This document shows positions 1 to 64,000 of a stretch of DNA of 64,000 nucleotides, in pieces. Source of the stretch: Acidobacteriota bacterium (lineage in GTDB: Bacteria > Acidobacteriota > JAAYUB01); assembly GCA_012517875.1 (NCBI GenBank), contig JAAYUB010000077.1, positions 1-64,000 of the forward strand, written 5' to 3'. A program made the position numbers and the translations under genes. Positions within the stretch are counted from its first letter, which is position 1. Every line of letters starts with the position of its first letter. The notes beneath the pieces are model-generated. The model saw nothing but the letters and a program-made list of their open reading frames with translations. It searched no databases and had not been told where the DNA came from.

Positions 1-417
1 AAAGAGGATGAGATCGGCGTCGAGAACGTCTGCCTCCCCGCTGCGCCGACGGCCGCCAAGGCCAAGAACCCCTGCCACTACCTATGGCAAGGTCCGATCT
101 ACATCGAGGAAACCGGCAACGTGTTTCCCTGCTGCCACGCCTGGACCGGACAACCGCTTGGCAACATCCGGGAGGAGCCGCTGGATCGGATCTGGAACAA
201 CGGACGCATGCAGGCGATGCGGGCCGCCCACCTCCGTGGCAACGCCGGCGCCTTTCCCGAGTGCGGCGGCTGCATGGCGGCCCGGCCGCGCCTGCCGCTC
301 ATCGTCGGCAGCTCTCTCGTCGACATGTACAGTGTGCGCAAGATCATCCCGGTGATGGAACGGCTGAACCTGCTGTTCCGCTTCGCCCTGTTCGAAAAAC
401 GTACCAAATCGAATTGA
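1..417 (+). CDS. Radical SAM/SPASM protein, C-terminal fragment
   Basis: The reading frame is open from the first base and ends at TGA 415-417, so only the last 138 residues are visible. Cysteines are arranged as in a SPASM auxiliary iron-sulfur domain: an early Cys (VCLP), a Cys before HYLW, a CC pair in VFPCCHAW, then CGGC about 45 residues later. The segment LGNIREEPLDRIWNN is the usual SPASM linker in which the protein names its own iron-sulfur region. Such proteins use a 4Fe-4S radical SAM core, here outside the window, plus auxiliary clusters to modify peptides or other substrates. The substrate cannot be inferred. It converges on the CYTH-CHAD gene. Confidence 0.75.
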   Translation, partial: KEDEIGVENVCLPAAPTAAKAKNPCHYLWQGPIYIEETGNVFPCCHAWTGQPLGNIREEPLDRIWNNGRMQAMRAAHLRGNAGAFPECGGCMAARPRLPLIVGSSLVDMYSVRKIIPVMERLNLLFRFALFEKRTKSN

Positions 418-542
418 AACCGGCCGCACTCCGCCTTCTGGACAGCGGTTGGGGGACGGCGCTCACAACCGGGCCTACGGCGGTGCGCGTCAGGTCGTTG
501 GCTTGCTCGGAAATCCGTTCAACCAGGCGATATCCACGTGGA

Positions 543-2075
543 TCAGTCCGCCGCTTCCGGACCGGTGCCGGGCTCCATCGATGCGTCGATATCTGCAATG
601 AGCCGGGGAAACTGCTTCCAACGTTTTTCGAAGATCCTGCGGCAATCCCGGGCTACGCCGTCGAGCCGTTGAATCATGCTGCCCACGAATATCAGCGCCT
701 CCGGCGGGATTCCGCCGACCGACGCCAGCTGCTGGGCCATCTCGCGGAGCTTTGTCTCTGCCACCTGGACGTCCTGGTGCTCGCCCAGGCAGTCCTGATA
801 GTCCACGCATTGGCCGATCGCCGCGGTGAACGCCTCGGCGAACAGGTCATTGAAAAATTCGCATGTGTAGCGCAGCCGTTTGAAATGGATCCGGATGCGG
901 TGCAGCTGGGCCGGCGTCAATTCCGCCGGGCGGCGCTTGAGCCATCGCTGGAGTCTCGCCATCGCCGCCCGGATCAGCGGCGGCGCCGCTTCGATCACGC
1001 TGCGGACCGGCTCGGACGGCGGCGGCCCGCTTTCGTCCGCCGCGATTCGCTCCAGCCGGTTCAACATCTGCGCAAACCGGTTGCCTGCCAGCGCTTCGTT
1101 CAGTACGGCCAGCGCTTCGTTGCGCGCCGATTGCATGTGCTCCCGAATGGCTGTGGGCACGGCCGGCCGGCCGGCCAGTTCGTCCGTGTAACGGTGAATG
1201 TTCCAATGCATGATGTCCAAATCGCGCACCTGGCCCAGCAGCCCGGCGATCCAGGCCAACTCGGCCCGGAGGGCCTCCGCTTCCGTCCGTCCCAGCTCCT
1301 CGCCGAACAGCCGCAGGGCAAACCGTGCCCTTCGGGTGGCGACGCGGATATCGTGCACGAATTCCGGATCCAAATCCATCCGGGCCCCTTCGATGTTGGC
1401 CTGCATTTTGAACGCCTGCCGAGACAGCAATTTTTGCCCCGCCTGGCGAATCGTATCGTCGGATTTCAGCTTCAATCGGGCAGGCACGGGCGCGCCCGGC
1501 AGGTGTGCATCCACCACATCCAGGCCGTACACCAGGAGATCTTGCGGCAGTGGTTTCAGCCGAAACAGATCCCGCAGAAAGCTGCCGATCACTGCGACCT
1601 CGCTCTCCTGGCCCTCCGGTACCGACAGGCACACCAACCGTGGGCCCGCGGTCCACTCCCGGGCCATGGGTCGGGCAAATGCCGCCTCGCCGAAACTGAG
1701 ATGGAACACCTGTCCAGATCGGGCCGTGAGGTGGTGCGTCCGCCGGCGGACACTCAGGCGGAGCACCGGCAGCAGGCGCTGTCCGCGCCATTCCACCGGT
1801 GTATCGTCAGGCGGCGGCGGGGCTGCTGGTACCTCGTCGGGCAACGTATCAGCCGCCGGCGTCAGTTCCGCCCGAAACCACCGCCACTGCGCCGGATCCG
1901 CGATACCGAGCAGGCGGATCCCCCGCCGGAACAAACTGCCGGAGTGGGTATCGTAGTAGGTGCCTTGCCATACTTCGTCTTCGGCTGCTTCCAAAAAGTA
2001 CCCCAGAGCCGTCAGGCCGTCCCGGACCCGACGCTGGCTTCCCGTTAAGAAATAACACCGCTCAACGGCTGTCAT
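543..2075 (-). CDS. CYTH-like/CHAD domain protein
   Basis: The protein has 510 residues and two regions. Residues 1-195 look like a degenerate CYTH (triphosphate tunnel) domain: TYYDTHSGSLFRRGIRL fits the CYTH core, but the usual N-terminal ExExK signature is reduced to VERCYF. Residues 215-500 are a clear CHAD domain, with FVHDIRVATRRARFALRLF near residue 250 and LHRIRIHFKRLRY near 400, the two conserved His/Arg/Lys helices. CHAD domains bind polyphosphate, and CYTH-CHAD proteins of the E. coli YgiF type hydrolyse inorganic triphosphate. Loss of part of the tunnel signature may mean binding without catalysis. It is the last gene of the Ppx/kinase operon, 27 bp after the metallophosphoesterase. 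Confidence 0.85.
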   Translation of the reverse strand: MTAVERCYFLTGSQRRVRDGLTALGYFLEAAEDEVWQGTYYDTHSGSLFRRGIRLLGIADPAQWRWFRAELTPAADTLPDEVPAAPPPPDDTPVEWRGQRLLPVLRLSVRRRTHHLTARSGQVFHLSFGEAAFARPMAREWTAGPRLVCLSVPEGQESEVAVIGSFLRDLFRLKPLPQDLLVYGLDVVDAHLPGAPVPARLKLKSDDTIRQAGQKLLSRQAFKMQANIEGARMDLDPEFVHDIRVATRRARFALRLFGEELGRTEAEALRAELAWIAGLLGQVRDLDIMHWNIHRYTDELAGRPAVPTAIREHMQSARNEALAVLNEALAGNRFAQMLNRLERIAADESGPPPSEPVRSVIEAAPPLIRAAMARLQRWLKRRPAELTPAQLHRIRIHFKRLRYTCEFFNDLFAEAFTAAIGQCVDYQDCLGEHQDVQVAETKLREMAQQLASVGGIPPEALIFVGSMIQRLDGVARDCRRIFEKRWKQFPRLIADIDASMEPGTGPEAAD

Positions 2076-2102
2076 TCCGTGGCCCGTTCGGCGGGGAGTG
2101 AT

Positions 2103-2831
2103 TCACACGCCCCGCAGTTTGATCCCCCTGAGGTATTCACCGCCCCGCGCCCCGGGCACCGCGCGCGCCTCCAGGTCGGCCACCAGATCGGCCACGGCGT
2201 ATCGGAACCGGACGATGCGGGGCCGCCGGATGGCCGGCCCGACGAAATCCGCCACGGCAAAGGCGCCGCGCGGGTCGCCATCCACAGGCCGTCCCACCGA
2301 ACCGCAATTGATGATGCGGATGCCGGCGGCCATCTTCGTGAACGGAATATGGGAATGCCCACACACCAGCGCCTGGGCGACCGGATCGAGACCTGCCCGC
2401 CGAATGGTTTCAGCGGTCACGCTGGGGAAGAGATACTCCTCATCGGATTGGGGCGTCCCATGGACTACCTGGGTGCGCACGGAGTCGAAATCCAGATGCA
2501 GGGTGTCCGGGAGCGCGGCCAGCCATTCCCATTCCGCGTCGCCCAACTGTCGGGCGGTCCAGACCAGGTGGGCAGCGCTTTTTCGCTTCAGCCACCGCTT
2601 CTGGCGTTTCGACTTGCCCTGCAGAGACAGAAGCTTGCGTTCCACGTTGCCGCGTATCGCCAGGGCGGACCGCTCCCGCAGCAGCCGGATGACTTCCACG
2701 GGGTGCGGGCCGCCGCCGATGACATCACCGGCCACGACGAGACGCTCCGTCCGGAGCAGCCGGGCGCGCTCCAGGGCGGCGCAGAGGGCGGGAAAGTTGG
2801 CGTGGATATCCGACAGGAATGCGACGCGCAT
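2103..2831 (-). CDS. Calcineurin-like metallophosphoesterase (YfcE/MJ0936 type)
   Basis: A 242-residue protein with the full calcineurin-like set of metal ligands in order: DIHAN at 8-12, GDVIGGGPHP near 40, GNVE near 62 (in place of the common GNHD), VHGTP near 124, and CGHSHIPF near 160. These residues coordinate two metal ions in small phosphodiesterases and phosphatases. The size is slightly above the YfcE family. It lies 12 bp after the small basic protein and 27 bp before CYTH-CHAD, so it is probably co-transcribed. Its natural substrate cannot be read from the sequence; in this context a phosphoanhydride is possible, but that is inference. Confidence 0.85.
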   Translation of the reverse strand: MRVAFLSDIHANFPALCAALERARLLRTERLVVAGDVIGGGPHPVEVIRLLRERSALAIRGNVERKLLSLQGKSKRQKRWLKRKSAAHLVWTARQLGDAEWEWLAALPDTLHLDFDSVRTQVVHGTPQSDEEYLFPSVTAETIRRAGLDPVAQALVCGHSHIPFTKMAAGIRIINCGSVGRPVDGDPRGAFAVADFVGPAIRRPRIVRFRYAVADLVADLEARAVPGARGGEYLRGIKLRGV

Positions 2832-2843
2832 GCCAGCCCTCCG

Positions 2844-3251
2844 CTAGACATCTCCCCTGTCGCTCAGGCTGCCGAGCGACTCCGCCAACATGTCGACGAT
2901 GGTGTGCAGGGCGACCAGATCCTTCAAGCGGCCCTTCTTGGGCTTGAACTTGGTCTGCCGCAGCCGGGTCATGAGGGCGTCCCGCTGTTTGCCCCTGGGC
3001 GCCACCGGCTTCTCGCCCGTGGCGGGATCGCCCTCCAGCAACCGGATCATCTCGGCAATCCGCCCGCTGTGCTTGATTTCGAATTGGGCCGCGGATTCCT
3101 TCAGGACGGACCGCAGCGCCTTCAGCTCCAGGATGAGCGCCTCGGCCGACTGGCGGCGGGAGGGGTTGGCCTTCGCCGGTCGGCACGGTTTCAGTTCGGC
3201 CGCCGCTGTTTCCTTCGAAGCGTTCGGTTTTCGGTGTGCCTTGGATCTCAT
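2844..3251 (-). CDS. Small basic hypothetical protein
   Basis: A 135-residue protein that I do not recognise. The start ATG at 3251 (MRSKAHRKPN) was chosen because the frame upstream runs through the thymidylate-kinase-like gene as a shadow. The N-terminal 40 residues are rich in Lys, Arg and Ala. A predicted helix follows (SAEALILELKALRSVLKE), then a second basic cluster (RLRQTKFKPKKGRLKDLV) near residues 100-117. There is no signal peptide or membrane segment. It lies 19 bp after the kinase-like gene and 12 bp before the phosphoesterase, so it belongs to the operon. High basicity next to CHAD and Ppx suggests binding of a polyanion, which is inference only. Confidence 0.7.
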   Translation of the reverse strand: MRSKAHRKPNASKETAAAELKPCRPAKANPSRRQSAEALILELKALRSVLKESAAQFEIKHSGRIAEMIRLLEGDPATGEKPVAPRGKQRDALMTRLRQTKFKPKKGRLKDLVALHTIVDMLAESLGSLSDRGDV

Positions 3252-3270
3252 GGGTGGTTCTCGCTCCTGC

Positions 3271-3981
3271 TCAGAGTTTCGCCAACGCCTGTTGCAACAC
3301 GGCGTCGATCCGCTTGCGAAGGTCGTTCTGGGTGGTACGGACTGAGCGGTTGGCGTTGATGGTCTCAAATCTGAAGCGCTGCTCCAACCGGCGGAATTCC
3401 TCACGAATGCGCCTTTGATACCAGACGAAACTCTCGAACCAGTCCCGGGAGTGCCCGATGTCCATGCCCGATTCCCAGTAGTCGAGACACCCGTGGGACC
3501 GCAGCGTTCGTTCCACCAGGTTGCGGGGCGAAACCGCAAGATAATAGACCGCGTCGGGCACCAGCGCCCGGGAATACAACATCTCCGTCCAATCGGGATT
3601 CGCACCACGCACCACGTCCCGAGCGATGAGGGTGAAAATGTACCGGTCGGCCAAAACGATGGAACCGGCTCGCAACGCCGGCACGATGCTGTTCTCCAAC
3701 TGGTCGTAAAAATCGGTGGCGTAGAACAGCGACATTGTCCGCGGGCTGAGCACATTGCCCATCATGGCGTTCTCCAGTTCGGCCGACACCAGCGCCGACC
3801 GCTTCAAGCCCACCTGGGACACGGCGAAGCCTTTCTGCTCCAGCCACTCAGAAAGCAGGCGGGTGTGGGTGCTCCGGCCCGACGAATCGGGCCCTTCCAC
3901 CACGACAAGCAGCCCACCCAGCTTGGACGGTTCCACACCCGGCGGCGGCGCCACGTAGCACTTTTTCTGCGGCATGGTCAC
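3271..3981 (-). CDS. Thymidylate-kinase-fold protein with altered P-loop
   Basis: A 236-residue P-loop kinase of the dTMP kinase family, slightly longer than a typical Tmk (about 210). It shows the Walker A region VVVEGPDSSGRST near residues 28-40, in which the invariant Lys is Arg. It also has ADRYIFTLIARDVVRG, the DRY-like motif, near 110. The same architecture occurs in the next gene upstream, so the two look like an old duplication. The start is GTG 3981, overlapping the previous stop by 4 nt (GTGA), with a purine-rich GGGGGAAGG just ahead; ATG 3975 is an alternative. Loss of the P-loop Lys may impair phosphoryl transfer. It could be a regulatory partner of its neighbour or use an unusual donor. 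Confidence 0.8.
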   Translation of the reverse strand: MTMPQKKCYVAPPPGVEPSKLGGLLVVVEGPDSSGRSTHTRLLSEWLEQKGFAVSQVGLKRSALVSAELENAMMGNVLSPRTMSLFYATDFYDQLENSIVPALRAGSIVLADRYIFTLIARDVVRGANPDWTEMLYSRALVPDAVYYLAVSPRNLVERTLRSHGCLDYWESGMDIGHSRDWFESFVWYQRRIREEFRRLEQRFRFETINANRSVRTTQNDLRKRIDAVLQQALAKL

Positions 3982-4652
3982 ACCTTCCCCCTGAATCTGG
4001 CCAGGTCGATTCGATCGGCAACGATCCCGCGCACGATCTTCTGCTGGTTGTGGATGGGCCGAGTGGCGTCGACCACGGTGAAGCCGAACTCGTCGGCCAT
4101 GAGGTCATACTGCGCCATGACCCGGCTCTGGAAGATCCGAAAGCTGTCGTAGATATCCGGCGACAATCCCAGGTCCATTCCGGCCTCGAAGTACTTCAAC
4201 TTCGGCCGCCCCTCGAGGATGCGGCTCAACGCGATCTCCAGCGGCAGCTTGAAATAGAAGACAATGTCCGGCCGACGGGCAAAGCCGTAGTTGGCCCGCA
4301 CCCATTCCGGATCATTCCCCAGAACAGAATCCCGGGCGAAAGAGGTGAAGGTGTACCGGTCGCACAGCACGAGGTACCCGCCCTTGAGCATGGGCAAGAT
4401 CTGCCGGTCATATCGATCGGCGAAATCGGTGGCGTGGATGAGACTGAATGTGGCCGGGGAAAGCAGCTGGCGTTTTTTCCCCTTGCGCGTGGCCTCCCGG
4501 ACCAATTCGCTGGAGTTCCACTCGGTGAAGAAGACTTTGCATCCCAGCCCCTGCAGCCACTGATGCAGGAGGTAGATCTGCGTGGACTTCCCCGAACCGT
4601 CCAGCCCCTCGACGGCGATGAGCTTGCCGGGAACCTGTTCATGATTGGACAT
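3978..4652 (-). CDS. Thymidylate-kinase-like P-loop kinase
   Basis: A 224-residue kinase with an intact Walker A loop (AVEGLDGSGKST, residues 14-25) and LCDRYTFTSFARD near 100, the DRY/DR motif of the dTMP kinase family. The segment FADRYDRQILPML also fits this family. The ATG at 4652 is preferred over ATG 4658 because AAGGA sits 5 bases ahead of it. Its first 14 nt lie inside the end of the Ppx/GppA gene, which implies translational coupling. Canonical Tmk makes dTDP from dTMP. Placement between Ppx and CHAD, and the fold shared with PPK2-type enzymes, make a polyphosphate-linked role worth considering; that is inference. Confidence 0.82.
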   Translation of the reverse strand: MSNHEQVPGKLIAVEGLDGSGKSTQIYLLHQWLQGLGCKVFFTEWNSSELVREATRKGKKRQLLSPATFSLIHATDFADRYDRQILPMLKGGYLVLCDRYTFTSFARDSVLGNDPEWVRANYGFARRPDIVFYFKLPLEIALSRILEGRPKLKYFEAGMDLGLSPDIYDSFRIFQSRVMAQYDLMADEFGFTVVDATRPIHNQQKIVRGIVADRIDLARFRGKV

Positions 4653-6255
4653 ATGCATCCTTGTCTGTCTGGATTCTAACTCTCCTATGGTAGGCCTTTC
4701 GGAACAGATCCATCTTGCGCTGCACCGCCCACCGTTCGATGAGCAAGTCGCCGTCGCCGAAGATCTCCAACAGGATTTCACCGTTTTTGTTCGGGCGCAT
4801 CCGCACGTCACGCACCTTCTGCAGATGCTCCCGATCCAGCGAGTCAGCGATGCGGAGGACGGCAGCAATGCGCAACACCTGCGCCCGTTCCGCCTCGGAG
4901 AGGCGCTCGAACTCCGGATGGCGGAGCGACGGCTCCGTCTTGCGATGGTAGCGCGCCACTGTCGCCACCACTTGCATCTCCCGCGGCGTGAGGTTGGCCA
5001 GCTCGGAATTCGCGATCAGGTAGTGCGAATGCTTGTGATGGCGTTTGTAGCTGATGAAACTGCCGATGTCGTGCAGCAACGCCGCCGTCAGGAGCAGGTT
5101 CAGGTCGGTCTCGGGGACCAGTTCCGCCCGGCGCAGTTGATCGAACAGGATACGGGCCAGGTGGGCGACGTGCCGGGCGTGGGCTTCGTCGAACATATAA
5201 CGCCGCCCGAGTGTTATGGCATGAGCGATCACTTCCTGCTCAATCCGGTCGCAGTGGTCTGCCCGGGTCGCCAGCTCGTCGACCAGGTCCAGCAGGGTGC
5301 CGTCTTTGACCCCGACATGGGGCACGATGACCATCTCCTGCCCGGAAAGCACCGCCAGCCGTTCGAAGACCATTGCCGCCGGCAGAATGACATCGGCGTG
5401 GTCCGCCCGGAGGTCGAACTTCTCGATACGCTGCCGGTAAGACATCAGCGTCAGCGTGTCGATCAGCGCACGGAGGCGGTCCAGTGGGATCTGGCTGACT
5501 CCGTCCGGGTTCGGCTCGCAACCGGCCAGCCGAGCCGCCGCCTCGATGGTGCCGCCCGTGGCCACGAATCCGGCCGGCTTGTGGTGCCGCGCCGCGGTGG
5601 GGATCCGCAGGGTGCCGATGTACTCGGTGAGCAGGCGGCGAAAGCGTCCCGGCTCCTCGCCAGAGCCGGCGAGTTCCTCGAGCAGTCGCACCGAACCCAT
5701 GGTGTGGGACTCGCTCCAGAGGACGCCCCGGATGTCCACCAGAGAAACTTCGACGCTGCCGCCGCCCAGATCGGCCAGCACCCACTGCTCACTCCCCAAC
5801 TCCAGTCGGCGACGCACCGCCAGGTGCACGAGCCGGGCCTCCTCGGAACCCGAAATGGTGCGGAGTTCGATGCCGCTCTCCCGATACGCCCGCTCGACGA
5901 ACTCGGGTCCGTTCCGGCTCTCCCGGACCGCGCTCGTGGCTACCGCCCGGCAATGTTCCACACCCAGATCCTTGAACCGATCGGCAAAGGCCTGCAAGGC
6001 CTGGATCGCGGCATCCATGGCCGCTTGCGTGAGCCGGCCGGAGAGAAACGCATCATGACCCAGCCGGACGGGGACACGCTGGTATTCCAGAACGGTAAAT
6101 TCCGTGGGGGTCGCGAACTCTGCAGCCTGCATGCGGATGGCATTGGACCCTACATCCACCGCGCCCGCGCGCAGCGGAAACGCCGGCACCCTGACAGCCA
6201 ACCCGCTGTCGCCACGTTTTCCTGATTGTTTTGATTGGATTTTCTTCCGGGCCAT
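4639..6255 (-). CDS. Ppx/GppA phosphatase with HD domain
   Basis: A 538-residue protein of the exopolyphosphatase/guanosine pentaphosphatase family. The actin-like ASKHA fold starts at AVDVGSNAIRMQ near residue 33. Later come VATSAVRESRNG near 113 and LADLGGGSVEVSLVD near 160, the second phosphate-binding loop. A C-terminal HD domain follows (HVAHLARILF, then LLHDIGSFISYKRHHKHSHYLI near 395-415). The enzyme releases phosphate from polyphosphate or from pppGpp. It is the first gene of a six-gene minus-strand operon and overlaps the kinase-like gene. A TATAAT box lies at 6298-6303. Confidence 0.92.
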   Translation of the reverse strand: MARKKIQSKQSGKRGDSGLAVRVPAFPLRAGAVDVGSNAIRMQAAEFATPTEFTVLEYQRVPVRLGHDAFLSGRLTQAAMDAAIQALQAFADRFKDLGVEHCRAVATSAVRESRNGPEFVERAYRESGIELRTISGSEEARLVHLAVRRRLELGSEQWVLADLGGGSVEVSLVDIRGVLWSESHTMGSVRLLEELAGSGEEPGRFRRLLTEYIGTLRIPTAARHHKPAGFVATGGTIEAAARLAGCEPNPDGVSQIPLDRLRALIDTLTLMSYRQRIEKFDLRADHADVILPAAMVFERLAVLSGQEMVIVPHVGVKDGTLLDLVDELATRADHCDRIEQEVIAHAITLGRRYMFDEAHARHVAHLARILFDQLRRAELVPETDLNLLLTAALLHDIGSFISYKRHHKHSHYLIANSELANLTPREMQVVATVARYHRKTEPSLRHPEFERLSEAERAQVLRIAAVLRIADSLDREHLQKVRDVRMRPNKNGEILLEIFGDGDLLIERWAVQRKMDLFRKAYHRRVRIQTDKDAYVQS

Positions 6256-6297
6256 GCCGCTCCGTCCGCGTGGTACTGATTCAGTTAACTGTACGCG

Positions 6298-6303
6298 ATT
6301 ATA
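6298..6303 (-). promoter_or_regulatory. -10 element upstream of ppx operon
   Basis: The minus strand reads TATAAT here, 43 bp before the Ppx/GppA start codon. No convincing -35 hexamer is seen at 16-18 bp. A perfect 10-bp palindrome, CAGTTAACTG, lies at 6282-6291 between this box and the gene and could be an operator. Confidence 0.45.
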
Positions 6304-6508
6304 CAGTTTAGTGAATGTGAAAGCTAGCCGATGGCAGTTGGCGGCGTATAGGTTTACTGTGAAGATTTGGTTCAGGCATCAACGGGCAGGCACGCCAAGC
6401 GGGGTCCACCTGAGAACGGTGATGACCGGCGGATCATCCGCCGGCCGGGCCGAGTTCCAGGCATGACGGAGCGAAGCTGACCGTGCCCGCGCTGCAGTCA
6501 GAACGGGA

Positions 6509-7579
6509 TCAAGCCACGGTGATGTCTTTGCACAGATAGACGTCCTGGATGGCGTTGAGGAGCTTGACCCCGTCCGCCATGGACTTCTGGAAAGCCTTCC
6601 GGCCGCTGATGAGCCCGATGCCGCCGGCACGCTTGTTGATCACCGCGGTGCGGACCGCCTGTCCAAGGTCGTCCTTGCCCGACGCGCCGCCGCTGTTGAT
6701 CAAGCCGATCCGGCCCATGTAGTTGTTGACCACCTGGTACCGGGTCAGATCGATGGGGTGGGTGCTGCTCAACTCGCTGTAGATGCGTTCGTCGAACTTG
6801 CCGTATTTCGTGTTGTCGACGTTGAGCATCTTATAGCCGCCGTCGCAATCGGGCATCTTCTGCTTGATGATGTCCGCCTGGATGGTGGCGCCGAGGTGGT
6901 TCGCCTGCCCCGTCAGGTCGGCGGCGGTGTGATAGTCCACCCCGCCTTTCTTGAAGGCGGGATTGCGCAGGTAGCACCACAGGATGGTGGCCAAGCCCAG
7001 CTCGTGGGCCATCTGGAAGGCCTCGCTGACCTCAACGATCTGTCGCCCGCTCTCGGGAGCGCCGAAGTAAATGGTGGCACCCACCGCGGTGGCGCCCATG
7101 TCCCACGCCTGCTCGACGCTGGCAAACATGATCTGGTCGAAACCGTTAGGATAGGTGAGCAGTTCGTTGTGGTTGATTTTCAGGATGAACGGGATCCGGT
7201 GCGCGTACCGGCGGGCGACGGAGCCCAGCACTCCGAGCGTGGATGCCACGGCATTGCAACCGCCCTCGATAGCGAGCCGCACGATGTTCTCCGGATCGAA
7301 GAATTCCGGATTCGGCGCGAAAGAGGCCGCAGCCGAGTGCTCGATGCCTTGGTCCACCGGCAGGATAGACAGGTATCCCGTGCCGGCCAGCCGTCCGTGA
7401 TCGAACATCGTCTGGATGCTCCGCAACACGGGCGCCGGACGATCGGAATGCAGGAAGATCCGCTCCACCCAGTCCGGACCCGGAATATGCAACCGCTCCT
7501 TCGGCACTTTGGCGACGTGCGTGAGCAGCGCATCGCCCTCGGCGCCCAACAGCTTGCTGATCTGGTTGACGTTCATCAT
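6509..7579 (-). CDS. Class I fructose-bisphosphate aldolase (DhnA/FbaB type)
   Basis: A 356-residue protein of the archaeal-type class I aldolase family, which splits fructose 1,6-bisphosphate through a Schiff-base lysine. Visible signatures are [13 protein letters not shown] near residue 72, [11 protein letters not shown] near 130, [14 protein letters not shown] near 158 and ADIIKQKMP near 225, whose first Lys is the likely Schiff-base residue. The C-terminal half has [13 protein letters not shown] and [12 protein letters not shown], phosphate-binding segments. The ATG at 7579 has an AGGAGG box 8 bases ahead. It follows the peptidase gene by 25 bp and is probably co-transcribed with it. The next 250 bp downstream hold no gene. 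Confidence 0.9.
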
Positions 7580-7604
7580 GTCCGTTGCCTCCTGCAAGTT
7601 ATTA

Positions 7605-9218
7605 TTATCGAACAGAGTCCACGAATTGGCGCGCGAAGTGACGGGTGCTGAGCGGTTCGCCCGTTTCCCGAACCAGAAGCTCGCTCCACGGATAGCGCCG
7701 TCCGGCCCGGAAAATCCGTTGCCGCAGCTGCGGTCCGGTTTCCGGATTCTCCCAGTAAGGCCGCCCGGTTGGAACCGTCCAGCCGGATTCCAGCGCTGCC
7801 TGAAGCTGCGAAGCCAGCAGCTCGCCGAGCAGGTAGTTGTGGTAGTAGACGGGATACGTGGCGATGTGAATCTTGGCCGCCCAGTCCGCACCACCCTGCC
7901 CCGCGGGCCGCTTCAGCCCCTGGTACTCGGCGACCAGTTCCCACCAGAGCTGCTGGAGATCCTGGTCCGGCTCCGCATACAAACTCCGCTCAAAGCGATA
8001 CATGACTTGAGCCCAGCGGCTGAAGACCAGTTGTCCGAGACATAACGCACTGTAACAAGTTTCGGCGCATTTTGCAACTTCCCCGGCCTCCACGCCCAAC
8101 CAGGCCCCGCGCCAGCGGGCGTCCCACACCAGGCGCCCGAAGAGCATGGCCACCGCCTCCGTGGTGAAGATGTGAGCCGGTTCACGCAGCAGCCAGGGCA
8201 GCTCCGGATCCACTCCCTGATCATAGACGGCGTGGCCGAATTCGTGCAGCAGGGTGCCCATCCAACGGCTGTCGGACCGCACGTTGGCCAGCACCCGGAC
8301 GTCGCCGGTGCGATCCACGTCCATGCAGAAGGCGTGCTGGTTCTTTCCGGCTCGCTCGTACAGGTCGCTGGCGGCGACGACGGTCTCGACGGAAAGTCCG
8401 ATGGCGGAGAAGAATTCGCGCGCCACGGCCACCGGATCGACGCCGGCGAAGTGTCGCGTGTGATCCGCGTCATCCGCCGCCGGGGGCTCCTGGAAAAACC
8501 GGTTTTGGTAGTGCCACGGCATCAATGCGCTCGCCGGGATACCGTACCGATCCGCCAGACGTTCGTCCAGCCTGGCTTTGGCGCGGTTGAATGCATTGCG
8601 GGTCAGGGTGTCGGCTTCATCGAACAGGGCGTCCACCTGCCGGCGATCCTGTTCGTGAACGTGCAGCCACATCGCGTGGAAATCGGGAAACCCCATCTGC
8701 CTGGCAGCGGCGTTGCGGAGCCGGACCAGTTCACGGACGTCATCGGCCACCGCGACGCCCACCGTCTTGCTGGCCCGCCAGATTGCTTCCAAGGCGGTCG
8801 AGTCGGTCTCGGTTTTTAAAACGTCCTCGACGGCGTTGTCCCCGAACTCGCCGGCCGAGGTCTGGACGCGGAACGTGGCGAAGCGCTGCTCGATGCGGCT
8901 TTGCAACCGGACCATCGCCCGGATCCGTTTGGGCGGCAGTTGGTTGCTGAGAAATTTGAAATGGAGCAATTCGAGCTGGCGACGGATCAGTGGAGCAGCA
9001 GCGGTGGCGGCGGTCCGGATGCAGTTCAGCTCGCGGTACGCCGACCGGTCGGCGAACACCGTCGCCAGCTCCGCCTCCAGGTCGGCGGCTCGTCGGTAGG
9101 CGGCATCCGATCCGGTGGTGGCGGCTTCCCACGCGGCCAGGTTCCCCTCGCGATTCAGCGGGATCACCTGCGCTTCGATGGTTTGGATGAAACGTTGTGC
9201 CCGCTGTGACGGTGTCAT
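7605..9218 (-). CDS. M2/M3-like gluzincin metallopeptidase
   Basis: A 537-residue zinc metallopeptidase. [14 protein letters not shown] near residue 335 is the HExxH zinc site, and [21 protein letters not shown] about 25 residues later supplies the downstream Glu, as in clan MA. The helical layout, and the later segments [12 protein letters not shown] and [15 protein letters not shown], resemble the M2 (angiotensin-converting-enzyme-like) peptidases annotated in Acidobacteriota. M3 is the alternative. No signal peptide is evident, so it probably acts in the cytoplasm on oligopeptides. The start at 9218 has GAAGGA 7 bases ahead. A terminator separates it from gcvPB, so it has its own transcript, probably with the aldolase. 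Confidence 0.82.
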
Positions 9219-9241
9219 GGATGTTCCTTCAACCGACCGGG

Positions 9242-9272
9242 AAAAAAAAGGCCGAACAGTTCCGTTCGGCCT
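9242..9272 (-). terminator. Rho-independent terminator after gcvPB
   Basis: A 9-bp perfect stem (9249-9257 with 9264-9272) and a 6-nt loop are followed on the minus strand by eight T residues. It lies 26 bp beyond the gcvPB stop codon and closes the long murG-to-gcvPB run. Confidence 0.92.
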
Positions 9273-9297
9273 GTGGGTTCGATTGGGCCACGGTGGC

Positions 9298-10788
9298 TTA
9301 GGCCTGACCGGTCTCCTTCCAGACCAACACCGGCTTGCGCGCCGCCAGCGCCTCGTCGAAGCGGGTGCTGCGGATGTCCTGAGGCGCGTCCTGAAGCAGC
9401 TTCGGCGACTCCCGGGCTTCCTGCGCGATCTGCCGCATGGTGTCGATGAACGCATCCAGTTCCGCCTTCGATTCGCTCTCGGTGGGCTCGATCATGATCG
9501 CGCCCGGCACAATGAGCGGGAAGTACACCGTCGGAGGATGGAAGCCGAGATCCAGCAGGCGCTTGGCCATGTCCATGGTGTGGACGCCCCCGTCAGCCTG
9601 GTTCTTGTCGTCGAACACCACCTCGTGCAAGGTGGGTTGCTGGTATTCCAGATGAAAATCCCGGCTCAAGTGGTGGCGGATGTAGTTGGCGTTGAGCACG
9701 GCGTTCTCCGCCACCTGGCGAAGGCCGTCGGACCCCTCGCGCAGGATATAGGCCAGGGCGCGCAGCAGGATGCCGAAATTGCCGTAGAACGCCGCCACTC
9801 GCCCGATGCTTTGGGGGCGGTTGTAATCCAGGAACAGGCTGCCGTCGGTCTTGGCGGACACGACCGGCACCGGGAGGAACGGCACCAGCTCCTTCACCAC
9901 CACGACCGGACCGGCGCCGGGACCGCCGCCGCCGTGGGGGGTGGAGAATGTCTTGTGCAGGTTGAGATGCATGACGTCGACGCCCATGTCGCCGGGCCGG
10001 GCGACGCCGATGAAGGCGTTGAAGTTGGCGCCATCCATGTACAGGAAGGAGCCGTTGGCATGGACCAGCCGGGCCACCTCCTGGATATTCTCCTCGAACA
10101 CGCCCAGTGTGTTGGGCACCGTCATCATGAGGCAGGCGACGTCCGGATCCAGGTGGCGCCGGAGCTCATCCAAGTCGATACAGCCACTGGCGTTGGATTT
10201 GAGCGTCACCGTGGTGTATCCACACAGGACGGCGCTGGCGGGATTCGTGCCGTGCGCCGAGTCCGGGATCAGCACCCTCTTGCGGGGGTTGCCCCTGGCG
10301 GTGAGCGCCGCGCGGATCAGCATCATGCCAGTGAGTTCGCCATGGGCGCCCGCCAGCGGTTGGAGGGTGACGCCGTCCATCCCGGTGATTTTCACGAGCA
10401 GGTCGGCGAGCTTCTGCAGCACCTTCAAGCAGCCTTGGGTGTTCTCGTGCAGCTGCAGGGGATGAGCCTGGGCGAAAGCCGGGATGCGGGCCAGCTTCTC
10501 GTTGATCTTGGGATTGTACTTCATGGTGCAGGAACCCAGGGGGTACAGGCCCAGATCGACGTGGTAGTTGTGGGTGGACAGGCGCGTGTAGTGGCGGACC
10601 ACCTCGACCTCGTTGAGCTCGGGAAAGCCGGGGATATCGTCACGCAGCAGCTCCCGGGGCACGTAGTCGGCCATCTCGCCGGACGGCACGTCGAGGGGCG
10701 GGAAATCGCAGGTGGACCGGTTGCCCGGCACCTGTTCGAACAGCAGCTGTTCGTTGATGGATATTGTTTTGCGTACGCGTTGAGTCAT
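9298..10788 (-). CDS. gcvPB: Glycine dehydrogenase (decarboxylating) subunit 2
   Basis: A 496-residue protein, the C-terminal half of the split P-protein of the glycine cleavage system. The pyridoxal-phosphate site is NLHKTFSTPHGGGGPGAGP near residues 275-293, with the Lys in HKTF. Other family features are GLYPLGSCTMKYNPK near 88 and MMTVPNTLGVFEE near 215. With GcvPA it decarboxylates glycine and passes the aminomethyl group to lipoyl-GcvH. It starts 25 bp after gcvPA, with AAGGAGAG ahead of ATG 10788, and is the last gene before the terminator at 9242-9272. Confidence 0.96.
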   Translation of the reverse strand: MTQRVRKTISINEQLLFEQVPGNRSTCDFPPLDVPSGEMADYVPRELLRDDIPGFPELNEVEVVRHYTRLSTHNYHVDLGLYPLGSCTMKYNPKINEKLARIPAFAQAHPLQLHENTQGCLKVLQKLADLLVKITGMDGVTLQPLAGAHGELTGMMLIRAALTARGNPRKRVLIPDSAHGTNPASAVLCGYTTVTLKSNASGCIDLDELRRHLDPDVACLMMTVPNTLGVFEENIQEVARLVHANGSFLYMDGANFNAFIGVARPGDMGVDVMHLNLHKTFSTPHGGGGPGAGPVVVVKELVPFLPVPVVSAKTDGSLFLDYNRPQSIGRVAAFYGNFGILLRALAYILREGSDGLRQVAENAVLNANYIRHHLSRDFHLEYQQPTLHEVVFDDKNQADGGVHTMDMAKRLLDLGFHPPTVYFPLIVPGAIMIEPTESESKAELDAFIDTMRQIAQEARESPKLLQDAPQDIRSTRFDEALAARKPVLVWKETGQA

Positions 10789-10813
10789 GAGTGTTCTCTC
10801 CTTGCCGACGGGC

Positions 10814-12172
10814 TCAGGGCTGCGTGAAGAATTCGCGGACCGCCGCGACCAGCCTGTCGATTTCCGCCCGCTGGTTGACTTCGGTCACGCAGAACAGCAT
10901 GTCCTGGTCCAGCCCGGGATAGAACCATTTCAGGGGGACGCCCGGAACGATCTGCCGCTCCTTGCAGAACCGGGCAAAGGCATGCGGGTCGCCCGGCAGG
11001 GTGAGCACAAACTCGTTGAAGAACGGTGCGCTGAACCGCGGCACGACGCCCGGCACGGCGCAGAGTTGCTCGCGGGCATAATACGCTTTGGCCAGGTTCT
11101 GCCGGCACAGCTCGCGGAGACCGCTCTTGCCGGTGTACGCCAGGTACACGGACGCCATCAGCGCGCAGAGGCCCTGGTTCGTGCAGATGTTGGAGGTGGC
11201 CTTCTCGCGCCGGATGTGCTGCTCGCGGGTGGACAACGTCAGCACGAATCCTCGCCGGCCCCGGGTGTCCTCCGTCATCCCGACGACGCGGCCGGGCATC
11301 CGGCGAAGGTGCTCGGAACGGGTGGAAAAGATACCGAGGTAGGGACCACCGAACGAGACCGGGATACCGAACGACTGCCCCTCGCCGGCGACCACGTCGG
11401 CGCCGAGCTCGCCGGGGGCCTTGAACGCGGCCAGCGAGACCGCCTCGGTCACCGCCATCACCAGCAGCGCCTTGCGCGCGTGGGCGATCCGGGCACATTC
11501 AGCCACGTCCTCCACCGCCCCGAAGAAGTTGGGCGACTGCACCACCACGGCGGCGGTGGTGTCATCGGTCGCGGCCGCCAGGGCGGTCAGGTCCACGCGA
11601 CCGGTGGGATCCCACGGCACTTCCTCCACGGCCAGGTCGAAGTTCGCCACGTACGTGCGCATCACCTGGCGGTAGAAGGGGTGCAGCGATCCCGCCACCA
11701 GCACCTTCCGGGCGCCGCTCCGCGCCCGCTGCGCCATCAGAACGGCTTCGGTGACCGCAGTCGCGCCATCGTACATCGACGCGTTGGTCACGTCCATGCC
11801 CGTCAGCTGGGATACCATGGTCTGGTATTCGAAGATGGCCTGCAGGGTACCCTGGCTGACTTCCGGCTGGTACGGCGTGTAGGCCGTGAAGAACTCCGAT
11901 CGGGAGATGATCCCGTCGATGACGGCCGGCACATAGTGGCTGTAGGCGCCCGCGCCGAGGAATGTCGTGAACTCCAACACCCCGTCATTTTCGCGGCTCA
12001 GTTGATAAAAGTACCGCTCCAGCTCTAACTCGGATTTGCCCCGGGGTATGGGCAGGTCGGCGCTGAGCCGGAGAGCGGCCGGGATGCATTGGAACAGGTC
12101 CTGCACGCTGGACAGGCCCATGCTCTCGAGCATCGCCCGGGTTTCCGCCTCGGAATGGGGTATGTACTTCAT
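10814..12172 (-). CDS. gcvPA: Glycine dehydrogenase (decarboxylating) subunit 1
   Basis: A 452-residue protein, the N-terminal half of the split P-protein. It begins KYIPHSEAETRAMLESMG, as usual for this subunit, and contains FLGAGAYSHYVPAVID near residue 68, PYQPEVSQGTLQAIFEYQ near 98 and GEGQSFGIPVSFGGPYLG near 260. It forms the active P-protein together with GcvPB. Its ATG overlaps the gcvH stop by one base (TGATG), which suggests coupled translation. The split form is found in many Gram-positive bacteria, Thermus, archaea and Acidobacteriota. Confidence 0.96.
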   Translation of the reverse strand: MKYIPHSEAETRAMLESMGLSSVQDLFQCIPAALRLSADLPIPRGKSELELERYFYQLSRENDGVLEFTTFLGAGAYSHYVPAVIDGIISRSEFFTAYTPYQPEVSQGTLQAIFEYQTMVSQLTGMDVTNASMYDGATAVTEAVLMAQRARSGARKVLVAGSLHPFYRQVMRTYVANFDLAVEEVPWDPTGRVDLTALAAATDDTTAAVVVQSPNFFGAVEDVAECARIAHARKALLVMAVTEAVSLAAFKAPGELGADVVAGEGQSFGIPVSFGGPYLGIFSTRSEHLRRMPGRVVGMTEDTRGRRGFVLTLSTREQHIRREKATSNICTNQGLCALMASVYLAYTGKSGLRELCRQNLAKAYYAREQLCAVPGVVPRFSAPFFNEFVLTLPGDPHAFARFCKERQIVPGVPLKWFYPGLDQDMLFCVTEVNQRAEIDRLVAAVREFFTQP

Positions 12173-12561
12173 CAGTGTTTCTTTTCCTCGCCGAGGTAAG
12201 CCTCGTAGTCGTCGGCGGACATTAGGCTGTCCAACTCGCTCTTGTCGGACAGGCGGATCCGGGCGATCCAGCCGCCGCCGTGGGGCTCCTGGTTGACGAG
12301 CTCCGGCTTGTCGGCCAGCAGGTCGTTGGCCGCGATCACTTCGCCGCTCACGGGCGCGTAGACGTCGGAAACCGCCTTCACCGATTCAACGCTGCCCAGC
12401 GTGTCACCGGCGGCCAGCACCTTGCCCACTTCGGGCAGTTCGACGAAAACAATCTCACCGAGCTCCTCCTGAGCGTGATGGGTGATGCCCAGCGTGGCCT
12501 CGCCGTTCTCCACCCGCACCCATTCGTGTTCCTTCGTGTACAGATAATCATCCGAATACAT
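12172..12561 (-). CDS. gcvH: Glycine cleavage system H protein
   Basis: A 129-residue lipoyl carrier. The lipoylated lysine is in [14 protein letters not shown] near residues 60-70. The end motif [20 protein letters not shown] also fits the family and the length is normal. It shuttles the aminomethyl group from the P-protein to GcvT. GGGAGG lies 5 bases ahead of ATG 12561. It sits between gcvT and gcvPA, giving the order T-H-PA-PB. Confidence 0.97.
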
Positions 12562-12581
12562 ATCGACCTCCCGGAGTGATG

Positions 12582-13682
12582 TCAGTAGTTGCGTTTATAA
12601 AACGGAGTTTCCACGACCCGGGCCGCCACCTGTTTGCCCCGGATTTCCACCGCGAACGGCGTGCCCACTGCGGTGTGCTCTATGGGCAGATAGACCAGCC
12701 CGATATTCTTCTGCAGATAGGGGGCGTAAGACCCGCTCGTCACGTGTCCGAACGGCCGACCGTCCACGAACACCGGGTAGTGGTCGCGGGCGATGCCGCG
12801 GTCCAGCATCTCGAACCCCACCAGCTTGCGCCGGAGCCCTTCCTCTTTTTGCTTGAGCAAGGCAGCCTTGCCGATGAAATCCTCTTTCTGCAGCTTACAG
12901 ATCCAGCCCAGATCCGCCTCGAGAACGGTGGTGGTCCTGTCGATGTCGTTGCCGTAGAGGGCCATCTTGGCCTCAAGGCGCAGGGTATTGCGCGCCGCCA
13001 GGCCGCAGGGGACGACGCCGAACGAACGTCCGGTTTCCATGAGCCGCTGCCAGATCCGCGGTGCCGGCTCATTGGCGGTGTACAGCTCGAATCCGTCTTC
13101 ACCGGTGTAGCCCGTCCGGGCGATGATGGCCGGCACACCGTCCACATGCCCCTCGGCGAACCAGTAATACTTGATGGCGGACAGGTCCACGTCCACCAGC
13201 GGCTGCACGGTTTCCAGCGCCTTCGGGCCCTGGACGGCGATCTGCGCGTAGCGATCACTGGCGTCCTCGACCTGGACGTCGCCGGTCTGATGCTCCAGGA
13301 TCCAGCGCACGTCCTTGTCCCGGTTGGCGGCGTTGACGCACAACAGGTACTTCCGCTCGTTGAAACGGTGCACCAGCAGGTCGTCCACGAACGTGCCTTC
13401 GGGATACATGAGGCCGGAATAATGGATCTGGCCGTCCTTGAGCTTTTCCACATTGTTGCAGGTGAGGCGCTGGAGGAGCTTCAGGGCGTCCGGACCGGTG
13501 ACGAACACCTCACCCATGTGAGACACGTCGAACAGCCCCACCCCGCGGCGCACCGCGAGATGCTCGTCCATGGTGGACGCAAACTGGACCGGCATCTCGT
13601 AGCCGGCAAAGGGAACCATCTTGCCGCCGCTCGCCCGGCAGACTTCGGTGAGCGGGGTCTTCTTCAGCGTTTCGCTATTCAA
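12582..13682 (-). CDS. gcvT: Glycine cleavage system aminomethyltransferase (T protein)
   Basis: A 366-residue protein with normal GcvT features: [19 protein letters not shown] near residue 50, [11 protein letters not shown] near 190, and a C-terminal barrel with [20 protein letters not shown] near 318. It transfers the methylene group from the H protein to tetrahydrofolate and releases ammonia. The start is TTG 13682 (protein MNSETLKK), with GGGAGG 5 bases ahead; no ATG lies nearby in frame. It is 82 bp after tsaD. I looked for a glycine riboswitch in that gap and saw none. Confidence 0.95.
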
Positions 13683-13764
13683 GGGAACCTCCCAGGTAGG
13701 TACATTTCGGCCAGCCGACTGAAAGGAATTGAACGTAACATAATGGAAAACAACGTGTCAAGGA

Positions 13765-14826
13765 CTATCCCGGCGGTGCCGCCCCCAGGGGCAGATCGGC
13801 AAACGCGTTCATGCACAAGGAGTCCCGACGGCCTGTGACGACGGCGTGGCGGCCGGCGGCGGCGATCATGGCGGCGTTGTCGGTGGTGTACTCGGGCGAC
13901 GGGTGATAGACGTCGATGCCCAGTTCCTGTCCCAGTTCGATGCTGCGACGGCGCAATTCGGAATTGCAGGCGACGCCGCCGCACAAGATGAGCGACCGCG
14001 GACGTCGTGCCAGGCAGAAATGGCGGACCCGATGCAGCAGGTGCCCCACCACGGTCCGCTGAAATCCCTTGAGGATGGCTAAAACCGCCGGGTTCTCGGC
14101 GGGCGGAACAGCGGCGGCGTCGATCCGTTCCTTCTGGACGCGGTACAGCACGGCGGTCTTCAGACCGCTGAAGCTGAAATCCATGGAACCGTCCGAGATT
14201 TTCGGCGGGGCGAAGGCCACGCCATCACCCGCCCAGTTCGATGCCGCCCGGTCGATGAACGGGCCGCCGGGATACGGCAGGCCCAGCAGTTTGGCCACCT
14301 TATCGTACGCCTCGCCCGCGGCGTCGTCCCGGGTGGCAGCCAGCCGCTCATAGGTTCCGAACCGGGGCGTGTAGTAGAGGCTGCTGTGGCCGCCCGACAC
14401 CACGAGGGCGATCAGAGGAAATCGAATGTCCGGATGCTCGAGGAACGGTGAGAAGAAATGGCCTTCCAGATGATTGACCCCGACCACCGGGATCTCCAGC
14501 ACTCGCGCCATCGCTTTGGCGTAGCTCAGCCCAACCAGCAGCGAACCGATCAGCCCCGGCCCCTGGGTGACCGCCACCAGGCCGAGGTCGCGTCGCTCGG
14601 TGCCGGACTGCCGCAGAGCTTCGGCCACCACCGGCCGGATATTCTGGAGGTGGGCCCGGGCGGCCAACTCGGGTACCACGCCGCCGTACGGGGCGTGCAA
14701 GGCGATCTGCGAAGCCACCACGTTGGCCAGGGGGCGGCCGTCGCGGTCCAGCACGGCCGCCGAGGTCTCGTCGCAGGACGATTCGATACCGAGGGTGACG
14801 GGCGGTTCGTCAGCGCGGGACGCCAT
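13765..14826 (-). CDS. tsaD: tRNA N6-adenosine threonylcarbamoyltransferase
   Basis: A 353-residue protein of the Kae1/TsaD family, which places the threonylcarbamoyl group on A37 of ANN-decoding tRNAs. It shows [14 protein letters not shown] at the N-terminus, the metal-binding VNHLEGHF near residue 117, [11 protein letters not shown] near 140, [21 protein letters not shown] near 162 and [11 protein letters not shown] near 285. The partners TsaB, TsaC and TsaE are not in the window. Its start overlaps the end of mtnA by 17 bp. Confidence 0.96.
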
Positions 14827-15865
14827 CGGAGCCTGCCAGCCGGGGCAGCGTGTCGTCGAACGGCGGCGTGGCGATGCCGCGCTCGGTGATGATGGCCGTG
14901 ATCAGCCGGCAGGGGGTCACGTCGAAAGCCGGATTGCGGACAGCCACTCCGTCGGGCGTGATCGGAAGCTCCCGGAAGTGCGTCAGCTCGCGTGCGCTCC
15001 GCTCCTCGATGGGGATCGCCTGCCCCGATTCCAGGGTCAGATCCACCGTCGAGACGGGTGCGGCGACATAGAACGGGATCTCGTGGAACCGGGCCAGCAC
15101 CGCGACCATGAAGGTGCCGATCTTGTTGGCGGTGTCGCCATTGCGGGCGATTCGGTCAGCGCCGACGACGACCGCCTGGATCTCGCCGCGGGCCATCAGG
15201 TACCCGGCCATGTTGTCGGCGATGACGGTCACCGGAATGCCCAGCTGCTGCAGTTCCCACGCGGTGAGTCGGGCGCCCTGCAGGTACGGCCGGGTTTCAT
15301 CGGCGACGACGCGGATCCGCTTGCCGGCTTCCGCGGCGGCCCGGACAACTCCCAGCGCGGTCCCGTAGCCGCCCGTGGCCAAGGCGCCGGCGTTGCAGTG
15401 GGTGAGCACCGTGGCCCCGTCCGGGATCAGCGGTTGGCCGAAAGCGCCGATGCGCCGGTTGCACGCGATGTCCTCGTCCAGCATGGCGCGGGCCTCCGAC
15501 TCCAGCCGGCCGGCCACCTCGTCCCATGGCCGGTCCCGCAGGCCGTCGAACACGCGGCGCATCCGGTCCGCCGCCCAGAACAGGTTGACCGCGGTGGGCC
15601 GCGTGCCGGTGATGGCGCCGCACACCGCCTCGAAGCGCCGCGCCTGTTCGCTCCGGTCCAGGCCGGCGGGGATTTCCCGCGCCCCCAGGGCGATGCCCAT
15701 CGCCGCGGCGATGCCGATGGCCGGAGCGCCTCGAATCACCATGTTGCGGATGGCGTCGGCCACCTCCTGGTGGGTGCGGCAGCGGCAGAACGTCACCTGA
15801 TGCGGGAGCAGCCGTTGATCGATCATCACGACGTCGTCGGCCGTCCATTCGATGGTCGCGTGCAT
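14810..15865 (-). CDS. mtnA: S-methyl-5-thioribose-1-phosphate isomerase
   Basis: A 351-residue protein of the eIF2B-like isomerase family, part of the methionine salvage pathway (methylthioribose-1-P to methylthioribulose-1-P). Family signatures are [15 protein letters not shown] near residue 44, [20 protein letters not shown] near 157 with the catalytic Cys, and [19 protein letters not shown] near 234 with the catalytic Asp. No other salvage gene is adjacent. A close relative, ribose-1,5-bisphosphate isomerase, is a less likely alternative. GGAGG lies 4 bases ahead of ATG 15865, and the pbp1A stop is 15 bp upstream. Confidence 0.93.
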
Positions 15866-15880
15866 GGAACCTCCGTCCCT

Positions 15881-18196
15881 TCAGTCCAAATCCTCTTCGA
15901 TCACCTTGCGGCGGGGCCCGATCACCGGTTCGCCTGACGTCGGCGCTTTTGACAGGTAGGGTTCGGTCCCGGCCGGAAACCGCTCGGGCGGATGATTCTT
16001 CAGGTAGTCCTTCATGAAGTCGATCCAGATGGGCAAGGCGACGCGGGCGCCCGTCTCATCGTCACCCAGGGATTTCTTTTCGTCGAACCCCACCCAGGCA
16101 CCGGCGGTCACCGACGGGGTGAATCCGATGAACCAGGAGTCGGTGAAATCGTTCGTGGTGCCCGTCTTGCCTGCGCACGGAGCGTTCAGGGACTTGGCCT
16201 TCTGGGACGTTCCGAATTCCACCGAGCCGCGCAGCATCGAGATCATGTCCCGGGCCGTGTCACCGGGGATGACCTCGTGCACGTTCTTTTTATGCTCCTC
16301 GAGGACGTTGCCGTGATAGTCTTCGATGCGCTGGATGAAGTATGGCTCCATCCGGTAGCCGTCGTTGGGGAACGTGGAGAAGGCCGATACCTGCTCCAGC
16401 AGTGTGATCTCGAATGCGCCCAAGGCGATCGATGGATACGGCCGCAACTGGGACGTGATGCCGAATTTCCGGGCGGTCCGGATGACGTTGGGAATGCCGA
16501 TCGCCAGACCGATACGCACCGCGGGGATATTGATGGATTCAGCCAGCGCCTGTCGCAGCGTGATGTTTCCTTTGAATTCATTGGTGTAATTTCTCGGCGC
16601 GTACTCGACGCCGAGGTCGTCGACGAAGGTCAACGGTTCGTCGAGCACGACGTCGTCCGGCGTGGCGCCGGCGAGCAGCGCGGTGGTGTAGACGAACGGC
16701 TTGAAGGTGGAGCCGGTCTGTCGCTTGGCCTGGACCGCCCGGTTGAATTTGCTCAGCGTCCAGTCGAAGCCCCCCACCAGCGCCTTGATGGCGCCCGTCC
16801 GGTTCTCGAGGGCCAGGAATGCGCCCTGAACCGCCGGGACCTGCTCGAGGGACAGCTCCAGCTTTCGCTGGCCGGGGTGGACCTTAACCACCCGGAATTC
16901 GGCCAGGTCGCCTCGCCGCAGCACCTGATCCACCGCCTTGCGGCGCGTCCACTTGATCCCGTCACGTCCCAGTTCGCCGATGTAATCGGCGATCCGCACG
17001 ACCGCCCGATCGGGGCCGACCTCGAGCACCAACCCAGTGCGGACGCCCCCTGCCACCGGCTCGTCCCGCCAATCCGGCAAGCGGTAGCGATCGAGCCGCA
17101 GGCTGGGATCCTCATCCAGCAGATTGCGGAGCTTGTCCCGCCAGCCTTTCCGCCGGTCGTACGCACGCAGCCCCTCGCTCATGGCGCGCTCGCTGCTCGC
17201 CTGCATCTCCCGGTTGAGGGTCGTGTGCACCTTCAGGCCTTCGGTGAAGATCTGCTTGTTGGAGTAGTTGCGCTGCAGATACTGGCGGACCATCTCCACG
17301 AAGTAACCGGCGAAATTCTTGTCCATCTCCTTGCCGACAATCCGGAGCGGTTCCTTGCGGGCCGCCTCCAGCTGGGCTGTGGTGATGAAGCCCTCGTCGC
17401 ACATCTCCTGCAAGACCAGGTTGCGCCGGTTCTTGGCGTTTTCGGGCGAAAGCAGAGGCGAGTATCGTCGCGGGTTCTTGATGACCGCCGCCAGGAGGGC
17501 GCATTCGGATAAGGTGAGCTCCTTGACCGACTTGTCGAAGTAGAACTCCGACGCCGAGGCGATGCCGTAGTTGCCGTGGGCGAAATAGATCTTGTTGGCG
17601 TAGAAGGCGAAAATGCGGTCCTTGGAGTAATTCTTCTCGATCTGGATGGCCAGGATCGCTTCCTTAATCTTGCGCTCGAGGCTGACTTCCGGGCTCAGGA
17701 ACAGCAGCTTGCTGAGTTGCTGGGTGATGGTGCTGGCGCCCCGGACGATCTTCATGTGAAACAGGTCGAGGATCGCCGACTGGATGATGCGCTGGATGTC
17801 GATGCCGAAATGACTGTTGAAGCTCTTGTCCTCGATGGCGATCACCGCCTGCTTGAACTGCAGGGGAATGTCGTTGGGCGAGACCAATTTGCGGCGTTCG
17901 AGATAGAGCTGACCGATGGCGGTGTTGTCGTCGGCGAAGATCTCCGTCACCACGCTGGGCTGGTAATCCTCCAGCGCCTCCACCTCGGGCAGGTCCACCA
18001 CGTAGCTGAGATAGAATCCGCCGAGGATACCCAGCGAGACGAAAAGGATCAGCAGCAGAGTGTACGCCACCCAGAAGACAAACCGGCGGCTGCGGCGACG
18101 GGTTGCCGGCGTGATCTCCGGCTGGGTTTCCGCCGGCTGCGCGTCCGCCGCGGTAGGGTCCCGGTCGAAGGGTTGGTTATTGGATTCGTCGGTCAA
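15881..18196 (-). CDS. Bifunctional penicillin-binding protein 1A
   Basis: A 771-residue class A PBP. A cytoplasmic tail is followed by a membrane segment near residues 39-65. The GT51 glycosyltransferase domain shows AIEDKSFNSHFGID near 120 and GASTITQQLSKLLFL near 153. An OB-like insert near 385-450 precedes the transpeptidase domain. That domain has TGSTFKPFVY near 490 (SxxK, catalytic Ser), AESINIPAV near 555 (SxN) and AGKTGTTNDFTD near 673 (KTG). It polymerises lipid II and cross-links peptidoglycan. The best start is TTG 18196, since no ATG is in frame nearby. It lies in a run with mraY and murG. Confidence 0.95.
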   Translation of the reverse strand: MTDESNNQPFDRDPTAADAQPAETQPEITPATRRRSRRFVFWVAYTLLLILFVSLGILGGFYLSYVVDLPEVEALEDYQPSVVTEIFADDNTAIGQLYLERRKLVSPNDIPLQFKQAVIAIEDKSFNSHFGIDIQRIIQSAILDLFHMKIVRGASTITQQLSKLLFLSPEVSLERKIKEAILAIQIEKNYSKDRIFAFYANKIYFAHGNYGIASASEFYFDKSVKELTLSECALLAAVIKNPRRYSPLLSPENAKNRRNLVLQEMCDEGFITTAQLEAARKEPLRIVGKEMDKNFAGYFVEMVRQYLQRNYSNKQIFTEGLKVHTTLNREMQASSERAMSEGLRAYDRRKGWRDKLRNLLDEDPSLRLDRYRLPDWRDEPVAGGVRTGLVLEVGPDRAVVRIADYIGELGRDGIKWTRRKAVDQVLRRGDLAEFRVVKVHPGQRKLELSLEQVPAVQGAFLALENRTGAIKALVGGFDWTLSKFNRAVQAKRQTGSTFKPFVYTTALLAGATPDDVVLDEPLTFVDDLGVEYAPRNYTNEFKGNITLRQALAESINIPAVRIGLAIGIPNVIRTARKFGITSQLRPYPSIALGAFEITLLEQVSAFSTFPNDGYRMEPYFIQRIEDYHGNVLEEHKKNVHEVIPGDTARDMISMLRGSVEFGTSQKAKSLNAPCAGKTGTTNDFTDSWFIGFTPSVTAGAWVGFDEKKSLGDDETGARVALPIWIDFMKDYLKNHPPERFPAGTEPYLSKAPTSGEPVIGPRRKVIEEDLD

Positions 18197-18226
18197 GATG
18201 TTCCGTACCGTCCTTTCCTGTTCCGC

Positions 18227-19333
18227 CTAGCGCAATTTTAACGAAAGCGCGGCCAAGATGGTCAGTAAAATCGAGATGATCCAGAGCCGGGTCACCACCT
18301 TGGGCTCGGCCACGCCCTTGTGCGTCAGGCTGTGGTGGATCGGTGCCCGCAGAAAGATCCGCCGGCCGAGCCGCATGCCCACCTTTTCTTGGAGCAGCGA
18401 GGAGCCGATCATCGCCACGAAGACGCCGCCCACGATTGGAAACAGCATCTCTTGCCGGGTCAGGAAGGCCAGTGCGGCCAGGCTGCCCCCCAGCGCCAGG
18501 GAGCCGGTGTCGCCCATGAACACTTCGGCGGGGTAGGTGTTGTACCAGAGAAATCCGAGCAGAGCGCCGATCAGCGCGCAGCAGAAAACGGTCAGTTCCC
18601 CGCACCCCGGGAAGTAGGGGAACAGGAGGTAGCTCGACAGGACCGTGTTCCCCAGGATGTAACTGAAGATGCCGTAGAGTGACAGGGTCATGATGGACGG
18701 CCCGCTCACCAGGCCGTCGAGCCCGTCGGTGATGTTCACCGCGTTGACGATGGAAAAGTACGCGAACACGATGAACGCGGCAAACAGGAGCGGAGCGGGC
18801 TCAAACACGGCGTTCTTGAAGAACGGCAGGAGCACCGGCGTGCGCCACGCCGCCGGCACCGGGTTCCAGGATGAAATGAAGAACAGGGCGAACGGCACGA
18901 TGAACAGAAGCTGCATGAACGTCTTGGCCATCTGACCCAGCCCGAACAGGGAGGACTTGAAGCGGACTTTCTGGAGGTCGTCCAGGTAACCCACCAGTCC
19001 GAAGTAGAGGAAGGCGGCCACGGCGACGAGCAGGTAGGCGCTGTTCCAGTCGCCCCACAGCAGCAGGGCCAGCATGGCGGCCAGAATGATGAGCAATCCG
19101 CCGCCGGTGGGCGTGCCGCGCTTGGAACTGGCGTCCAGGGAGGCGTAATCACCGCCGGTGTCGCGGAAGCGCCGCCGGTAGAGTGCAACGATGACCGGGT
19201 GGCCGAAAATCATGACGAACAGGAGAGCGGTGATCGCGGCCAGCATTGTCCGGAATGTGAGGTATTCGAACAATCTGAAATATCCGTAGGATATGCCGTA
19301 TTGCTTCAACAAATGCAAGATGATGATGGACAC
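18227..19333 (-). CDS. mraY: Phospho-N-acetylmuramoyl-pentapeptide transferase
   Basis: A 368-residue polytopic membrane enzyme making lipid I from UDP-MurNAc-pentapeptide and undecaprenyl phosphate. Signatures include SKRGTPTGGGLLI near residue 70, the catalytic GYLDDLQK near 117, NAVNITDGLDGL near 200 and EVFMGDTGSLALGG near 262. The terminal motif APIHHSLTHKG departs from the common PIHHHFELKG but keeps the His pair. About ten hydrophobic segments are visible. The start is taken as GTG 19333; the open frame further upstream only covers the end of murG. Pairing with murG and pbp1A gives three consecutive steps of the lipid cycle. Confidence 0.94.
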   Translation of the reverse strand: MSIIILHLLKQYGISYGYFRLFEYLTFRTMLAAITALLFVMIFGHPVIVALYRRRFRDTGGDYASLDASSKRGTPTGGGLLIILAAMLALLLWGDWNSAYLLVAVAAFLYFGLVGYLDDLQKVRFKSSLFGLGQMAKTFMQLLFIVPFALFFISSWNPVPAAWRTPVLLPFFKNAVFEPAPLLFAAFIVFAYFSIVNAVNITDGLDGLVSGPSIMTLSLYGIFSYILGNTVLSSYLLFPYFPGCGELTVFCCALIGALLGFLWYNTYPAEVFMGDTGSLALGGSLAALAFLTRQEMLFPIVGGVFVAMIGSSLLQEKVGMRLGRRIFLRAPIHHSLTHKGVAEPKVVTRLWIISILLTILAALSLKLR

Positions 19334-19367
19334 GCCTTCCCTGCTCCTGCCGGTCTCCGGCGCCGGC

Positions 19368-21347
19368 TCAAGACAATTTGTCGTACAGCTCCCGATAGCT
19401 TTCCCGAATGCTGAATTCGGGCTTGAAGCTGGACGTCGTGATGAGGATTTCCTTGACGAACTGGCGGACGCGGTCCATGTCCTCGCGGCGGATGCGGCCC
19501 GCCGCCAGCGCCCGCTGAATGCCGCTGAGGATCGCCTGGCGCAGGCGCACGTTGCGGGCGAACCGGAACCGGTCCACCATCTTGAAATAATCGTCCAGCG
19601 GAAAGAACAGCGGCAGCACCTGAATGACCGCGGCCTGCACCTCGGACACCTCAAACCGCTTGGCGGCGAGGGCACGCAGCCTCTGCAGGACGTCCGCATG
19701 CCCGGCCAGTTGGTCGAAGTACTGCCCGGCCAGGACCGCGGCGCCGGCGCGCACCTCAAAATACGAATCGTCCAGGCCGCGTCGAACCAGGTTCACCACC
19801 ATTCCGTAATCCACCTCCAGCTCGCGGATCGCCGCCAGCACGTTCCGGCGGATGAACCCGTTGCCGCTATCGAAAAAGCCGCAAAGTTCGGACACCTTGT
19901 CGGTGCGCTGCAACGCGCCGCACAGCTTGATGCCGCGGTTGACGATCTGCCAGTCCGTCGACTTGAGGTCGGTGTCCACTTGGATCCCGTAGTAGCGGCG
20001 GTACAGGCTTCCCGGCGGCTCGTTGCGGAGGAAGGCCGTGAGCGCGTCGATCTGCTTCTGGATCTTCAGCCCTTTGGGCAATTCGAACTCCAGCACGTAA
20101 TCCACTTCCCGTCCTTCGAGTAGGCGGCCCACCGTGTCGCAGATCTTCTCCTTGAAATCGCGGATGAAGAACTGGCCAGCCTGCTCGCCCAATCGGGTCA
20201 GGCGGGCGGGGTCCGCCAGCAACGCCAGCAGGAGGTCAAGAAACTCCCGGTGAACCACGTAATCGACGCCGTCCGGGCCCGGTCGTTCAAAGCAGACTTC
20301 GCAGCCGCCGCGTTCCGCCAGGCTGATGGCGTTGAGCTCCTGGTGGTCGCCCGGCAATCCGCGTTTGGGGATGACGATGGCCGGTTTGCCCAGCGCCGCC
20401 AGTTCGGCGAGGGTGCCGGCGCCGGCCCGCCCCACCACCAGGTCGGCGGCCTGGAGGTAATCGACGATCTGATGGAGGTACGGCATCAGGCGATATTCCA
20501 GCAGGCCGTCGGAGGAGTACCCGACCAGGCCATCCGTTTCGGGAACCGGCGCCAGAGCGATGCCGCCGCGGGTTTGCGCCAGCGTTCGGGTATCCGCCCA
20601 GGCGTCATAGTCGCCGGTGGCCAGTCCAGCCGCGTGGACCAGCACGATCCGGCGTCCGCATCGGGCGAGTTCCAGCAGCGACTCGGCGATCAGGCGGTTG
20701 ATGGAACGGGATCCCATGGATCCGCCGTACGCCAGCAGCATCAGGGCGTCCGGCGGAACGCCGAGGCGCGCGCGGATGGCTCCGCGGTCGGCGGCGGTCG
20801 TGAACACGTCCCGCACGGGATAACCGGTGTACACGCAGCGCTGGTTCCAGATGTAATACGGAGTCTCGGGGAAGCTGACCAGCACCGCATGGGCGAACAG
20901 CGAGGCGATCCGGTTCATGAGTCCCGGGTAGAGATTCTGCTCGTCCACCACCAGGCGGGACCGCACGAAGGGCCGCAGCAGGAACGAGGCCAGGGTGATG
21001 GGCGCGCTGACGTAGCCGCCCGCAGCGAGAATCAGATGTGGACGAAACTTCAGCAGGATGGGGATGGATTGCAGGACGCCCCGCCCGATGCGAAAAAGCG
21101 CCCGGGCCATCGCGGCCGGCTGCAGGCCGCTCCACGGGGCGCTGTCGATGTAGCGGATCGGCAGCCCATGAGCCGGGACGATCCGTTCCTCGGCCCGGCC
21201 GCGGATCCCCACGTACAGGACGTCGCCGATGGGGAACCGGCTCCGGAGTATCTCGAGGAGGGCCAGCGGAGGATACACGTGACCGCCGGTACCGCCACCG
21301 GTCAACAGCACCTTCATTGTTCCGGGATGCTTCTGTTGGTCGCTCAT
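19368..21347 (-). CDS. murG: MurG glycosyltransferase with helical C-terminal extension
   Basis: A 659-residue protein, almost twice the usual MurG length (about 355). Residues 11-365 are MurG: LLTGGGTGGHVYPPLALLE, AAGGYVSAPITLASF near 108, VVDEQNLYPGLMNR near 135, YGGSMGSRSINR near 205, VVGRAGAGTLAELAALGKPAIVIP near 290 and DHQELNA. This enzyme adds GlcNAc to lipid I on the inner membrane face. Residues 380-659 hold no glycosyltransferase motif but show repeated amphipathic helices, resembling HEAT-like repeats (for example FIRRNVLAAIRELEVDYGM and YFEVRAGAAVLAGQYFDQL). ATG 21347 has a weak ribosome site; internal ATG 21317 (MKVLLTGG) is an alternative. Confidence 0.9.
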   Translation of the reverse strand: MSDQQKHPGTMKVLLTGGGTGGHVYPPLALLEILRSRFPIGDVLYVGIRGRAEERIVPAHGLPIRYIDSAPWSGLQPAAMARALFRIGRGVLQSIPILLKFRPHLILAAGGYVSAPITLASFLLRPFVRSRLVVDEQNLYPGLMNRIASLFAHAVLVSFPETPYYIWNQRCVYTGYPVRDVFTTAADRGAIRARLGVPPDALMLLAYGGSMGSRSINRLIAESLLELARCGRRIVLVHAAGLATGDYDAWADTRTLAQTRGGIALAPVPETDGLVGYSSDGLLEYRLMPYLHQIVDYLQAADLVVGRAGAGTLAELAALGKPAIVIPKRGLPGDHQELNAISLAERGGCEVCFERPGPDGVDYVVHREFLDLLLALLADPARLTRLGEQAGQFFIRDFKEKICDTVGRLLEGREVDYVLEFELPKGLKIQKQIDALTAFLRNEPPGSLYRRYYGIQVDTDLKSTDWQIVNRGIKLCGALQRTDKVSELCGFFDSGNGFIRRNVLAAIRELEVDYGMVVNLVRRGLDDSYFEVRAGAAVLAGQYFDQLAGHADVLQRLRALAAKRFEVSEVQAAVIQVLPLFFPLDDYFKMVDRFRFARNVRLRQAILSGIQRALAAGRIRREDMDRVRQFVKEILITTSSFKPEFSIRESYRELYDKLS

Positions 21348-21382
21348 CCGTACGCGCCGGGCTGGAACTCAGCTACCGTGGC

Positions 21383-21411
21383 AACATAACCCAAAGCGCC
21401 GTCCTTTGCAA
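21383..21411 (-). promoter_or_regulatory. Promoter candidate for murG
   Basis: On the minus strand, TTGCAA (21411-21406) and TATGTT (21388-21383) are separated by 17 bp, and the -10 box ends 36 bp before the murG ATG. Each hexamer matches consensus at 4 of 6 positions. It faces away from the nuoA promoter in the same intergenic region. Confidence 0.45.
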
Positions 21412-21496
21412 CTGTGTTGCGCTGGCCGGAGAAAAGGCGCCCCCCGGACGCCGGGGCCGTCGCAGGCCGTCCGGATCAAGATCGCTGAATTTTTAA

Positions 21497-21526
21497 TTGT
21501 CAAATCTTCAACGGTGACAGTACAAT
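21497..21526 (+). promoter_or_regulatory. Sigma-70-like promoter for nuo operon
   Basis: TTGTCA (21497-21502) and TACAAT (21521-21526) each match consensus at 5 of 6 positions with an 18-bp spacer. An AT-rich stretch (TTTTTAATTG) overlaps the -35. The nuoA ATG follows 36 bp later. Confidence 0.65.
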
Positions 21527-21562
21527 GGCCCTCGGATCCACCCTCGACGCGAGGACACCGGC

Positions 21563-21922
21563 ATGACGGACCCGACAGCCATCTCGATCTTGACATATCT
21601 GGGGATCGTCGGCGGATTGGTCGCCTTCATGATCGCCGGGTCGGTCCTGCTCGGCCCCCGGCGCCGCTCGCCTGTCAAGGACGAGCCGTTCGAATGCGGC
21701 GTCGGCGACATCCAGCCCTTCTCGGGCCGCTTCACCATCAAGTTCTATCTGGTCGCGCTGCTCTTTCTGCTGTTCGACGTGGAAATCGCCTTCCTCTATC
21801 CCTGGGCGACTGTCTTCAAGAAGCTCGGCGTGTTCGGTCTCGTCGAGATGGGAGTGTTCCTCACCGTGGTGGTCGCCGGCCTGGTCTATGCCTGGAAGAA
21901 AGGAGCGCTGCTGTGGGATTGA
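21563..21922 (+). CDS. nuoA: NADH-quinone oxidoreductase subunit A
   Basis: A 119-residue membrane subunit of complex I with three hydrophobic segments. The conserved KDEPFECGVGDIQPFSGRF loop near residues 38-57 carries the family Cys. FYLVALLFLLFDVEIAFLYPW near 60-80 is the second membrane helix with its conserved acidic residue. It is the first gene of the operon, with GAGG 8 bases ahead of the ATG. Confidence 0.96.
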   Translation: MTDPTAISILTYLGIVGGLVAFMIAGSVLLGPRRRSPVKDEPFECGVGDIQPFSGRFTIKFYLVALLFLLFDVEIAFLYPWATVFKKLGVFGLVEMGVFLTVVVAGLVYAWKKGALLWD

Positions 21923-22401
21923 AGCGGATCGTCACCCGTGTTTTCGGTGACGACAGCTTCGTCACCACCAAGCTGGATGCCGCCATCGGCTGGTCGCGCA
22001 AGTACTCGCTCTTCATGTACCCGTTCGTCACCGCCTGTTGCGGCATGGAATACATGTCGGTGTCGAGCTCCCATTACGACCTGGACCGATTCGGTGCGGC
22101 GTTCCCCCGCTTTTCGCCCCGGCAGGCCGATGTGCTCATCGTGGTGGGCACCATCTCCCACAAGATCGCGCCTGTCCTCACCCGGGTCTATGAGCAAATG
22201 ACCGAGCCGAAATGGGTGATCGCCTTCGGCGTCTGCACCTGCACCGGCGGTTTCTACGACAACTACGCCACGGTCCAGGGGATCGACACCCTCATTCCCG
22301 TGGACATCTACATCCCGGGGTGCCCGCCACGTCCCGAAACCGTCATCCAGGGCATCATGATGCTGCAGGAAAAGATCCAGAAACAGCGGCAGGAGTATTG
22401 A
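21913..22401 (+). CDS. nuoB: NADH-quinone oxidoreductase subunit B
   Basis: A 162-residue subunit that binds the terminal N2 4Fe-4S cluster next to the quinone site. The four ligands are visible: the adjacent pair in TACCGMEYMS near residue 38, the Cys of FGVCTCTGGF near 102, and PGCPPRPE near 134. The start is GTG 21913, with AGGAG 7 bases ahead, overlapping the nuoA stop by 10 bp. It couples electron transfer to the membrane arm through NuoD and NuoH. Confidence 0.95.
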   Translation: MGLKRIVTRVFGDDSFVTTKLDAAIGWSRKYSLFMYPFVTACCGMEYMSVSSSHYDLDRFGAAFPRFSPRQADVLIVVGTISHKIAPVLTRVYEQMTEPKWVIAFGVCTCTGGFYDNYATVQGIDTLIPVDIYIPGCPPRPETVIQGIMMLQEKIQKQRQEY

Positions 22402-22403
22402 GC

Positions 22404-22880
22404 ATGGGCCGCGCCACCGAGATCCTTCGCGCCCGGTTCGCCGACTGCTTCCTCGATGCCCACGAGCAGCACGGCGACGAAACCGTCGTGCTCCGCCCCG
22501 AGGGGATCGCGCCGGTCGCCGCGTTTCTCCGATCCGACGCCGAGCTCCAGTTCAACGTCCTGATGGACGTGACCGCCGTCGACTACCCCGGCCGGACGCC
22601 CCGCTTCGAGGTGGTATACCACTTCTACTCCCTGCCCCGCCGGGCCCGCCTGCGCGTCAAGCTCCCGGTGCCCGAGGAACAGCCGGAGGTGGACTCCCTG
22701 ACCCCGCTCTGGAAAAGCGCCAACTGGTACGAGCGGGAGGTCTGGGACATGTTCGGCATCCGCTTCCGGGGGCATCCGAATCTGAAGCGGATTCTCATGT
22801 ACGAGGGATTCGAGGGACACCCGCTCCGCAAAGACTATCCGATCAAGAAGCGTCAGCCGCTGATCGGACCCATGAATTGA
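22404..22880 (+). CDS. nuoC: NADH-quinone oxidoreductase subunit C
   Basis: A 158-residue peripheral subunit. The family block ANWYEREVWDMFGIRFRGHPNLKRILM is near residues 108-134, followed by FEGHPLRKDYP. The N-terminus is short and variable, as is normal. AGGAG is 8 bases ahead of ATG 22404 and only 2 bp separate it from nuoB. It is separate from NuoD here, unlike the fused NuoCD of E. coli. Confidence 0.94.
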   Translation: MGRATEILRARFADCFLDAHEQHGDETVVLRPEGIAPVAAFLRSDAELQFNVLMDVTAVDYPGRTPRFEVVYHFYSLPRRARLRVKLPVPEEQPEVDSLTPLWKSANWYEREVWDMFGIRFRGHPNLKRILMYEGFEGHPLRKDYPIKKRQPLIGPMN

Positions 22881-22886
22881 GGATGT

Positions 22887-24278
22887 ATGGCGGACGACAT
22901 GAAGCAGGAACCCGCGGTCGAACGCCGCGACAACCCGGTGGCGGCCGCCGCCGAGGACGACGATGCCCGCCGGATGGTAATCAACATCGGCCCGTCGCAT
23001 CCGGCGATGCACGGCATCATCCGCATCATGACCGAGCTCGAAGGGGAGACGGTCCGCAAGGCCGAGATCGAAATCGGCTACCTGCACCGGGCGTTCGAGA
23101 AGAGCGCCGAGCACGTGGGCTGGAACGGCGTCATGCCGTACACCGACCGGCTGAATTACGTCTCGCCTCTGATCAATAACTTCGGGTACTGCATGGCAGT
23201 GGAGAAACTGATGGGCATCCGTCCGCCGGAGCGGGCGGAGTACATCCGCACCCTCATGGCCGAGCTGTCCCGCGTCGGCGACCACCTCACCTGCGTCGGC
23301 GCCTCGGCCATGGAGCTGAACGCCTTCACCGCGTTTCTTTACTTCATGGCCGCCCGCGAACTCATCTACGAGCTGGTGGAAGACGTCACCGGCGCCCGAA
23401 TCACCATCGCCTACGGCCGGGTGGGCGGCGTCCGCGCCGACCTCCCTGAGGGGTTCATCCCAAAGGCGCTCGGTTTCTTTAAGACCATCCGGAAGAACAT
23501 CGCCGAGGTGCACGGCCTGCTGACTCGCAACCGGATCTTCTACGACCGGATGCGCGACACCGGTGTGATCTGCGCCGCCGACGCCCTCGACTACGGCATC
23601 ATGGGCCCCTTCCTCCGCAGCACCGGAGTCGCCCACGACCTACGCAAGGCTGAACCGTACCACATGTACTCCCGGGTGGAATTCACCGTGCCCACCGGCA
23701 CACGGGGCGACAACTACGACCGGTACCTCGTCCGAATGGAGGAAATGGAGCAGAGCCTGCGCATCTGCGAGCAGTGCTTCAAGCAGATGGAGCCCGGCGC
23801 CCATCAGGCGGACATCCCGCCCGAGTACATCGACGCCAACCAGATGGTGGACGCGGCCAAGCATGCCCAAACCGAATGTCTGATCGACCGGGAGGCCCGC
23901 CTCAGCCCGAACATGGAGGGGCAGGAGCACCGCCACAAACGCCAGGTGATCGCCGACGACAAAACCGCGGCCATGCCCTCTCTGGGCAAGACGTACGGCA
24001 ACATCGAGTCGCTGATGAACCATTTCATGCTCGTCATGAACTGTCACGGCATTCGTCCGCCCGCCGGCGAGGCCTACGCCGCGGTGGAGGGCGCCAACGG
24101 CGAGCTGGGTTTCTACGTGGTGAGCGATGGCACCGGCTATCCCTACCGGGTGCGGGTGCATCCGCCTTGCTTCCCCATTCTGGCATCACTAGAGAAAGTC
24201 CTGGTTGGCGGCATGGTGGCCGACATCATCGCCACCTTCGGCAGTGTCAACATGATCGGTGGAGAGCTGGACCGGTGA
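22887..24278 (+). CDS. nuoD: NADH-quinone oxidoreductase subunit D
   Basis: A 463-residue, 49-kDa-type subunit forming the quinone-binding pocket. INIGPSHPAMHGIIRI near residue 33 holds the conserved His near the quinone, and EIGYLHRAFEKSAE near 62 and MNCHGIRPPAGEAY near 385 are family blocks. It ends with GSVNMIGGELDR, equivalent to the usual end ...GEVDR. A 30-residue acidic and Ala-rich N-terminal tail precedes the fold and may start a little later. Confidence 0.95.
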   Translation: MADDMKQEPAVERRDNPVAAAAEDDDARRMVINIGPSHPAMHGIIRIMTELEGETVRKAEIEIGYLHRAFEKSAEHVGWNGVMPYTDRLNYVSPLINNFGYCMAVEKLMGIRPPERAEYIRTLMAELSRVGDHLTCVGASAMELNAFTAFLYFMAARELIYELVEDVTGARITIAYGRVGGVRADLPEGFIPKALGFFKTIRKNIAEVHGLLTRNRIFYDRMRDTGVICAADALDYGIMGPFLRSTGVAHDLRKAEPYHMYSRVEFTVPTGTRGDNYDRYLVRMEEMEQSLRICEQCFKQMEPGAHQADIPPEYIDANQMVDAAKHAQTECLIDREARLSPNMEGQEHRHKRQVIADDKTAAMPSLGKTYGNIESLMNHFMLVMNCHGIRPPAGEAYAAVEGANGELGFYVVSDGTGYPYRVRVHPPCFPILASLEKVLVGGMVADIIATFGSVNMIGGELDR

Positions 24279-24317
24279 GCCGGTCGACCACCGGCCGGCA
24301 CGCGCAAGGATGACGTC

Positions 24318-24785
24318 ATGGAGCTTTCGGACCAGTTGAAACAGACTCTCGACGCGCTCAAGGAACAGTTCCCGAAGGGGCTCAGCGTTCTGATGCCCGC
24401 CCTGCACGCCGTCCAGGCGGAGCACAACCACATCCCACCGGAGCTGGAGCAGCCGCTCGCCGCCTATCTGGGCGTCCCCGCCGAGATCGTCCATGAGGTG
24501 AGCACGTTTTATTTCATGTTCCACACCCGGCCGGTGGGCCGCCACCACATCTACATCTGCGGCAATCTGTCCTGCTGGCTGCGCGGCGCCGAGACGCTGC
24601 GCGACCACCTGGCCGATCGTCTGGGTATCCAGCCGGGCGAAACGACATCCGACGGCCGGGTCACCCTGTCGGTGGTCGAGTGTCTCGGCATGTGCGACCA
24701 CGCCCCGGTCATGCTGCTGGACGGCGAGTTCCACCCGGACCTGACGGTGGAGAAAGTCGACCGGATTCTGGCCGGTCTGTCATAG
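24318..24785 (+). CDS. nuoE: NADH-quinone oxidoreductase subunit E
   Basis: A 155-residue thioredoxin-fold 2Fe-2S subunit. Cluster ligands are visible as CGNLSC near residue 77 and CLGMCDHAPVM near 118. The N-terminal helical domain includes SVLMPALHAVQAEHNHIP near 28. It forms the NADH-oxidising module with NuoF and NuoG. The gap of 39 bp after nuoD is the longest within nuoA-F. Confidence 0.94.
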   Translation: MELSDQLKQTLDALKEQFPKGLSVLMPALHAVQAEHNHIPPELEQPLAAYLGVPAEIVHEVSTFYFMFHTRPVGRHHIYICGNLSCWLRGAETLRDHLADRLGIQPGETTSDGRVTLSVVECLGMCDHAPVMLLDGEFHPDLTVEKVDRILAGLS

Positions 24786-24791
24786 AGGACT

Positions 24792-26069
24792 ATGAGCGAA
24801 CGCATCCTGAGCAAGCGGTTCGGACTGGCGGATTCCCACACCATCGGGGTCTACGAAGCCACCGGCGGCTACGCCACGGCGCGGCGGGTGCTACAGGAGC
24901 TGACGCCGGCCCAGGTGACCGACGAGGTAAAGAAGTCGAACCTGCGCGGCCGCGGCGGCGCAGGTTTTCCGACCGGCTTGAAGTGGTCCTTCATCCCCAG
25001 AGACACAGACCGGCCGGTGTACCTGTGCGTTAACGCCGACGAGAGCGAGCCGGGCACGTTCAAGGACCGGCACATCATGGAGCAGGATCCTCACCTGCTG
25101 TTGGAAGGGATCATTATCTCCGCCTACGCCATCGGCTGCCACCAGGCGTACATTTACATCCGCGGCGAGTACATTCCCCAGATCCGCCGGCTGCGGGCGG
25201 CCATCCAGGAAGCCTACGGCCGGGGCTGTCTCGGCCGGCGGATTCTTGGCAGCGGCTTCGACCTCGAGGTCGCGGTCTTCACCGGCGCCGGGGCGTACAT
25301 CTGCGGCGAGGAGACGGCGCTCCTCGAATCGCTCGAGGGGAAGAAGGGATATCCGCGTCTGAAACCGCCCTTCCCCGCCGTGGTGGGCCTGTACGGCTGC
25401 CCCACCATCATCAACAACGTCGAGACGCTGGCGAACGTGCCTGCGATTCTGGAGAAGGGCGGCGACTGGTTCGCCGCCGTCGGCGCGAACAGCAGCGGCG
25501 GCACCCGCCTCTTCGGTGTAAGCGGCCACGTGACCCGGCCGGGCGTTTACGAGCGCCCCATGGGCTATTCCCTCAAGCAGTTGATCTTCAAGGATGCCGG
25601 CGGCATTCTCGACGGGCGCACCCTCAAGGCGGTCATTCCCGGCGGCTCGTCGGTACCGGTGCTGCGCGCCGACGAGATCGACATCGCCCTCGATTTCGAA
25701 AGCGTCGCTGCCGCCGGCTCCATGCTGGGATCGGCCGGCGTAATCGTCATGCACGACGGCACCTGCATGGTCCGGGCCTTGCAGCGCCTGATCCATTTTT
25801 ACAAGGACGAGTCGTGCGGCCAGTGTTCGCCGTGCCGGGAGGGAACCGGCTGGCTGCTCAAGATCATCAACCGGATCATCCGCGGCGACGGCCGGCCCGA
25901 GGACGTCGACGTGATGCGCGACGTCGCCGAAGGTATCCTGGGGAACACGATCTGCCCGCTGGGTGACGCCGCGGCCCTGCCGGTCATCAGCTTCGTGACG
26001 AAATTTCGCGACGAGTTCGAGCACTTCGTCCGGCACAAGCGGTCCGCAGTGCTCGCGCCGGTCAAATAG
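24792..26069 (+). CDS. nuoF: NADH-quinone oxidoreductase subunit F
   Basis: A 425-residue FMN- and NADH-binding subunit. LRGRGGAGFPTGLKWSF near residue 50 is the NADH/FMN site, DESEPGTFKDR near 78 and GAGAYICGEETALLESLEG near 163 complete it. DESCGQCSPCREGT near 337, with a later Cys in NTICPLGD near 382, binds the N3 4Fe-4S cluster. Length and order are normal. It is 6 bp after nuoE. Confidence 0.96.
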   Translation: MSERILSKRFGLADSHTIGVYEATGGYATARRVLQELTPAQVTDEVKKSNLRGRGGAGFPTGLKWSFIPRDTDRPVYLCVNADESEPGTFKDRHIMEQDPHLLLEGIIISAYAIGCHQAYIYIRGEYIPQIRRLRAAIQEAYGRGCLGRRILGSGFDLEVAVFTGAGAYICGEETALLESLEGKKGYPRLKPPFPAVVGLYGCPTIINNVETLANVPAILEKGGDWFAAVGANSSGGTRLFGVSGHVTRPGVYERPMGYSLKQLIFKDAGGILDGRTLKAVIPGGSSVPVLRADEIDIALDFESVAAAGSMLGSAGVIVMHDGTCMVRALQRLIHFYKDESCGQCSPCREGTGWLLKIINRIIRGDGRPEDVDVMRDVAEGILGNTICPLGDAAALPVISFVTKFRDEFEHFVRHKRSAVLAPVK

Positions 26070-26071
26070 CC

Positions 26072-27667
26072 ATGGACAAGGTCACCGTCACCATCAACGG
26101 ACGCTCCTTCGAAGCCAGGCCCGGCCAGTCGGTCCTGCAAACCGCCCTGGAAAACGGCATTCACATCCCGCACTACTGCTTCCATCCCGGCTTACCGGTC
26201 GCGGGCAACTGCCGGATGTGCCTCGTCGAGATCGAAGGCGTTCCGAAGCTGCAGATCGCGTGCGGTACGACGGTGCGCGACGGCATGGTGATCCGGTCCG
26301 ACAACGACCGTGTCCGCCAAGCGGTCCGCCACGTGCTCGAGTTCCTGCTCATCAACCACCCCGTGGACTGCCCCGTCTGCGACCAGGCCGGCGAATGCGG
26401 CCTCCAGGAATACTACATGCTGGTGGGCCGGTACGACAGCCGGTTTGCCGAAAACAAAGTGGTCAAACACAAGAAGGCCTCCCCCATCGGCCGCTGGGTG
26501 ATGCTGGACCAGGAACGGTGCATCCTGTGTTCGCGGTGTGTGCGCTTCACCCGCGAAATCACCAAGACCAACGAGATGGCGATCTTCAACCGCGGCGACC
26601 ACGCCGAGATCGACGTCTTTCCCGGCGGCGAGCTCCACAACCGGTATTCGGCCAACATCGTGGACATCTGCCCCGTCGGCGCGCTGACCTGCCGGGATTT
26701 TCGGTTCCGCTGCCGCGTCTGGTACCTGAAGCAGGCGCCGTCGGTCTGCCCCGGTTGCGCCCGCGGCTGCAACATCGCCATCCACTTCAATCCCGAGCGG
26801 CCGCATCACGCCGGCGGCCGCCGTGTCCTGCGGTTCAAACCGCGCCCCAATCCGCACGTCAACGCGTTCTGGCTCTGTGACGACGGGCGCTACAGCTACC
26901 CGTTCATCGACGATCACCGCCTGCGGTTCGCCGCGCTGCGCGAGGAAGGCGGCGTCCGACAGCTCTACCTCAGGGACGCCCTGGACCGACTGGCCGACTG
27001 GCTGCGGTCTTCCCACGCCGGCCGGACCGCGTACCTCCTGTCGGCGGACGCCTCCAACGAAGAGTTGTTCGCCGCCCGCAAGCTGTTGCGCGACGCGCTG
27101 GGCGTCCGCTGTCTGCTCCCCGACACGGGCCTGCGGACCGGCGACGCCGACGACTTCCTGATCTGTGAGGACAAGCATCCCAACAGTCGCGGCGCCCGGA
27201 TTCTATTCGGCCTCGGCGAGAGCGACCCGGTCTCCCCGGAGCGGCTCGAGGCCGTGCTCGGCGCCGAGCCGCCCGAGCTGCTGCTGGTCAATCGGGCGGA
27301 TCTGCCCGGCCCCCTGCGGGACAAAATCCTCGCCGCGGGCACGCGCCTCGTCTTTCTGGGCACCAATGACAACGCGACGGCCGCAGCCGCCCATCTCGTC
27401 GTACCTCTGGCCGTCTTCGCCGAACAGGCAGGCACGTTCACCAATATCGAGGGTCGGGTGCAGAAGTTCGAGCTGGCCGTGCCGCCCCTGGGCGATGCGG
27501 CGCCGGAATGGTCGGTCCACCAGGGGCTGGCCGAGCGCCTCAGCGTTGATCTGGCATTCCCGGGCCCCGCGGCCATCTTCCGCCAGCTGGCCGCGGAAGT
27601 GGACGCGTTCAGGGGCCTGAGCCACGAAAGTCTGACACCCCATGGAGCCATGATCCGCCATGAGTGA
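26072..27667 (+). CDS. nuoG: NADH-quinone oxidoreductase subunit G (short form)
   Basis: A 531-residue subunit, shorter than most NuoG proteins (about 700-900). The N-terminal 2Fe-2S ferredoxin domain has CFHPGLPVAGNCRMC near 34-48. The His-Cys cluster domain has HPVDCPVCDQAGECGLQ near 95, then CILCSRCVRF near 150 and DICPVGALTCRDF near 198. A further CPGCARGCN near 228 resembles the N7/molybdopterin-type Fe4S4 motif. The remaining part is a reduced, non-catalytic molybdopterin-like region with LVVPLAVFAEQAGTFTNIEGR. Its stop overlaps the nuoH start by 8 bp. Confidence 0.93.
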   Translation: MDKVTVTINGRSFEARPGQSVLQTALENGIHIPHYCFHPGLPVAGNCRMCLVEIEGVPKLQIACGTTVRDGMVIRSDNDRVRQAVRHVLEFLLINHPVDCPVCDQAGECGLQEYYMLVGRYDSRFAENKVVKHKKASPIGRWVMLDQERCILCSRCVRFTREITKTNEMAIFNRGDHAEIDVFPGGELHNRYSANIVDICPVGALTCRDFRFRCRVWYLKQAPSVCPGCARGCNIAIHFNPERPHHAGGRRVLRFKPRPNPHVNAFWLCDDGRYSYPFIDDHRLRFAALREEGGVRQLYLRDALDRLADWLRSSHAGRTAYLLSADASNEELFAARKLLRDALGVRCLLPDTGLRTGDADDFLICEDKHPNSRGARILFGLGESDPVSPERLEAVLGAEPPELLLVNRADLPGPLRDKILAAGTRLVFLGTNDNATAAAAHLVVPLAVFAEQAGTFTNIEGRVQKFELAVPPLGDAAPEWSVHQGLAERLSVDLAFPGPAAIFRQLAAEVDAFRGLSHESLTPHGAMIRHE

Positions 27668-28736
27668 GATCGCGCACGCCCTGATTGTCACCGGGTACAT
27701 TTTGTCGGTGGTGCTCACCCTGGCGGCGCTGCTCACCTGGATGGAGCGGAAGCAGAGTGCTCTGATGCAGGACCGGATCGGCGCCAATCGCGCCAGCATT
27801 CTGGGCTTTCGGGCCATCGGGCTGTTCCACATCATCGCCGACTCGCTGAAAATGTTCCTCAAGGAGGACTTCGTCCCCGCCCGCGGCGTCCGGCTGTTCC
27901 ACACCCTGGCGCCGTTCATCTCGGCGTTCTGCGCTCTGGCGATATTCGCCTGCATCCCCTTCGGGCCGTCTGTACCGCTGGGCGATACCACCGTCAACCT
28001 GTGGATTTTCGATTCCAACATCTCCCTGCTGTATGTGCTCGCACTCGGGTCGCTGGGCATCTACGGCATCTTTTTCGCCGGCTGGTCGTCGCATAACAAG
28101 TTCGCCTACCTCGGCGCCATGCGCGGCGCCGCCCAGATGCTGTCGTATGAAATCGCGCTGGGCATCTCGCTGATCGGCCTGATCATGATTTACGGTTCCC
28201 TGAGCCTGAATGACATTATCCACTACCAGGGCCAGCAGCTCTTCGGTTTCCTGCCGGCGTGGGGTGTGGTCCTCCAGCCGCTGGCCTGCCTGATTTTCCT
28301 CACCGCAGGTATCGCCGAATCGAAGCGTAACCCCTTCGACATGCCCGAAGGCGAGTCCGAGATCATCGGCTACTTCACCGAGTACAGCAGCATGAAATTC
28401 GGCCTGTTCTTCCTGGCCGATTTCATCGAAGTGGTCGTGGTGGCCGCTCTGGTGAGCGTGCTGTTCTTCGGCGGCTGGCAGTTCCCGTACCTGCAGGCGG
28501 ACGGATTTCATCTGCCGGGCGGCACGCACTGGGCGCTGGCCCCGCTGGCCGTCGGGTTGATCCAGGTGGGCGCGTTCGGCGCGAAGCTGTTCTTCTTCTG
28601 CTGGCTGCAGCTGACGATCCGCTGGACGCTCCCCCGCTTCCGGTACGACCAGCTCATGCGGCTGGGATGGCAGTTTCTGCTGCCGCTGTCCATCGTCAAC
28701 ATCCTCGTGACCGGGATCATCCTGGTGTACAGGTGA
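27660..28736 (+). CDS. nuoH: NADH-quinone oxidoreductase subunit H
   Basis: A 358-residue membrane subunit with about eight helices that joins the peripheral and membrane arms at the quinone channel. Family blocks are AALLTWMERKQSALMQDRIG near residue 20, ADSLKMFLKEDF near 60, and KRNPFDMPEGESEIIGYFTEYSSMKF near 222, which holds the conserved acidic residues. Start and length are normal. It overlaps nuoG by 8 bp and touches nuoI. Confidence 0.96.
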   Translation: MSEIAHALIVTGYILSVVLTLAALLTWMERKQSALMQDRIGANRASILGFRAIGLFHIIADSLKMFLKEDFVPARGVRLFHTLAPFISAFCALAIFACIPFGPSVPLGDTTVNLWIFDSNISLLYVLALGSLGIYGIFFAGWSSHNKFAYLGAMRGAAQMLSYEIALGISLIGLIMIYGSLSLNDIIHYQGQQLFGFLPAWGVVLQPLACLIFLTAGIAESKRNPFDMPEGESEIIGYFTEYSSMKFGLFFLADFIEVVVVAALVSVLFFGGWQFPYLQADGFHLPGGTHWALAPLAVGLIQVGAFGAKLFFFCWLQLTIRWTLPRFRYDQLMRLGWQFLLPLSIVNILVTGIILVYR

Positions 28737-28741
28737 GCCAG

Positions 28742-29272
28742 ATGACCAAGCCCAAACTCACCGTGCTGGAGCGACTGTACCTGCCGGAGATTCTCCGCGG
28801 CCTGCTCATCACAACCCGGCACCACTTTGCTAACCTGACCGTGCACATCCTCCACCGGATCGGCCTGGCCAAGGGAAAGCGAGGCGCGGTGACCTTCCAG
28901 TATCCCGAGGATCCCCGCCCGGTGGCCCGCCGGCTGCGCGCCCGCCACCGCCTGATGAAGCGCCCCGACGGCTCCACCCGCTGCGTCGCCTGCATGATGT
29001 GCGAGACCATCTGCCCGGCCCAATGCATCTACATCGTGGCGGACGAGCACCACGACCCGCGGATCGAGAAGCGGCCGAAGTCGTTCGACATCGACTTGGG
29101 GATCTGCGTGATGTGCGGCTATTGCGTGGAGGCGTGCCCGGAGGATGCCATCCGCATGGACACCTACATCACGGAGACCTCGTCCTTCACCCGCGAAGGC
29201 ATGCTGCTGACCATCGACGATCTGATGAATCACCACAACGAGGACAGCTTCCCCAGACACACCTCCTCCTGA
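28742..29272 (+). CDS. nuoI: NADH-quinone oxidoreductase subunit I
   Basis: A 176-residue ferredoxin-like subunit with two 4Fe-4S motifs: CVACMMCETICPAQCI near residue 81 and CVMCGYCVEACPEDAI near 121. The cluster pair passes electrons to NuoB. ATG 28742 is used, with AGGTGAG ahead; GTG 28733, which overlaps the nuoH stop as GTGA, is an alternative. This is the last nuo gene here. The next gene is on the other strand, so nuoJKLMN must lie elsewhere or be missing. Confidence 0.95.
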   Translation: MTKPKLTVLERLYLPEILRGLLITTRHHFANLTVHILHRIGLAKGKRGAVTFQYPEDPRPVARRLRARHRLMKRPDGSTRCVACMMCETICPAQCIYIVADEHHDPRIEKRPKSFDIDLGICVMCGYCVEACPEDAIRMDTYITETSSFTREGMLLTIDDLMNHHNEDSFPRHTSS

Positions 29273-29353
29273 ACACCTGCTGCCCGCGCCGCAACGGACC
29301 GGCGCCCGCCGCCTACCCGCAGGCCATGCCATCATCGGTGTGATTGATTCGGC

Positions 29354-29665
29354 TCAGCGGATCGGCCAGTTGGCCGGCGCCGACTCCAGGCGGCCGCCCA
29401 ACAAGGTGCCGTTGATCCACATCACCCGGAGGTGGAAGTCGGTCTTGAACTGCGGGCTCTCAAGTTCTCCCTTCAGGCTGTCACCAGCTTGCAACGGCAG
29501 CGGCAGTTCGCTTTGGAAGCAGATGCCGCTCTTGCTGACGTTGACCGTGGTGATATTGGCGCTGATGGCACGCCCGCAGCTGTCCTCGGCCCGCAGATGC
29601 AGCTTGAGGCGGATGGGAACCCGCTTCTCCTTGCGAAGATTGTTGAGCATGCGTACCTGCCCCAT
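29354..29665 (-). CDS. PilZ domain protein
   Basis: A 103-residue single-domain protein. RKEKRVPIRLKLHLRAED near residues 11-28 contains the RxxxR motif, and TVNVSKSGICFQSE near 41-54 matches the (D/N)xSxxG motif that contacts cyclic di-GMP. The rest is the six-stranded barrel, including FHLRVMWINGTLLGGRLE. Such proteins transmit cyclic di-GMP levels to motility, exopolysaccharide or type IV pili. It converges on nuoI and has no obvious partner nearby. Confidence 0.82.
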   Translation of the reverse strand: MGQVRMLNNLRKEKRVPIRLKLHLRAEDSCGRAISANITTVNVSKSGICFQSELPLPLQAGDSLKGELESPQFKTDFHLRVMWINGTLLGGRLESAPANWPIR

Positions 29666-29698
29666 CGGTCGTCAATGTGATGAACGGATGGTATTGTA

Positions 29699-30649
29699 TC
29701 ACCGACCGGGGTGAAAATAGCCGCGTCGTGTATAAATCTTGAATGTTCCCGGCTGTGCCAACTTGACCTCGAGCCGCCGGAAAGACGCCTGGGCGGGCGT
29801 GACAGTGGGGTGGAATCCGATCCGGTACTGGTGGCGCAGCTCGGTGGCCAGGTCGGCGGTCACCCGATCCAGTTCCTGCAGGTCTTCGGGCACGAACAGG
29901 CGGCCGCCGCTCAGATCGGCTAGGTCCGACATCTCGCGGCCCGCCGTATCCCGAGAAACGTCGTCCAGATCGAAGAGCGTCTCCGCTCGGCGTTTCTGCA
30001 ACGCGATGAAGTAGATCTGGACGTCGCTGTTCCGGGCCTTGGCTAGAACGTCGGGGAAACCATAGTGGCTGTCCTTGTCTTCGCCGTCGGAGATGACCAC
30101 GAGCGCCTTGCGTTCGAATTTCCCCCGGGCGATGTGCTCCATGCCCAGATAAAGGGCGTCCCACAGCGGCGTGCCGCCGCCCGCCAGCATCCGCTCCAGG
30201 ATGGCATCCTTCACGTCGTCCCGGTCCTGGGTGAAGTCCAGCAGCAGTTCCGCCTGATCGTGGACGAAATCGACGACGAACACCTGGTTGTCCGGGTTGG
30301 AGTATTTGAGGAAAGCCAGCACCGCTTCGTTGACCAAGTTGAGCCGCTCCCGCATGCTGCCGCTGGTGTCGATGATCAGCCCCAGCGAAATCGGCAGGTC
30401 GGCCGGATGGAAGAGCGCCAGCTCCTGGAGAACCCCGTCGTCGTAAACCCGGAAGTCGTCAGCTGTGAGAGCGTCCACCCGCTGGCCGGCCTCGTTGAGT
30501 ACCGTCACGTCGAGGGTGACCATCCGCACCTGGACGCCGATGCGATAATCATCGCTTCGCCGGTCCTGAGCCAGAACGGTCCCGCCCGCCCACACGGCCG
30601 CGATCAGAACCAGCGCCACGCATCGGCTGACATCACTGGCGCGGCGCAT
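29699..30649 (-). CDS. Secreted VWA-domain protein (acidobacterial VWFA-related type)
   Basis: A 316-residue exported protein. A signal peptide covers residues 1-28 (LVLIAAVWAGGTVLAQ). A short N-terminal strand domain follows, with VTVLNEAGQRVDALTADDFRVYDDG. Then comes a VWA domain with the metal-ion site: LIIDTSGSMRER near 92 (DxSxS), GGGTPLWDALY near 145, and VVISDGEDKDS near 172. It ends LRHQYRIGFHP and RRGYFHPGR, as in the VWFA-related proteins common in Acidobacteriota. ATG 30649 has GAAGG 5 bases ahead. Its first 17 nt overlap the upstream VWA gene. The ligand is unknown. Confidence 0.88.
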   Translation of the reverse strand: MRRASDVSRCVALVLIAAVWAGGTVLAQDRRSDDYRIGVQVRMVTLDVTVLNEAGQRVDALTADDFRVYDDGVLQELALFHPADLPISLGLIIDTSGSMRERLNLVNEAVLAFLKYSNPDNQVFVVDFVHDQAELLLDFTQDRDDVKDAILERMLAGGGTPLWDALYLGMEHIARGKFERKALVVISDGEDKDSHYGFPDVLAKARNSDVQIYFIALQKRRAETLFDLDDVSRDTAGREMSDLADLSGGRLFVPEDLQELDRVTADLATELRHQYRIGFHPTVTPAQASFRRLEVKLAQPGTFKIYTRRGYFHPGR

Positions 30650-31559
30650 AGTAGCCTTCGCGGTGGTGCACAAAGAGCTTGGGCAGGCCCGGCGGGGGAT
30701 CCAGCTTCAGTGTGATCTTGCGCCAGGTGGCGTCCCGCCGCGTATTGGAGGGAATGTAGCCCAGCACATACTGGTGGCGCAGCTCGGAGTGGATCAGCTC
30801 GACGAAGTAGTCGAGTTCTTCAAGCGAGTTCGGGAAGAACACCCGGCCACCGGTCATCCGGCTGAGCTCCTGGATGATGCCTTCGCCGTAGCCCTCGGTG
30901 CCATGCTCGCCCAGCACGTAGATCTGGCAGTCGACTTCGCGGGCAAACTCCTTGATCTCGGCAAAGGTATAGCGGCTGTGGTTGTCCTCACCGTCGGTGA
31001 TGACGATCAGGGCCTTCTTGGCGTGGCGGCACTGGCGGATCTTATCCAAACCGATGTAGATGGCGTCAAACAGGGCCGTGCTGCCCCGGGCTTCGGAGTC
31101 GGAGATCTTCCCCTGAATCTGTCGCAGGTCGGTGGTGATGTCCTGGGCCAGCCGCGCCCGGTCGCTGAAAAGCACCAGGAAAAACTCGTCCTGGCGGGTA
31201 CCGTCATCGAGAAACCCGATGGCGCTCTGTCGGGCCTTGTTGATCTTGGGCTTCATGCTGTAGCTGGTGTCGAAGATCAGGCCGATGCTCACCGGTGACG
31301 CCTCGCTGGTAAAGTTCACCACCTCCTGCTCAACCTTGTCTTCGTATACCTTGAAATGTTCGGCTTGCAGTCCGGTGACGAACCGGTTCAGGGAGTCGGA
31401 TACGGCCACGCGTACGCGCACGCTGTCCACGTTCACCCGGATAGATGAGTACATGTCCGAGTCCGCGGTCCGGTTCTGCGCGGTTCCCCAGATTGCGAGA
31501 ACGCCGACTACGACCAGGATTGTCAGGACTCGGAGCACCATCCGTAGCTTCCTCATCAT
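30633..31559 (-). CDS. Secreted VWA-domain protein (acidobacterial VWFA-related type), paralogue
   Basis: A 308-residue protein with a hydrophobic N-terminal segment (VLTILVVVGVLAIWG) acting as signal or anchor. The order of parts matches the downstream gene: RVRVAVSDSLNRFVTGLQAEHFKVYEDK, then VWA motifs LIFDTSYSMKPK near 92, ARGSTALFDAIYIG near 145 and LIVITDGEDNHSRY near 170, then LRHQYVLGYIP and HHREGYYAPRQ at the end. The two overlap by 17 bp and are clearly tandem duplicates. The start is taken at ATG 31559; a second ATG follows directly. They may form a cell-surface pair. Confidence 0.88.
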   Translation of the reverse strand: MMRKLRMVLRVLTILVVVGVLAIWGTAQNRTADSDMYSSIRVNVDSVRVRVAVSDSLNRFVTGLQAEHFKVYEDKVEQEVVNFTSEASPVSIGLIFDTSYSMKPKINKARQSAIGFLDDGTRQDEFFLVLFSDRARLAQDITTDLRQIQGKISDSEARGSTALFDAIYIGLDKIRQCRHAKKALIVITDGEDNHSRYTFAEIKEFAREVDCQIYVLGEHGTEGYGEGIIQELSRMTGGRVFFPNSLEELDYFVELIHSELRHQYVLGYIPSNTRRDATWRKITLKLDPPPGLPKLFVHHREGYYAPRQ

Positions 31560-31707
31560 GCCCGGTGGATGCGCGCGCTGCCTCGATGGATGCAACAGAC
31601 CGGCAAAGATCTCACGCACATTATACAACAGCAGGTGGAACCGGCACCTGCACCCGGATTGCGGTTCGCCTTGGGGGCCGGAAACAGAATCCATAAATCA
31701 TCCGGTG

Positions 31708-31713
31708 TATACT
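31708..31713 (+). promoter_or_regulatory. -10 element ahead of radical SAM gene
   Basis: TATACT is preceded by GTG, near an extended -10 arrangement, and lies 59 bp before the radical SAM start. No clear -35 is seen. The divergent VWA pair starts 149 bp away on the other strand. Confidence 0.35.
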
Positions 31714-31771
31714 AGACAGGCCGTGCAATTGTTTCAAACACCACCGCCTGGTTCCCGTGCGAGGTTTGACG

Positions 31772-32710
31772 ATGAGCGGTACACCTCGGCCCGTCTATCT
31801 CGACACCCTGGCTGCCGGACGGTTCCCCGCCCTGCTGGCGGCGCTCCGCCGCCGCGCCCGGTCGTGTGATCTCTGTCCCCATGCCTGCGGTGTCGATCGG
31901 CTGGCCGATGCACGTGGGCGGTGCCGCACCGGCCGGCACGCCGTCGTGGCCAGCGCGGCCCCCCATTTCGGCGAAGAGGGTCCCATCTCGGGTTTCGCCG
32001 GCAGCGGCACCATCTTCTTCGCCCATTGCAACCTGTACTGCGTGTTCTGCCAGAATGCCGACATTTCGCACGGCGGCGATGGCGAGCCGCTGGACGCACG
32101 CGCGCTGGCCGGACTCATGCTGCGGCTGCAGCAGCTCGGCTGCCACAACATCAATCTGGTCACTCCCTCCCACGTCATTCTCCAAGTGGTGGAGGCCGTG
32201 GCCCTGGCCGCAGCGGACGGCTTGTGCGTGCCAATTGTCTACAATTCGGGCGGATACGACAGCACCGCCAGCATCCACATGCTGCACGAGGTGGTGGACA
32301 TCTACATGCCCGATCTGAAATTCCTGGATGCGGAGGCGGCGACCCGCTGGACCATCGCTCCCGACTACCCGGAGCGGGCCCGGGAAGCCGTCCGGGCGAT
32401 GCAGGCCGGCGTCGGGGATCTGATCATCGGCCCGGACGGCGTGGCCGTCCGGGGCCTGCTGGTGCGCCACCTCGTGCTTCCCGGCATGACGGCGGACAGT
32501 TGTGCGGTGCTGCGCTTTCTGGCCGAGTCGGTATCACGCCGGGTCTACGTCAACATCATGAGCCAGTACCACCCCTGCCACGAAGCGCGGGCGCATTCCT
32601 CACTTCGACACGTGCTTCGCGCCGAGGAGTACCAGGCGGTCACCGAGTACGCTCGATCCGTCGGCCTGGAACGTGTTGAATTCCAGTGCCGCCGGTTCCG
32701 GGAACACTGA
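31772..32710 (+). CDS. Radical SAM protein, PflX-like (COG1313 type)
   Basis: A 312-residue radical SAM enzyme. FFAHCNLYCVFCQNADISH near residue 85 is the CxxxCxxC site for the SAM-cleaving 4Fe-4S cluster. The N-terminal Cys set CDLCPHACGVDR and GRCRTG is typical of the PflX/COG1313 group, related to pyruvate formate-lyase activating enzymes. GLLVRHLVLPGMTADS near 230 also fits. The substrate is not known for this group and no glycyl radical enzyme is adjacent. ATG 31772 is preferred to GTG 31757 because GAGG sits 7 bases ahead. Confidence 0.85.
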   Translation: MSGTPRPVYLDTLAAGRFPALLAALRRRARSCDLCPHACGVDRLADARGRCRTGRHAVVASAAPHFGEEGPISGFAGSGTIFFAHCNLYCVFCQNADISHGGDGEPLDARALAGLMLRLQQLGCHNINLVTPSHVILQVVEAVALAAADGLCVPIVYNSGGYDSTASIHMLHEVVDIYMPDLKFLDAEAATRWTIAPDYPERAREAVRAMQAGVGDLIIGPDGVAVRGLLVRHLVLPGMTADSCAVLRFLAESVSRRVYVNIMSQYHPCHEARAHSSLRHVLRAEEYQAVTEYARSVGLERVEFQCRRFREH

Positions 32711-32784
32711 GTTTTCCAACTTTCGTTCAGGCTGACGCCGTTATACAATACGGATTCGACCGACTCCGGACCGGGAGATGGAAT

Positions 32785-35340
32785 ATGCGCATTTTGAGAC
32801 ATTTCAGAGTGTTGCCCAGTATGCCCCAGCGGCTGGGAGCCCTGCGGAAGATCACGCAAAACGTCTGGTTCAGTTGGAACCAGGATGCCATCTCCCTGTT
32901 CCATCGGATGGATCCCGATTTATGGGAAGCCGCGCAGCACAACCCGATCCGGTTTCTCGGCATGCTCAGCCAGGAGAAGTATCAGGAGCTGCTCACCGAC
33001 GAGGGGTTCCTGTCCCAGTTGGACCGGTTGGAGCAGACGTTCGATCAGTACATGAAGGCCAGCCAACGGTACACCTTCAACCTGGAACGGCCCACCGATT
33101 TTCAGGTCGCCTACTTCTCCTTTGAGTACGGGCTGACCGAGTGTCTGCCGCTTTACTCCGGCGGACTGGGCATCCTGTCGGGCGAGCATCTCAAGTCGGC
33201 CAGCGACCTCTGCCTGCCCCTCTACGGCATCGGCCTGATGTACCAGAAGGGGTATTTCCAGCAATATCTCAACAACGACGGCTGGCAGCAGGAGCACTAC
33301 CCCGTCAACGATTTCTTCAACATGCCGGTCACCCTCCTCCGGGACGACGCCGGAGCTCCGCTGACCGTCACCGTGGATCTGGCCGGCGTGGCCGTGACCG
33401 CCCAGCTGTGGAAGGTTGATGTGGGCCGGGTGCCACTCTACCTGCTGGACACCAACCTGCCGGAAAATCCGCCCGATTGCCGCGAGATCACCGCCCAGCT
33501 CTACGGCGGCGATACCGAACTGCGCATCCGCCAGGAACTACTGCTCGGCATCGGCGGCGTCCGCGCCCTCGGCCGGCTTGGACTCAATCCCCTCGTCTTT
33601 CATATGAACGAGGGGCATTCGGCCTTTGCCGCCCTGGAGCGGATCCGACTCCTGATGGCTCAGTACAAAGTATCCTTTGACGAGGCGCGCGAGGCGGTGT
33701 ACGCCAGCAGCGTCTTTACCACCCATACCCCCGTCCCCGCGGGCAACGATATGTTCCCGCGTTACCTCATGGAGAAGTATTTCGGCGCCTACGTTCAGCA
33801 GCTCGGTTTATCCTTCCAGGATTTGATGGGCCTGGGTCGTAAGAATCCCGGGGACGAAGCGGAGCCGTTCTGCATGACAGTCCTGGCCATCCGCCTCTCC
33901 GCCCACACCAATGCGGTCAGCCGGCTGCACGGCACCGTCTCGCGGCGGATGTGGCAGGGTATCTGGCCGGACGTTCCCGAGTCGGATATCCCGATCACCC
34001 ACATCACCAACGGCGTTCATATCCCCTCATGGATCTCGTTTGAAATGTCCACTCTGTACCAGCGCTACATCGGCCCCAACTGGTTCGAGGACCCCGACAG
34101 CAAGCGGGTGTGGGAGCGGATCGACCGGATTCCCGATTCCGAGCTGTGGCGCACCCACGAGCGCCGGCGGGAGCGCCTGGTGGCGTTCACCCGCCGCCGG
34201 CTCCATCGCCAGCTCACGCGCCGCGGCGCCTCACGCAAAGAGCTGGGCCTTGCCGCCGAAGTGCTCAACCCGGAGGCACTGACCATCGGCTTCGCCCGCC
34301 GGTTCGCCACCTACAAGCGCGGCCACCTGATCTTTAGAAATCCCGAACGCCTGGCGACCCTCCTGAACGATACCGAGCGGCCGGTCCAGATCATCATCGC
34401 CGGCAAGGCCCACCCGAAGGACAATCCCGGCAAGGAGATCATCCGTCAGATCATCCATCTCTCCCGGCGGGAGGAATTCCTTCACCGCGTGGTCTTCCTG
34501 GAAGACTACGACATGAACGTGGCGCGTTATCTCGTGCAGGGTGTAGACGTCTGGCTCAACAATCCGCGCCGACCGCTGGAGGCGTGCGGCACCAGCGGCA
34601 TGAAGGTCACGCCGAACGGCGGCCTGAACTTGAGCGTCCTGGACGGCTGGTGGGATGAGGGCTACACCGGCGACAACGGCTGGGCGATCGGCATGGGCGA
34701 AGAGTACACCGATGCCGACTACCATGACGAGGTGGAAAGCGAAGCCATCTACACGCTGCTGGAGAACGAGATTGTCCCCCTGTTCTACGACCGGGGGCGG
34801 GACAATCTGCCGCGCGGCTGGATCCAGAAGATGAAACTGGCCATGAAGACGCTCATCCCGTCGTTCAACACACACCGCATGCTCGAGGACTACGTGGAGC
34901 AGTTCTACGTCCAGGCGGCCATGCAGTGGCGGGTGATGACCGAGAAAAAGATGGCCCGCGCAGTCGAACTGGCCAAATGGCGTCGCAAGCTGCTGGACGG
35001 CTGGGACCAGGTGCAGATCGTGAATGTCGAGTACCGGCAGAACGGCGATTACGTGATCGGAGCGCCGATCCCCGTGCTGGCTGACCTGAAGCTGGGCCGC
35101 ATCTCGCCCGAGGAGGTGGAGGTGGACGCCTACTTCGGGCCGGTGGACGCCAACGACAACTTGCAAAACCATGACCTCTCACCGCTGATCTTCCAGGGTG
35201 AGGTCGACAAGGGCGTCTACCGGTTCTCCGGCGAGATCCGCTGCCAGAAAACCGGAAATTTCGGATTTTTCATCCGTGTCCTTCCCTACCACCCGCTGCT
35301 GTCATCCCAGTTGTCCCTGAACAAAATCCTGTGGGGCTAG
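32785..35340 (+). CDS. glgP: Alpha-glucan phosphorylase (GT35)
   Basis: An 851-residue enzyme of the short phosphorylase branch, which releases glucose 1-phosphate from glycogen or maltodextrins using pyridoxal phosphate. The N-terminus (ITQNVWFSWNQDAISLFHRMD) is the extra domain of this branch. Other blocks: VAYFSFEYGLTE near 112, LVFHMNEGHSAFAAL near 271, TTHTPVPAGNDMF near 312, ITNGVHIPSWIS near 410, RRFATYKRGHLIF near 508 and EACGTSGMKVTPNGGLNLS near 597, the PLP region. GGAG is 7 bases ahead of ATG 32785. It starts 74 bp after the radical SAM gene and is followed 9 bp later by dedA. Confidence 0.94.
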   Translation: MRILRHFRVLPSMPQRLGALRKITQNVWFSWNQDAISLFHRMDPDLWEAAQHNPIRFLGMLSQEKYQELLTDEGFLSQLDRLEQTFDQYMKASQRYTFNLERPTDFQVAYFSFEYGLTECLPLYSGGLGILSGEHLKSASDLCLPLYGIGLMYQKGYFQQYLNNDGWQQEHYPVNDFFNMPVTLLRDDAGAPLTVTVDLAGVAVTAQLWKVDVGRVPLYLLDTNLPENPPDCREITAQLYGGDTELRIRQELLLGIGGVRALGRLGLNPLVFHMNEGHSAFAALERIRLLMAQYKVSFDEAREAVYASSVFTTHTPVPAGNDMFPRYLMEKYFGAYVQQLGLSFQDLMGLGRKNPGDEAEPFCMTVLAIRLSAHTNAVSRLHGTVSRRMWQGIWPDVPESDIPITHITNGVHIPSWISFEMSTLYQRYIGPNWFEDPDSKRVWERIDRIPDSELWRTHERRRERLVAFTRRRLHRQLTRRGASRKELGLAAEVLNPEALTIGFARRFATYKRGHLIFRNPERLATLLNDTERPVQIIIAGKAHPKDNPGKEIIRQIIHLSRREEFLHRVVFLEDYDMNVARYLVQGVDVWLNNPRRPLEACGTSGMKVTPNGGLNLSVLDGWWDEGYTGDNGWAIGMGEEYTDADYHDEVESEAIYTLLENEIVPLFYDRGRDNLPRGWIQKMKLAMKTLIPSFNTHRMLEDYVEQFYVQAAMQWRVMTEKKMARAVELAKWRRKLLDGWDQVQIVNVEYRQNGDYVIGAPIPVLADLKLGRISPEEVEVDAYFGPVDANDNLQNHDLSPLIFQGEVDKGVYRFSGEIRCQKTGNFGFFIRVLPYHPLLSSQLSLNKILWG

Positions 35341-35349
35341 CCGGGGGAC

Positions 35350-35964
35350 ATGGACGCGCTCATCAGCAGCCTGCAGCAACTGCCTCCCCTGTGGATCTAC
35401 ACCATCCTGTTCCTGAGCGCGGTGGTGGAGAATCTGGTGCCGCCCGTCCCGGGCGACACGGTGACGCTCTTCGGCGCCTACCTGGTTGGGATCGGCTACC
35501 TGGATTTCTCCCTGGTCCTGCTTGCCACCACCGCCGGCTCGCTCACCGGGTTCATGGGGCTATACTGGGTGGGGTTCCGGTTCGGCCGTGACTTTCTGTA
35601 CCAGCGGAACTACCGGTTCTTCCCTCGTGCCCGCATGGAACAGGTGGACGCCTGGTTCATCCGGTGGGGGTTGTGGATCGTCCTGGTGAACCGCTTCCTG
35701 TCGGGCGCCCGTTCCGTGATCAGCCTAGTCTGCGGCATGACCCGGTTGCCGTATCTCCGGGTGGCTCTTGCAGCGCTGGTCAGCTGCCTGTTCTGGAACG
35801 CGCTGCTGCTCGCCGCCGGCTTCTACCTGGGCTCCCGCTGGAAGCAGGTGGTGGACATCGTGGAGAAGTACAACTACGCGGTCCTCGCAGCGGGCGTCCT
35901 GGCTGTTGCAATAATCTATTTCATCCGGCGGCGGCGGCGTGCCGCAGGCGGTAATAAATCTTGA
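35350..35964 (+). CDS. DedA family membrane protein
   Basis: A 204-residue membrane protein of the DedA/SNARE-associated family. VENLVPPVPGDTVTLFGAYLVG near residues 22-43 is the conserved reentrant region, and NRFLSGARSVISLVCGMTRLPY near 115-136 carries the conserved Arg residues. Four or more hydrophobic segments are visible, and the tail is basic (RRRRRAAGG). Members of this family act as flippases for undecaprenyl phosphate or phospholipids; which applies here is not visible. It is 9 bp after glgP. Confidence 0.88.
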   Translation: MDALISSLQQLPPLWIYTILFLSAVVENLVPPVPGDTVTLFGAYLVGIGYLDFSLVLLATTAGSLTGFMGLYWVGFRFGRDFLYQRNYRFFPRARMEQVDAWFIRWGLWIVLVNRFLSGARSVISLVCGMTRLPYLRVALAALVSCLFWNALLLAAGFYLGSRWKQVVDIVEKYNYAVLAAGVLAVAIIYFIRRRRRAAGGNKS

Positions 35965-35989
35965 TCTGCATTCCGAATCATACTAGAAT
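35961..35989 (+). promoter_or_regulatory. Sigma-70-like promoter for the sphingolipid-like operon
   Basis: TTGATC (35961-35966) and TAGAAT (35984-35989) are separated by exactly 17 bp and lie 33 bp ahead of the ATG at 36023. The -10 matches 5 of 6 consensus bases and the -35 four of six. The element overlaps the last codons of dedA. Confidence 0.6.
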
Positions 35990-36022
35990 TCCACAAATGT
36001 TCCATCAGCCCAGGAGTTCCGC

Positions 36023-37258
36023 ATGAAGCCCGCTTCGGACAAGAGGAAAAAGCCAGTCGCGGACGCCGGAACGGGCGATGTATTCAAGCGTTGCTACGAG
36101 TACACCCGTCCGGAGCAGTTCAAATCGCTGGGACTGTATCCGTATTTCACCGCCTTCAGCGGGTATGTGGGCACCGACCCTATCGTGATGATGAATGGCT
36201 CCCAGGTGCTCATGTTTGGCTCCAACAACTACCTGGGCCTCACCTGCCATCCCAAGGTCAAGGAAGCGGCCGTTGCCGCCATCCAGCGGTATGGCACCGG
36301 CTGCTCCGGTTCCCGGATGCTGAATGGGACCCTGGATATCCATCTCCAACTTGAAGAAGAGCTGGCCGCCTTCTGCGGAAAGGAAGCGGCGGTGCTCTTC
36401 AGCACCGGGTTCATGACCAACGGCTGCCTGTCGAGCCTGTTGGGCCGCGACGTGTTCGCGGTGCTGGACAAGAGCGTCCATGCCAGCATCATCTACGGCA
36501 CCATGGCGTCCTTCAGCAAGAACCACCGCCGTTTCAAACACAACGACATGCAGGACCTGGAGCGCGAGTTGGCCGGCTTGCCCGCCAACCGGGGCAAGAT
36601 TGTCGTGGTGGACGGCGTGTTCAGCATGGAGGGCGACACGGCGCCGCTCGACCGGATCGTTCCGCTGTGCCAGCGGTACGGCGCCCGGCTCTACGTCGAT
36701 GAGGCCCACGGCATGGGGGTGCTGGGCGAACACGGCATCGGTACGGTGGAGCATTTCGGTGTCACGGCCGACACCGACATCATCATGGCCACATTCAGCA
36801 AATCGTTTGCCTCCACCGGCGGCTTCATCGCTTCCGAACGCGCGGTGGTGGAGTATTTGAAACACCACTCCATGCCGTTCATCTTCTCGGCCAGCATGCC
36901 GGCGCCGTCGGTCGCCGCCGCTCGGGCCTCGCTACAGATCATCAAGGACGAACCGGAGCGCCGTCAGAAGTTGCTGCGCAACGCCCAACTCATCCGGGAG
37001 GGCCTCACCGCACTTGGTTTCGAGGTCATTCCCGGCATCACGCCCGTCGTGCCGGTGATCGTCGACGACGAGCTGCTACTCTGCCAGATCCACAAGGAAC
37101 TCCTCGCCAACGGCATCTATACCAATCCCATCTTCAAGCCCGCCGCCGACCGCTGCATGGTCCGGATCAGCTGCATGGCCACCCACAACGAGTCGCAGAT
37201 TCAGCAACTGCTCGAGGTCATGGCCAAGCTGGGCAAGTCTTTCGGCATCATCCACTGA
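36023..37258 (+). CDS. Serine palmitoyltransferase-like alpha-oxoamine synthase
   Basis: A 411-residue PLP enzyme that joins an acyl-CoA (or acyl-ACP) to an amino acid with loss of CO2. LMFGSNNYLGLTCHPKVKE near residue 68, GTGCSGSRMLNGTLDIHLQLE near 92, VVDGVFSMEGDTAPL near 197, YVDEAHGMGVLGEHG near 230 and MATFSKSFASTGGFIAS near 262 (Schiff-base Lys) are clear. The TFSKSFAS form and the N-terminal YPYFTAFSG segment favour serine palmitoyltransferase over biotin (BioF) or threonine-degradation (Kbl) members. The next genes, a reductase and a PAP2 enzyme, agree with a sphingolipid pathway. AGGAG is 6 bases ahead of the ATG. Confidence 0.8.
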   Translation: MKPASDKRKKPVADAGTGDVFKRCYEYTRPEQFKSLGLYPYFTAFSGYVGTDPIVMMNGSQVLMFGSNNYLGLTCHPKVKEAAVAAIQRYGTGCSGSRMLNGTLDIHLQLEEELAAFCGKEAAVLFSTGFMTNGCLSSLLGRDVFAVLDKSVHASIIYGTMASFSKNHRRFKHNDMQDLERELAGLPANRGKIVVVDGVFSMEGDTAPLDRIVPLCQRYGARLYVDEAHGMGVLGEHGIGTVEHFGVTADTDIIMATFSKSFASTGGFIASERAVVEYLKHHSMPFIFSASMPAPSVAAARASLQIIKDEPERRQKLLRNAQLIREGLTALGFEVIPGITPVVPVIVDDELLLCQIHKELLANGIYTNPIFKPAADRCMVRISCMATHNESQIQQLLEVMAKLGKSFGIIH

Positions 37259-37259
37259 C

Positions 37260-38252
37260 ATGCGACTGGCCCTTGTCACGGGAGCCACGGGTTTCATCGG
37301 CCGCCATCTCGTCCCTCTGCTCCTGGAACGCGGTGACGCGGTTCGAGTCGTGGTCCGCAATCCGGCCAAGTTCTCGGCGCTGTTTCCGGATTCCCGCAAT
37401 ATCGAGACCGTGCCGGGAGATTTGGCCGACCCGGCGTGCGCCGCACGGGCCGTGGTCGGCGCCACCCACGTGTACCACCTGGCGGGGGTCACCAAGGCGT
37501 TCCATCCCGCATCGTACTACCAGGGCAACGTCGAATCCACCCGGACATTCGTCGCAGCGATCCTCGCCTCGGCCCACGCCCCGGAGCGTTTCCTGCACGT
37601 GAGCTCGCTGGCGGCCATGGGGCCCGGCGCCACTCCCGAGCCGCCTCCCGACTACGCCTCCCCCGCTCCCCTGACCCATTACGGCCGAAGCAAGCTGGAG
37701 GGCGAAGCGGCGGTCCGGCCGCTGGCGGCTGTTTGTCCGGTGACCGTGTTCCGCCCGCCGGTGGTGTTCGGACCGGGCGACACCGATGTGCTGCATTTTT
37801 TCCGCGCCGTCGCCCGGGGCTGGCTGCCCATCATCGGTCACGACCGGAAGCGCGTGTCCGTGGTGTACGCGCCGGATCTCGCCGCCGCGATGGTGGCCGC
37901 AACCGGCGCGGACGCGGCAGTGGGCAAAACGTACTATCCATGCTACACTGAAAGCTACCGGTGGACCGAGTTGGGCCGGATCGCCGCCGGAGCACTGGGC
38001 CGGACCTGCCGCCCGGTGATCATCCCGATCCCCGTTGTGTGGTTGGTGGCCCTGATGGCCCAACTCGCCGGACGCATGATGCGGAAGCCGACGATTCTGA
38101 ACCTGGAGAAGGTCCGCGAGATGCGCGCGTCTTACTGGGTGTGCTCACCGGCGGAAGCGGCGCGGGATTTCGGATTCCAACCCCGGTGGACCATCGACGA
38201 GGCGATCCGCCAAACGATCGACTGGTACAAGGACCATGGACAGCTCGCCTGA
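37260..38252 (+). CDS. NAD(P)-dependent epimerase/dehydratase-type reductase
   Basis: A 330-residue extended short-chain dehydrogenase. ALVTGATGFIGRHLV at residues 4-18 is the GxxGxxG cofactor loop. HYGRSKLEGE near 140 is the YxxxK catalytic pair, and FRPPVVFGPGD near 163 fits the family. A hydrophobic stretch (IIPIPVVWLVALMAQLAG) near 260 suggests membrane association. Bacterial ceramide pathways use a reductase of this superfamily (CerR) after serine palmitoyltransferase, so this protein probably reduces a 3-keto intermediate. That assignment rests on context. It starts one base after the previous stop and overlaps the next gene by 17 bp. Confidence 0.82.
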   Translation: MRLALVTGATGFIGRHLVPLLLERGDAVRVVVRNPAKFSALFPDSRNIETVPGDLADPACAARAVVGATHVYHLAGVTKAFHPASYYQGNVESTRTFVAAILASAHAPERFLHVSSLAAMGPGATPEPPPDYASPAPLTHYGRSKLEGEAAVRPLAAVCPVTVFRPPVVFGPGDTDVLHFFRAVARGWLPIIGHDRKRVSVVYAPDLAAAMVAATGADAAVGKTYYPCYTESYRWTELGRIAAGALGRTCRPVIIPIPVVWLVALMAQLAGRMMRKPTILNLEKVREMRASYWVCSPAEAARDFGFQPRWTIDEAIRQTIDWYKDHGQLA

Positions 38253-39225
38253 CTACGTCCGAACTGAAAACCAGGCCCTGGACCGACCCGGCCTGCGACC
38301 GGCCGACTTGGCCGTGCTGGTGTTCATCGGTCTGCTGAGCCTGCTGGTCCTGCTCAACTACCGGGAGATTCCCTCCGCCAACCGGCTGCTCATGGTCCAC
38401 GTGTTCATCGCGTCGATTCTCATCTACGCCGCCCGGTTCCCCGTCATCGGCTCCCCCTGGTGGATCAAGGCGATTCGCCTGTGGCACCCGCCGGTCTTCA
38501 TCACCGTCCTGTTCGGGCATCTCGTGGAGATCATTCCGGCCGCCACCGCCGCCGACCGCGATCAGCTCCTGATTCGCTGGGACCTGTGGCTCTTCGGGCA
38601 GCATCCGTCGGTGTTCCTGAACCAGTTCCAGTTCCCCCTGCTCACCGAGTTGCTGCAGTACGTCTACACATGCTTTTACTTCATCCCGCTTGGACTGGCC
38701 ATCGTGATCGTTGCCAGGCGCCGGCTGGGGCTTTACGACTACTTTTATTTCCTCATCTGCTACGGCTTCTTCTTCTCCTACCTGGGTTATTTTCTGATTC
38801 CTGCCGTCGGGCCGCGGTTCACCTTGCAGCCGCTCTACGCCGAGCCGTTGCAGGGAGTCCTGCTCTACGACCACATGGTGAATCTGCTCAATTACCTGGA
38901 GTCGGTGAACCGGGACTGCTTCCCATCGGGCCATGTGATGATGACCCTGGTGACGCTCCACTTTGCCTGGCGGCACGAAAAAACCGCGTTCCGCGTGCTG
39001 CTGCCGCCCGGCCTTCTTCTGATTGTGGGCACGGTCTACCTGCGCTACCACTATCTGGTGGATCTGGTGGCGGCGTTGGGCTGGTATCTGTTCGTGTTCT
39101 ACACGGCGCCTCACCTCTACCGGATGGCGCTTCGGGTGGTGTTCGCCCCGAGCCGGCAGCCCGTCTGGGGGCGCCCCTTCGCCCCGGCCAAGAGCCGTCC
39201 CGCCGCCTGGGAAGATGAGAAGTAA
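38236..39225 (+). CDS. PAP2/Aur1-like phosphotransferase
   Basis: A 329-residue membrane protein with about six hydrophobic segments. The C-terminal half has SYLGYFLIPAVGPR near 185-198, DCFPSGHVMMTL near 228-239 (PSGH with the phospho-accepting His region) and YLRYHYLVDLVAAL near 264-277 (HxxxD). This pattern suits the inositol-phosphorylceramide-synthase (Aur1)-like branch of PAP2 better than plain lipid phosphatases, which carry SRxxxxxHxxxD. Placement directly after the serine palmitoyltransferase-like and reductase genes suggests headgroup transfer to a ceramide-like lipid. The head group cannot be told from the sequence. Confidence 0.8.
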   Translation: MDSSPDYVRTENQALDRPGLRPADLAVLVFIGLLSLLVLLNYREIPSANRLLMVHVFIASILIYAARFPVIGSPWWIKAIRLWHPPVFITVLFGHLVEIIPAATAADRDQLLIRWDLWLFGQHPSVFLNQFQFPLLTELLQYVYTCFYFIPLGLAIVIVARRRLGLYDYFYFLICYGFFFSYLGYFLIPAVGPRFTLQPLYAEPLQGVLLYDHMVNLLNYLESVNRDCFPSGHVMMTLVTLHFAWRHEKTAFRVLLPPGLLLIVGTVYLRYHYLVDLVAALGWYLFVFYTAPHLYRMALRVVFAPSRQPVWGRPFAPAKSRPAAWEDEK

Positions 39226-39898
39226 TCCCCTGCGCGTTTGCGCATCGCGTGGCTGCGGCCGGGTGTCTGTTTTCTCATTCAGATTTCAATCCAGAATGTT
39301 TCCGACATCCCGGGCGGTACGTCCCCTGACGGTCTTGCCGTCCGCCTGTCGGCAGATCGCCTTCATCCCCGGTGCTGCTGACACCGCAGCGGGGATTCCG
39401 GGGGGCCCGACCGGTTCCACCGGTTTCGCCGTAAAGCGGAACCCGGTGACGGACACTCCCGAGCAGGCGTTGCCGCAGGCGGCCGGGCTGGCCCAAGACC
39501 GCGGACTTCGGAAGCCCGCCCAGTCCGACTCTGTTGCAGCATCATGTTCCCCTCGGACATGCCCATTCCCTCCCCGGCCGGCCGGTACCCCACGGCCCCG
39601 CATTCTGATTACATGTCGTCGCTGCGCTTCAGATAAATTTTTTGGATTTTAGAAAAAACAATGGATACATGGCAAGAAAAAATATCAAATTTATGTATAT
39701 AATTAATTATATATTCGCAACACACCATACTAGAAGTACTTCTTCTTTTTCCTGCGGCTAACGTCCGAATGCATGCGGCGGATGGTCGGCGGCGTACCAT
39801 CACGTCAAGCAAACAAAAACTCCCGCGGAACCTAAGCTCCCCGGGAGTTAATTCCTCAGCAATGACCGGTCCTGCCGGACCAGACGGATGCATTTCCG
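39226..39898. other. Intergenic region between the PAP2 gene and the secreted protein gene
   Basis: No gene is supported. Bases 39226-39620 are GC-rich without a credible frame. Bases 39625-39740 are strikingly AT-rich (ATAATTAATTATATATTC at about 39699-39716). A terminator for the minus-strand neighbour lies at 39811-39849. Confidence 0.6.
39811..39849 (-). terminator. Rho-independent terminator of the secreted protein gene
   Basis: Arms AACTCCCG (39818-39825) and CGGGAGTT (39842-39849) pair perfectly around a 16-nt loop that can pair further. On the minus strand the stem is followed by TTTTTGTTTG. It lies about 50 bp beyond the stop codon of the gene at 39899-41014. Confidence 0.85.
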
Positions 39899-41014
39899 CT
39901 AGAAGCAGGTGTCGGGGTTGTCCGCGGTGTTGCGGTCGGACAGATGCGACCGGTTGTCGAACCCCGGCTGCTGGTAGAACCCCACCGCCCGGCCGTGCAG
40001 GCTGTCGTACACCACGTACAGGGTCCACGGCGTGCCCCGCGGGTTCATGAACACGTACACTCCGGCCCGCTCCACCACCTGCGCCGTCCCCTCGTACTCG
40101 CCGGCGTCGGGACCCGTGAGCACCCGGAACAGGAACGTCCCGTCGGCGTTGATGCAGAGCTTCGAGCGGCCCAGGTCGTCGACGAAGATGAAGTCCCGGG
40201 GCGCGCCGCAGTTCGCCATCAGGTACAGAATGGCATTGTGGAAGAGGGTCGGGGCGTCGCCGGCCACTTTATCTCCATCGCCACCAATGAACATGTTCAT
40301 GCCCACGATGCAGCCGTTGACGGCCACCGCCGGGAAACCGTCCGCCCAGCTGGCCACCAGCTCCGCGCCGGAGACCAAAGTGACTTCTTCGCGAAGCATT
40401 TCACTGAGATTGCTCACGCCATCCATGATGGGATGCCCCGCCTGGTACACTCCCAGCGTGATGGGGAAGAACAGACCGTTGCTGATTCCGCCCTGATAGG
40501 GGCTGTAGCCGGGGCTGAGTATCCGTCCCTCAATTCCCCAGGGGTTGCCGGGCAGATTCCAGCTGCTGCAGCACATGATCAGCCGGCCGCCGGCGTCCAC
40601 GTAGTCCGCCAGCGTGTCGCCCATGGCCACGCGGTCCAAATACGCATGGTTGCTCCAGGCGATGACGACATCGTACGTGAGCAGGAAGTCGACGGTGGGG
40701 ATTGTCCCGCCAGGAAGAGCGCCACCCGCGTAATGCCAGTCCACCGCCGCAATGTCCGGATAGGCCATCAGCGGCGCGGCCATAGTGCCGATCCCGTCAT
40801 CGGCATTCACGATGAGCACGCGGATCCCCTCAGCCTGCTTGGCGGGGAGCGGTTCCTGCACCGGGGCATCCAGGCCGTGCCCGCGCACGATGAGACTCGG
40901 CCGGCCAAGGAGGCCGTCGGAGAATTTACGGGGCGCCGGAGGGAACTTGGCCGCGGCGGCGACGCCGGCCAGCAGCATCAGGCAGAGAGCCAACAAGACG
41001 AATCGGTTGCGCAT
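39899..41014 (-). CDS. Secreted protein with GATase1/ThuA-like fold
   Basis: A 371-residue exported protein with a signal peptide at 1-22 (FVLLALCLMLLAGVAAAA). Residues 65-260 resemble a class I glutamine-amidotransferase-like Rossmann domain: IRVLIVNADDGIGTMAAPLM, FLLTYDVVIAWSNHAYL, LADYVDAGGRLIMCCSSWN and GHPIMDGVS, then LFHNAILYLMANCGAPRD. The usual catalytic Cys-His pair is not obvious, so it may be non-enzymatic. Residues 275-350 form a separate beta-rich tail. AGGAG lies 5 bases ahead of ATG 41014, a TATAAT box is at 41051-41056, and a terminator follows, so it is a single-gene transcript. Confidence 0.72.
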   Translation of the reverse strand: MRNRFVLLALCLMLLAGVAAAAKFPPAPRKFSDGLLGRPSLIVRGHGLDAPVQEPLPAKQAEGIRVLIVNADDGIGTMAAPLMAYPDIAAVDWHYAGGALPGGTIPTVDFLLTYDVVIAWSNHAYLDRVAMGDTLADYVDAGGRLIMCCSSWNLPGNPWGIEGRILSPGYSPYQGGISNGLFFPITLGVYQAGHPIMDGVSNLSEMLREEVTLVSGAELVASWADGFPAVAVNGCIVGMNMFIGGDGDKVAGDAPTLFHNAILYLMANCGAPRDFIFVDDLGRSKLCINADGTFLFRVLTGPDAGEYEGTAQVVERAGVYVFMNPRGTPWTLYVVYDSLHGRAVGFYQQPGFDNRSHLSDRNTADNPDTCF

Positions 41015-41315
41015 ATTATCTCCTAAATCTGCTTATGGATTTTTTTGGCCATTATACGACATGGAGGTGGACAAGAGAATGGTGAATGTCTGAAAAGGTG
41101 AATGGGGGGAGGCCGCATTCAATAATCATTATTCATTGGTCGTTGATCAATTTTGGTGAATCGGTGAATGGGTGCAAAGACATAGTACCCATTTCTTACT
41201 TTACATCCGAGCCGATGTCTGATATCCAACAAACAGCAGATCAAGCGCCGACGCATGAAGACGGTGTGGGAATCAGGACGGAGCTCCAACGCAACCGCTG
41301 AGGAGGAACCGACCA
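41015..41315. other. Divergent intergenic region
   Basis: This region separates the minus-strand secreted protein from the plus-strand histidine kinase. It holds the TATAAT box at 41051-41056 and a 13-bp inverted repeat AATAATCATTATT at 41121-41133. No gene is supported. Confidence 0.55.
41051..41056 (-). promoter_or_regulatory. -10 element for the secreted protein gene
   Basis: The minus strand reads TATAAT, 36 bp before ATG 41014. The matching -35 is weak (TTCTCT at a 17-bp spacing). Confidence 0.45.
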
Positions 41316-42797
41316 ATGCATCTGTCCCAACTGGCCAGCGCGTCCATCGCCACCATCTTTTTCACCCTCACCGCCTACTATCTCCCCCGGGTGATCTTCG
41401 TCTACCGGCGGATCGACCGGTATTTCTACTACGCCATCACGACCCTGTGCGGGGGGCTCTTCTCCCTTTTCGGCCTGGTGCTCAGTACTCCTCTGCCGGA
41501 CGACGCCGTGCTGCTGTTCCACCGCCTGCGGATGGTGGCGCTGCTGCTCACCATCGTCTTCTGGATGTTCTGCACCTACGCCATCTTCTTCAAGGAGAAG
41601 AGCTGGATCCCGCGGGGCGCGCTGGCCGTGTCGGTGTTCATCATCTGCACCATCCCGTCGGACCTGTACGTGTCGCTGCCGGTGCGCCACGTCCACGTCG
41701 AGTGGCTGGGTATTCCGTTCGACTACCGCTTCGGGCAGACCAACGTGTTCTATTCCGTCTACGCGGTGTGCCTGCTGGCCTGCTTCAGCGTCTCGCTGAT
41801 CAAGGTGATAACCAGCCGCATCGAGCTGCGCATGAAGGTGCTGGGGGTGCTGGCCTTCCTGCCCGGCGTACTGGGCGCGGTGCACGACTTCCCCATCGCC
41901 CACGGCTACAAATCCGGGGTCATGATCAACGAGTATATCGCCTTCCTGTTCCTCATCGCCACGTCCGTCGTGTTCCTGACCGAGGATGAGCAGAACCACC
42001 GCACTCTCCAGAACAAGGCCGTGGAACTGGAGCGCAAGGTCCGGGAGCGGACCGAGCAGCTCGAGCGGCTCAACCGCGAGCTGGCCGGCATGAACGAGGA
42101 TCTGCGCAAGGCCAATGAGCTCAAGAGCGAACTGCTGGGAATCGCCGCCCACGATCTAAAGAACCCGCTCCAGTCGGTCATGGGCTACGGCGAGCTGATC
42201 AGCAACGCGTCCAACGTGAACGAGAAGATTTTCCGCTACGCCAACCTGATCCACCTGTCGTCGCAACGGATGCTGGCCCTGGTGAACGAGCTGCTGGATG
42301 CGACGGCCATCGAGTCGGGCAAGCTGGAGCTGCAGCGGCAGCCGCTGTCGCTGGCCCGGCTGGCCGAGGCGGCGGTGTCCGCATATCACGACGCGGCGGC
42401 GCACAAATCGCAGACGCTCCGGCTGGATGTCGCGGACACCGGCTCGGTGGACGCCGACGCGAGCCGCCTGCGCCAGGTTCTGGACAACCTGCTGAGCAAT
42501 GCCGTCAAATACACCCCGCCGGGTAAAACCATCACAGTGCGGATCGGGACGGACGGCGGCCGGGTGCGCTGCGAGGTCCGGGATGAAGGGCCAGGTCTGT
42601 CCGAAGACGATCGCGCTCAGGTGTTCGGGAAATTCCACCGCCTGTCGGCCAAGCCCACCGGCGGCGAGTCGTCGGTGGGGCTGGGCCTGTTCATCGTGAA
42701 GCAGCTCGTGGACGCTCACGGCGGCCGCGTCGGGGTGGACAGCCCGCCGGGCGGCGGAGCAGCGTTCTGGTTCGAACTGCCAGCGGCTGGAGCGTGA
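41316..42797 (+). CDS. Membrane sensor histidine kinase with N-terminal 7TM-like region
   Basis: A 493-residue sensor kinase. Residues 1-225 hold about seven membrane helices, resembling the 7TM histidine kinase N-terminal region. A coiled coil follows (VELERKVRERTEQLERLNREL, near 232-262). The kinase core has GIAAHDLKNPLQSVMGYGEL near 277 (phospho-acceptor His), DNLLSNAVKYTP near 390 (N box), VRDEGPGLSEDD near 423 (G1) and VGLGLFIVKQLVDAHGG near 457 (G2). No response regulator is next to it. GAGGAGG precedes ATG 41316. The selenoprotein candidate starts 4 bp after its stop, so the two are probably translated from one mRNA. Confidence 0.9.
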   Translation: MHLSQLASASIATIFFTLTAYYLPRVIFVYRRIDRYFYYAITTLCGGLFSLFGLVLSTPLPDDAVLLFHRLRMVALLLTIVFWMFCTYAIFFKEKSWIPRGALAVSVFIICTIPSDLYVSLPVRHVHVEWLGIPFDYRFGQTNVFYSVYAVCLLACFSVSLIKVITSRIELRMKVLGVLAFLPGVLGAVHDFPIAHGYKSGVMINEYIAFLFLIATSVVFLTEDEQNHRTLQNKAVELERKVRERTEQLERLNRELAGMNEDLRKANELKSELLGIAAHDLKNPLQSVMGYGELISNASNVNEKIFRYANLIHLSSQRMLALVNELLDATAIESGKLELQRQPLSLARLAEAAVSAYHDAAAHKSQTLRLDVADTGSVDADASRLRQVLDNLLSNAVKYTPPGKTITVRIGTDGGRVRCEVRDEGPGLSEDDRAQVFGKFHRLSAKPTGGESSVGLGLFIVKQLVDAHGGRVGVDSPPGGGAAFWFELPAAGA

Positions 42798-42801
42798 CGC
42801 G

Positions 42802-43296
42802 ATGGCCTTCATGCAGCTTCTCAACCAGCATTCGGCGATGGTGTTCGGCGGGCTGGTCTTTGGGGGCTGGGCATTGACGCTGGCGCTCCGGCGTGCGCGG
42901 CGGGCGCACTGGGCGACGTTCGGGGCGGCGCTGCTCGCCGTCGCCGGAACGTGGCTGCTGCTGCGCCCGCACTCGGGCGGCGGCGCGGTTCCGCTGGACG
43001 TGGCCGGGGGAGCCGCACCGCTGGGCCAGCCGGTGCTGGTGGAGGTGTTCTCCGACCTTTGAATGGCCTGCCTCGCGGCCAGGCCCCTCGTGGACGGGCT
43101 CGAGAGGGAATGGACCGGCGGCCGGGTGATCCGGGTGGACATCCGCAGCGTCGAGGGAGGTGCGTTTGCCGCGAAGCACGGCTTGACGCTCACCCCTTCA
43201 TTCATTCTCTTCGACGGCGCCGGCGGGGAGGCGGGCCGATGGACGGGCCGTCCGCCCGCACTCGGCGACATCGCCGCGGCGTTAGACAATCGCTAG
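42802..43296 (+). CDS. Membrane-anchored thioredoxin-like selenoprotein candidate (UxxC)
   Basis: Read through TGA 43060-43062, the frame encodes 164 residues. Two hydrophobic segments (12-31 and 37-55) precede a thioredoxin domain. PVLVEVFSDL ends at residue 86, TGA is codon 87, and MACLAARPLVDGL follows, so TGA takes the place of the first Cys in CxxC. VIRVDI and LTPSFILFDGAGGEAGRWTG near 134-153 give the thioredoxin beta strands and the cis-Pro. The only encoded Cys is the second of the motif. The frame stays open on both sides and a hairpin lies 21 nt downstream. GGAG is 9 bases ahead of ATG 42802. The alternative is a recent nonsense mutation or an assembly error; then two fragments (42802-43062 and 43063-43296) would result. 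Confidence 0.75.
43063..43108 (+). promoter_or_regulatory. Candidate bacterial SECIS element
   Basis: Just after TGA 43060-43062, two alternative hairpins are visible. The better SECIS fit pairs 43084-43090 with 43101-43108: seven base pairs, one bulged A at 43105, and a 10-nt apical loop TGGACGGGCT that starts 28 nt after the TGA and has G at its second position. The other pairs 43065-43070 with 43080-43085 (GGCCTG with CAGGCC). The two overlap at 43084-43085. Folding energy was not calculated. Confidence 0.55.
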
Positions 43297-43490
43297 GCGG
43301 GGATCCCCACAAAGTCACGAAGAATACAAAGTTTGTTTGAGCTGACCGGATCTGACGGTTCAATTTCCAATTTCAGATTCCAGCCGAATCGCCACGACAC
43401 CACGCCCCGTCGAAATCAAAAAATCGCTATTCAAACTCGAGTCTTGAAATCGTGCACGCTTCCGAGAAAACAGACCGCGTGAGAACGAAC

Positions 43491-43547
43491 CTCGATCACG
43501 ATTACGATCACGATTACGATCACGACTACGAACCACGAGCACGAAGG
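43491..43547 (+). repeat. GATTAC/GATCAC dispersed repeat, copy A1
   Basis: Successive hexamers GATCAC, GATTAC, GATCAC, GATTAC, GATCAC, GACTAC lead into GAACCACGAGCACGAA. The 6-nt step and the closing ACGAGCACGA segment recur in copies C and D at 56364 and 58518. Confidence 0.75.
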
Positions 43548-43575
43548 ATGGGGACAAGAACGAGTCTCTAGCCTC

Positions 43576-43609
43576 AATTACGATCACGATTTCGAATCAA
43601 GAGTGCGAA
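43576..43609 (+). repeat. GATTAC/GATCAC dispersed repeat, copy A2
   Basis: A shorter copy: ATTACGATCACGATTTCGAATC, then AAGAGTGCGAAG. It lies 28 bp after copy A1. Confidence 0.6.
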
Positions 43610-43661
43610 GGACTTGAAACTCCTATCTCCGAATTGTTCACTGTTTACTGTTCACCGCACA

Positions 43662-43692
43662 CTAAAAAGAAGGCTCCCCCGGAGGGGAGCCT
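43662..43692 (-). terminator. Rho-independent terminator of the TonB receptor
   Basis: A 9-bp perfect stem (43671-43679 with 43684-43692) and a CGGA tetraloop are followed on the minus strand by TTCTTTTT. It lies 22 bp beyond the stop of the TonB-dependent receptor. Confidence 0.92.
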
Positions 43693-43714
43693 TTGGTACC
43701 GGAATCGGGATCGG

Positions 43715-46700
43715 CTAGAAGATGAACTTCATGCCGAACTGGATCTGGCGGGAGGCCACCGTGGTGTAGCTCTTGCCAAGATTCGAGCTGGTCAGGTTGG
43801 TATTGGGATTGTTGAAATTGGTGTGGTTGAACAGGTTGAACGCCTCGGCCCGGAACTGCAGCTTGGAGCCCTCCGCGGTGAACCACGGCAGCTTGAAGTC
43901 CTTAAACATGGAGAAATCGACGTTCCAGAAACCGGGACCGCGGAACTTGCCGCGGTAGTAATCACCCACCGGGTTGTACAGGTTGATCACGCTGGAGGCC
44001 CAGGAGAAGTTGGCCGCGGTGGGGCCGACGATGTTGTTGGCGATGTCGGTGCTCACCTCGTACGTGACCACATTGGGTCGGGACGGGGCGCGGTTGTTGG
44101 TGTAGCCGGTGCCCAGGGTGTCGCGCGGGACTTTGTAGTCCAGCGGGAAGCCGCTGTTGGCCTGGATGATCCCGTTGATCTGCCAGCCGCCGATCAGCTC
44201 GGCCAGCCAACCTTCCGTGGTGCCGCCCAGCCACTTGCCGGGACCGAAGGGGAGTTCGTAGATGAAATTGCCGCTGAAAATGTGGCGCACGTCGAAGGCG
44301 GCGTACCCGCGGTCGTAGTCCAGATTGTACCAGTCGGATGCGAACGGGCTGGAGTTGCCCAACGACCACACGGACTCGGAGTTGTTGTCGAAGGCGGCGG
44401 ACCAGGTGTAGTTGGCTTGGAACTGGAGGCCGTCCTGAAAGCGATGGCTATACGAGCTCTGGAGGGAGTGGTAATTGGAGTGCCCATACGAATCGATGTT
44501 GTGCACCCGGATGAACTGGGAGTTCATCCCGCTGTAGTAGCGCACGAACCACGGGATGGCGGTGGAACCGAGGCCATTGTCAACCATGCCCTGGATGGTC
44601 GCTTCGGACGGGTGCGGCATCTGGTTCGGGTTGTTCCGGACGTACAGGTGGACGCCTGCGGAACCGGCATAGGTGAGGTTCAGGATGTTGCCGGGCCAGA
44701 TCTCTCGCTGGGCCGACAGGTTCCAGGTCTGGATGTATGGCGTCTTGAGTTCGTTGTTGAAGAGCACCATCTCGTAGAAGGATTCGGGAGCGAGGTGAAG
44801 GGTGACTTCCGGCAGGGCGATGCCGTTGCCATAGTAGCCGACGTTGTTGGGGTAGACGCCGTCGTAGCCGCCGCCGGGCTGGGCGCTGAGGAAGTTCTCC
44901 ACACCGAACGGCAGCTGGGCGGCGTTCCAGGTGAGCAGGTTGCCGAACATGCGGTCGAAGCTGATGCCGTAGCCGCCGCGGATGGCGGTCTTGCCGTCGC
45001 CGAACGGATCCCACGAGAAGCCGATCCGGGGCGCGAAGTTGTGGGCTTCGGCCTCGTACAAGTCGTTGCCGGTGTCGGGGCCGCACAGGATGATGTCCGT
45101 CCCGTTGCCCACCCACTCGGAGACCACCAGGTTCCACCACTCGCCGCCTTCCCAGTTGGCCGGATCAAAGAAGTTGTTCTGGTTCACGATCCGATAGCCC
45201 TGGGAGTACGGGTTGATGATGGTGGAGGCCAGGTTGTTCACCTCGTAGGCCGCCGGCTTGTACTCGTAGCGCAGACCGAGGTTGAGGGTGAAGTTGGGGA
45301 ACACCTTCCAGTCGTCCTGGACGAAGAAGTCGAACTCCTTCTGCCGCCAGCCGCGCCAGTCGGAGATGTCGCGCGAGAATACCGTGCCGTCGGAGTAGAC
45401 GCCGTGGTCCACGTTGTCCACGATGCCGGCGCGCATGTTCTCGACGGTGTCACCGCCGTTGAACGCGCCGTCAAAGAAGGCGGTGGGGGTCATGCCGAAC
45501 CCGGAACCGCCGTTGTTCTGGTTCCAGCGCAGATCGGCGCCGAACTTGACGTTGTGGGTGCCCAGGGTCCAAGTGACGATGTCCTTGACCTGGTAGGTGT
45601 TGAGGGGCGAATCTTCGTCCCCATAGCCCCACGGCCCGCCGAAGTCGGTGAAGTAGCGGGTGGGATCCTGGAGGTAGCCGCCGAAGTTCAGGTCGATGTC
45701 CGTCCACTGGCGGGTCCAGGTGTTGGCGGCGCGGGTGTACCCAAGCTTCAGGGAGTTGACCATGGTGGGATTCACGATGTAGGTCCACTCGGCACCAAAG
45801 GTCTGGGCCGTGCCGGAGTACTCCCGTGTGTTCTGGAACGTGGGCAGATAGCCGCCTGCAGGCGCAGTGGTGTACGGGTCGGTGCCGGTGTTGCGGACGT
45901 AGCGGAAGGAAAAGGCGTGGGCCTCGTTGAAGTTGTAGTCCACCTTGGCCACGTACTGCTCGAAGTTCTGCGGCTCGGCGTGCGACCAGACATAGCGGCC
46001 GCTGATGTCGGTTTCCTGGTCGCTGTTGGGCATCGGGTAATAGGTGTTGAAGATCTGGGCGATGGCGGGATTGGTGATCGAGTCCCGGAATGCCTGGTAC
46101 GGGGTGAAGCCGGTGACCACCGTCATCTGGCGGACGCGCAGCAGCTCGGTGTTGAAGAAAAAGAACAGCTTGTCCTTGATAATGGGACCGCCGATGGAGG
46201 CGCCGTACTGGTGACGCTTGTAGTCGCCCTTTTCCAGACCGTCGCGGTTTTCCTCCCAGAGCGCCGCGTCCAGGTTTTCGGCGCGCAGGAAGTAGAAGGC
46301 TGCGCCGTGGTACTCGTTGGTGCCGCTCTTGGTCACCAGGTCGATGACCGCGCCGCCGGCGCGGCCGTATTCGGCCGACGGGTTGGAGGTGACCACGCGG
46401 AACTCCGAGGTGGCATCCACGTTCACGTCCACGGTGGAGCCGACGGTCTGGGTGTAGTTGTTGTCGATGCCGTCGATCTGGTAGTTGTTGCCGCGCTCGC
46501 GGCCGCCGTTGGCGGAGGCATAGCCGGACTGCCCCTGGATGACGCCGGGGGTCAGGTAGATCAGGTTCAGCGGATTGCGTCCGTTGAGCGGCAGGTCCAG
46601 AATGCGCTTCTCGTCGATGATGGTGTCGAGCTGGGAAGTGGTGGTCTCCACCTGCTCCACCTCGGCCCGGACCTCGACTTCCGTGGTCACTTCGGATACG

Positions 46701-47020
46701 CTCATGATCAGGGGGAAGTTGAGGCGCTCACCGACGGACAACTTGATACCGGTGACCTTCACCGGCTGGAAACCTTCCAGATCCGCCTTGACCTCGTAGT
46801 TGCCGACGCGCAGGTTGTTGAAGGCGTAATACCCGCTGTCATCGGAAAGGGTCTCCCGGGTCTGGCCGGTGTCGGTGCTGGTCAGGATCACGGTGACGCC
46901 GGGGATGACCCCGCCCGTGTTGTCCTTGACCACACCTTCGATGGCCTGGTCCGCGAACACGCCCACGGTCAGGCAGACCGCGAGGAACGCGAAGGCCAGC
47001 ATTCTGTGGGTGCGGGACAT
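43715..47020 (-). CDS. TonB-dependent receptor, Oar-like, with carboxypeptidase-regulatory-like domain
   Basis: A 1101-residue outer-membrane protein. A signal peptide spans 1-23 (MLAFAFLAVCLTVGVFA). Residues 26-105 form a carboxypeptidase-regulatory-like beta sandwich (AIEGVVKDNTGGVIPGVTVILTS). The plug follows, with LDLPLNGRNPLNLIYLTPGV near 142 and NYQIDGIDNNYTQ near 178. The barrel runs to the end, closing with the aromatic strand RQIQFGMKFIF. This is the type of large receptor expanded in Acidobacteriota, probably importing plant or microbial polymers. AAGGAGG lies 5 bases ahead of ATG 47020, and a terminator follows the stop. No SusD-like partner is adjacent. Confidence 0.93.
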   Translation of the reverse strand: MSRTHRMLAFAFLAVCLTVGVFADQAIEGVVKDNTGGVIPGVTVILTSTDTGQTRETLSDDSGYYAFNNLRVGNYEVKADLEGFQPVKVTGIKLSVGERLNFPLIMSVSEVTTEVEVRAEVEQVETTTSQLDTIIDEKRILDLPLNGRNPLNLIYLTPGVIQGQSGYASANGGRERGNNYQIDGIDNNYTQTVGSTVDVNVDATSEFRVVTSNPSAEYGRAGGAVIDLVTKSGTNEYHGAAFYFLRAENLDAALWEENRDGLEKGDYKRHQYGASIGGPIIKDKLFFFFNTELLRVRQMTVVTGFTPYQAFRDSITNPAIAQIFNTYYPMPNSDQETDISGRYVWSHAEPQNFEQYVAKVDYNFNEAHAFSFRYVRNTGTDPYTTAPAGGYLPTFQNTREYSGTAQTFGAEWTYIVNPTMVNSLKLGYTRAANTWTRQWTDIDLNFGGYLQDPTRYFTDFGGPWGYGDEDSPLNTYQVKDIVTWTLGTHNVKFGADLRWNQNNGGSGFGMTPTAFFDGAFNGGDTVENMRAGIVDNVDHGVYSDGTVFSRDISDWRGWRQKEFDFFVQDDWKVFPNFTLNLGLRYEYKPAAYEVNNLASTIINPYSQGYRIVNQNNFFDPANWEGGEWWNLVVSEWVGNGTDIILCGPDTGNDLYEAEAHNFAPRIGFSWDPFGDGKTAIRGGYGISFDRMFGNLLTWNAAQLPFGVENFLSAQPGGGYDGVYPNNVGYYGNGIALPEVTLHLAPESFYEMVLFNNELKTPYIQTWNLSAQREIWPGNILNLTYAGSAGVHLYVRNNPNQMPHPSEATIQGMVDNGLGSTAIPWFVRYYSGMNSQFIRVHNIDSYGHSNYHSLQSSYSHRFQDGLQFQANYTWSAAFDNNSESVWSLGNSSPFASDWYNLDYDRGYAAFDVRHIFSGNFIYELPFGPGKWLGGTTEGWLAELIGGWQINGIIQANSGFPLDYKVPRDTLGTGYTNNRAPSRPNVVTYEVSTDIANNIVGPTAANFSWASSVINLYNPVGDYYRGKFRGPGFWNVDFSMFKDFKLPWFTAEGSKLQFRAEAFNLFNHTNFNNPNTNLTSSNLGKSYTTVASRQIQFGMKFIF

Positions 47021-47561
47021 GCAAACCTCCTTGAGGGTAGAATTGGAAGCGGTCGCGGTCGCGCGAACAGCGAGGGCGGCGCCTGCCGGTGGGCGGCGCC
47101 GTGGTCGGTCAGAGGGGTTGATCCAAAATTTTGGTATCAAAGTCTTCCCCCGATACTCTGCCGGCCGATTTCGCCGGTTCGGAAACCCAGAGTCCGGCTT
47201 CCTACACCACATTATGCGGATCTGAAAAGGGTTATGAAAGGCGGTTGGGACGAACTGGACTCAATGCGAAACAGGACGCCGAGACGGATATTTGAAACGG
47301 ATTTGTGGGAAAGCCATGTTCAACTGATTGTTCACGTATTTATCGTTGATTTTGCGCATGATTCTTATTCTCAGAATATAATCTTGCAAATCACATACCA
47401 ATTATTGTTCTGCCCGATAATCGGCATAAATATAAATATTCATTGACATCTACGCTGCAACGGAGCCAAGGGGAGCCGCGCATGTCCAATTATTTGGTTA
47501 CATATTCCAATATATTGAATATTTTTGGCTGTTTATCCGGATGCGGCCGTCCGGTTCCGCT
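47021..47561. other. Intergenic region between TonB receptor and LytS-type kinase
   Basis: No firm gene. It contains the perfect palindrome CCAAAATTTTGG at 47123-47134, about 103 bp ahead of the receptor start, and an AT-rich section from about 47330 to 47530. A doubtful 54-codon frame begins at ATG 47482 and runs into the end of the kinase gene. Confidence 0.5.
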
Positions 47562-48704
47562 TCAAGACAACCGAGTCGGTTGGAGCGGCGTCAGGGGGAG
47601 GGCCAGACGGGTGATCCACCGCCCACGGGTCTCCGGTGCGGAATGAAACTCGAATCGGCCCGGATAGAGCTGCTCCAGCCGGCTGCGGGTGTTGCTCAAC
47701 CCGATGCCAGCCATCCCGGTGTCGGACTCCGCGTTTTCGGGCCCGTCATTGAGTATATCCACACGCAGGGCGCCGTCGGCGCACCAGATGTTCACCAAGA
47801 GCAGGCCCGGCTCGAGCCGCCGGGCGATTCCGTGGCGGACAGCGTTTTCCACCAGCGGCTGCAGGATCATGTGGGGTACGAGCACCGCCTGAGCCGTGGG
47901 ATCTACGTCCAACGTCAATCGCAGCTGATCCCGGAAGCGGATCTTCTGGATGTCCAGGTAGGCGGTCAGCAGTTCCACCTCCTTTTGGAGCGGGACCAGC
48001 GGGTCGGCTCCCCCCTCCAATACAAGGCGCAACATGTCGCTGAGGCGCGTGATCATCCGGTCGGCCCGGTCAATGTCATGGTGCATGAGCTCGGAAATGG
48101 AGTTGAGCGTGTTGAACAGGAAATGGGGTTGGAGCTGCATCTTCAGCGCCTGCAACCGCGCTTCGCTCAGGCTGGCCTCCAGTCTGATGGCCTGGCGCTC
48201 CCGCTCGCGGGAGAGCTGGTACTGAGTCCGGGCGTAGCCCAGCCCCAGCACCAGCAGGTATTCGAGCACCCACCCGTAGGCCTTGCCCGTGACATTGAGA
48301 TGGAGTTGCTTCCAGAACGGCGGCAACGGCGTGATTTCATACGCATACCAGCGCGCCGTCGCGGAGTAGGCGGCGCCGAACGCTTCGCCCGCCATTCGGT
48401 CAAGTCCCAGGAACACGGACTCCTTGATCACCATCCCCGCGATGCCGGCCAGGAGGATGGCGAGCAGGGCCAGGGGCCAGCTGCGCCGTCGGATGGGGAG
48501 CCGCCGGATCATCCAGAGTATGGGCGGGATCATCACGCCCAGCGCATACCAGTTCAGGCAAGCCGTGACGAATATCTGCGTCGGAGACAGATGGCTGGCC
48601 AGTTCGCCGCCGGCCGTGAGCACGGTGTACATGGCCGGGATCAGGGTCAGCCCCAGAATCACCAGAAGCCACCGGCTGATGTGCCGCCACACCTGATTGT
48701 CCAC
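47562..48704 (-). CDS. LytS/YehU-type sensor histidine kinase
   Basis: A 380-residue membrane kinase of the His_kinase family. About four hydrophobic segments lie in residues 10-160. A short coiled coil then leads to LKMQLQPHFLFNTLNSISEL near 192, the phospho-acceptor His region. HMILQPLVENAVRHGI near 275 is the N box, and GMAGIGLSNTRSRLEQLYPG near 334 is the nucleotide-binding lid. Such kinases normally pair with a LytTR response regulator, but none lies adjacent. The start is GTG 48704. It lies divergent from the DUF4846 gene. Confidence 0.88.
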   Translation of the reverse strand: MDNQVWRHISRWLLVILGLTLIPAMYTVLTAGGELASHLSPTQIFVTACLNWYALGVMIPPILWMIRRLPIRRRSWPLALLAILLAGIAGMVIKESVFLGLDRMAGEAFGAAYSATARWYAYEITPLPPFWKQLHLNVTGKAYGWVLEYLLVLGLGYARTQYQLSRERERQAIRLEASLSEARLQALKMQLQPHFLFNTLNSISELMHHDIDRADRMITRLSDMLRLVLEGGADPLVPLQKEVELLTAYLDIQKIRFRDQLRLTLDVDPTAQAVLVPHMILQPLVENAVRHGIARRLEPGLLLVNIWCADGALRVDILNDGPENAESDTGMAGIGLSNTRSRLEQLYPGRFEFHSAPETRGRWITRLALPLTPLQPTRLS

Positions 48705-48925
48705 GATAGTCTACCCCGCTCCGGCCCGGCTGGAGCCGCATCTTCCCGTCGGCCCCGGTGTCCGGGCGCGGTCCGAATGGAATGCCCGTATCTACGAGCC
48801 CGCGGAGTGATTTGTTGCGGCACCGATTGCTGATGGACGGCCGCCACACCTGCTTCACCTTGCCAGAGGAAGGGGTTCCCGCCTACAATGATCCGGTATT
48901 GAGAATCGGCTTTCCCGGAGGAATC

Positions 48926-49792
48926 ATGCGGCCGTGGATCGCTATCGGCGCGATCCTGCTCGGCATGTGGGCAGCCGCCCAGGCACCCGCCGGGGAGCGC
49001 GCCTATCCGTGGCTCCCCAACGACCTGACGGCACACGCCTTGCGGCAGCGCATCCCGCCGCCGCCCGGCTTCGTCCGGGACGACCCGGCGGCGGGCTCGT
49101 TCGCCCGGTGGCTGCAGCGCCTCCCCCTGAAGCCTGGCCGGCCGCCGGTGCGTTACTGGGACGGCACGCTCGTGCCGGTCCAGGACGGGCACTGCGCCGT
49201 GCTGGAACTGGACATCGGGCGCCGCGACCTGCTCCAGTGCGCCGACGCGGCCATCCGGCTGCGGGCGGAGTTCCTGTACGCCGCCGGCCGCGCCGACGCC
49301 GTCGCGTTCCGCTTCACCAGCGGCCATGAGGCGGCCTGGCGGCAGTGGCAGGCGGGGGAACGGCCCCGGGTGTCCGGCAACCGGGTGAACTGGATCGCCT
49401 CCGCCGCGCCGGTCGCTTCCTACGCCTCGTTCCAGCGGTACCTCCGGACGGTGTTCGCCTACGCCGGCTCCTACTCGCTGGCGCGCGATCTGCCCCGTCC
49501 CGCCGCCGACCGCGAGATGCGCGGCGGCGACCTGCTGATCATCGCCGGGTTCCCGGGCCACGTCATGATCGTCGTCGATGCGGCGCGCCACCCGGAATCC
49601 GGCCGGCGCGTCGTGTTGCTGGTCCAGGGGTACTACCCCGCTCAGGACGTGCACGTACTGGCCAACCCGGAACATCCCGACCTCGATCCCTGGTTCGAGC
49701 CCGCGTCCGACGGCACTGTGACGGCCGCCGGCTGGACGTTTTCAGCCGCCCGCCGCCACCTGTTCCCCGCCCTGGCCGATGAGCCGGAGTGA
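48926..49792 (+). CDS. DUF4846-like exported protein
   Basis: A 288-residue exported protein. A signal peptide covers 1-26 (WIAIGAILLGMWAAAQAPAG). AYPWLPNDLTAHALRQRIPPPPGF near 30-53 and VRYWDGTLVPVQDGHCAVLELDIG near 75-98 match the DUF4846 family. Later segments, ADAVAFRFTSGHEAAW and GGDLLIIAGFPGHVMIVVDAA, fit too. The function of the family is not known. ATG 48926 was chosen because GGAGG sits 4 bases ahead and the product begins with a hydrophobic leader; the open frame extends upstream to 48758. The M32 peptidase gene follows 66 bp later. Confidence 0.78.
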   Translation: MRPWIAIGAILLGMWAAAQAPAGERAYPWLPNDLTAHALRQRIPPPPGFVRDDPAAGSFARWLQRLPLKPGRPPVRYWDGTLVPVQDGHCAVLELDIGRRDLLQCADAAIRLRAEFLYAAGRADAVAFRFTSGHEAAWRQWQAGERPRVSGNRVNWIASAAPVASYASFQRYLRTVFAYAGSYSLARDLPRPAADREMRGGDLLIIAGFPGHVMIVVDAARHPESGRRVVLLVQGYYPAQDVHVLANPEHPDLDPWFEPASDGTVTAAGWTFSAARRHLFPALADEPE

Positions 49793-49858
49793 TGCCGCGC
49801 GCCCGCTGAGACGCCAACCCAACCCCGCCGGTCCCCGTGGGCCGGCCCCGGAGGCCCG

Positions 49859-51358
49859 ATGACTCGCACCGCCTACGCCGAATTCCTGGACCGCATCCGC
49901 GAGATCCACGACCTGCACCAGATTGACGGCTGGCTCCAGTGGGACCAGCAAGTCACCATGCCCGCCGGCGGCTCCGGCGACCGGGCCGCCCAGATGGCCA
50001 CCCTGTCGGGCCTGATCCACGAACGGTTCACCGATCCGCGGCTGGGAGAGCTGCTGGATTGCCTGGCGGACGCCCCGGGGCTGGACGCCGCTCAAAGCGC
50101 CAACGTGCGGGAAACCCGCCGGGACCGCGACCGCGCCGTCCGCGTGCCGCCCGCCCTGGTGCAGGCCTTCGCCAAGGCCAAGGCGCAGGCGTTCGACGTC
50201 TGGCAGGCCGCGCGGCCGGCCGACGACTTCCGCTCGTTCGCCCCCCACCTGGACGAACTGGTGCGAATGGCCCGCGAGATGGCGGCGCACATCGGCTACG
50301 CCGACGAGCCGTACGACGCGCTGCTGGATGAGTACGAACCGGGGATGACCGCGGCGGCGGTTCAGGCCGTGTTCGAGCCGCTGGGCATCGAACTGCGCGG
50401 GATCATCGACCGTTTGGACGGGACCCCGAGGCCGCGGACGGACTTCCTGGAGCGGACCTACGACCCTGCCCGCCAGCAGGCGTTCTGCCGCGCGCTGATC
50501 GCCGATCTCGGCTACGATCTGGAGCGAGGCCGGCTCGACGAGTCGTCCCACCCGTTCACCATCGGCAACGCCGACGATGTGCGGATCACCGTGCGGTACA
50601 ACCCACGCTACCTGCCGGCGGCTCTCTTCGCCGCCATTCACGAGACCGGGCACGCGCTCTACGAGCAGGGGGTGGACCCGGCGCATCGACGCACGCCCAT
50701 GGGCAACGCCGTGTCCCTGGGCATCCACGAGAGCCAGAGCCGGCTATGGGAGAACATGATCGGACGGTCGCCCGAGTTCTGGGGCCACTACTTCCCCCGC
50801 CTGCAGGCGCTGTTCCCCGACGAGCTGACGGATGTCTCCACAGAGGAATTCGTCCGGGCGGTCAATGTGGTGCGGCCGTCACTGGTGCGCGTCGAGGCCG
50901 ACGAGGTCACCTATTCGCTGCACGTCCTGCTGCGCTTCGAAATCGAGCGGGCCCTCGTCAACGGCGCCGTCGGCACCGGCGAGTTGCCGGAGCTGTGGCG
51001 CGAGCGGATGCGCCACTACCTGGGCCTGGCGCCGGAGACGGATCGCGACGGTGTGTTGCAGGACATTCACTGGTCCATCGGCTCCTTCGGCTACTTCCCC
51101 ACCTACGCCATGGGCAACCTGTACGCCGCCCAGCTCCGCGACGCCATGCTCCGCGAGATTCCCGATCTCATGGCCCAGGTGGGCCGGGGTCGTTTTCAGG
51201 CGCCGCTGGCGTGGCTGCGGGAGCGCGTGCACCGGCAGGGGCGGCTCCACCCGGCGCCGGAGCTCATCCGTCGCGCCACCGGCGCCCCGCCCGATGCGGC
51301 CCACTTCATCCGCTACATCCGGGAAAAATACGGCGCGCTGTACGGCCGGACTCTCTGA
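49859..51358 (+). CDS. M32 family carboxypeptidase (Taq type)
   Basis: A 499-residue zinc carboxypeptidase. LFAAIHETGHALYEQGVDP near residue 259 holds the HExxH zinc site, GNAVSLGIHESQSRLWENMIG near 281 supplies the downstream Glu, and VEADEVTYSLHVLLRFEIE near 346 is the third family block. Both the start (YAEFLDRIREIHDL) and the end (FIRYIREKYGALYGRTL) fit M32. It removes C-terminal residues from peptides in the cytoplasm, as there is no signal peptide. The peptidase gene that follows starts 118 bp later. Confidence 0.95.
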   Translation: MTRTAYAEFLDRIREIHDLHQIDGWLQWDQQVTMPAGGSGDRAAQMATLSGLIHERFTDPRLGELLDCLADAPGLDAAQSANVRETRRDRDRAVRVPPALVQAFAKAKAQAFDVWQAARPADDFRSFAPHLDELVRMAREMAAHIGYADEPYDALLDEYEPGMTAAAVQAVFEPLGIELRGIIDRLDGTPRPRTDFLERTYDPARQQAFCRALIADLGYDLERGRLDESSHPFTIGNADDVRITVRYNPRYLPAALFAAIHETGHALYEQGVDPAHRRTPMGNAVSLGIHESQSRLWENMIGRSPEFWGHYFPRLQALFPDELTDVSTEEFVRAVNVVRPSLVRVEADEVTYSLHVLLRFEIERALVNGAVGTGELPELWRERMRHYLGLAPETDRDGVLQDIHWSIGSFGYFPTYAMGNLYAAQLRDAMLREIPDLMAQVGRGRFQAPLAWLRERVHRQGRLHPAPELIRRATGAPPDAAHFIRYIREKYGALYGRTL

Positions 51359-51476
51359 TCCGGATCGCCGCCCGCGTGGCCGCACCGCCGGCACGAGGAA
51401 CCCGGCAGAATCGAGCTTCCCCTCAGCCGGTTCGTATAGTAGGATTCTGTTTTCATCTTTTCGGCAAGGAGAATCC

Positions 51477-53405
51477 ATGATGTTTGCGCGTCTCGTCACC
51501 AGAACCGTCATGGTCCTGCTGGCCGCACTCGCCGCAGCGGGCATGGCGGCGGCGGTCGGGCCGGACATTCCCGATTACTCGGCGACGCCCCGCGACCAAG
51601 TGCCCGAAGCTTACAAATGGCGCGTCGAGGACATCTACCCCGACCTGGCCGCTTGGGAGGCGGAAAAGCAGGCCGTGATCGGCATGACTGGCGAGCTGGA
51701 CGCCCGGGCCAAGGACTGGACCACGTCGGCCGACCGGATGTACGCCTTCGTCGACTGGCTCAGCGGCGTCCAGCAGCGCGCCATGCGCCTGTTCATTTAC
51801 GCCAGCCTGCAGGGCGACGGCGATCTGTCCAATCCGCTTTACAAGAAGATGCAGGGCGAGCTGCAGATGCTGTTCGTGAACTTCCAGTCCAAGCTCGGCT
51901 TCATGAATCCCGACATCCTGAAGCTCGGCCAGGAGACGATCGACGCCTACGTCAAGGCCGAACCGCGGCTGGCTCCCTGGAAGGTGGGCTTCGACCGGGT
52001 GCTCCGCGAAAAAGACCACATCCTCCCTGCCGAGCAGCAGCGGTTGGTGTCGCTTACCGGCATGTTCGCCGGTGCGCCGAGTCAGGCGTCCACCATGCTC
52101 AACGATCTGGACATCCCCCGGCCGGAGATCACCCTATCCGACGGCACGAAGGTCGTGCTCAACCAGGCCAACTACCAGAAGTATCGCGCCTCGGCCAACG
52201 CGGCCGACCGCCGGCTGGTGATGGCAGCCTACTGGAACAACCAGAAGCAATACGCCAACACCTTCGCCGTGCTCCAGGACGCGGCCATCAAGCAGCACCT
52301 GTACCGCGCCCGGGTGAACAACTACAGCGACTGCCTCACCGCCGCCCTGTTCGGCAACGACATCAGTCCGGCGGTCTACCATAACCTGATCCAGACCGTC
52401 CGCGAGAACCTGGCGCCGCTGCACCGCTACCTGCGCCTGCGCCAGAAGCTGCTGGGGCTCCCCGAGATGAAGTACGGGGACGTCTACGCCTCGGCCGCCA
52501 AGTCCGTGGAGAAGCGCTACACTTTCGACGAGGCGCGCCGGCTCGTCCAAGCCGCCATGCGACCCCTCGGCCCCGACTACGCGACCGCTCTGGCCAAGGC
52601 GTTTGACGACCGCTGGATCGACATCTATCCAAACAAGGGCAAGGAGTCGGGCGCCTACTCCTCCGGGGTCTACGGCGTGCACCCGTACGTCAAGATGAAC
52701 TACGACGGCTCCTACAGCGACGTATCCACGCTGGCCCACGAGCTGGGTCACGCCATGCACTCGTACTTTTCGAACAAGACTCAGCCCCTTCCCACGTCCC
52801 AGTACCCCATCTTCCTTGCGGAGATCGCCAGCACCTTCAACGAGAACATGCTCATGCACGAGCTGCTCAAGTCGGAAACCGACGACGCGTTGAAGCTCTT
52901 CCTGCTGGACGGCTACATGGAGCGCTTCCGCGCCACACTCTACCGCCAGACGCTGTTCGCCGAGTTCGAGCTGGCGATGCACCAGCACGTGGAAAAGGGA
53001 CAGACCCTCACGCCCGATTGGCTGAACGCGAAGTACCTCGAGCTCACCCGCGCCTACTACGGCCACGACCAGGGGGTGTTGGATGTGGAGGACTACATCC
53101 AGTACGAGTGGTCGGGTATCCCGCACTTCTACATGAACTACTACGTCTTCCAGTATAGCACCGGCATCGTGGCCTCGATGGCTCTGTCCGACCAGGTAAT
53201 GGCCGGCGGCCCGGCCGAGCAGCAACAGTATCTCACGTTCCTGCAGGCGGGCGGCAGCAAGTTCCCGCTGGACACGCTGCGCGACGCCGGCGTCGACATG
53301 TCCGACCCCGCGACGGTCCGAGCGGCCATGCGCCAGTTCGACGGGATGGTGAGCGAAATGGAGAAGATCGCGGCGCGGCTGGAGAACAGACAGGCCGGCC
53401 GATAA
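51477..53405 (+). CDS. pepF: Oligoendopeptidase F-like M3 peptidase with signal peptide
   Basis: A 642-residue zinc peptidase. An apparent signal peptide at 1-28 (TVMVLLAALAAAGMAAAVG) distinguishes it from the usual cytoplasmic PepF. The mature part has YKWRVEDIYPDLAAWEA near 46, the PepF_N region, and TLAHELGHAMHSYFSNKTQP near 418-437 with HExxH. LAEIASTFNENMLMHELL near 447-465 carries the third ligand Glu. AAGGAG is 5 bases ahead of ATG 51477; ATG 51480 follows directly. It would cleave oligopeptides in the periplasm. A perfect-stem terminator lies 30 bp beyond the stop. Confidence 0.93.
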   Translation: MMFARLVTRTVMVLLAALAAAGMAAAVGPDIPDYSATPRDQVPEAYKWRVEDIYPDLAAWEAEKQAVIGMTGELDARAKDWTTSADRMYAFVDWLSGVQQRAMRLFIYASLQGDGDLSNPLYKKMQGELQMLFVNFQSKLGFMNPDILKLGQETIDAYVKAEPRLAPWKVGFDRVLREKDHILPAEQQRLVSLTGMFAGAPSQASTMLNDLDIPRPEITLSDGTKVVLNQANYQKYRASANAADRRLVMAAYWNNQKQYANTFAVLQDAAIKQHLYRARVNNYSDCLTAALFGNDISPAVYHNLIQTVRENLAPLHRYLRLRQKLLGLPEMKYGDVYASAAKSVEKRYTFDEARRLVQAAMRPLGPDYATALAKAFDDRWIDIYPNKGKESGAYSSGVYGVHPYVKMNYDGSYSDVSTLAHELGHAMHSYFSNKTQPLPTSQYPIFLAEIASTFNENMLMHELLKSETDDALKLFLLDGYMERFRATLYRQTLFAEFELAMHQHVEKGQTLTPDWLNAKYLELTRAYYGHDQGVLDVEDYIQYEWSGIPHFYMNYYVFQYSTGIVASMALSDQVMAGGPAEQQQYLTFLQAGGSKFPLDTLRDAGVDMSDPATVRAAMRQFDGMVSEMEKIAARLENRQAGR

Positions 53406-53434
53406 GACTTCGAACGATCCCGCACGATGATCAT

Positions 53435-53470
53435 CGGCCGGATCCGCTGGATCCGGCCGATTGTTTATTC
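53435..53470 (+). terminator. Rho-independent terminator of pepF
   Basis: An 11-bp perfect stem (53435-53445 with 53449-53459) and a 3-nt loop are followed by ATTGTTTATT. It overlaps the last bases of the OmpA gene on the other strand. Confidence 0.88.
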
Positions 53471-54679
53471 CTTGACGAATTCCACGCGGCGGTTCCGGGC
53501 GCGCCCTAGTTCGGTGGCGTTTTCAGCCACTGGCTTTGATTCGCCGAAGCCCGTCGCCTTCAAACGCCCCGCAGCGATCCCCTGTCCCACCAGGTACGCC
53601 ATGACCGCCTCGGCCCGTCCCTGCGACAGCTTCAGATTGTGCGCGTCGTTGCCCGCCGAGTCGGTGTGTCCCTCGATGGTGAGCCGCCAGTCCGGTTCAA
53701 CCTTCAGGATTCGGATCACCTCGTCGAGCACCGGCTTTGATTCCGGGCGAATGGTCGTCGAGTCGACGTCGAACAGGATGCCGTATAGCCGCGAGCGACC
53801 GGCGGCAGCAAGATCCTTCCGGAGCTCGCCGCCCACGGAGCCGGACCAGTGAGGGCAGCCGCCCACTTCGGGCGATACCTTCCGGCCGTCCCAGCTGCCG
53901 GCCGGCGCCGCCTCCCTGTCGGAGCCCCGCCACCAGAACCCGCGGAACGAATTGCCATCGGGCGCGAACACCAGGATCGCCGGGCCCGTGTTCTCATCGC
54001 CCGCTTCCGTCCACTGGATCTTCATGACCCGTCCTTCGATGGCGCCCTCGAGGACTCCGTCCTTGTACTCGTAACAGCCAGCCAGAGCGGTGCCCTGTTG
54101 GCGGACATGAAACAGGGAATAGCTGCTCTCGTAGGTGCCGGATATGTCGCCCACTCCCTTGGGCGCCGCCGGGCGTTCGCCGAACCCGCGGAAGGCGAAC
54201 AGCTCGGTCCACTCCTCGCTGCCGTGATTGTCTTCGACAGTCAGACGCACCCAACGGCCCTTGGCTGGTTTGGCCGCCGGAAACACCTGTCGATTGACGC
54301 CCTCTTGGAGCTCGGCGCGAAGCACCTCGACAAAGCCGGTCTCGGGCGCTGTGTCGGATATCTCCACAACCACATGCCGGGCGGCTGAGCCCGGCGTGTC
54401 CACGCTCTCGGTGTCGAACTCGAAGCGCTGGATGGTGGCCGGCGCCAGCAGCTCAAAGACGATGGCGTTGTTCCGGACCTTTCCTGTTGTGCTGGCCCAG
54501 CCAGAGGTGGGGCTTTCATCGATGAGGCACACCGCCGGCCAGCCGCCGTAATGCGCCGGCTCCACAACCGGGAGTGTGCCCTCGTGCAGGGCCAGCAGGT
54601 CGGTCGTCCCGGCGTACGATGCCGCTGCGCCGACAACCAGTGCCGCGATGATTGCAACGCCTCGAATGGAACGCTTCAT
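53465..54679 (-). CDS. OmpA-family protein with discoidin-like N-terminal region
   Basis: A 404-residue exported protein with a signal peptide at 1-23 (GVAIIAALVVGAAASYA). The middle third (30-165) resembles a discoidin-like beta sandwich: YGGWPAVCLIDESPTSGWAST, TIQRFEFDTESVDTPGS and GRWVRLTVEDNHGSEEWTELFAFR. A second beta-rich region with four Cys follows. Residues 290-404 form the OmpA peptidoglycan-binding domain: GILFDVDSTTIRPESKPVLDEV, LTIEGHTDSAGNDAHNLKLSQGRAEAV, and RARNRRVEFVKE. It probably links the outer membrane or a surface ligand to the cell wall. AAGGAGGG lies ahead of ATG 54679. Confidence 0.9.
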   Translation of the reverse strand: MKRSIRGVAIIAALVVGAAASYAGTTDLLALHEGTLPVVEPAHYGGWPAVCLIDESPTSGWASTTGKVRNNAIVFELLAPATIQRFEFDTESVDTPGSAARHVVVEISDTAPETGFVEVLRAELQEGVNRQVFPAAKPAKGRWVRLTVEDNHGSEEWTELFAFRGFGERPAAPKGVGDISGTYESSYSLFHVRQQGTALAGCYEYKDGVLEGAIEGRVMKIQWTEAGDENTGPAILVFAPDGNSFRGFWWRGSDREAAPAGSWDGRKVSPEVGGCPHWSGSVGGELRKDLAAAGRSRLYGILFDVDSTTIRPESKPVLDEVIRILKVEPDWRLTIEGHTDSAGNDAHNLKLSQGRAEAVMAYLVGQGIAAGRLKATGFGESKPVAENATELGRARNRRVEFVKE

Positions 54680-54802
54680 ACATTCCCTCCTTGTTGGGAT
54701 CTTGTCCTGGGGATTCAGAACCTAGGCCCCATAAACCCAGGGCCCGGGGCCCGATCCGAAGGAAAACTTTCCAAGTTCCCGCCAATGCACCCTTTCATCG
54801 AT

Positions 54803-55744
54803 TCACTGTGCCAACAGCCCCTCACTCAAAATATAGCCGTCCGAGATGGTCTGCTTCAACGTCACCTTCAGCCGGCCGCCTTCCAGGGTGAGCTCAGCCT
54901 CAGCCAGCGCGCCGGAGACCCGCTTGTTCAAGGTCGCCGTGGTCCCTCTGACGGTGCCACGGATCTCGTTCGTCATGAACTTGAGGGTGACCTCGCACCC
55001 CTCCTGGATGACGGTGAAGTTGCCGCCGCTCACGTTGCGTTTCTGGCCCACGTTGATCGCCGAGGAGCCCTGGACGTCGGCCACCGCCAGCACGCCCGTC
55101 CACGCCCCGGAGATGTCACTGCACGGTCCGTCGGTCTCCCGGGTGAGGATCTTGGCCAGCTCCCGGAGAGCTTCCGGTGTGAACATGTCGGCCGGCAGTT
55201 GATCTTCCAGCTCGTTAGGAAACCACTCCTTGGTGGGCCCGGGGCGCGGGAGATAATTGAAGCGCTCTTGATAGACATGGCCGAGTTCGTGGATGATGAT
55301 CTTGGCGATGGCCAAGGGGCTGCGCGCTTCGCCGCCGCCGCCTGACGAGTACCAACCGTCCTGGTTGAATTTGACCGTGTTGGCGTCAATCGTCTGTCCG
55401 CCGGCCGCCATCGCCATGGAAGATTGCAGGCCGGTGTAAATGAACCTCAGATTGGAATCGTTCAGACAGTCCACCAGCCGCTGCCGGTCGGCCCGGGCCA
55501 GCTTGGCCCATATCCCCTTGTCGAGTTGGTACTTGAGCGCGGCCAAGATGGTCGGCACCTGCAGTTCGACAAACACGCCGGCATCGCGCCCCTGCTCCGC
55601 CACCAGCTGCACCCGCGGCGGCGTGGCGGATTCGTAGTACTCCTTGAAAGCCTCCGTATCCGCAGGCGCAGGCGCAGCCGCGGCGCCGGCGGTGATCAGG
55701 CACAGGCAGACCAGCAGCAGGGTGCATCGGGATCCGTTGATCAT
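54803..55744 (-). CDS. Secreted protein with HExxH motif
   Basis: A 313-residue exported protein with a signal peptide at 1-24 (CTLLLVCLCLITAGAAAAP). LAIAKIIIHELGHVYQERFNYL near residues 142-163 is a HExxH motif of zincin type. No downstream third ligand is certain; candidates are Glu residues in KEWFPNELEDQLP. The last third is beta-rich (SGAWTGVLAVADV... VTLKFMTNEIRGTVRGTTATLNKR) and resembles a lipocalin- or META-like small domain. I do not recognise the family. GAGGAGG precedes the ATG. The following OmpA gene starts 123 bp later on the same strand. Confidence 0.7.
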   Translation of the reverse strand: MINGSRCTLLLVCLCLITAGAAAAPAPADTEAFKEYYESATPPRVQLVAEQGRDAGVFVELQVPTILAALKYQLDKGIWAKLARADRQRLVDCLNDSNLRFIYTGLQSSMAMAAGGQTIDANTVKFNQDGWYSSGGGGEARSPLAIAKIIIHELGHVYQERFNYLPRPGPTKEWFPNELEDQLPADMFTPEALRELAKILTRETDGPCSDISGAWTGVLAVADVQGSSAINVGQKRNVSGGNFTVIQEGCEVTLKFMTNEIRGTVRGTTATLNKRVSGALAEAELTLEGGRLKVTLKQTISDGYILSEGLLAQ

Positions 55745-55920
55745 GTTGCCTCCTCGTCAGGCCATCGTTCCGGAGAGCGAACCAATCACCACAACAGGCG
55801 CCGATTCAGAACAGCTTTGGGTAGGTAGACTGTGCCCATTGTGTCGGATCGGTGCGCCGGTGTCAATGGGTTCGCCTGGGAGCCCGGAGACGAATGCAAT
55901 TTGACATGGCGGGAACAAGT

Positions 55921-55960
55921 CTCGATGACGAGTGCGAGTACGGTTACGATCAAGATTAAT
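55921..55960 (+). repeat. GATTAC/GATCAC dispersed repeat, degenerate copy B
   Basis: CTCGATGACGAGTGCGAGTACGGTTACGATCAAGATT is a diverged copy of the unit. It begins with CTCGAT, as copy A1 does. Confidence 0.5.
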
Positions 55961-56067
55961 CAGTTACTCCCGTTTTTCTGACAATTTTTGGCAGGATTTT
56001 GGCCGCCCGATCGGCCGGGTCGCCCAACTCATCATTGGCCGGCACCATCCGCCCATTCACCACGAAA

Positions 56068-56265
56068 ATAGCCAGGCGCAGCCCCGCGAACGCGGGGCAG
56101 CGCCTGGAAGGCCAACTCGTTGACGCGCCGCGCCCCGGGTACGGGGCGCGAGGAAAGGGTGACGGCGATCTCCACGCTTCCCCGCGCCCCTGTTCAGGGG
56201 CGCGCCGTGCCAATCGATTCGACTTTCCAGGCGCTGCCCGGCTTCGCCGGGCTGCGCCTAGCTAT
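56068..56265. repeat. REP/BIME-like element with four nested hairpins
   Basis: Left arm 56068-56109 and right arm 56225-56265 are near-perfect inverted repeats of about 42 nt (ATAGC[C/T]AGGCGCAGCCC...GCGCCTGGAA). Each arm also folds on itself: GCCCCGCGAACGCGGGGC on the left and GCCCGGCTTCGCCGGGC on the right. Between them are two more hairpins, 56129-56150 (CGCGCCCCG stem, GGTA loop) and 56183-56204 (CGCGCCCCTG stem, TT loop). The symmetric layout resembles bacterial interspersed mosaic elements built from inverted REP units. No transposase is nearby. Confidence 0.75.
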
Positions 56266-56363
56266 TGTCTTCGAAACCGGAAGGGCGTGCCGAAGATCCG
56301 GCATGGCGGCACAGAGCTGGAGTGAACGATCATGCTCCTTTGGTTCCGGCTACGCCGGGTTGG

Positions 56364-56411
56364 GATTACGATCATGATCGCGATCACGATTACGAACTAC
56401 GAGCACGAGCC
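56364..56411 (+). repeat. GATTAC/GATCAC dispersed repeat, copy C
   Basis: GATTACGATCATGATCGCGATCACGATTACGAACTACGAGCACGAGCC. The last 14 bases match the end of copy D at 58518-58560, and both are followed by a run with ATCAACC. Confidence 0.7.
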
Positions 56412-56562
56412 CTCAATCTTCACCCTCAACATCAATACTCAACTTTCAACAATCAACCATCAACCATCAACGGTTTCAGAACCTGCGAACCCGTGTATAA
56501 TGGACACAACGTTATCCGACTGTCCCTAAATCGAAGCGATCATATCCCTCGACGAGGTGGTG

Positions 56563-57997
56563 ATGATCGGTCGGACGATCGCCCATTATCGGATCATCGA
56601 GAAACTCGGCGCGGGCGGGATGGGGGTGGTGTACAAGGCGGACGACACCGCCCTGCAGCGCACCGTGGCCCTCAAGTTCCTGCCGCCGGAGTTGACCCGG
56701 GACCCGGAGGCGAAGCAGCGCTTCCTGCACGAGGCGCGGGCGGCGGCGCGGTTGGACCACCCGAACATCTGCGCGGTGTTCGAGATCGGCGAGACGGCGG
56801 ACGACTCGCTCTACATCGTTATGGCCTGTTACGAGGGGGAGACGCTGCGGGAACGCATCCAGCGGGGTCCCCTGCCCTGGCCGGAAGCGGGGCGGCTGGC
56901 GGTACAGGCCGCGGCGAGCCTGGACCACGCACACACCTAGGGGATCGTCCACCGCGACATCAAGCCGGCCAACCTGTTTGTGACACCGACTGGATTGGTC
57001 AAGGTGCTGGACTTCGGTCTGACCAAGCTGGCGGGGGCGTCGGTGCTGACAAAAGACGGTTCGACCCTGAGGACGGCCGCCTACATGTCGCCCGAACAGG
57101 TGCACGGCGAGGCGTCGGATACGCGGTCGGATTTGTGATCGCTGGGTGTTGTCTTGTGTGAACGGGTCGCGGGACGGCTACCGTTTGCAGGGGAGTACGC
57201 CGAGGAGGTGATGTACCGAATCGTGGTTGAGGCGCCGCTCCCCCTGTCGAAGCAGGGAGAGGACCCGGCGCCGGAGCTGCAGGCGATCGCGGACCGGTGC
57301 CTGGTGAAGGATCCAGCCGGGTGGATTTCCAAGGCCCGCGAGCTGGCCGCCGCCTTGGACGCGTGAGGGAAGCTGGAGGCACAGTCGGCGTCCAAGACGA
57401 ACCGACCGCTGCCGGCCGCCCAAGAGAAGTCATTGATCGCGGTTTTCCCTTTCGCCAATATGAGTGGCACGAAGGAGGACGATTTCCTCTGCGAGGGCCT
57501 GGCCGAGGAGATCATCAACGCGCTCACCCGCATCCCCGGGCTGACCGTGATTGCCCGGACCTCCGCCTTCGCCGTGGCGCGGTTGGGGCTCTTCGCCCGC
57601 GAGGCCGGTGCGCGCCTCGGCGTCGGCAACCTGCTGGAGGGAAGCGTGCGCCGGGCGGCACCCGGGTGCGGGTGACGGCGCAGCCCATCGACACCCGGGG
57701 CGGCATCCACGCTGGGTTTTGGGCGTACGTTCAGGGTCGGGCCGGACAACCGGCCGGCGCCCGGGCATCGCTTGAAAGCGCGCGGCTGGCCACGGCCAAT
57801 CGGTACGAGCCTCCGTCGACCTTTGCGTTCGGATACATCGGTCTCGGGGAATGAGAGGCCGCCGTCGAATGGCTGGGGCGGACCGTCGAGGAATGCGATC
57901 CGTCGATCATGCCGATCCCGTCGTTCCACTTCCCGGATCCTGTCCGCCGCGACGTCCGCTATGGGCGCTGCTGGGCCGGATGAACCTGTCGTTGTAG
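56563..57997 (+). pseudogene. Decayed Ser/Thr protein kinase (with TPR-type tail)
   Basis: The frame opens as a normal kinase: GRTIAHYRIIEKLGAGGMGVVYKADD, then [30 protein letters not shown] and AAYMSPEQ. It is broken by in-frame stops at 56938 (TAG, in HAHT-GIVHRD, expected Gln), 57136 (TGA, in SDL-SLGVV, expected Trp), 57364 (TGA) and 57852 (TGA). A frameshift lies near 57650-57665, sequence is missing near 57715-57735, and a second frameshift near 57960 leaves the usual ending LLGRMNL. Three of the stops fit C-to-T or G-to-A changes. It is a pseudogene related to the large TPR kinase at 60439-63789. No hairpin follows the TGA codons. Confidence 0.88.
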
Positions 57998-58040
57998 GCT
58001 TGCTCGTAATCGGCGTGATTTTCTCAGATACGATCGAGAA

Positions 58041-58472
58041 CTAGATGTACCTGTCCTTGTGTTTCAAGATGAGATCCGTGACGGCCCCCAGGCGGATGTC
58101 GCCGTCCTGATAGACCCGCAGGCTCCAGTAGATCGTGACGCCCAGATAGGTGAACAGCAGCAGCAGCATGACCGGCAGGCCGATGAACACGCCGCAACCC
58201 AGGGTGATCACGCCGATGACGATCAGCAGCACGAGCAGGACCATCCACACCACCAGGAAGATTCCGTGGAGCACCAGGCCCTGCAATGCGTGGAAGCGCA
58301 GGGACCGCTTTTCCGGTGGCTGGGTGAGCAGGACTATGAGCGGAACCAGGATCGGAAAAACGTTCGGATAGCAGATCGCGCCGAGCGTTCGGTCCTCGGG
58401 GGGAAGCACAAACTCCCCGCCGGTGCCGGTTTCAGGCGTCGGGGAAGGTCCGGGTGATCCTGTTGTGGACAT
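58041..58472 (-). CDS. DUF4870-like membrane protein
   Basis: A 143-residue protein. A Pro/Thr/Gly-rich tail of about 28 residues precedes three or four hydrophobic segments, with the DUF4870 block QPPEKRSLRFHALQGLVLHG near residues 53-72. The remaining hydrophobic stretches (LVLLIVIGVITLGCGVFIGLP and LLLLFTYLGVTIYW) span the membrane. The family is related to Tic20-like proteins and its function is unknown. AGGAGG lies 8 bases ahead of ATG 58472. Confidence 0.8.
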   Translation of the reverse strand: MSTTGSPGPSPTPETGTGGEFVLPPEDRTLGAICYPNVFPILVPLIVLLTQPPEKRSLRFHALQGLVLHGIFLVVWMVLLVLLIVIGVITLGCGVFIGLPVMLLLLFTYLGVTIYWSLRVYQDGDIRLGAVTDLILKHKDRYI

Positions 58473-58517
58473 GGCGGTGGCCTCCTGGTTCAGTTGTCGA
58501 TCAGGCGATGGTGCGTT

Positions 58518-58560
58518 CGAGTACGATTACGAGCACGATTACGATTTACGAGCACGAGCC
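58518..58560 (+). repeat. GATTAC/GATCAC dispersed repeat, copy D
   Basis: CGAGTACGATTACGAGCACGATTACGATTTACGAGCACGAGCC, closest to copy C. It lies between the DUF4870 gene and the 3' end of ettA. Confidence 0.7.
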
Positions 58561-58582
58561 ATCGACCATCAACCGTCCTGTG

Positions 58583-60268
<1,686 letters not shown>

Positions 60269-60438
60269 AGGGCTGAATCGCCTCTGGATGAATTGAACCG
60301 GCGCCGCGGCGCGTGCCGTCGATGCGGGCCGGGCCGATATTGTAATGGAAATTGCTCACCGGGTTGATGAATTTTCTGCAGCGGCGGGACCGGTGATCCC
60401 GCGCGGTGCGTCCGAACGACCACTCCGGCGCGGGCCGC

Positions 60439-63400
60439 TCACCGGCCTGCGAACAGATCCCCGACTTCGAGCCGGAGCAGCGGATTGAGTCGAAACGCCT
60501 CTGTCTGCAGCCGCCGGGCGTCCGCCCGCAGCGCCTCCCGCTCGCCGGCTGGCGCTGCCGCCGCCCGACGCAGCAACAGGGCCGCGCGCACTGCGCCCAA
60601 CCGGGCCCGACGGCTGTTGATCGCGGCCGATTCGTCCAGCATCTGTTCCACCTGCGCCAGCCGCTCCCGCACCGTCAGACCGTCACTCGCATTCGCGGCT
60701 TGACGCAGCCGGCATTCAGCCAGCAGCAGAGACCGCTCCGCCCGGTCGGCGCCGCGAACGGCGTCGGCCTCCAGCCGCCGAGCCGTCTCGTCCAGCGCGG
60801 CCCAGGCGTCTCGGCCGCGGCGTTGTGTCCACGCCGCCCGGGCCAGCTCCACTTCCGCCGCCAGCAGGTGCAGCTCCGGAATGCCGCCGCAGCGGGCGAT
60901 GCCGCGCGCGGCCCATCCCCGCGCCTGTTGGAACAGCGCGGCGGCGTCCCGCCCGGAGTCGGCGGCCAGTTGTGCCTCGAACAGGGACCGGCGGGCCAGC
61001 CCCACGTAGGGCCAGCGCTCCTCGGCGTTGAGCTCCAGTTCCCGCCGCAACAGGTCGCCGGCACGCTGGAGCTCGGCGCCGGGCGAGCCGCCCCGCGCCC
61101 ATTCCCCGCGCGCCTGGATCAGATGGGCGAAGGCGAGATTGTCGACGATGTAGCTGTCCTCCGGGTTGATGGCGTGGGCGCGCTCCAGGGCACGCAGCGC
61201 CTCGGCCAGCGGCGGCGCCGGATCCCGCCCGTTCTGCAGGTTGTCCCAGGCGAGTTGGGCGTTGGCAAAGCCGAGGTTGTTGAGAATCCATGCTGAGTCG
61301 GGCTCCTCGGCATCGGCGCGGCGGTGGTCTGCAATGGCCTGCCGCAGCGCGGGCGCCGGGTCGATGCCGTGGCGGGCCTCGTACCGCGCCCGCGTCTCGA
61401 AGGCCATGCCGCGGTTGCACAGCAGCTTGGTGAGCCGGGGGTTGAGCGCCAGCCCCTGCTCGTACGCCCGAACGGCATGTTCCAGCGCGGGCCGCGGATC
61501 CTGGTCATGGTCCGACCGGTATTCCGCCTCCAAGGCGTGCGTGTTGCCCAGCGTGTTGTACAGACTGTAGGCTTTGGGAGCCAGCTCGCGGGCCCGTTCC
61601 AGCGCCTGCGACGCCAAGGCCAACTCCGCCACGGGGTCCCGCCCCTGGTTCAGCAGGTGTTCGGCGATGAGGCGATGGCTTTGTCCCAGGCGGTGATGGG
61701 CGAGGAATTGCCGGGGATTCAACTTCAGCGCCTGACCGTACCGCCCGATCGCCTCTGTCAGAGCCGGCGTGGGGTCCTCGCCCCGGTAGCTGAGGAAAAC
61801 ACCTTTCCGCTGCATGGCGTCACCCAGGGTGACCCAGGCGGCGGGATTATTTCGGTCGAGGCGAACTCCCTCCGCCGCGGCCACCGCGGCCCGGGCGATA
61901 ACCGGCATCGGATCGTGTCCGTTTTCGGCGAGGACGTCGGCCTGGAGCCGGATGATCTCGGATTTCAGGCTGAACGCCGAGCCCCGCTCCGGATCGGCCT
62001 GGAGCGCCTGCTCACAGGCGCTCAAGCCGTCCGCTGCGATCGCCTGAACCCGGTCCAGAGCGTTGCGGGCCCGGGTCAGGCGGGCTAGATGCAGGGCGGC
62101 GACCTGCTCGTAGAGCGCCGGGTCGCTGTGCGCCATCTCCGCGGCGGCGCGGTACGCCTCACCGGCCCGCTGAAAGTCCTTCGCAGCCTGCTCGTATCGG
62201 CCGGTGTTGACGCGGTCGCTGCCGCGGCTCAGATGGACGTCCCCTTCCAGGCGTTTGAGCTCATACATCCAGGGCGACTGCCGGAAGCCGCGCCCGGCCA
62301 GCGTCAGGGCGTCGTCGTGACGCCCCTCATACAGGGCGATGAGTCCTTCCACGTAGAGCGGTGACTCCACCTGGGCGCCGGCGCCGCGCCGGAGGAAGTC
62401 CAGCGCGGGCAGCCGAAATTCGCGCTCGATCTCCTCGAGTCGGGCCGCCCGCAGTTCGGCATTGGAAATTCGGTCGGCTGCTTCGCGCTCCACCTGATAC
62501 AGCAGACCGAGCAGCAAGCCGGTGGCGTACGCGGCATCGGGAGTCCGGAAGCCCGCGTCCCAAGCCTGGCGCAGCGCTCCGCGGGCCGCCTCGTACTCCT
62601 GCAGCGCCAGGTGGCCCCGGCCCAGGGCGTAGTAGCCGGGGCTGTCCGCCAGGCGGCCGGCCTCGCGCATGGCCTGTCGCACCTGCGCCATCCGTTCCCG
62701 GATCACCGTCCGCTCGCGCCGGATGTCGTGCAGCGGCAGCATGTGGGCGACGCGCAGGAAGCCTTCCGTCTCCTTGGCGGCGGCGCCGAACTGCTGGGCC
62801 AGCGCCGCCTGGTGGGCGGCATCCTGTCGGGCCTTCACTGCCATCAGGACCGCCGCCAGCACCGCCACGGCTGCCACCGCAATCACCGCCGAAGCCAGCC
62901 GGTGTCTGCGGACCAGCTTCACGCCGCGGTACCACAGACTGGCCCGGTGAGCGGCGATGGGCTCGCCATCGAGGTAATGGCGCAGGTCCGTGGCCAGCGC
63001 CTGGGCCGACTCGTACCGGCGCTGGGGTTCCTTCTCCAGACACTTGAGCACCACGGTCTCGAGGTCCCGGGGAATGCTGGCGTCGTGCCGGCGCGGCGGC
63101 TCGGGCTCCTCGTGCGCCAACCGCATGATCACCTGAAACACGTTGTCTCCCTGGACGGGAGGCCGGCCGGTGAGCAGAAAATAGAGGGTGGCGCCAAGGC
63201 CGTACACGTCCGTCCGCCGGTCCACGCGGCTCAGCGCCCCCTTGGCCTGCTCGGGCGCCATGAACAGCGGTGAGCCCAGCACGGCCCCGGTGACGGTGGT
63301 CCCGTCCGTCTCGGTGTCACGCGCCAGGCCGAAATCGGTGACGAAGGGGTGCCAGCCGCCGACGGCGTCGGGCTCCAGCATGATGTTGGCCGGCTTGATG

Positions 63401-63789
63401 TCCCGGTGGACGATTCCCAGCCGGTGGGCGGCATGGATCGCGTCGGCCACCTGCGCCAGCAGGGCCACCTTTTGATCCAGGGTCAGCCGCGCACTGGCTT
63501 TCTCCAGCGACTCCCCGTGGACGTAATGCATGGCGATGTACGGGAAGTCACCCACAGTGCCCACCTCGTGGATGGGGCAGATGTGGGGGTGCTCGATCCG
63601 GGCCTGGGCCCGGGCCTCGCGCATGAAGCGCTCCTGGATGTCGGCGCTGCCCTGCCGGATGATCTTGATGGCCACCCAGCGCCCCAGCCGCGGATCGCGG
63701 GCCCGGTACACCCGACCCATCCCGCCTTCGCCGATGAACTCGATGGATTCGTACCGATCCCAACCGGGCACCGGAAAGTCGTGGGTCAT
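60439..63789 (-). CDS. Ser/Thr protein kinase with TPR repeats
   Basis: A 1116-residue membrane kinase. The catalytic domain spans about 12-275: FIGEGGMGRVYRARD (Gly loop), VAIKIIRQGS (Lys), [13 protein letters not shown] near 137, TDFGLARDTE near 162 and LGSPLFMAPEQAKG near 182. A membrane helix is near 318-338 (ASAVIAVAAVAVLAAVLMAV). Residues 350-1116 are helical repeats of TPR character (for example YGQALKLNPRQFLAHHRLGQSHR and YEQGLALNPRLTKLLCNRGMAF). ATG 63789 has GGGGAG 7 bases ahead. It probably senses and relays signals through protein interactions. Confidence 0.9.
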   Translation of the reverse strand: MTHDFPVPGWDRYESIEFIGEGGMGRVYRARDPRLGRWVAIKIIRQGSADIQERFMREARAQARIEHPHICPIHEVGTVGDFPYIAMHYVHGESLEKASARLTLDQKVALLAQVADAIHAAHRLGIVHRDIKPANIMLEPDAVGGWHPFVTDFGLARDTETDGTTVTGAVLGSPLFMAPEQAKGALSRVDRRTDVYGLGATLYFLLTGRPPVQGDNVFQVIMRLAHEEPEPPRRHDASIPRDLETVVLKCLEKEPQRRYESAQALATDLRHYLDGEPIAAHRASLWYRGVKLVRRHRLASAVIAVAAVAVLAAVLMAVKARQDAAHQAALAQQFGAAAKETEGFLRVAHMLPLHDIRRERTVIRERMAQVRQAMREAGRLADSPGYYALGRGHLALQEYEAARGALRQAWDAGFRTPDAAYATGLLLGLLYQVEREAADRISNAELRAARLEEIEREFRLPALDFLRRGAGAQVESPLYVEGLIALYEGRHDDALTLAGRGFRQSPWMYELKRLEGDVHLSRGSDRVNTGRYEQAAKDFQRAGEAYRAAAEMAHSDPALYEQVAALHLARLTRARNALDRVQAIAADGLSACEQALQADPERGSAFSLKSEIIRLQADVLAENGHDPMPVIARAAVAAAEGVRLDRNNPAAWVTLGDAMQRKGVFLSYRGEDPTPALTEAIGRYGQALKLNPRQFLAHHRLGQSHRLIAEHLLNQGRDPVAELALASQALERARELAPKAYSLYNTLGNTHALEAEYRSDHDQDPRPALEHAVRAYEQGLALNPRLTKLLCNRGMAFETRARYEARHGIDPAPALRQAIADHRRADAEEPDSAWILNNLGFANAQLAWDNLQNGRDPAPPLAEALRALERAHAINPEDSYIVDNLAFAHLIQARGEWARGGSPGAELQRAGDLLRRELELNAEERWPYVGLARRSLFEAQLAADSGRDAAALFQQARGWAARGIARCGGIPELHLLAAEVELARAAWTQRRGRDAWAALDETARRLEADAVRGADRAERSLLLAECRLRQAANASDGLTVRERLAQVEQMLDESAAINSRRARLGAVRAALLLRRAAAAPAGEREALRADARRLQTEAFRLNPLLRLEVGDLFAGR

Positions 63790-63941
63790 GCGCATGCTCC
63801 CCGCATGAATCTGTTCTCTGGCTCCAAAAGCCCCATTATAGCCGGAAATCCGGTTTCGCCCAACCCGACGCCGCGCGACACCCCGCGGCCGGCCGGGGGG
63901 CGGAAGCCACACTTTTTTCCAACACCCGGCCCGGGTTTGCG

Positions 63942-63947
63942 TATACT
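63942..63947 (+). promoter_or_regulatory. -10 element for the last gene
   Basis: TATACT lies 32 bp ahead of ATG 63980. No good -35 is seen at 17 bp, although a T-rich run (63913-63918) lies slightly further upstream. Confidence 0.4.
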
Positions 63948-63979
63948 GGGTTTTCAAACCCCTGTATAGAGGAGACGAC

Positions 63980-64000
63980 ATGCGATCGAGATCGTTGCTG
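63980..64000 (+). CDS. Start of an unidentified gene (7 codons)
   Basis: ATG 63980 follows GGAG by 5 bases and begins MRSRSLL before the window ends. The basic, then hydrophobic opening would suit a signal peptide. It is divergent from the TPR kinase. Confidence 0.55.

What the first reader, a model, noticed from the sequence alone, without database searches (positions are those of the whole stretch)
42802..43296. Thioredoxin-like selenoprotein candidate with UxxC active site
Seen: a single open frame is interrupted only by TGA at 43060-43062, and TGA stands exactly where the first Cys of a thioredoxin CxxC should be (SDL-TGA-MAC). Downstream strands and the cis-Pro segment (TPSFILFD) are intact and the only Cys left is the resolving one. 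Known: UxxC redox selenoproteins exist and the TGA position is the expected one. Inference: Sec is inserted here, giving a membrane-anchored, strongly reducing thioredoxin. A standard gene caller would split it into two fragments or drop it.
Basis: partly seen in the sequence, partly recalled or inferred. Interest (0 to 1): 0.92.

Follow-up and report, generated by a model that had tools for sequence, protein, structure and literature searches.

The report
Membrane-anchored selenocysteine thioredoxin, new subfamily
A gene that standard software would cut in two at a UGA "stop" codon most likely makes a membrane-anchored thioredoxin with selenocysteine in its active site, and it belongs to a family, absent from the models and lists I could check, that is shared by bacteria of at least four phyla.

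Summary
The frame 42802-43296 is open except for TGA at 43060-43062, at the first Cys position of a thioredoxin CxxC. The genome (an Acidobacteriota bin) has tRNA-Sec, SelA, SelD (itself with an in-frame UGA) and a C-terminal part of SelB. Two genus mates keep the UGA at 85-87% protein identity, with conserved coding on both sides.

A genome-wide DNA pattern that left the UGA codon free found 46 true relatives in Chloroflexota, Acidobacteriota, Planctomycetota and Myxococcota; all 46 carry UGA there, and their 45 genomes all have SelB or SelA. A covarying hairpin (bacterial SECIS) follows the UGA. A profile survey of Chloroflexota added six Cys forms at the same site, in which the hairpin is mostly lost.

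The protein is a one- or two-helix membrane-anchored thioredoxin, probably facing out of the cytoplasm. No Pfam or NCBIfam model is specific to it, and in a 2026 inventory it fits only under generic Sec-thioredoxin.

Caveat: the window's own SECIS stem has a C.C mismatch that both genus mates lack, so insertion efficiency in this species is uncertain. Substrate and reductant are inferred only.

The parts
42802..43296 (+). Sec-thioredoxin gene, 164 aa with UGA read as selenocysteine, stop TAG
   Evidence: conserved coding in genus mates
43060..43062 (+). UGA codon for selenocysteine 87 (first position of UxxC)
   Evidence: UGA in 46 of 46 true pattern-found relatives; Sec/Cys exchange in Chloroflexota
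43069..43071 (+). Codon of Cys90, the resolving Cys and the only true Cys
43082..43100 (+). Bacterial SECIS hairpin (8-bp stem in genus mates, GUG loop 27 nt after the UGA codon); in the window a C.C mismatch pairs 43087 with 43095
   Evidence: covariation and codon invariance in the family; lost in Cys forms; window mismatch
42832..42888 (+). Predicted transmembrane helix 1 (residues 11-29)
42901..42963 (+). Predicted transmembrane helix 2 (residues 34-54)
43027..43293 (+). Thioredoxin-fold domain (residues 76-164), cis-Pro at residue 132
   Evidence: AlphaFold2 model and Foldseek; profile match to thioredoxins
41316..42797 (+). Upstream membrane histidine kinase gene, ending 4 nt before the ATG; its own stop is TGA; same order in genus mates

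Best explanation
The gene encodes a genuine selenoprotein: a thioredoxin domain with a UxxC active site, tethered to the cytoplasmic membrane by two helices and most likely facing out of the cytoplasm. The UGA is decoded as selenocysteine by SelB and tRNA-Sec, helped by a hairpin that starts 19 nt after the UGA codon. The selenolate of U87 should attack disulfides or other oxidised groups of exported targets, and Cys90 should resolve the mixed selenylsulfide, as in ordinary thioredoxins. Shown here by sequence: a site that is UGA or Cys across the family, Sec machinery in the genome, a covarying SECIS in the family, a thioredoxin fold. Inferred: actual Sec insertion, outward topology, reductase activity, substrate and reductant.
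For: UGA kept in genus mates with mostly synonymous change around it; 46 of 46 true relatives from a residue-agnostic scan have UGA; 6 Cys forms at exactly that site; hairpin with A-U/G-C covariation in 45 of 47 and fixed synonymous codons (CCC 45/47, GGG 47/47), lost in Cys forms (5.6 versus 2.2 of 6 core pairs, p 1e-4); tRNA-Sec, SelA, SelD with its own in-frame UGA, and part of SelB in the genome; all 45 pattern-hit genomes have SelB or SelA; thioredoxin fold; trxA directly upstream in about nine Chloroflexota loci.
Against: The window's SECIS stem has a C.C mismatch and its canonical register is not favoured in the whole-fragment fold. SelB is only seen as a C-terminal piece at a contig end. 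The presence of SelA is common in the phylum (269 of 396), so machinery alone is weak evidence. No protein-level data.
Confidence: 0.9

Rival explanations
1. The family is a selenoprotein family, but in the window's species the SECIS has decayed, so UGA mostly ends translation here and the copy is being lost; or the single base is an assembly error and nothing is wrong.
For: Only the window's sequence, of 47, lacks the pair 43087-43095; canonical register has near-zero probability in the 54-nt fold.
Against: The protein frame shows no other damage and changes from genus mates are mostly conservative; the hairpin can still form with one internal mismatch in short fragments starting 18 or 20 nt in; tRNA-Sec and SelD remain in the genome.
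Confidence: 0.08
2. UGA is an ordinary stop: a short membrane peptide is followed by a second protein that re-initiates at the ATG directly after it (TGAATG).
For: The next codon is ATG and gives a 77-aa ORF to the same stop.
Against: The ATG is not conserved: relatives have AGC, GCG, ACG, CTG and others after the UGA, with the frame kept. The split would cut the thioredoxin domain after its first strand and remove the active-site nucleophile. Cys forms read straight through.
Confidence: 0.01
3. Pseudogene or sequencing error at the UGA.
For: None beyond the in-frame stop itself.
Against: Same UGA in separately assembled genomes of four phyla; purifying pattern of codon change on both sides; RNA-level conservation after the UGA.
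Confidence: 0.005
4. UGA is read as Trp by a changed genetic code.
For: None.
Against: UGA ends the gene just upstream (42795-42797); the tRNA-Trp that turned up has the standard anticodon CCA, and a tRNA-Sec is present; the exchange partner at the site is Cys, never Trp.
Confidence: 0.005

Closest known systems
Sec-containing thioredoxin (PF00085, UxxC; representative WP_010956703.1 in the inventory of PMC13188914)
   Same: Thioredoxin domain with Sec in the first position of UxxC; all 45 members scanned match the PF00085 thioredoxin profile at E up to 0.01
   Different: Membrane anchor of one or two helices and probably outward-facing; no W-U-G-P-C; own motif UxxCLxAKPIVDGIE; the window protein is below the curated cut-off of PF00085 and TIGR01068. 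The listed sequence itself could not be fetched for a direct comparison.
Thioredoxin-like selenoproteins SaoT (NF040730), HUIPC type (NF047660), hypothetical GOS_C (NF045500)
   Same: Trx-like folds with UxxC according to PMC13188914
   Different: None of the 45 members matches these NCBIfam models at E 0.01
Thiol:disulfide interchange selenoprotein (PF13098, UxxC) and TsoB (NF045694)
   Same: Sec in redox proteins with a Trx-like part; 39 members match PF13098 and 22 match TsoB weakly, over the Trx domain
   Different: Matches are weaker than to thioredoxin; no rhodanese or DsbD part here
Membrane-tethered thioredoxins with Cys: ResA, CcmG/DsbE, TlpA, DsbD C-terminal domain
   Same: Membrane-tethered, outward-facing thioredoxin domains; likely functional analogues; DsbD-gamma is among the best structural matches
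   Different: Those use Cys; matches to their NCBIfam models are found in only part of the members and are weaker than to thioredoxin

Membership tests
Bacterial selenoprotein | In-frame UGA conserved at a Sec/Cys position | tested here: met
   46 of 46 UGA; 22 UGA and 6 Cys
Bacterial selenoprotein | Sec machinery in the genome (tRNA-Sec, SelA, SelB, SelD) | tested here: met
   SelB only as a contig-end fragment
Bacterial selenoprotein | SECIS hairpin just downstream of the UGA, family level | tested here: met
Bacterial selenoprotein | Intact SECIS in the window's own copy | tested here: inconclusive
   one C.C mismatch; register not favoured in the long fold, favoured in short fragments
Bacterial selenoprotein | Selenium in the protein | not testable with these tools
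   needs 75Se labelling or mass spectrometry
Thioredoxin superfamily, PF00085-like | Thioredoxin fold, two-residue-spaced active-site pair, cis-Pro | tested here: met
Thioredoxin equivalog (TIGR01068 / PF00085 curated cut-off) | Score above the curated cut-off | tested here: not met
   window protein 17.0 bits against 96.8, and 17.3 against 23.5
SaoT (NF040730), HUIPC type (NF047660), GOS_C (NF045500) selenoproteins | Match to the NCBIfam model | tested here: not met
   no match in any of 45 members at E 0.01
ResA/TlpA/CcmG-like membrane-tethered reductase | Membrane anchor with the domain outside the cytoplasm | tested here: inconclusive
   helices predicted; side inferred from charges only, clear for the two-helix type, weak for the one-helix type
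ResA/TlpA/CcmG-like membrane-tethered reductase | Reduces exported disulfides | not testable with these tools
   needs biochemistry

The most novel reading that the evidence does not exclude
A broad, so far unlisted thioredoxin subfamily in which selenocysteine is the prevailing and perhaps ancestral residue, carrying reducing power on the outer face of the membrane. In one Chloroflexota branch it is encoded directly behind a cytosolic trxA, sometimes with a CsoR-type repressor or thioredoxin reductase nearby, as part of a dedicated thiol/selenol system. Part of its protein sequence (the Gly of VDG) would be dictated by the SECIS RNA rather than by protein function.
Probability: 0.35. Interest if true: 0.72.

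Novelty: new variant of a known kind. Interest (0 to 1): 0.58.

Why it matters
It adds a well-supported selenoprotein subfamily in phyla (Chloroflexota, Acidobacteriota) whose names do not occur in the two reviews of prokaryotic selenoproteins that I word-searched. Such genes are split or dropped by standard annotation. It puts selenocysteine in a membrane-tethered, probably outward-facing thioredoxin, and the paired Sec and Cys forms, with gain or loss of the RNA hairpin, give a clean natural test of what Sec buys. It also gives a searchable signature (UxxCLxAKPIVDGIE plus the hairpin).

Tried and rejected
Weak Acidobacteriota hits with WCGPC or CIPC were examined and set aside as ordinary thioredoxins. 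One pattern hit, L079, is an unrelated chance match with GGG at the site. The viral collection gave no match. My first idea that the family has no Cys forms, from 46/46 UGA, was wrong: a profile survey of Chloroflexota found six. SelA presence as evidence of co-occurrence is weak because 269 of 396 sampled genomes of the phylum have it. Gene neighbours of the two-helix Chloroflexota branch (an EF-G-like gene, a methyltransferase, a phosphatase-like gene; my reading of the sequences) suggested no function. Two literature searches for this family in Chloroflexota found no paper describing it. Re-initiation, pseudogene and Trp recoding were considered and rejected (see rivals).

Full report
Observation. 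The frame 42802-43296 (+) starts with ATG, is interrupted only by TGA at 43060-43062 and ends with TAG. Read through, it is 164 residues long: two hydrophobic helices, then a thioredoxin domain with SDL-U-MAC and TPSFILFD. Cys90 is the only true Cys. Standard ORF calling gives two pieces of 86 and 77 aa. The window lies in a 4.02 Mb, 182-contig genome. Genus mates that carry the same gene are public Acidobacteriota bins (L108, L120).

Machinery. The genome has a tRNA-Sec (79.3 bits against a cut-off of 47; ARAGORN calls it tRNA-SeC with anticodon tca), SelA (E 4.8e-116) and SelD (E 2.2e-111). SelD itself has an in-frame UGA in the context AGUASK, which fits the UxxK site of Sec-containing SelD listed in PMC13188914, so a second selenoprotein is probable. 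SelB is visible as its C-terminal part (winged helix, E 6e-8) in an ORF cut by a contig end.

Conservation in the genus. Two other genomes of the genus carry the gene at 87% and 85% identity with TGA at the same codon. Codon comparison shows an excess of third-position changes on both sides of the UGA (for example 14 synonymous and 8 non-synonymous codons after it against L018). The upstream histidine kinase gene, ending 4 nt before the ATG, is in the same place in the genus mates.

Conservation beyond. Three other genera in two other families of the phylum carry clear members, all UGA (L020/L047, L022/L048, L049). I then scanned 84,980 species genomes with a DNA pattern for C-L-x-A-[KR]-P-x-V-x-G-x-E that did not specify the UGA codon, nor any third base except those of the Cys, Lys/Arg and final Glu codons. 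Of 47 stretches, 46 are members of this family and every one has TGA three codons before the Cys; the other is a chance match. They lie in Chloroflexota (mostly Anaerolineae), Acidobacteriota, Planctomycetota and Myxococcota (titles, ranks). Of the 45 genomes they come from, 37 have SelB and the remaining 8 have SelA. The background of SelA in the window's phylum is high (269 of 396 over the cut-off), so this is consistent rather than strong evidence.

Cys forms. A profile survey of 301 Chloroflexota genomes brought more members. Of the 28 best loci that I read in full (three of them are genomes already seen), 22 have UGA and 6 have Cys at the site (CINC, CGAC, CLGC, CISC, CLVC, CGMC), none any other residue; a further locus near a contig edge, L123, is also UGA. 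One UGA member, L146, lacks the resolving Cys (UGAS). On a tree of 72 sequences the Cys forms are scattered, with at least 3 changes forced by well-supported branches (few columns, many weak forks). Sec is thus the commonest state; the ancestral state was not formally tested.

RNA element. Directly after the UGA the members share AARCCC-RUC-GUN-GAY-GGG, a hairpin with a GUN loop that begins 27 nt after the UGA codon. The Gly codon is GGG in 47 of 47 and the Pro codon CCC in 45 of 47, although the pattern left these third bases free. Where the Ile/Val/Met codon starts with A the Asp/Asn codon ends in T, and where it starts with G it ends in C (45 of 47, Fisher p 7e-12; related sequences, so the p value is generous). 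In cells paired and in covariation score no shuffle of 500 and no slid register reaches the observed value. In the Chloroflexota survey UGA members keep 5.6 of 6 core pairs on average and Cys members 2.2 (p 1e-4). This matches a bacterial SECIS. Caveat: the window's copy has CTC in place of GTC, which makes one C.C mismatch in the stem. In the whole 54-nt fragment its SECIS register is then not favoured, though it forms in short fragments that begin 18 or 20 nt in. Genus mates have the perfect stem.

Protein. AlphaFold2 on 45 members gives mean pLDDT 87.6, two helices (11-29, 34-54) and a thioredoxin-like domain. The best solved relatives are thioredoxins and the DsbD C-terminal domain by fold, and thioredoxins by sequence profile. 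Invariant positions include U/C87, C90, P95, G99, E101, P132 and G149. Members come in a one-helix and a two-helix type. In the two-helix type, often with an N-terminal NQ[YHN]S motif, the loop between the helices is positively charged, so the thioredoxin domain is inferred to be outside the cytoplasm. For the one-helix type the charge difference is small (1.7 against 1.6 K+R), and the same side is inferred mainly from the more acidic C-terminal flank, so this is less certain.

Function. In about nine Chloroflexota loci, mostly of the one-helix type, a canonical trxA (WCGPC) lies directly before the gene; a CsoR/RicR-like repressor gene lies downstream in five, and a thioredoxin reductase gene is within about 0.5-4.3 kb in five. 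In the window the neighbour is a histidine kinase instead. The best-supported mechanism is a membrane-tethered thiol-disulfide (selenol) reductase, with U87 attacking and C90 resolving, as in thioredoxins. Its reductant and substrates are unknown; TrxA as partner is a suggestion from gene order.

Known or new. Pfam and NCBIfam have only generic thioredoxin-type matches for the 45 members; the models for SaoT, HUIPC-type and GOS_C selenoproteins do not match. A May 2026 inventory lists Sec-thioredoxin (PF00085, UxxC) as a family (PMC13188914), under which a domain-based scheme might lump this one. I could not fetch the listed sequence, nor search GenBank for existing Sec annotations. I therefore call it a new variant (subfamily) of Sec-thioredoxin, not a new kind.

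Verdict. Observation confirmed; interpretation supported with high confidence for the family, and somewhat less for efficient Sec insertion from this particular copy.

Noticed in passing
window 43087 (stem partner 43095): The window's copy alone, of 47, breaks the otherwise covarying SECIS pair (C.C); genus mates have G-C. Either a true weakening of the signal or a base error in the assembly.
   Followed up: partly
window 36023-39225: Three adjacent genes, an Aminotran_1_2 enzyme resembling alpha-oxoamine synthases (serine palmitoyltransferase-like, my reading), an NAD-dependent epimerase and a PAP2 membrane phosphatase: possibly a bacterial ceramide/sphingolipid gene cluster.
   Followed up: no
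L011 1501-2424 (-), own genome C121: SelD of this genome has its own in-frame UGA (AGUASK), a probable second selenoprotein.
   Followed up: partly
L146: A UGA member with Ser in place of the resolving Cys (UGAS), which would need a monoselenol mechanism.
   Followed up: no
L086 and L095: One Acidobacteriota genome (G407) carries two copies of the Sec-thioredoxin gene on different contigs.
   Followed up: no
window 43493-43544: Short tandem array with unit CGATCACGATTA downstream of the gene.
   Followed up: no
window 43634-47446 (+) against 43715-47212 (-): A 1270-aa open frame lies antisense to a TonB/Oar-like outer membrane protein gene; probably a by-product of high GC, not a gene.
   Followed up: no
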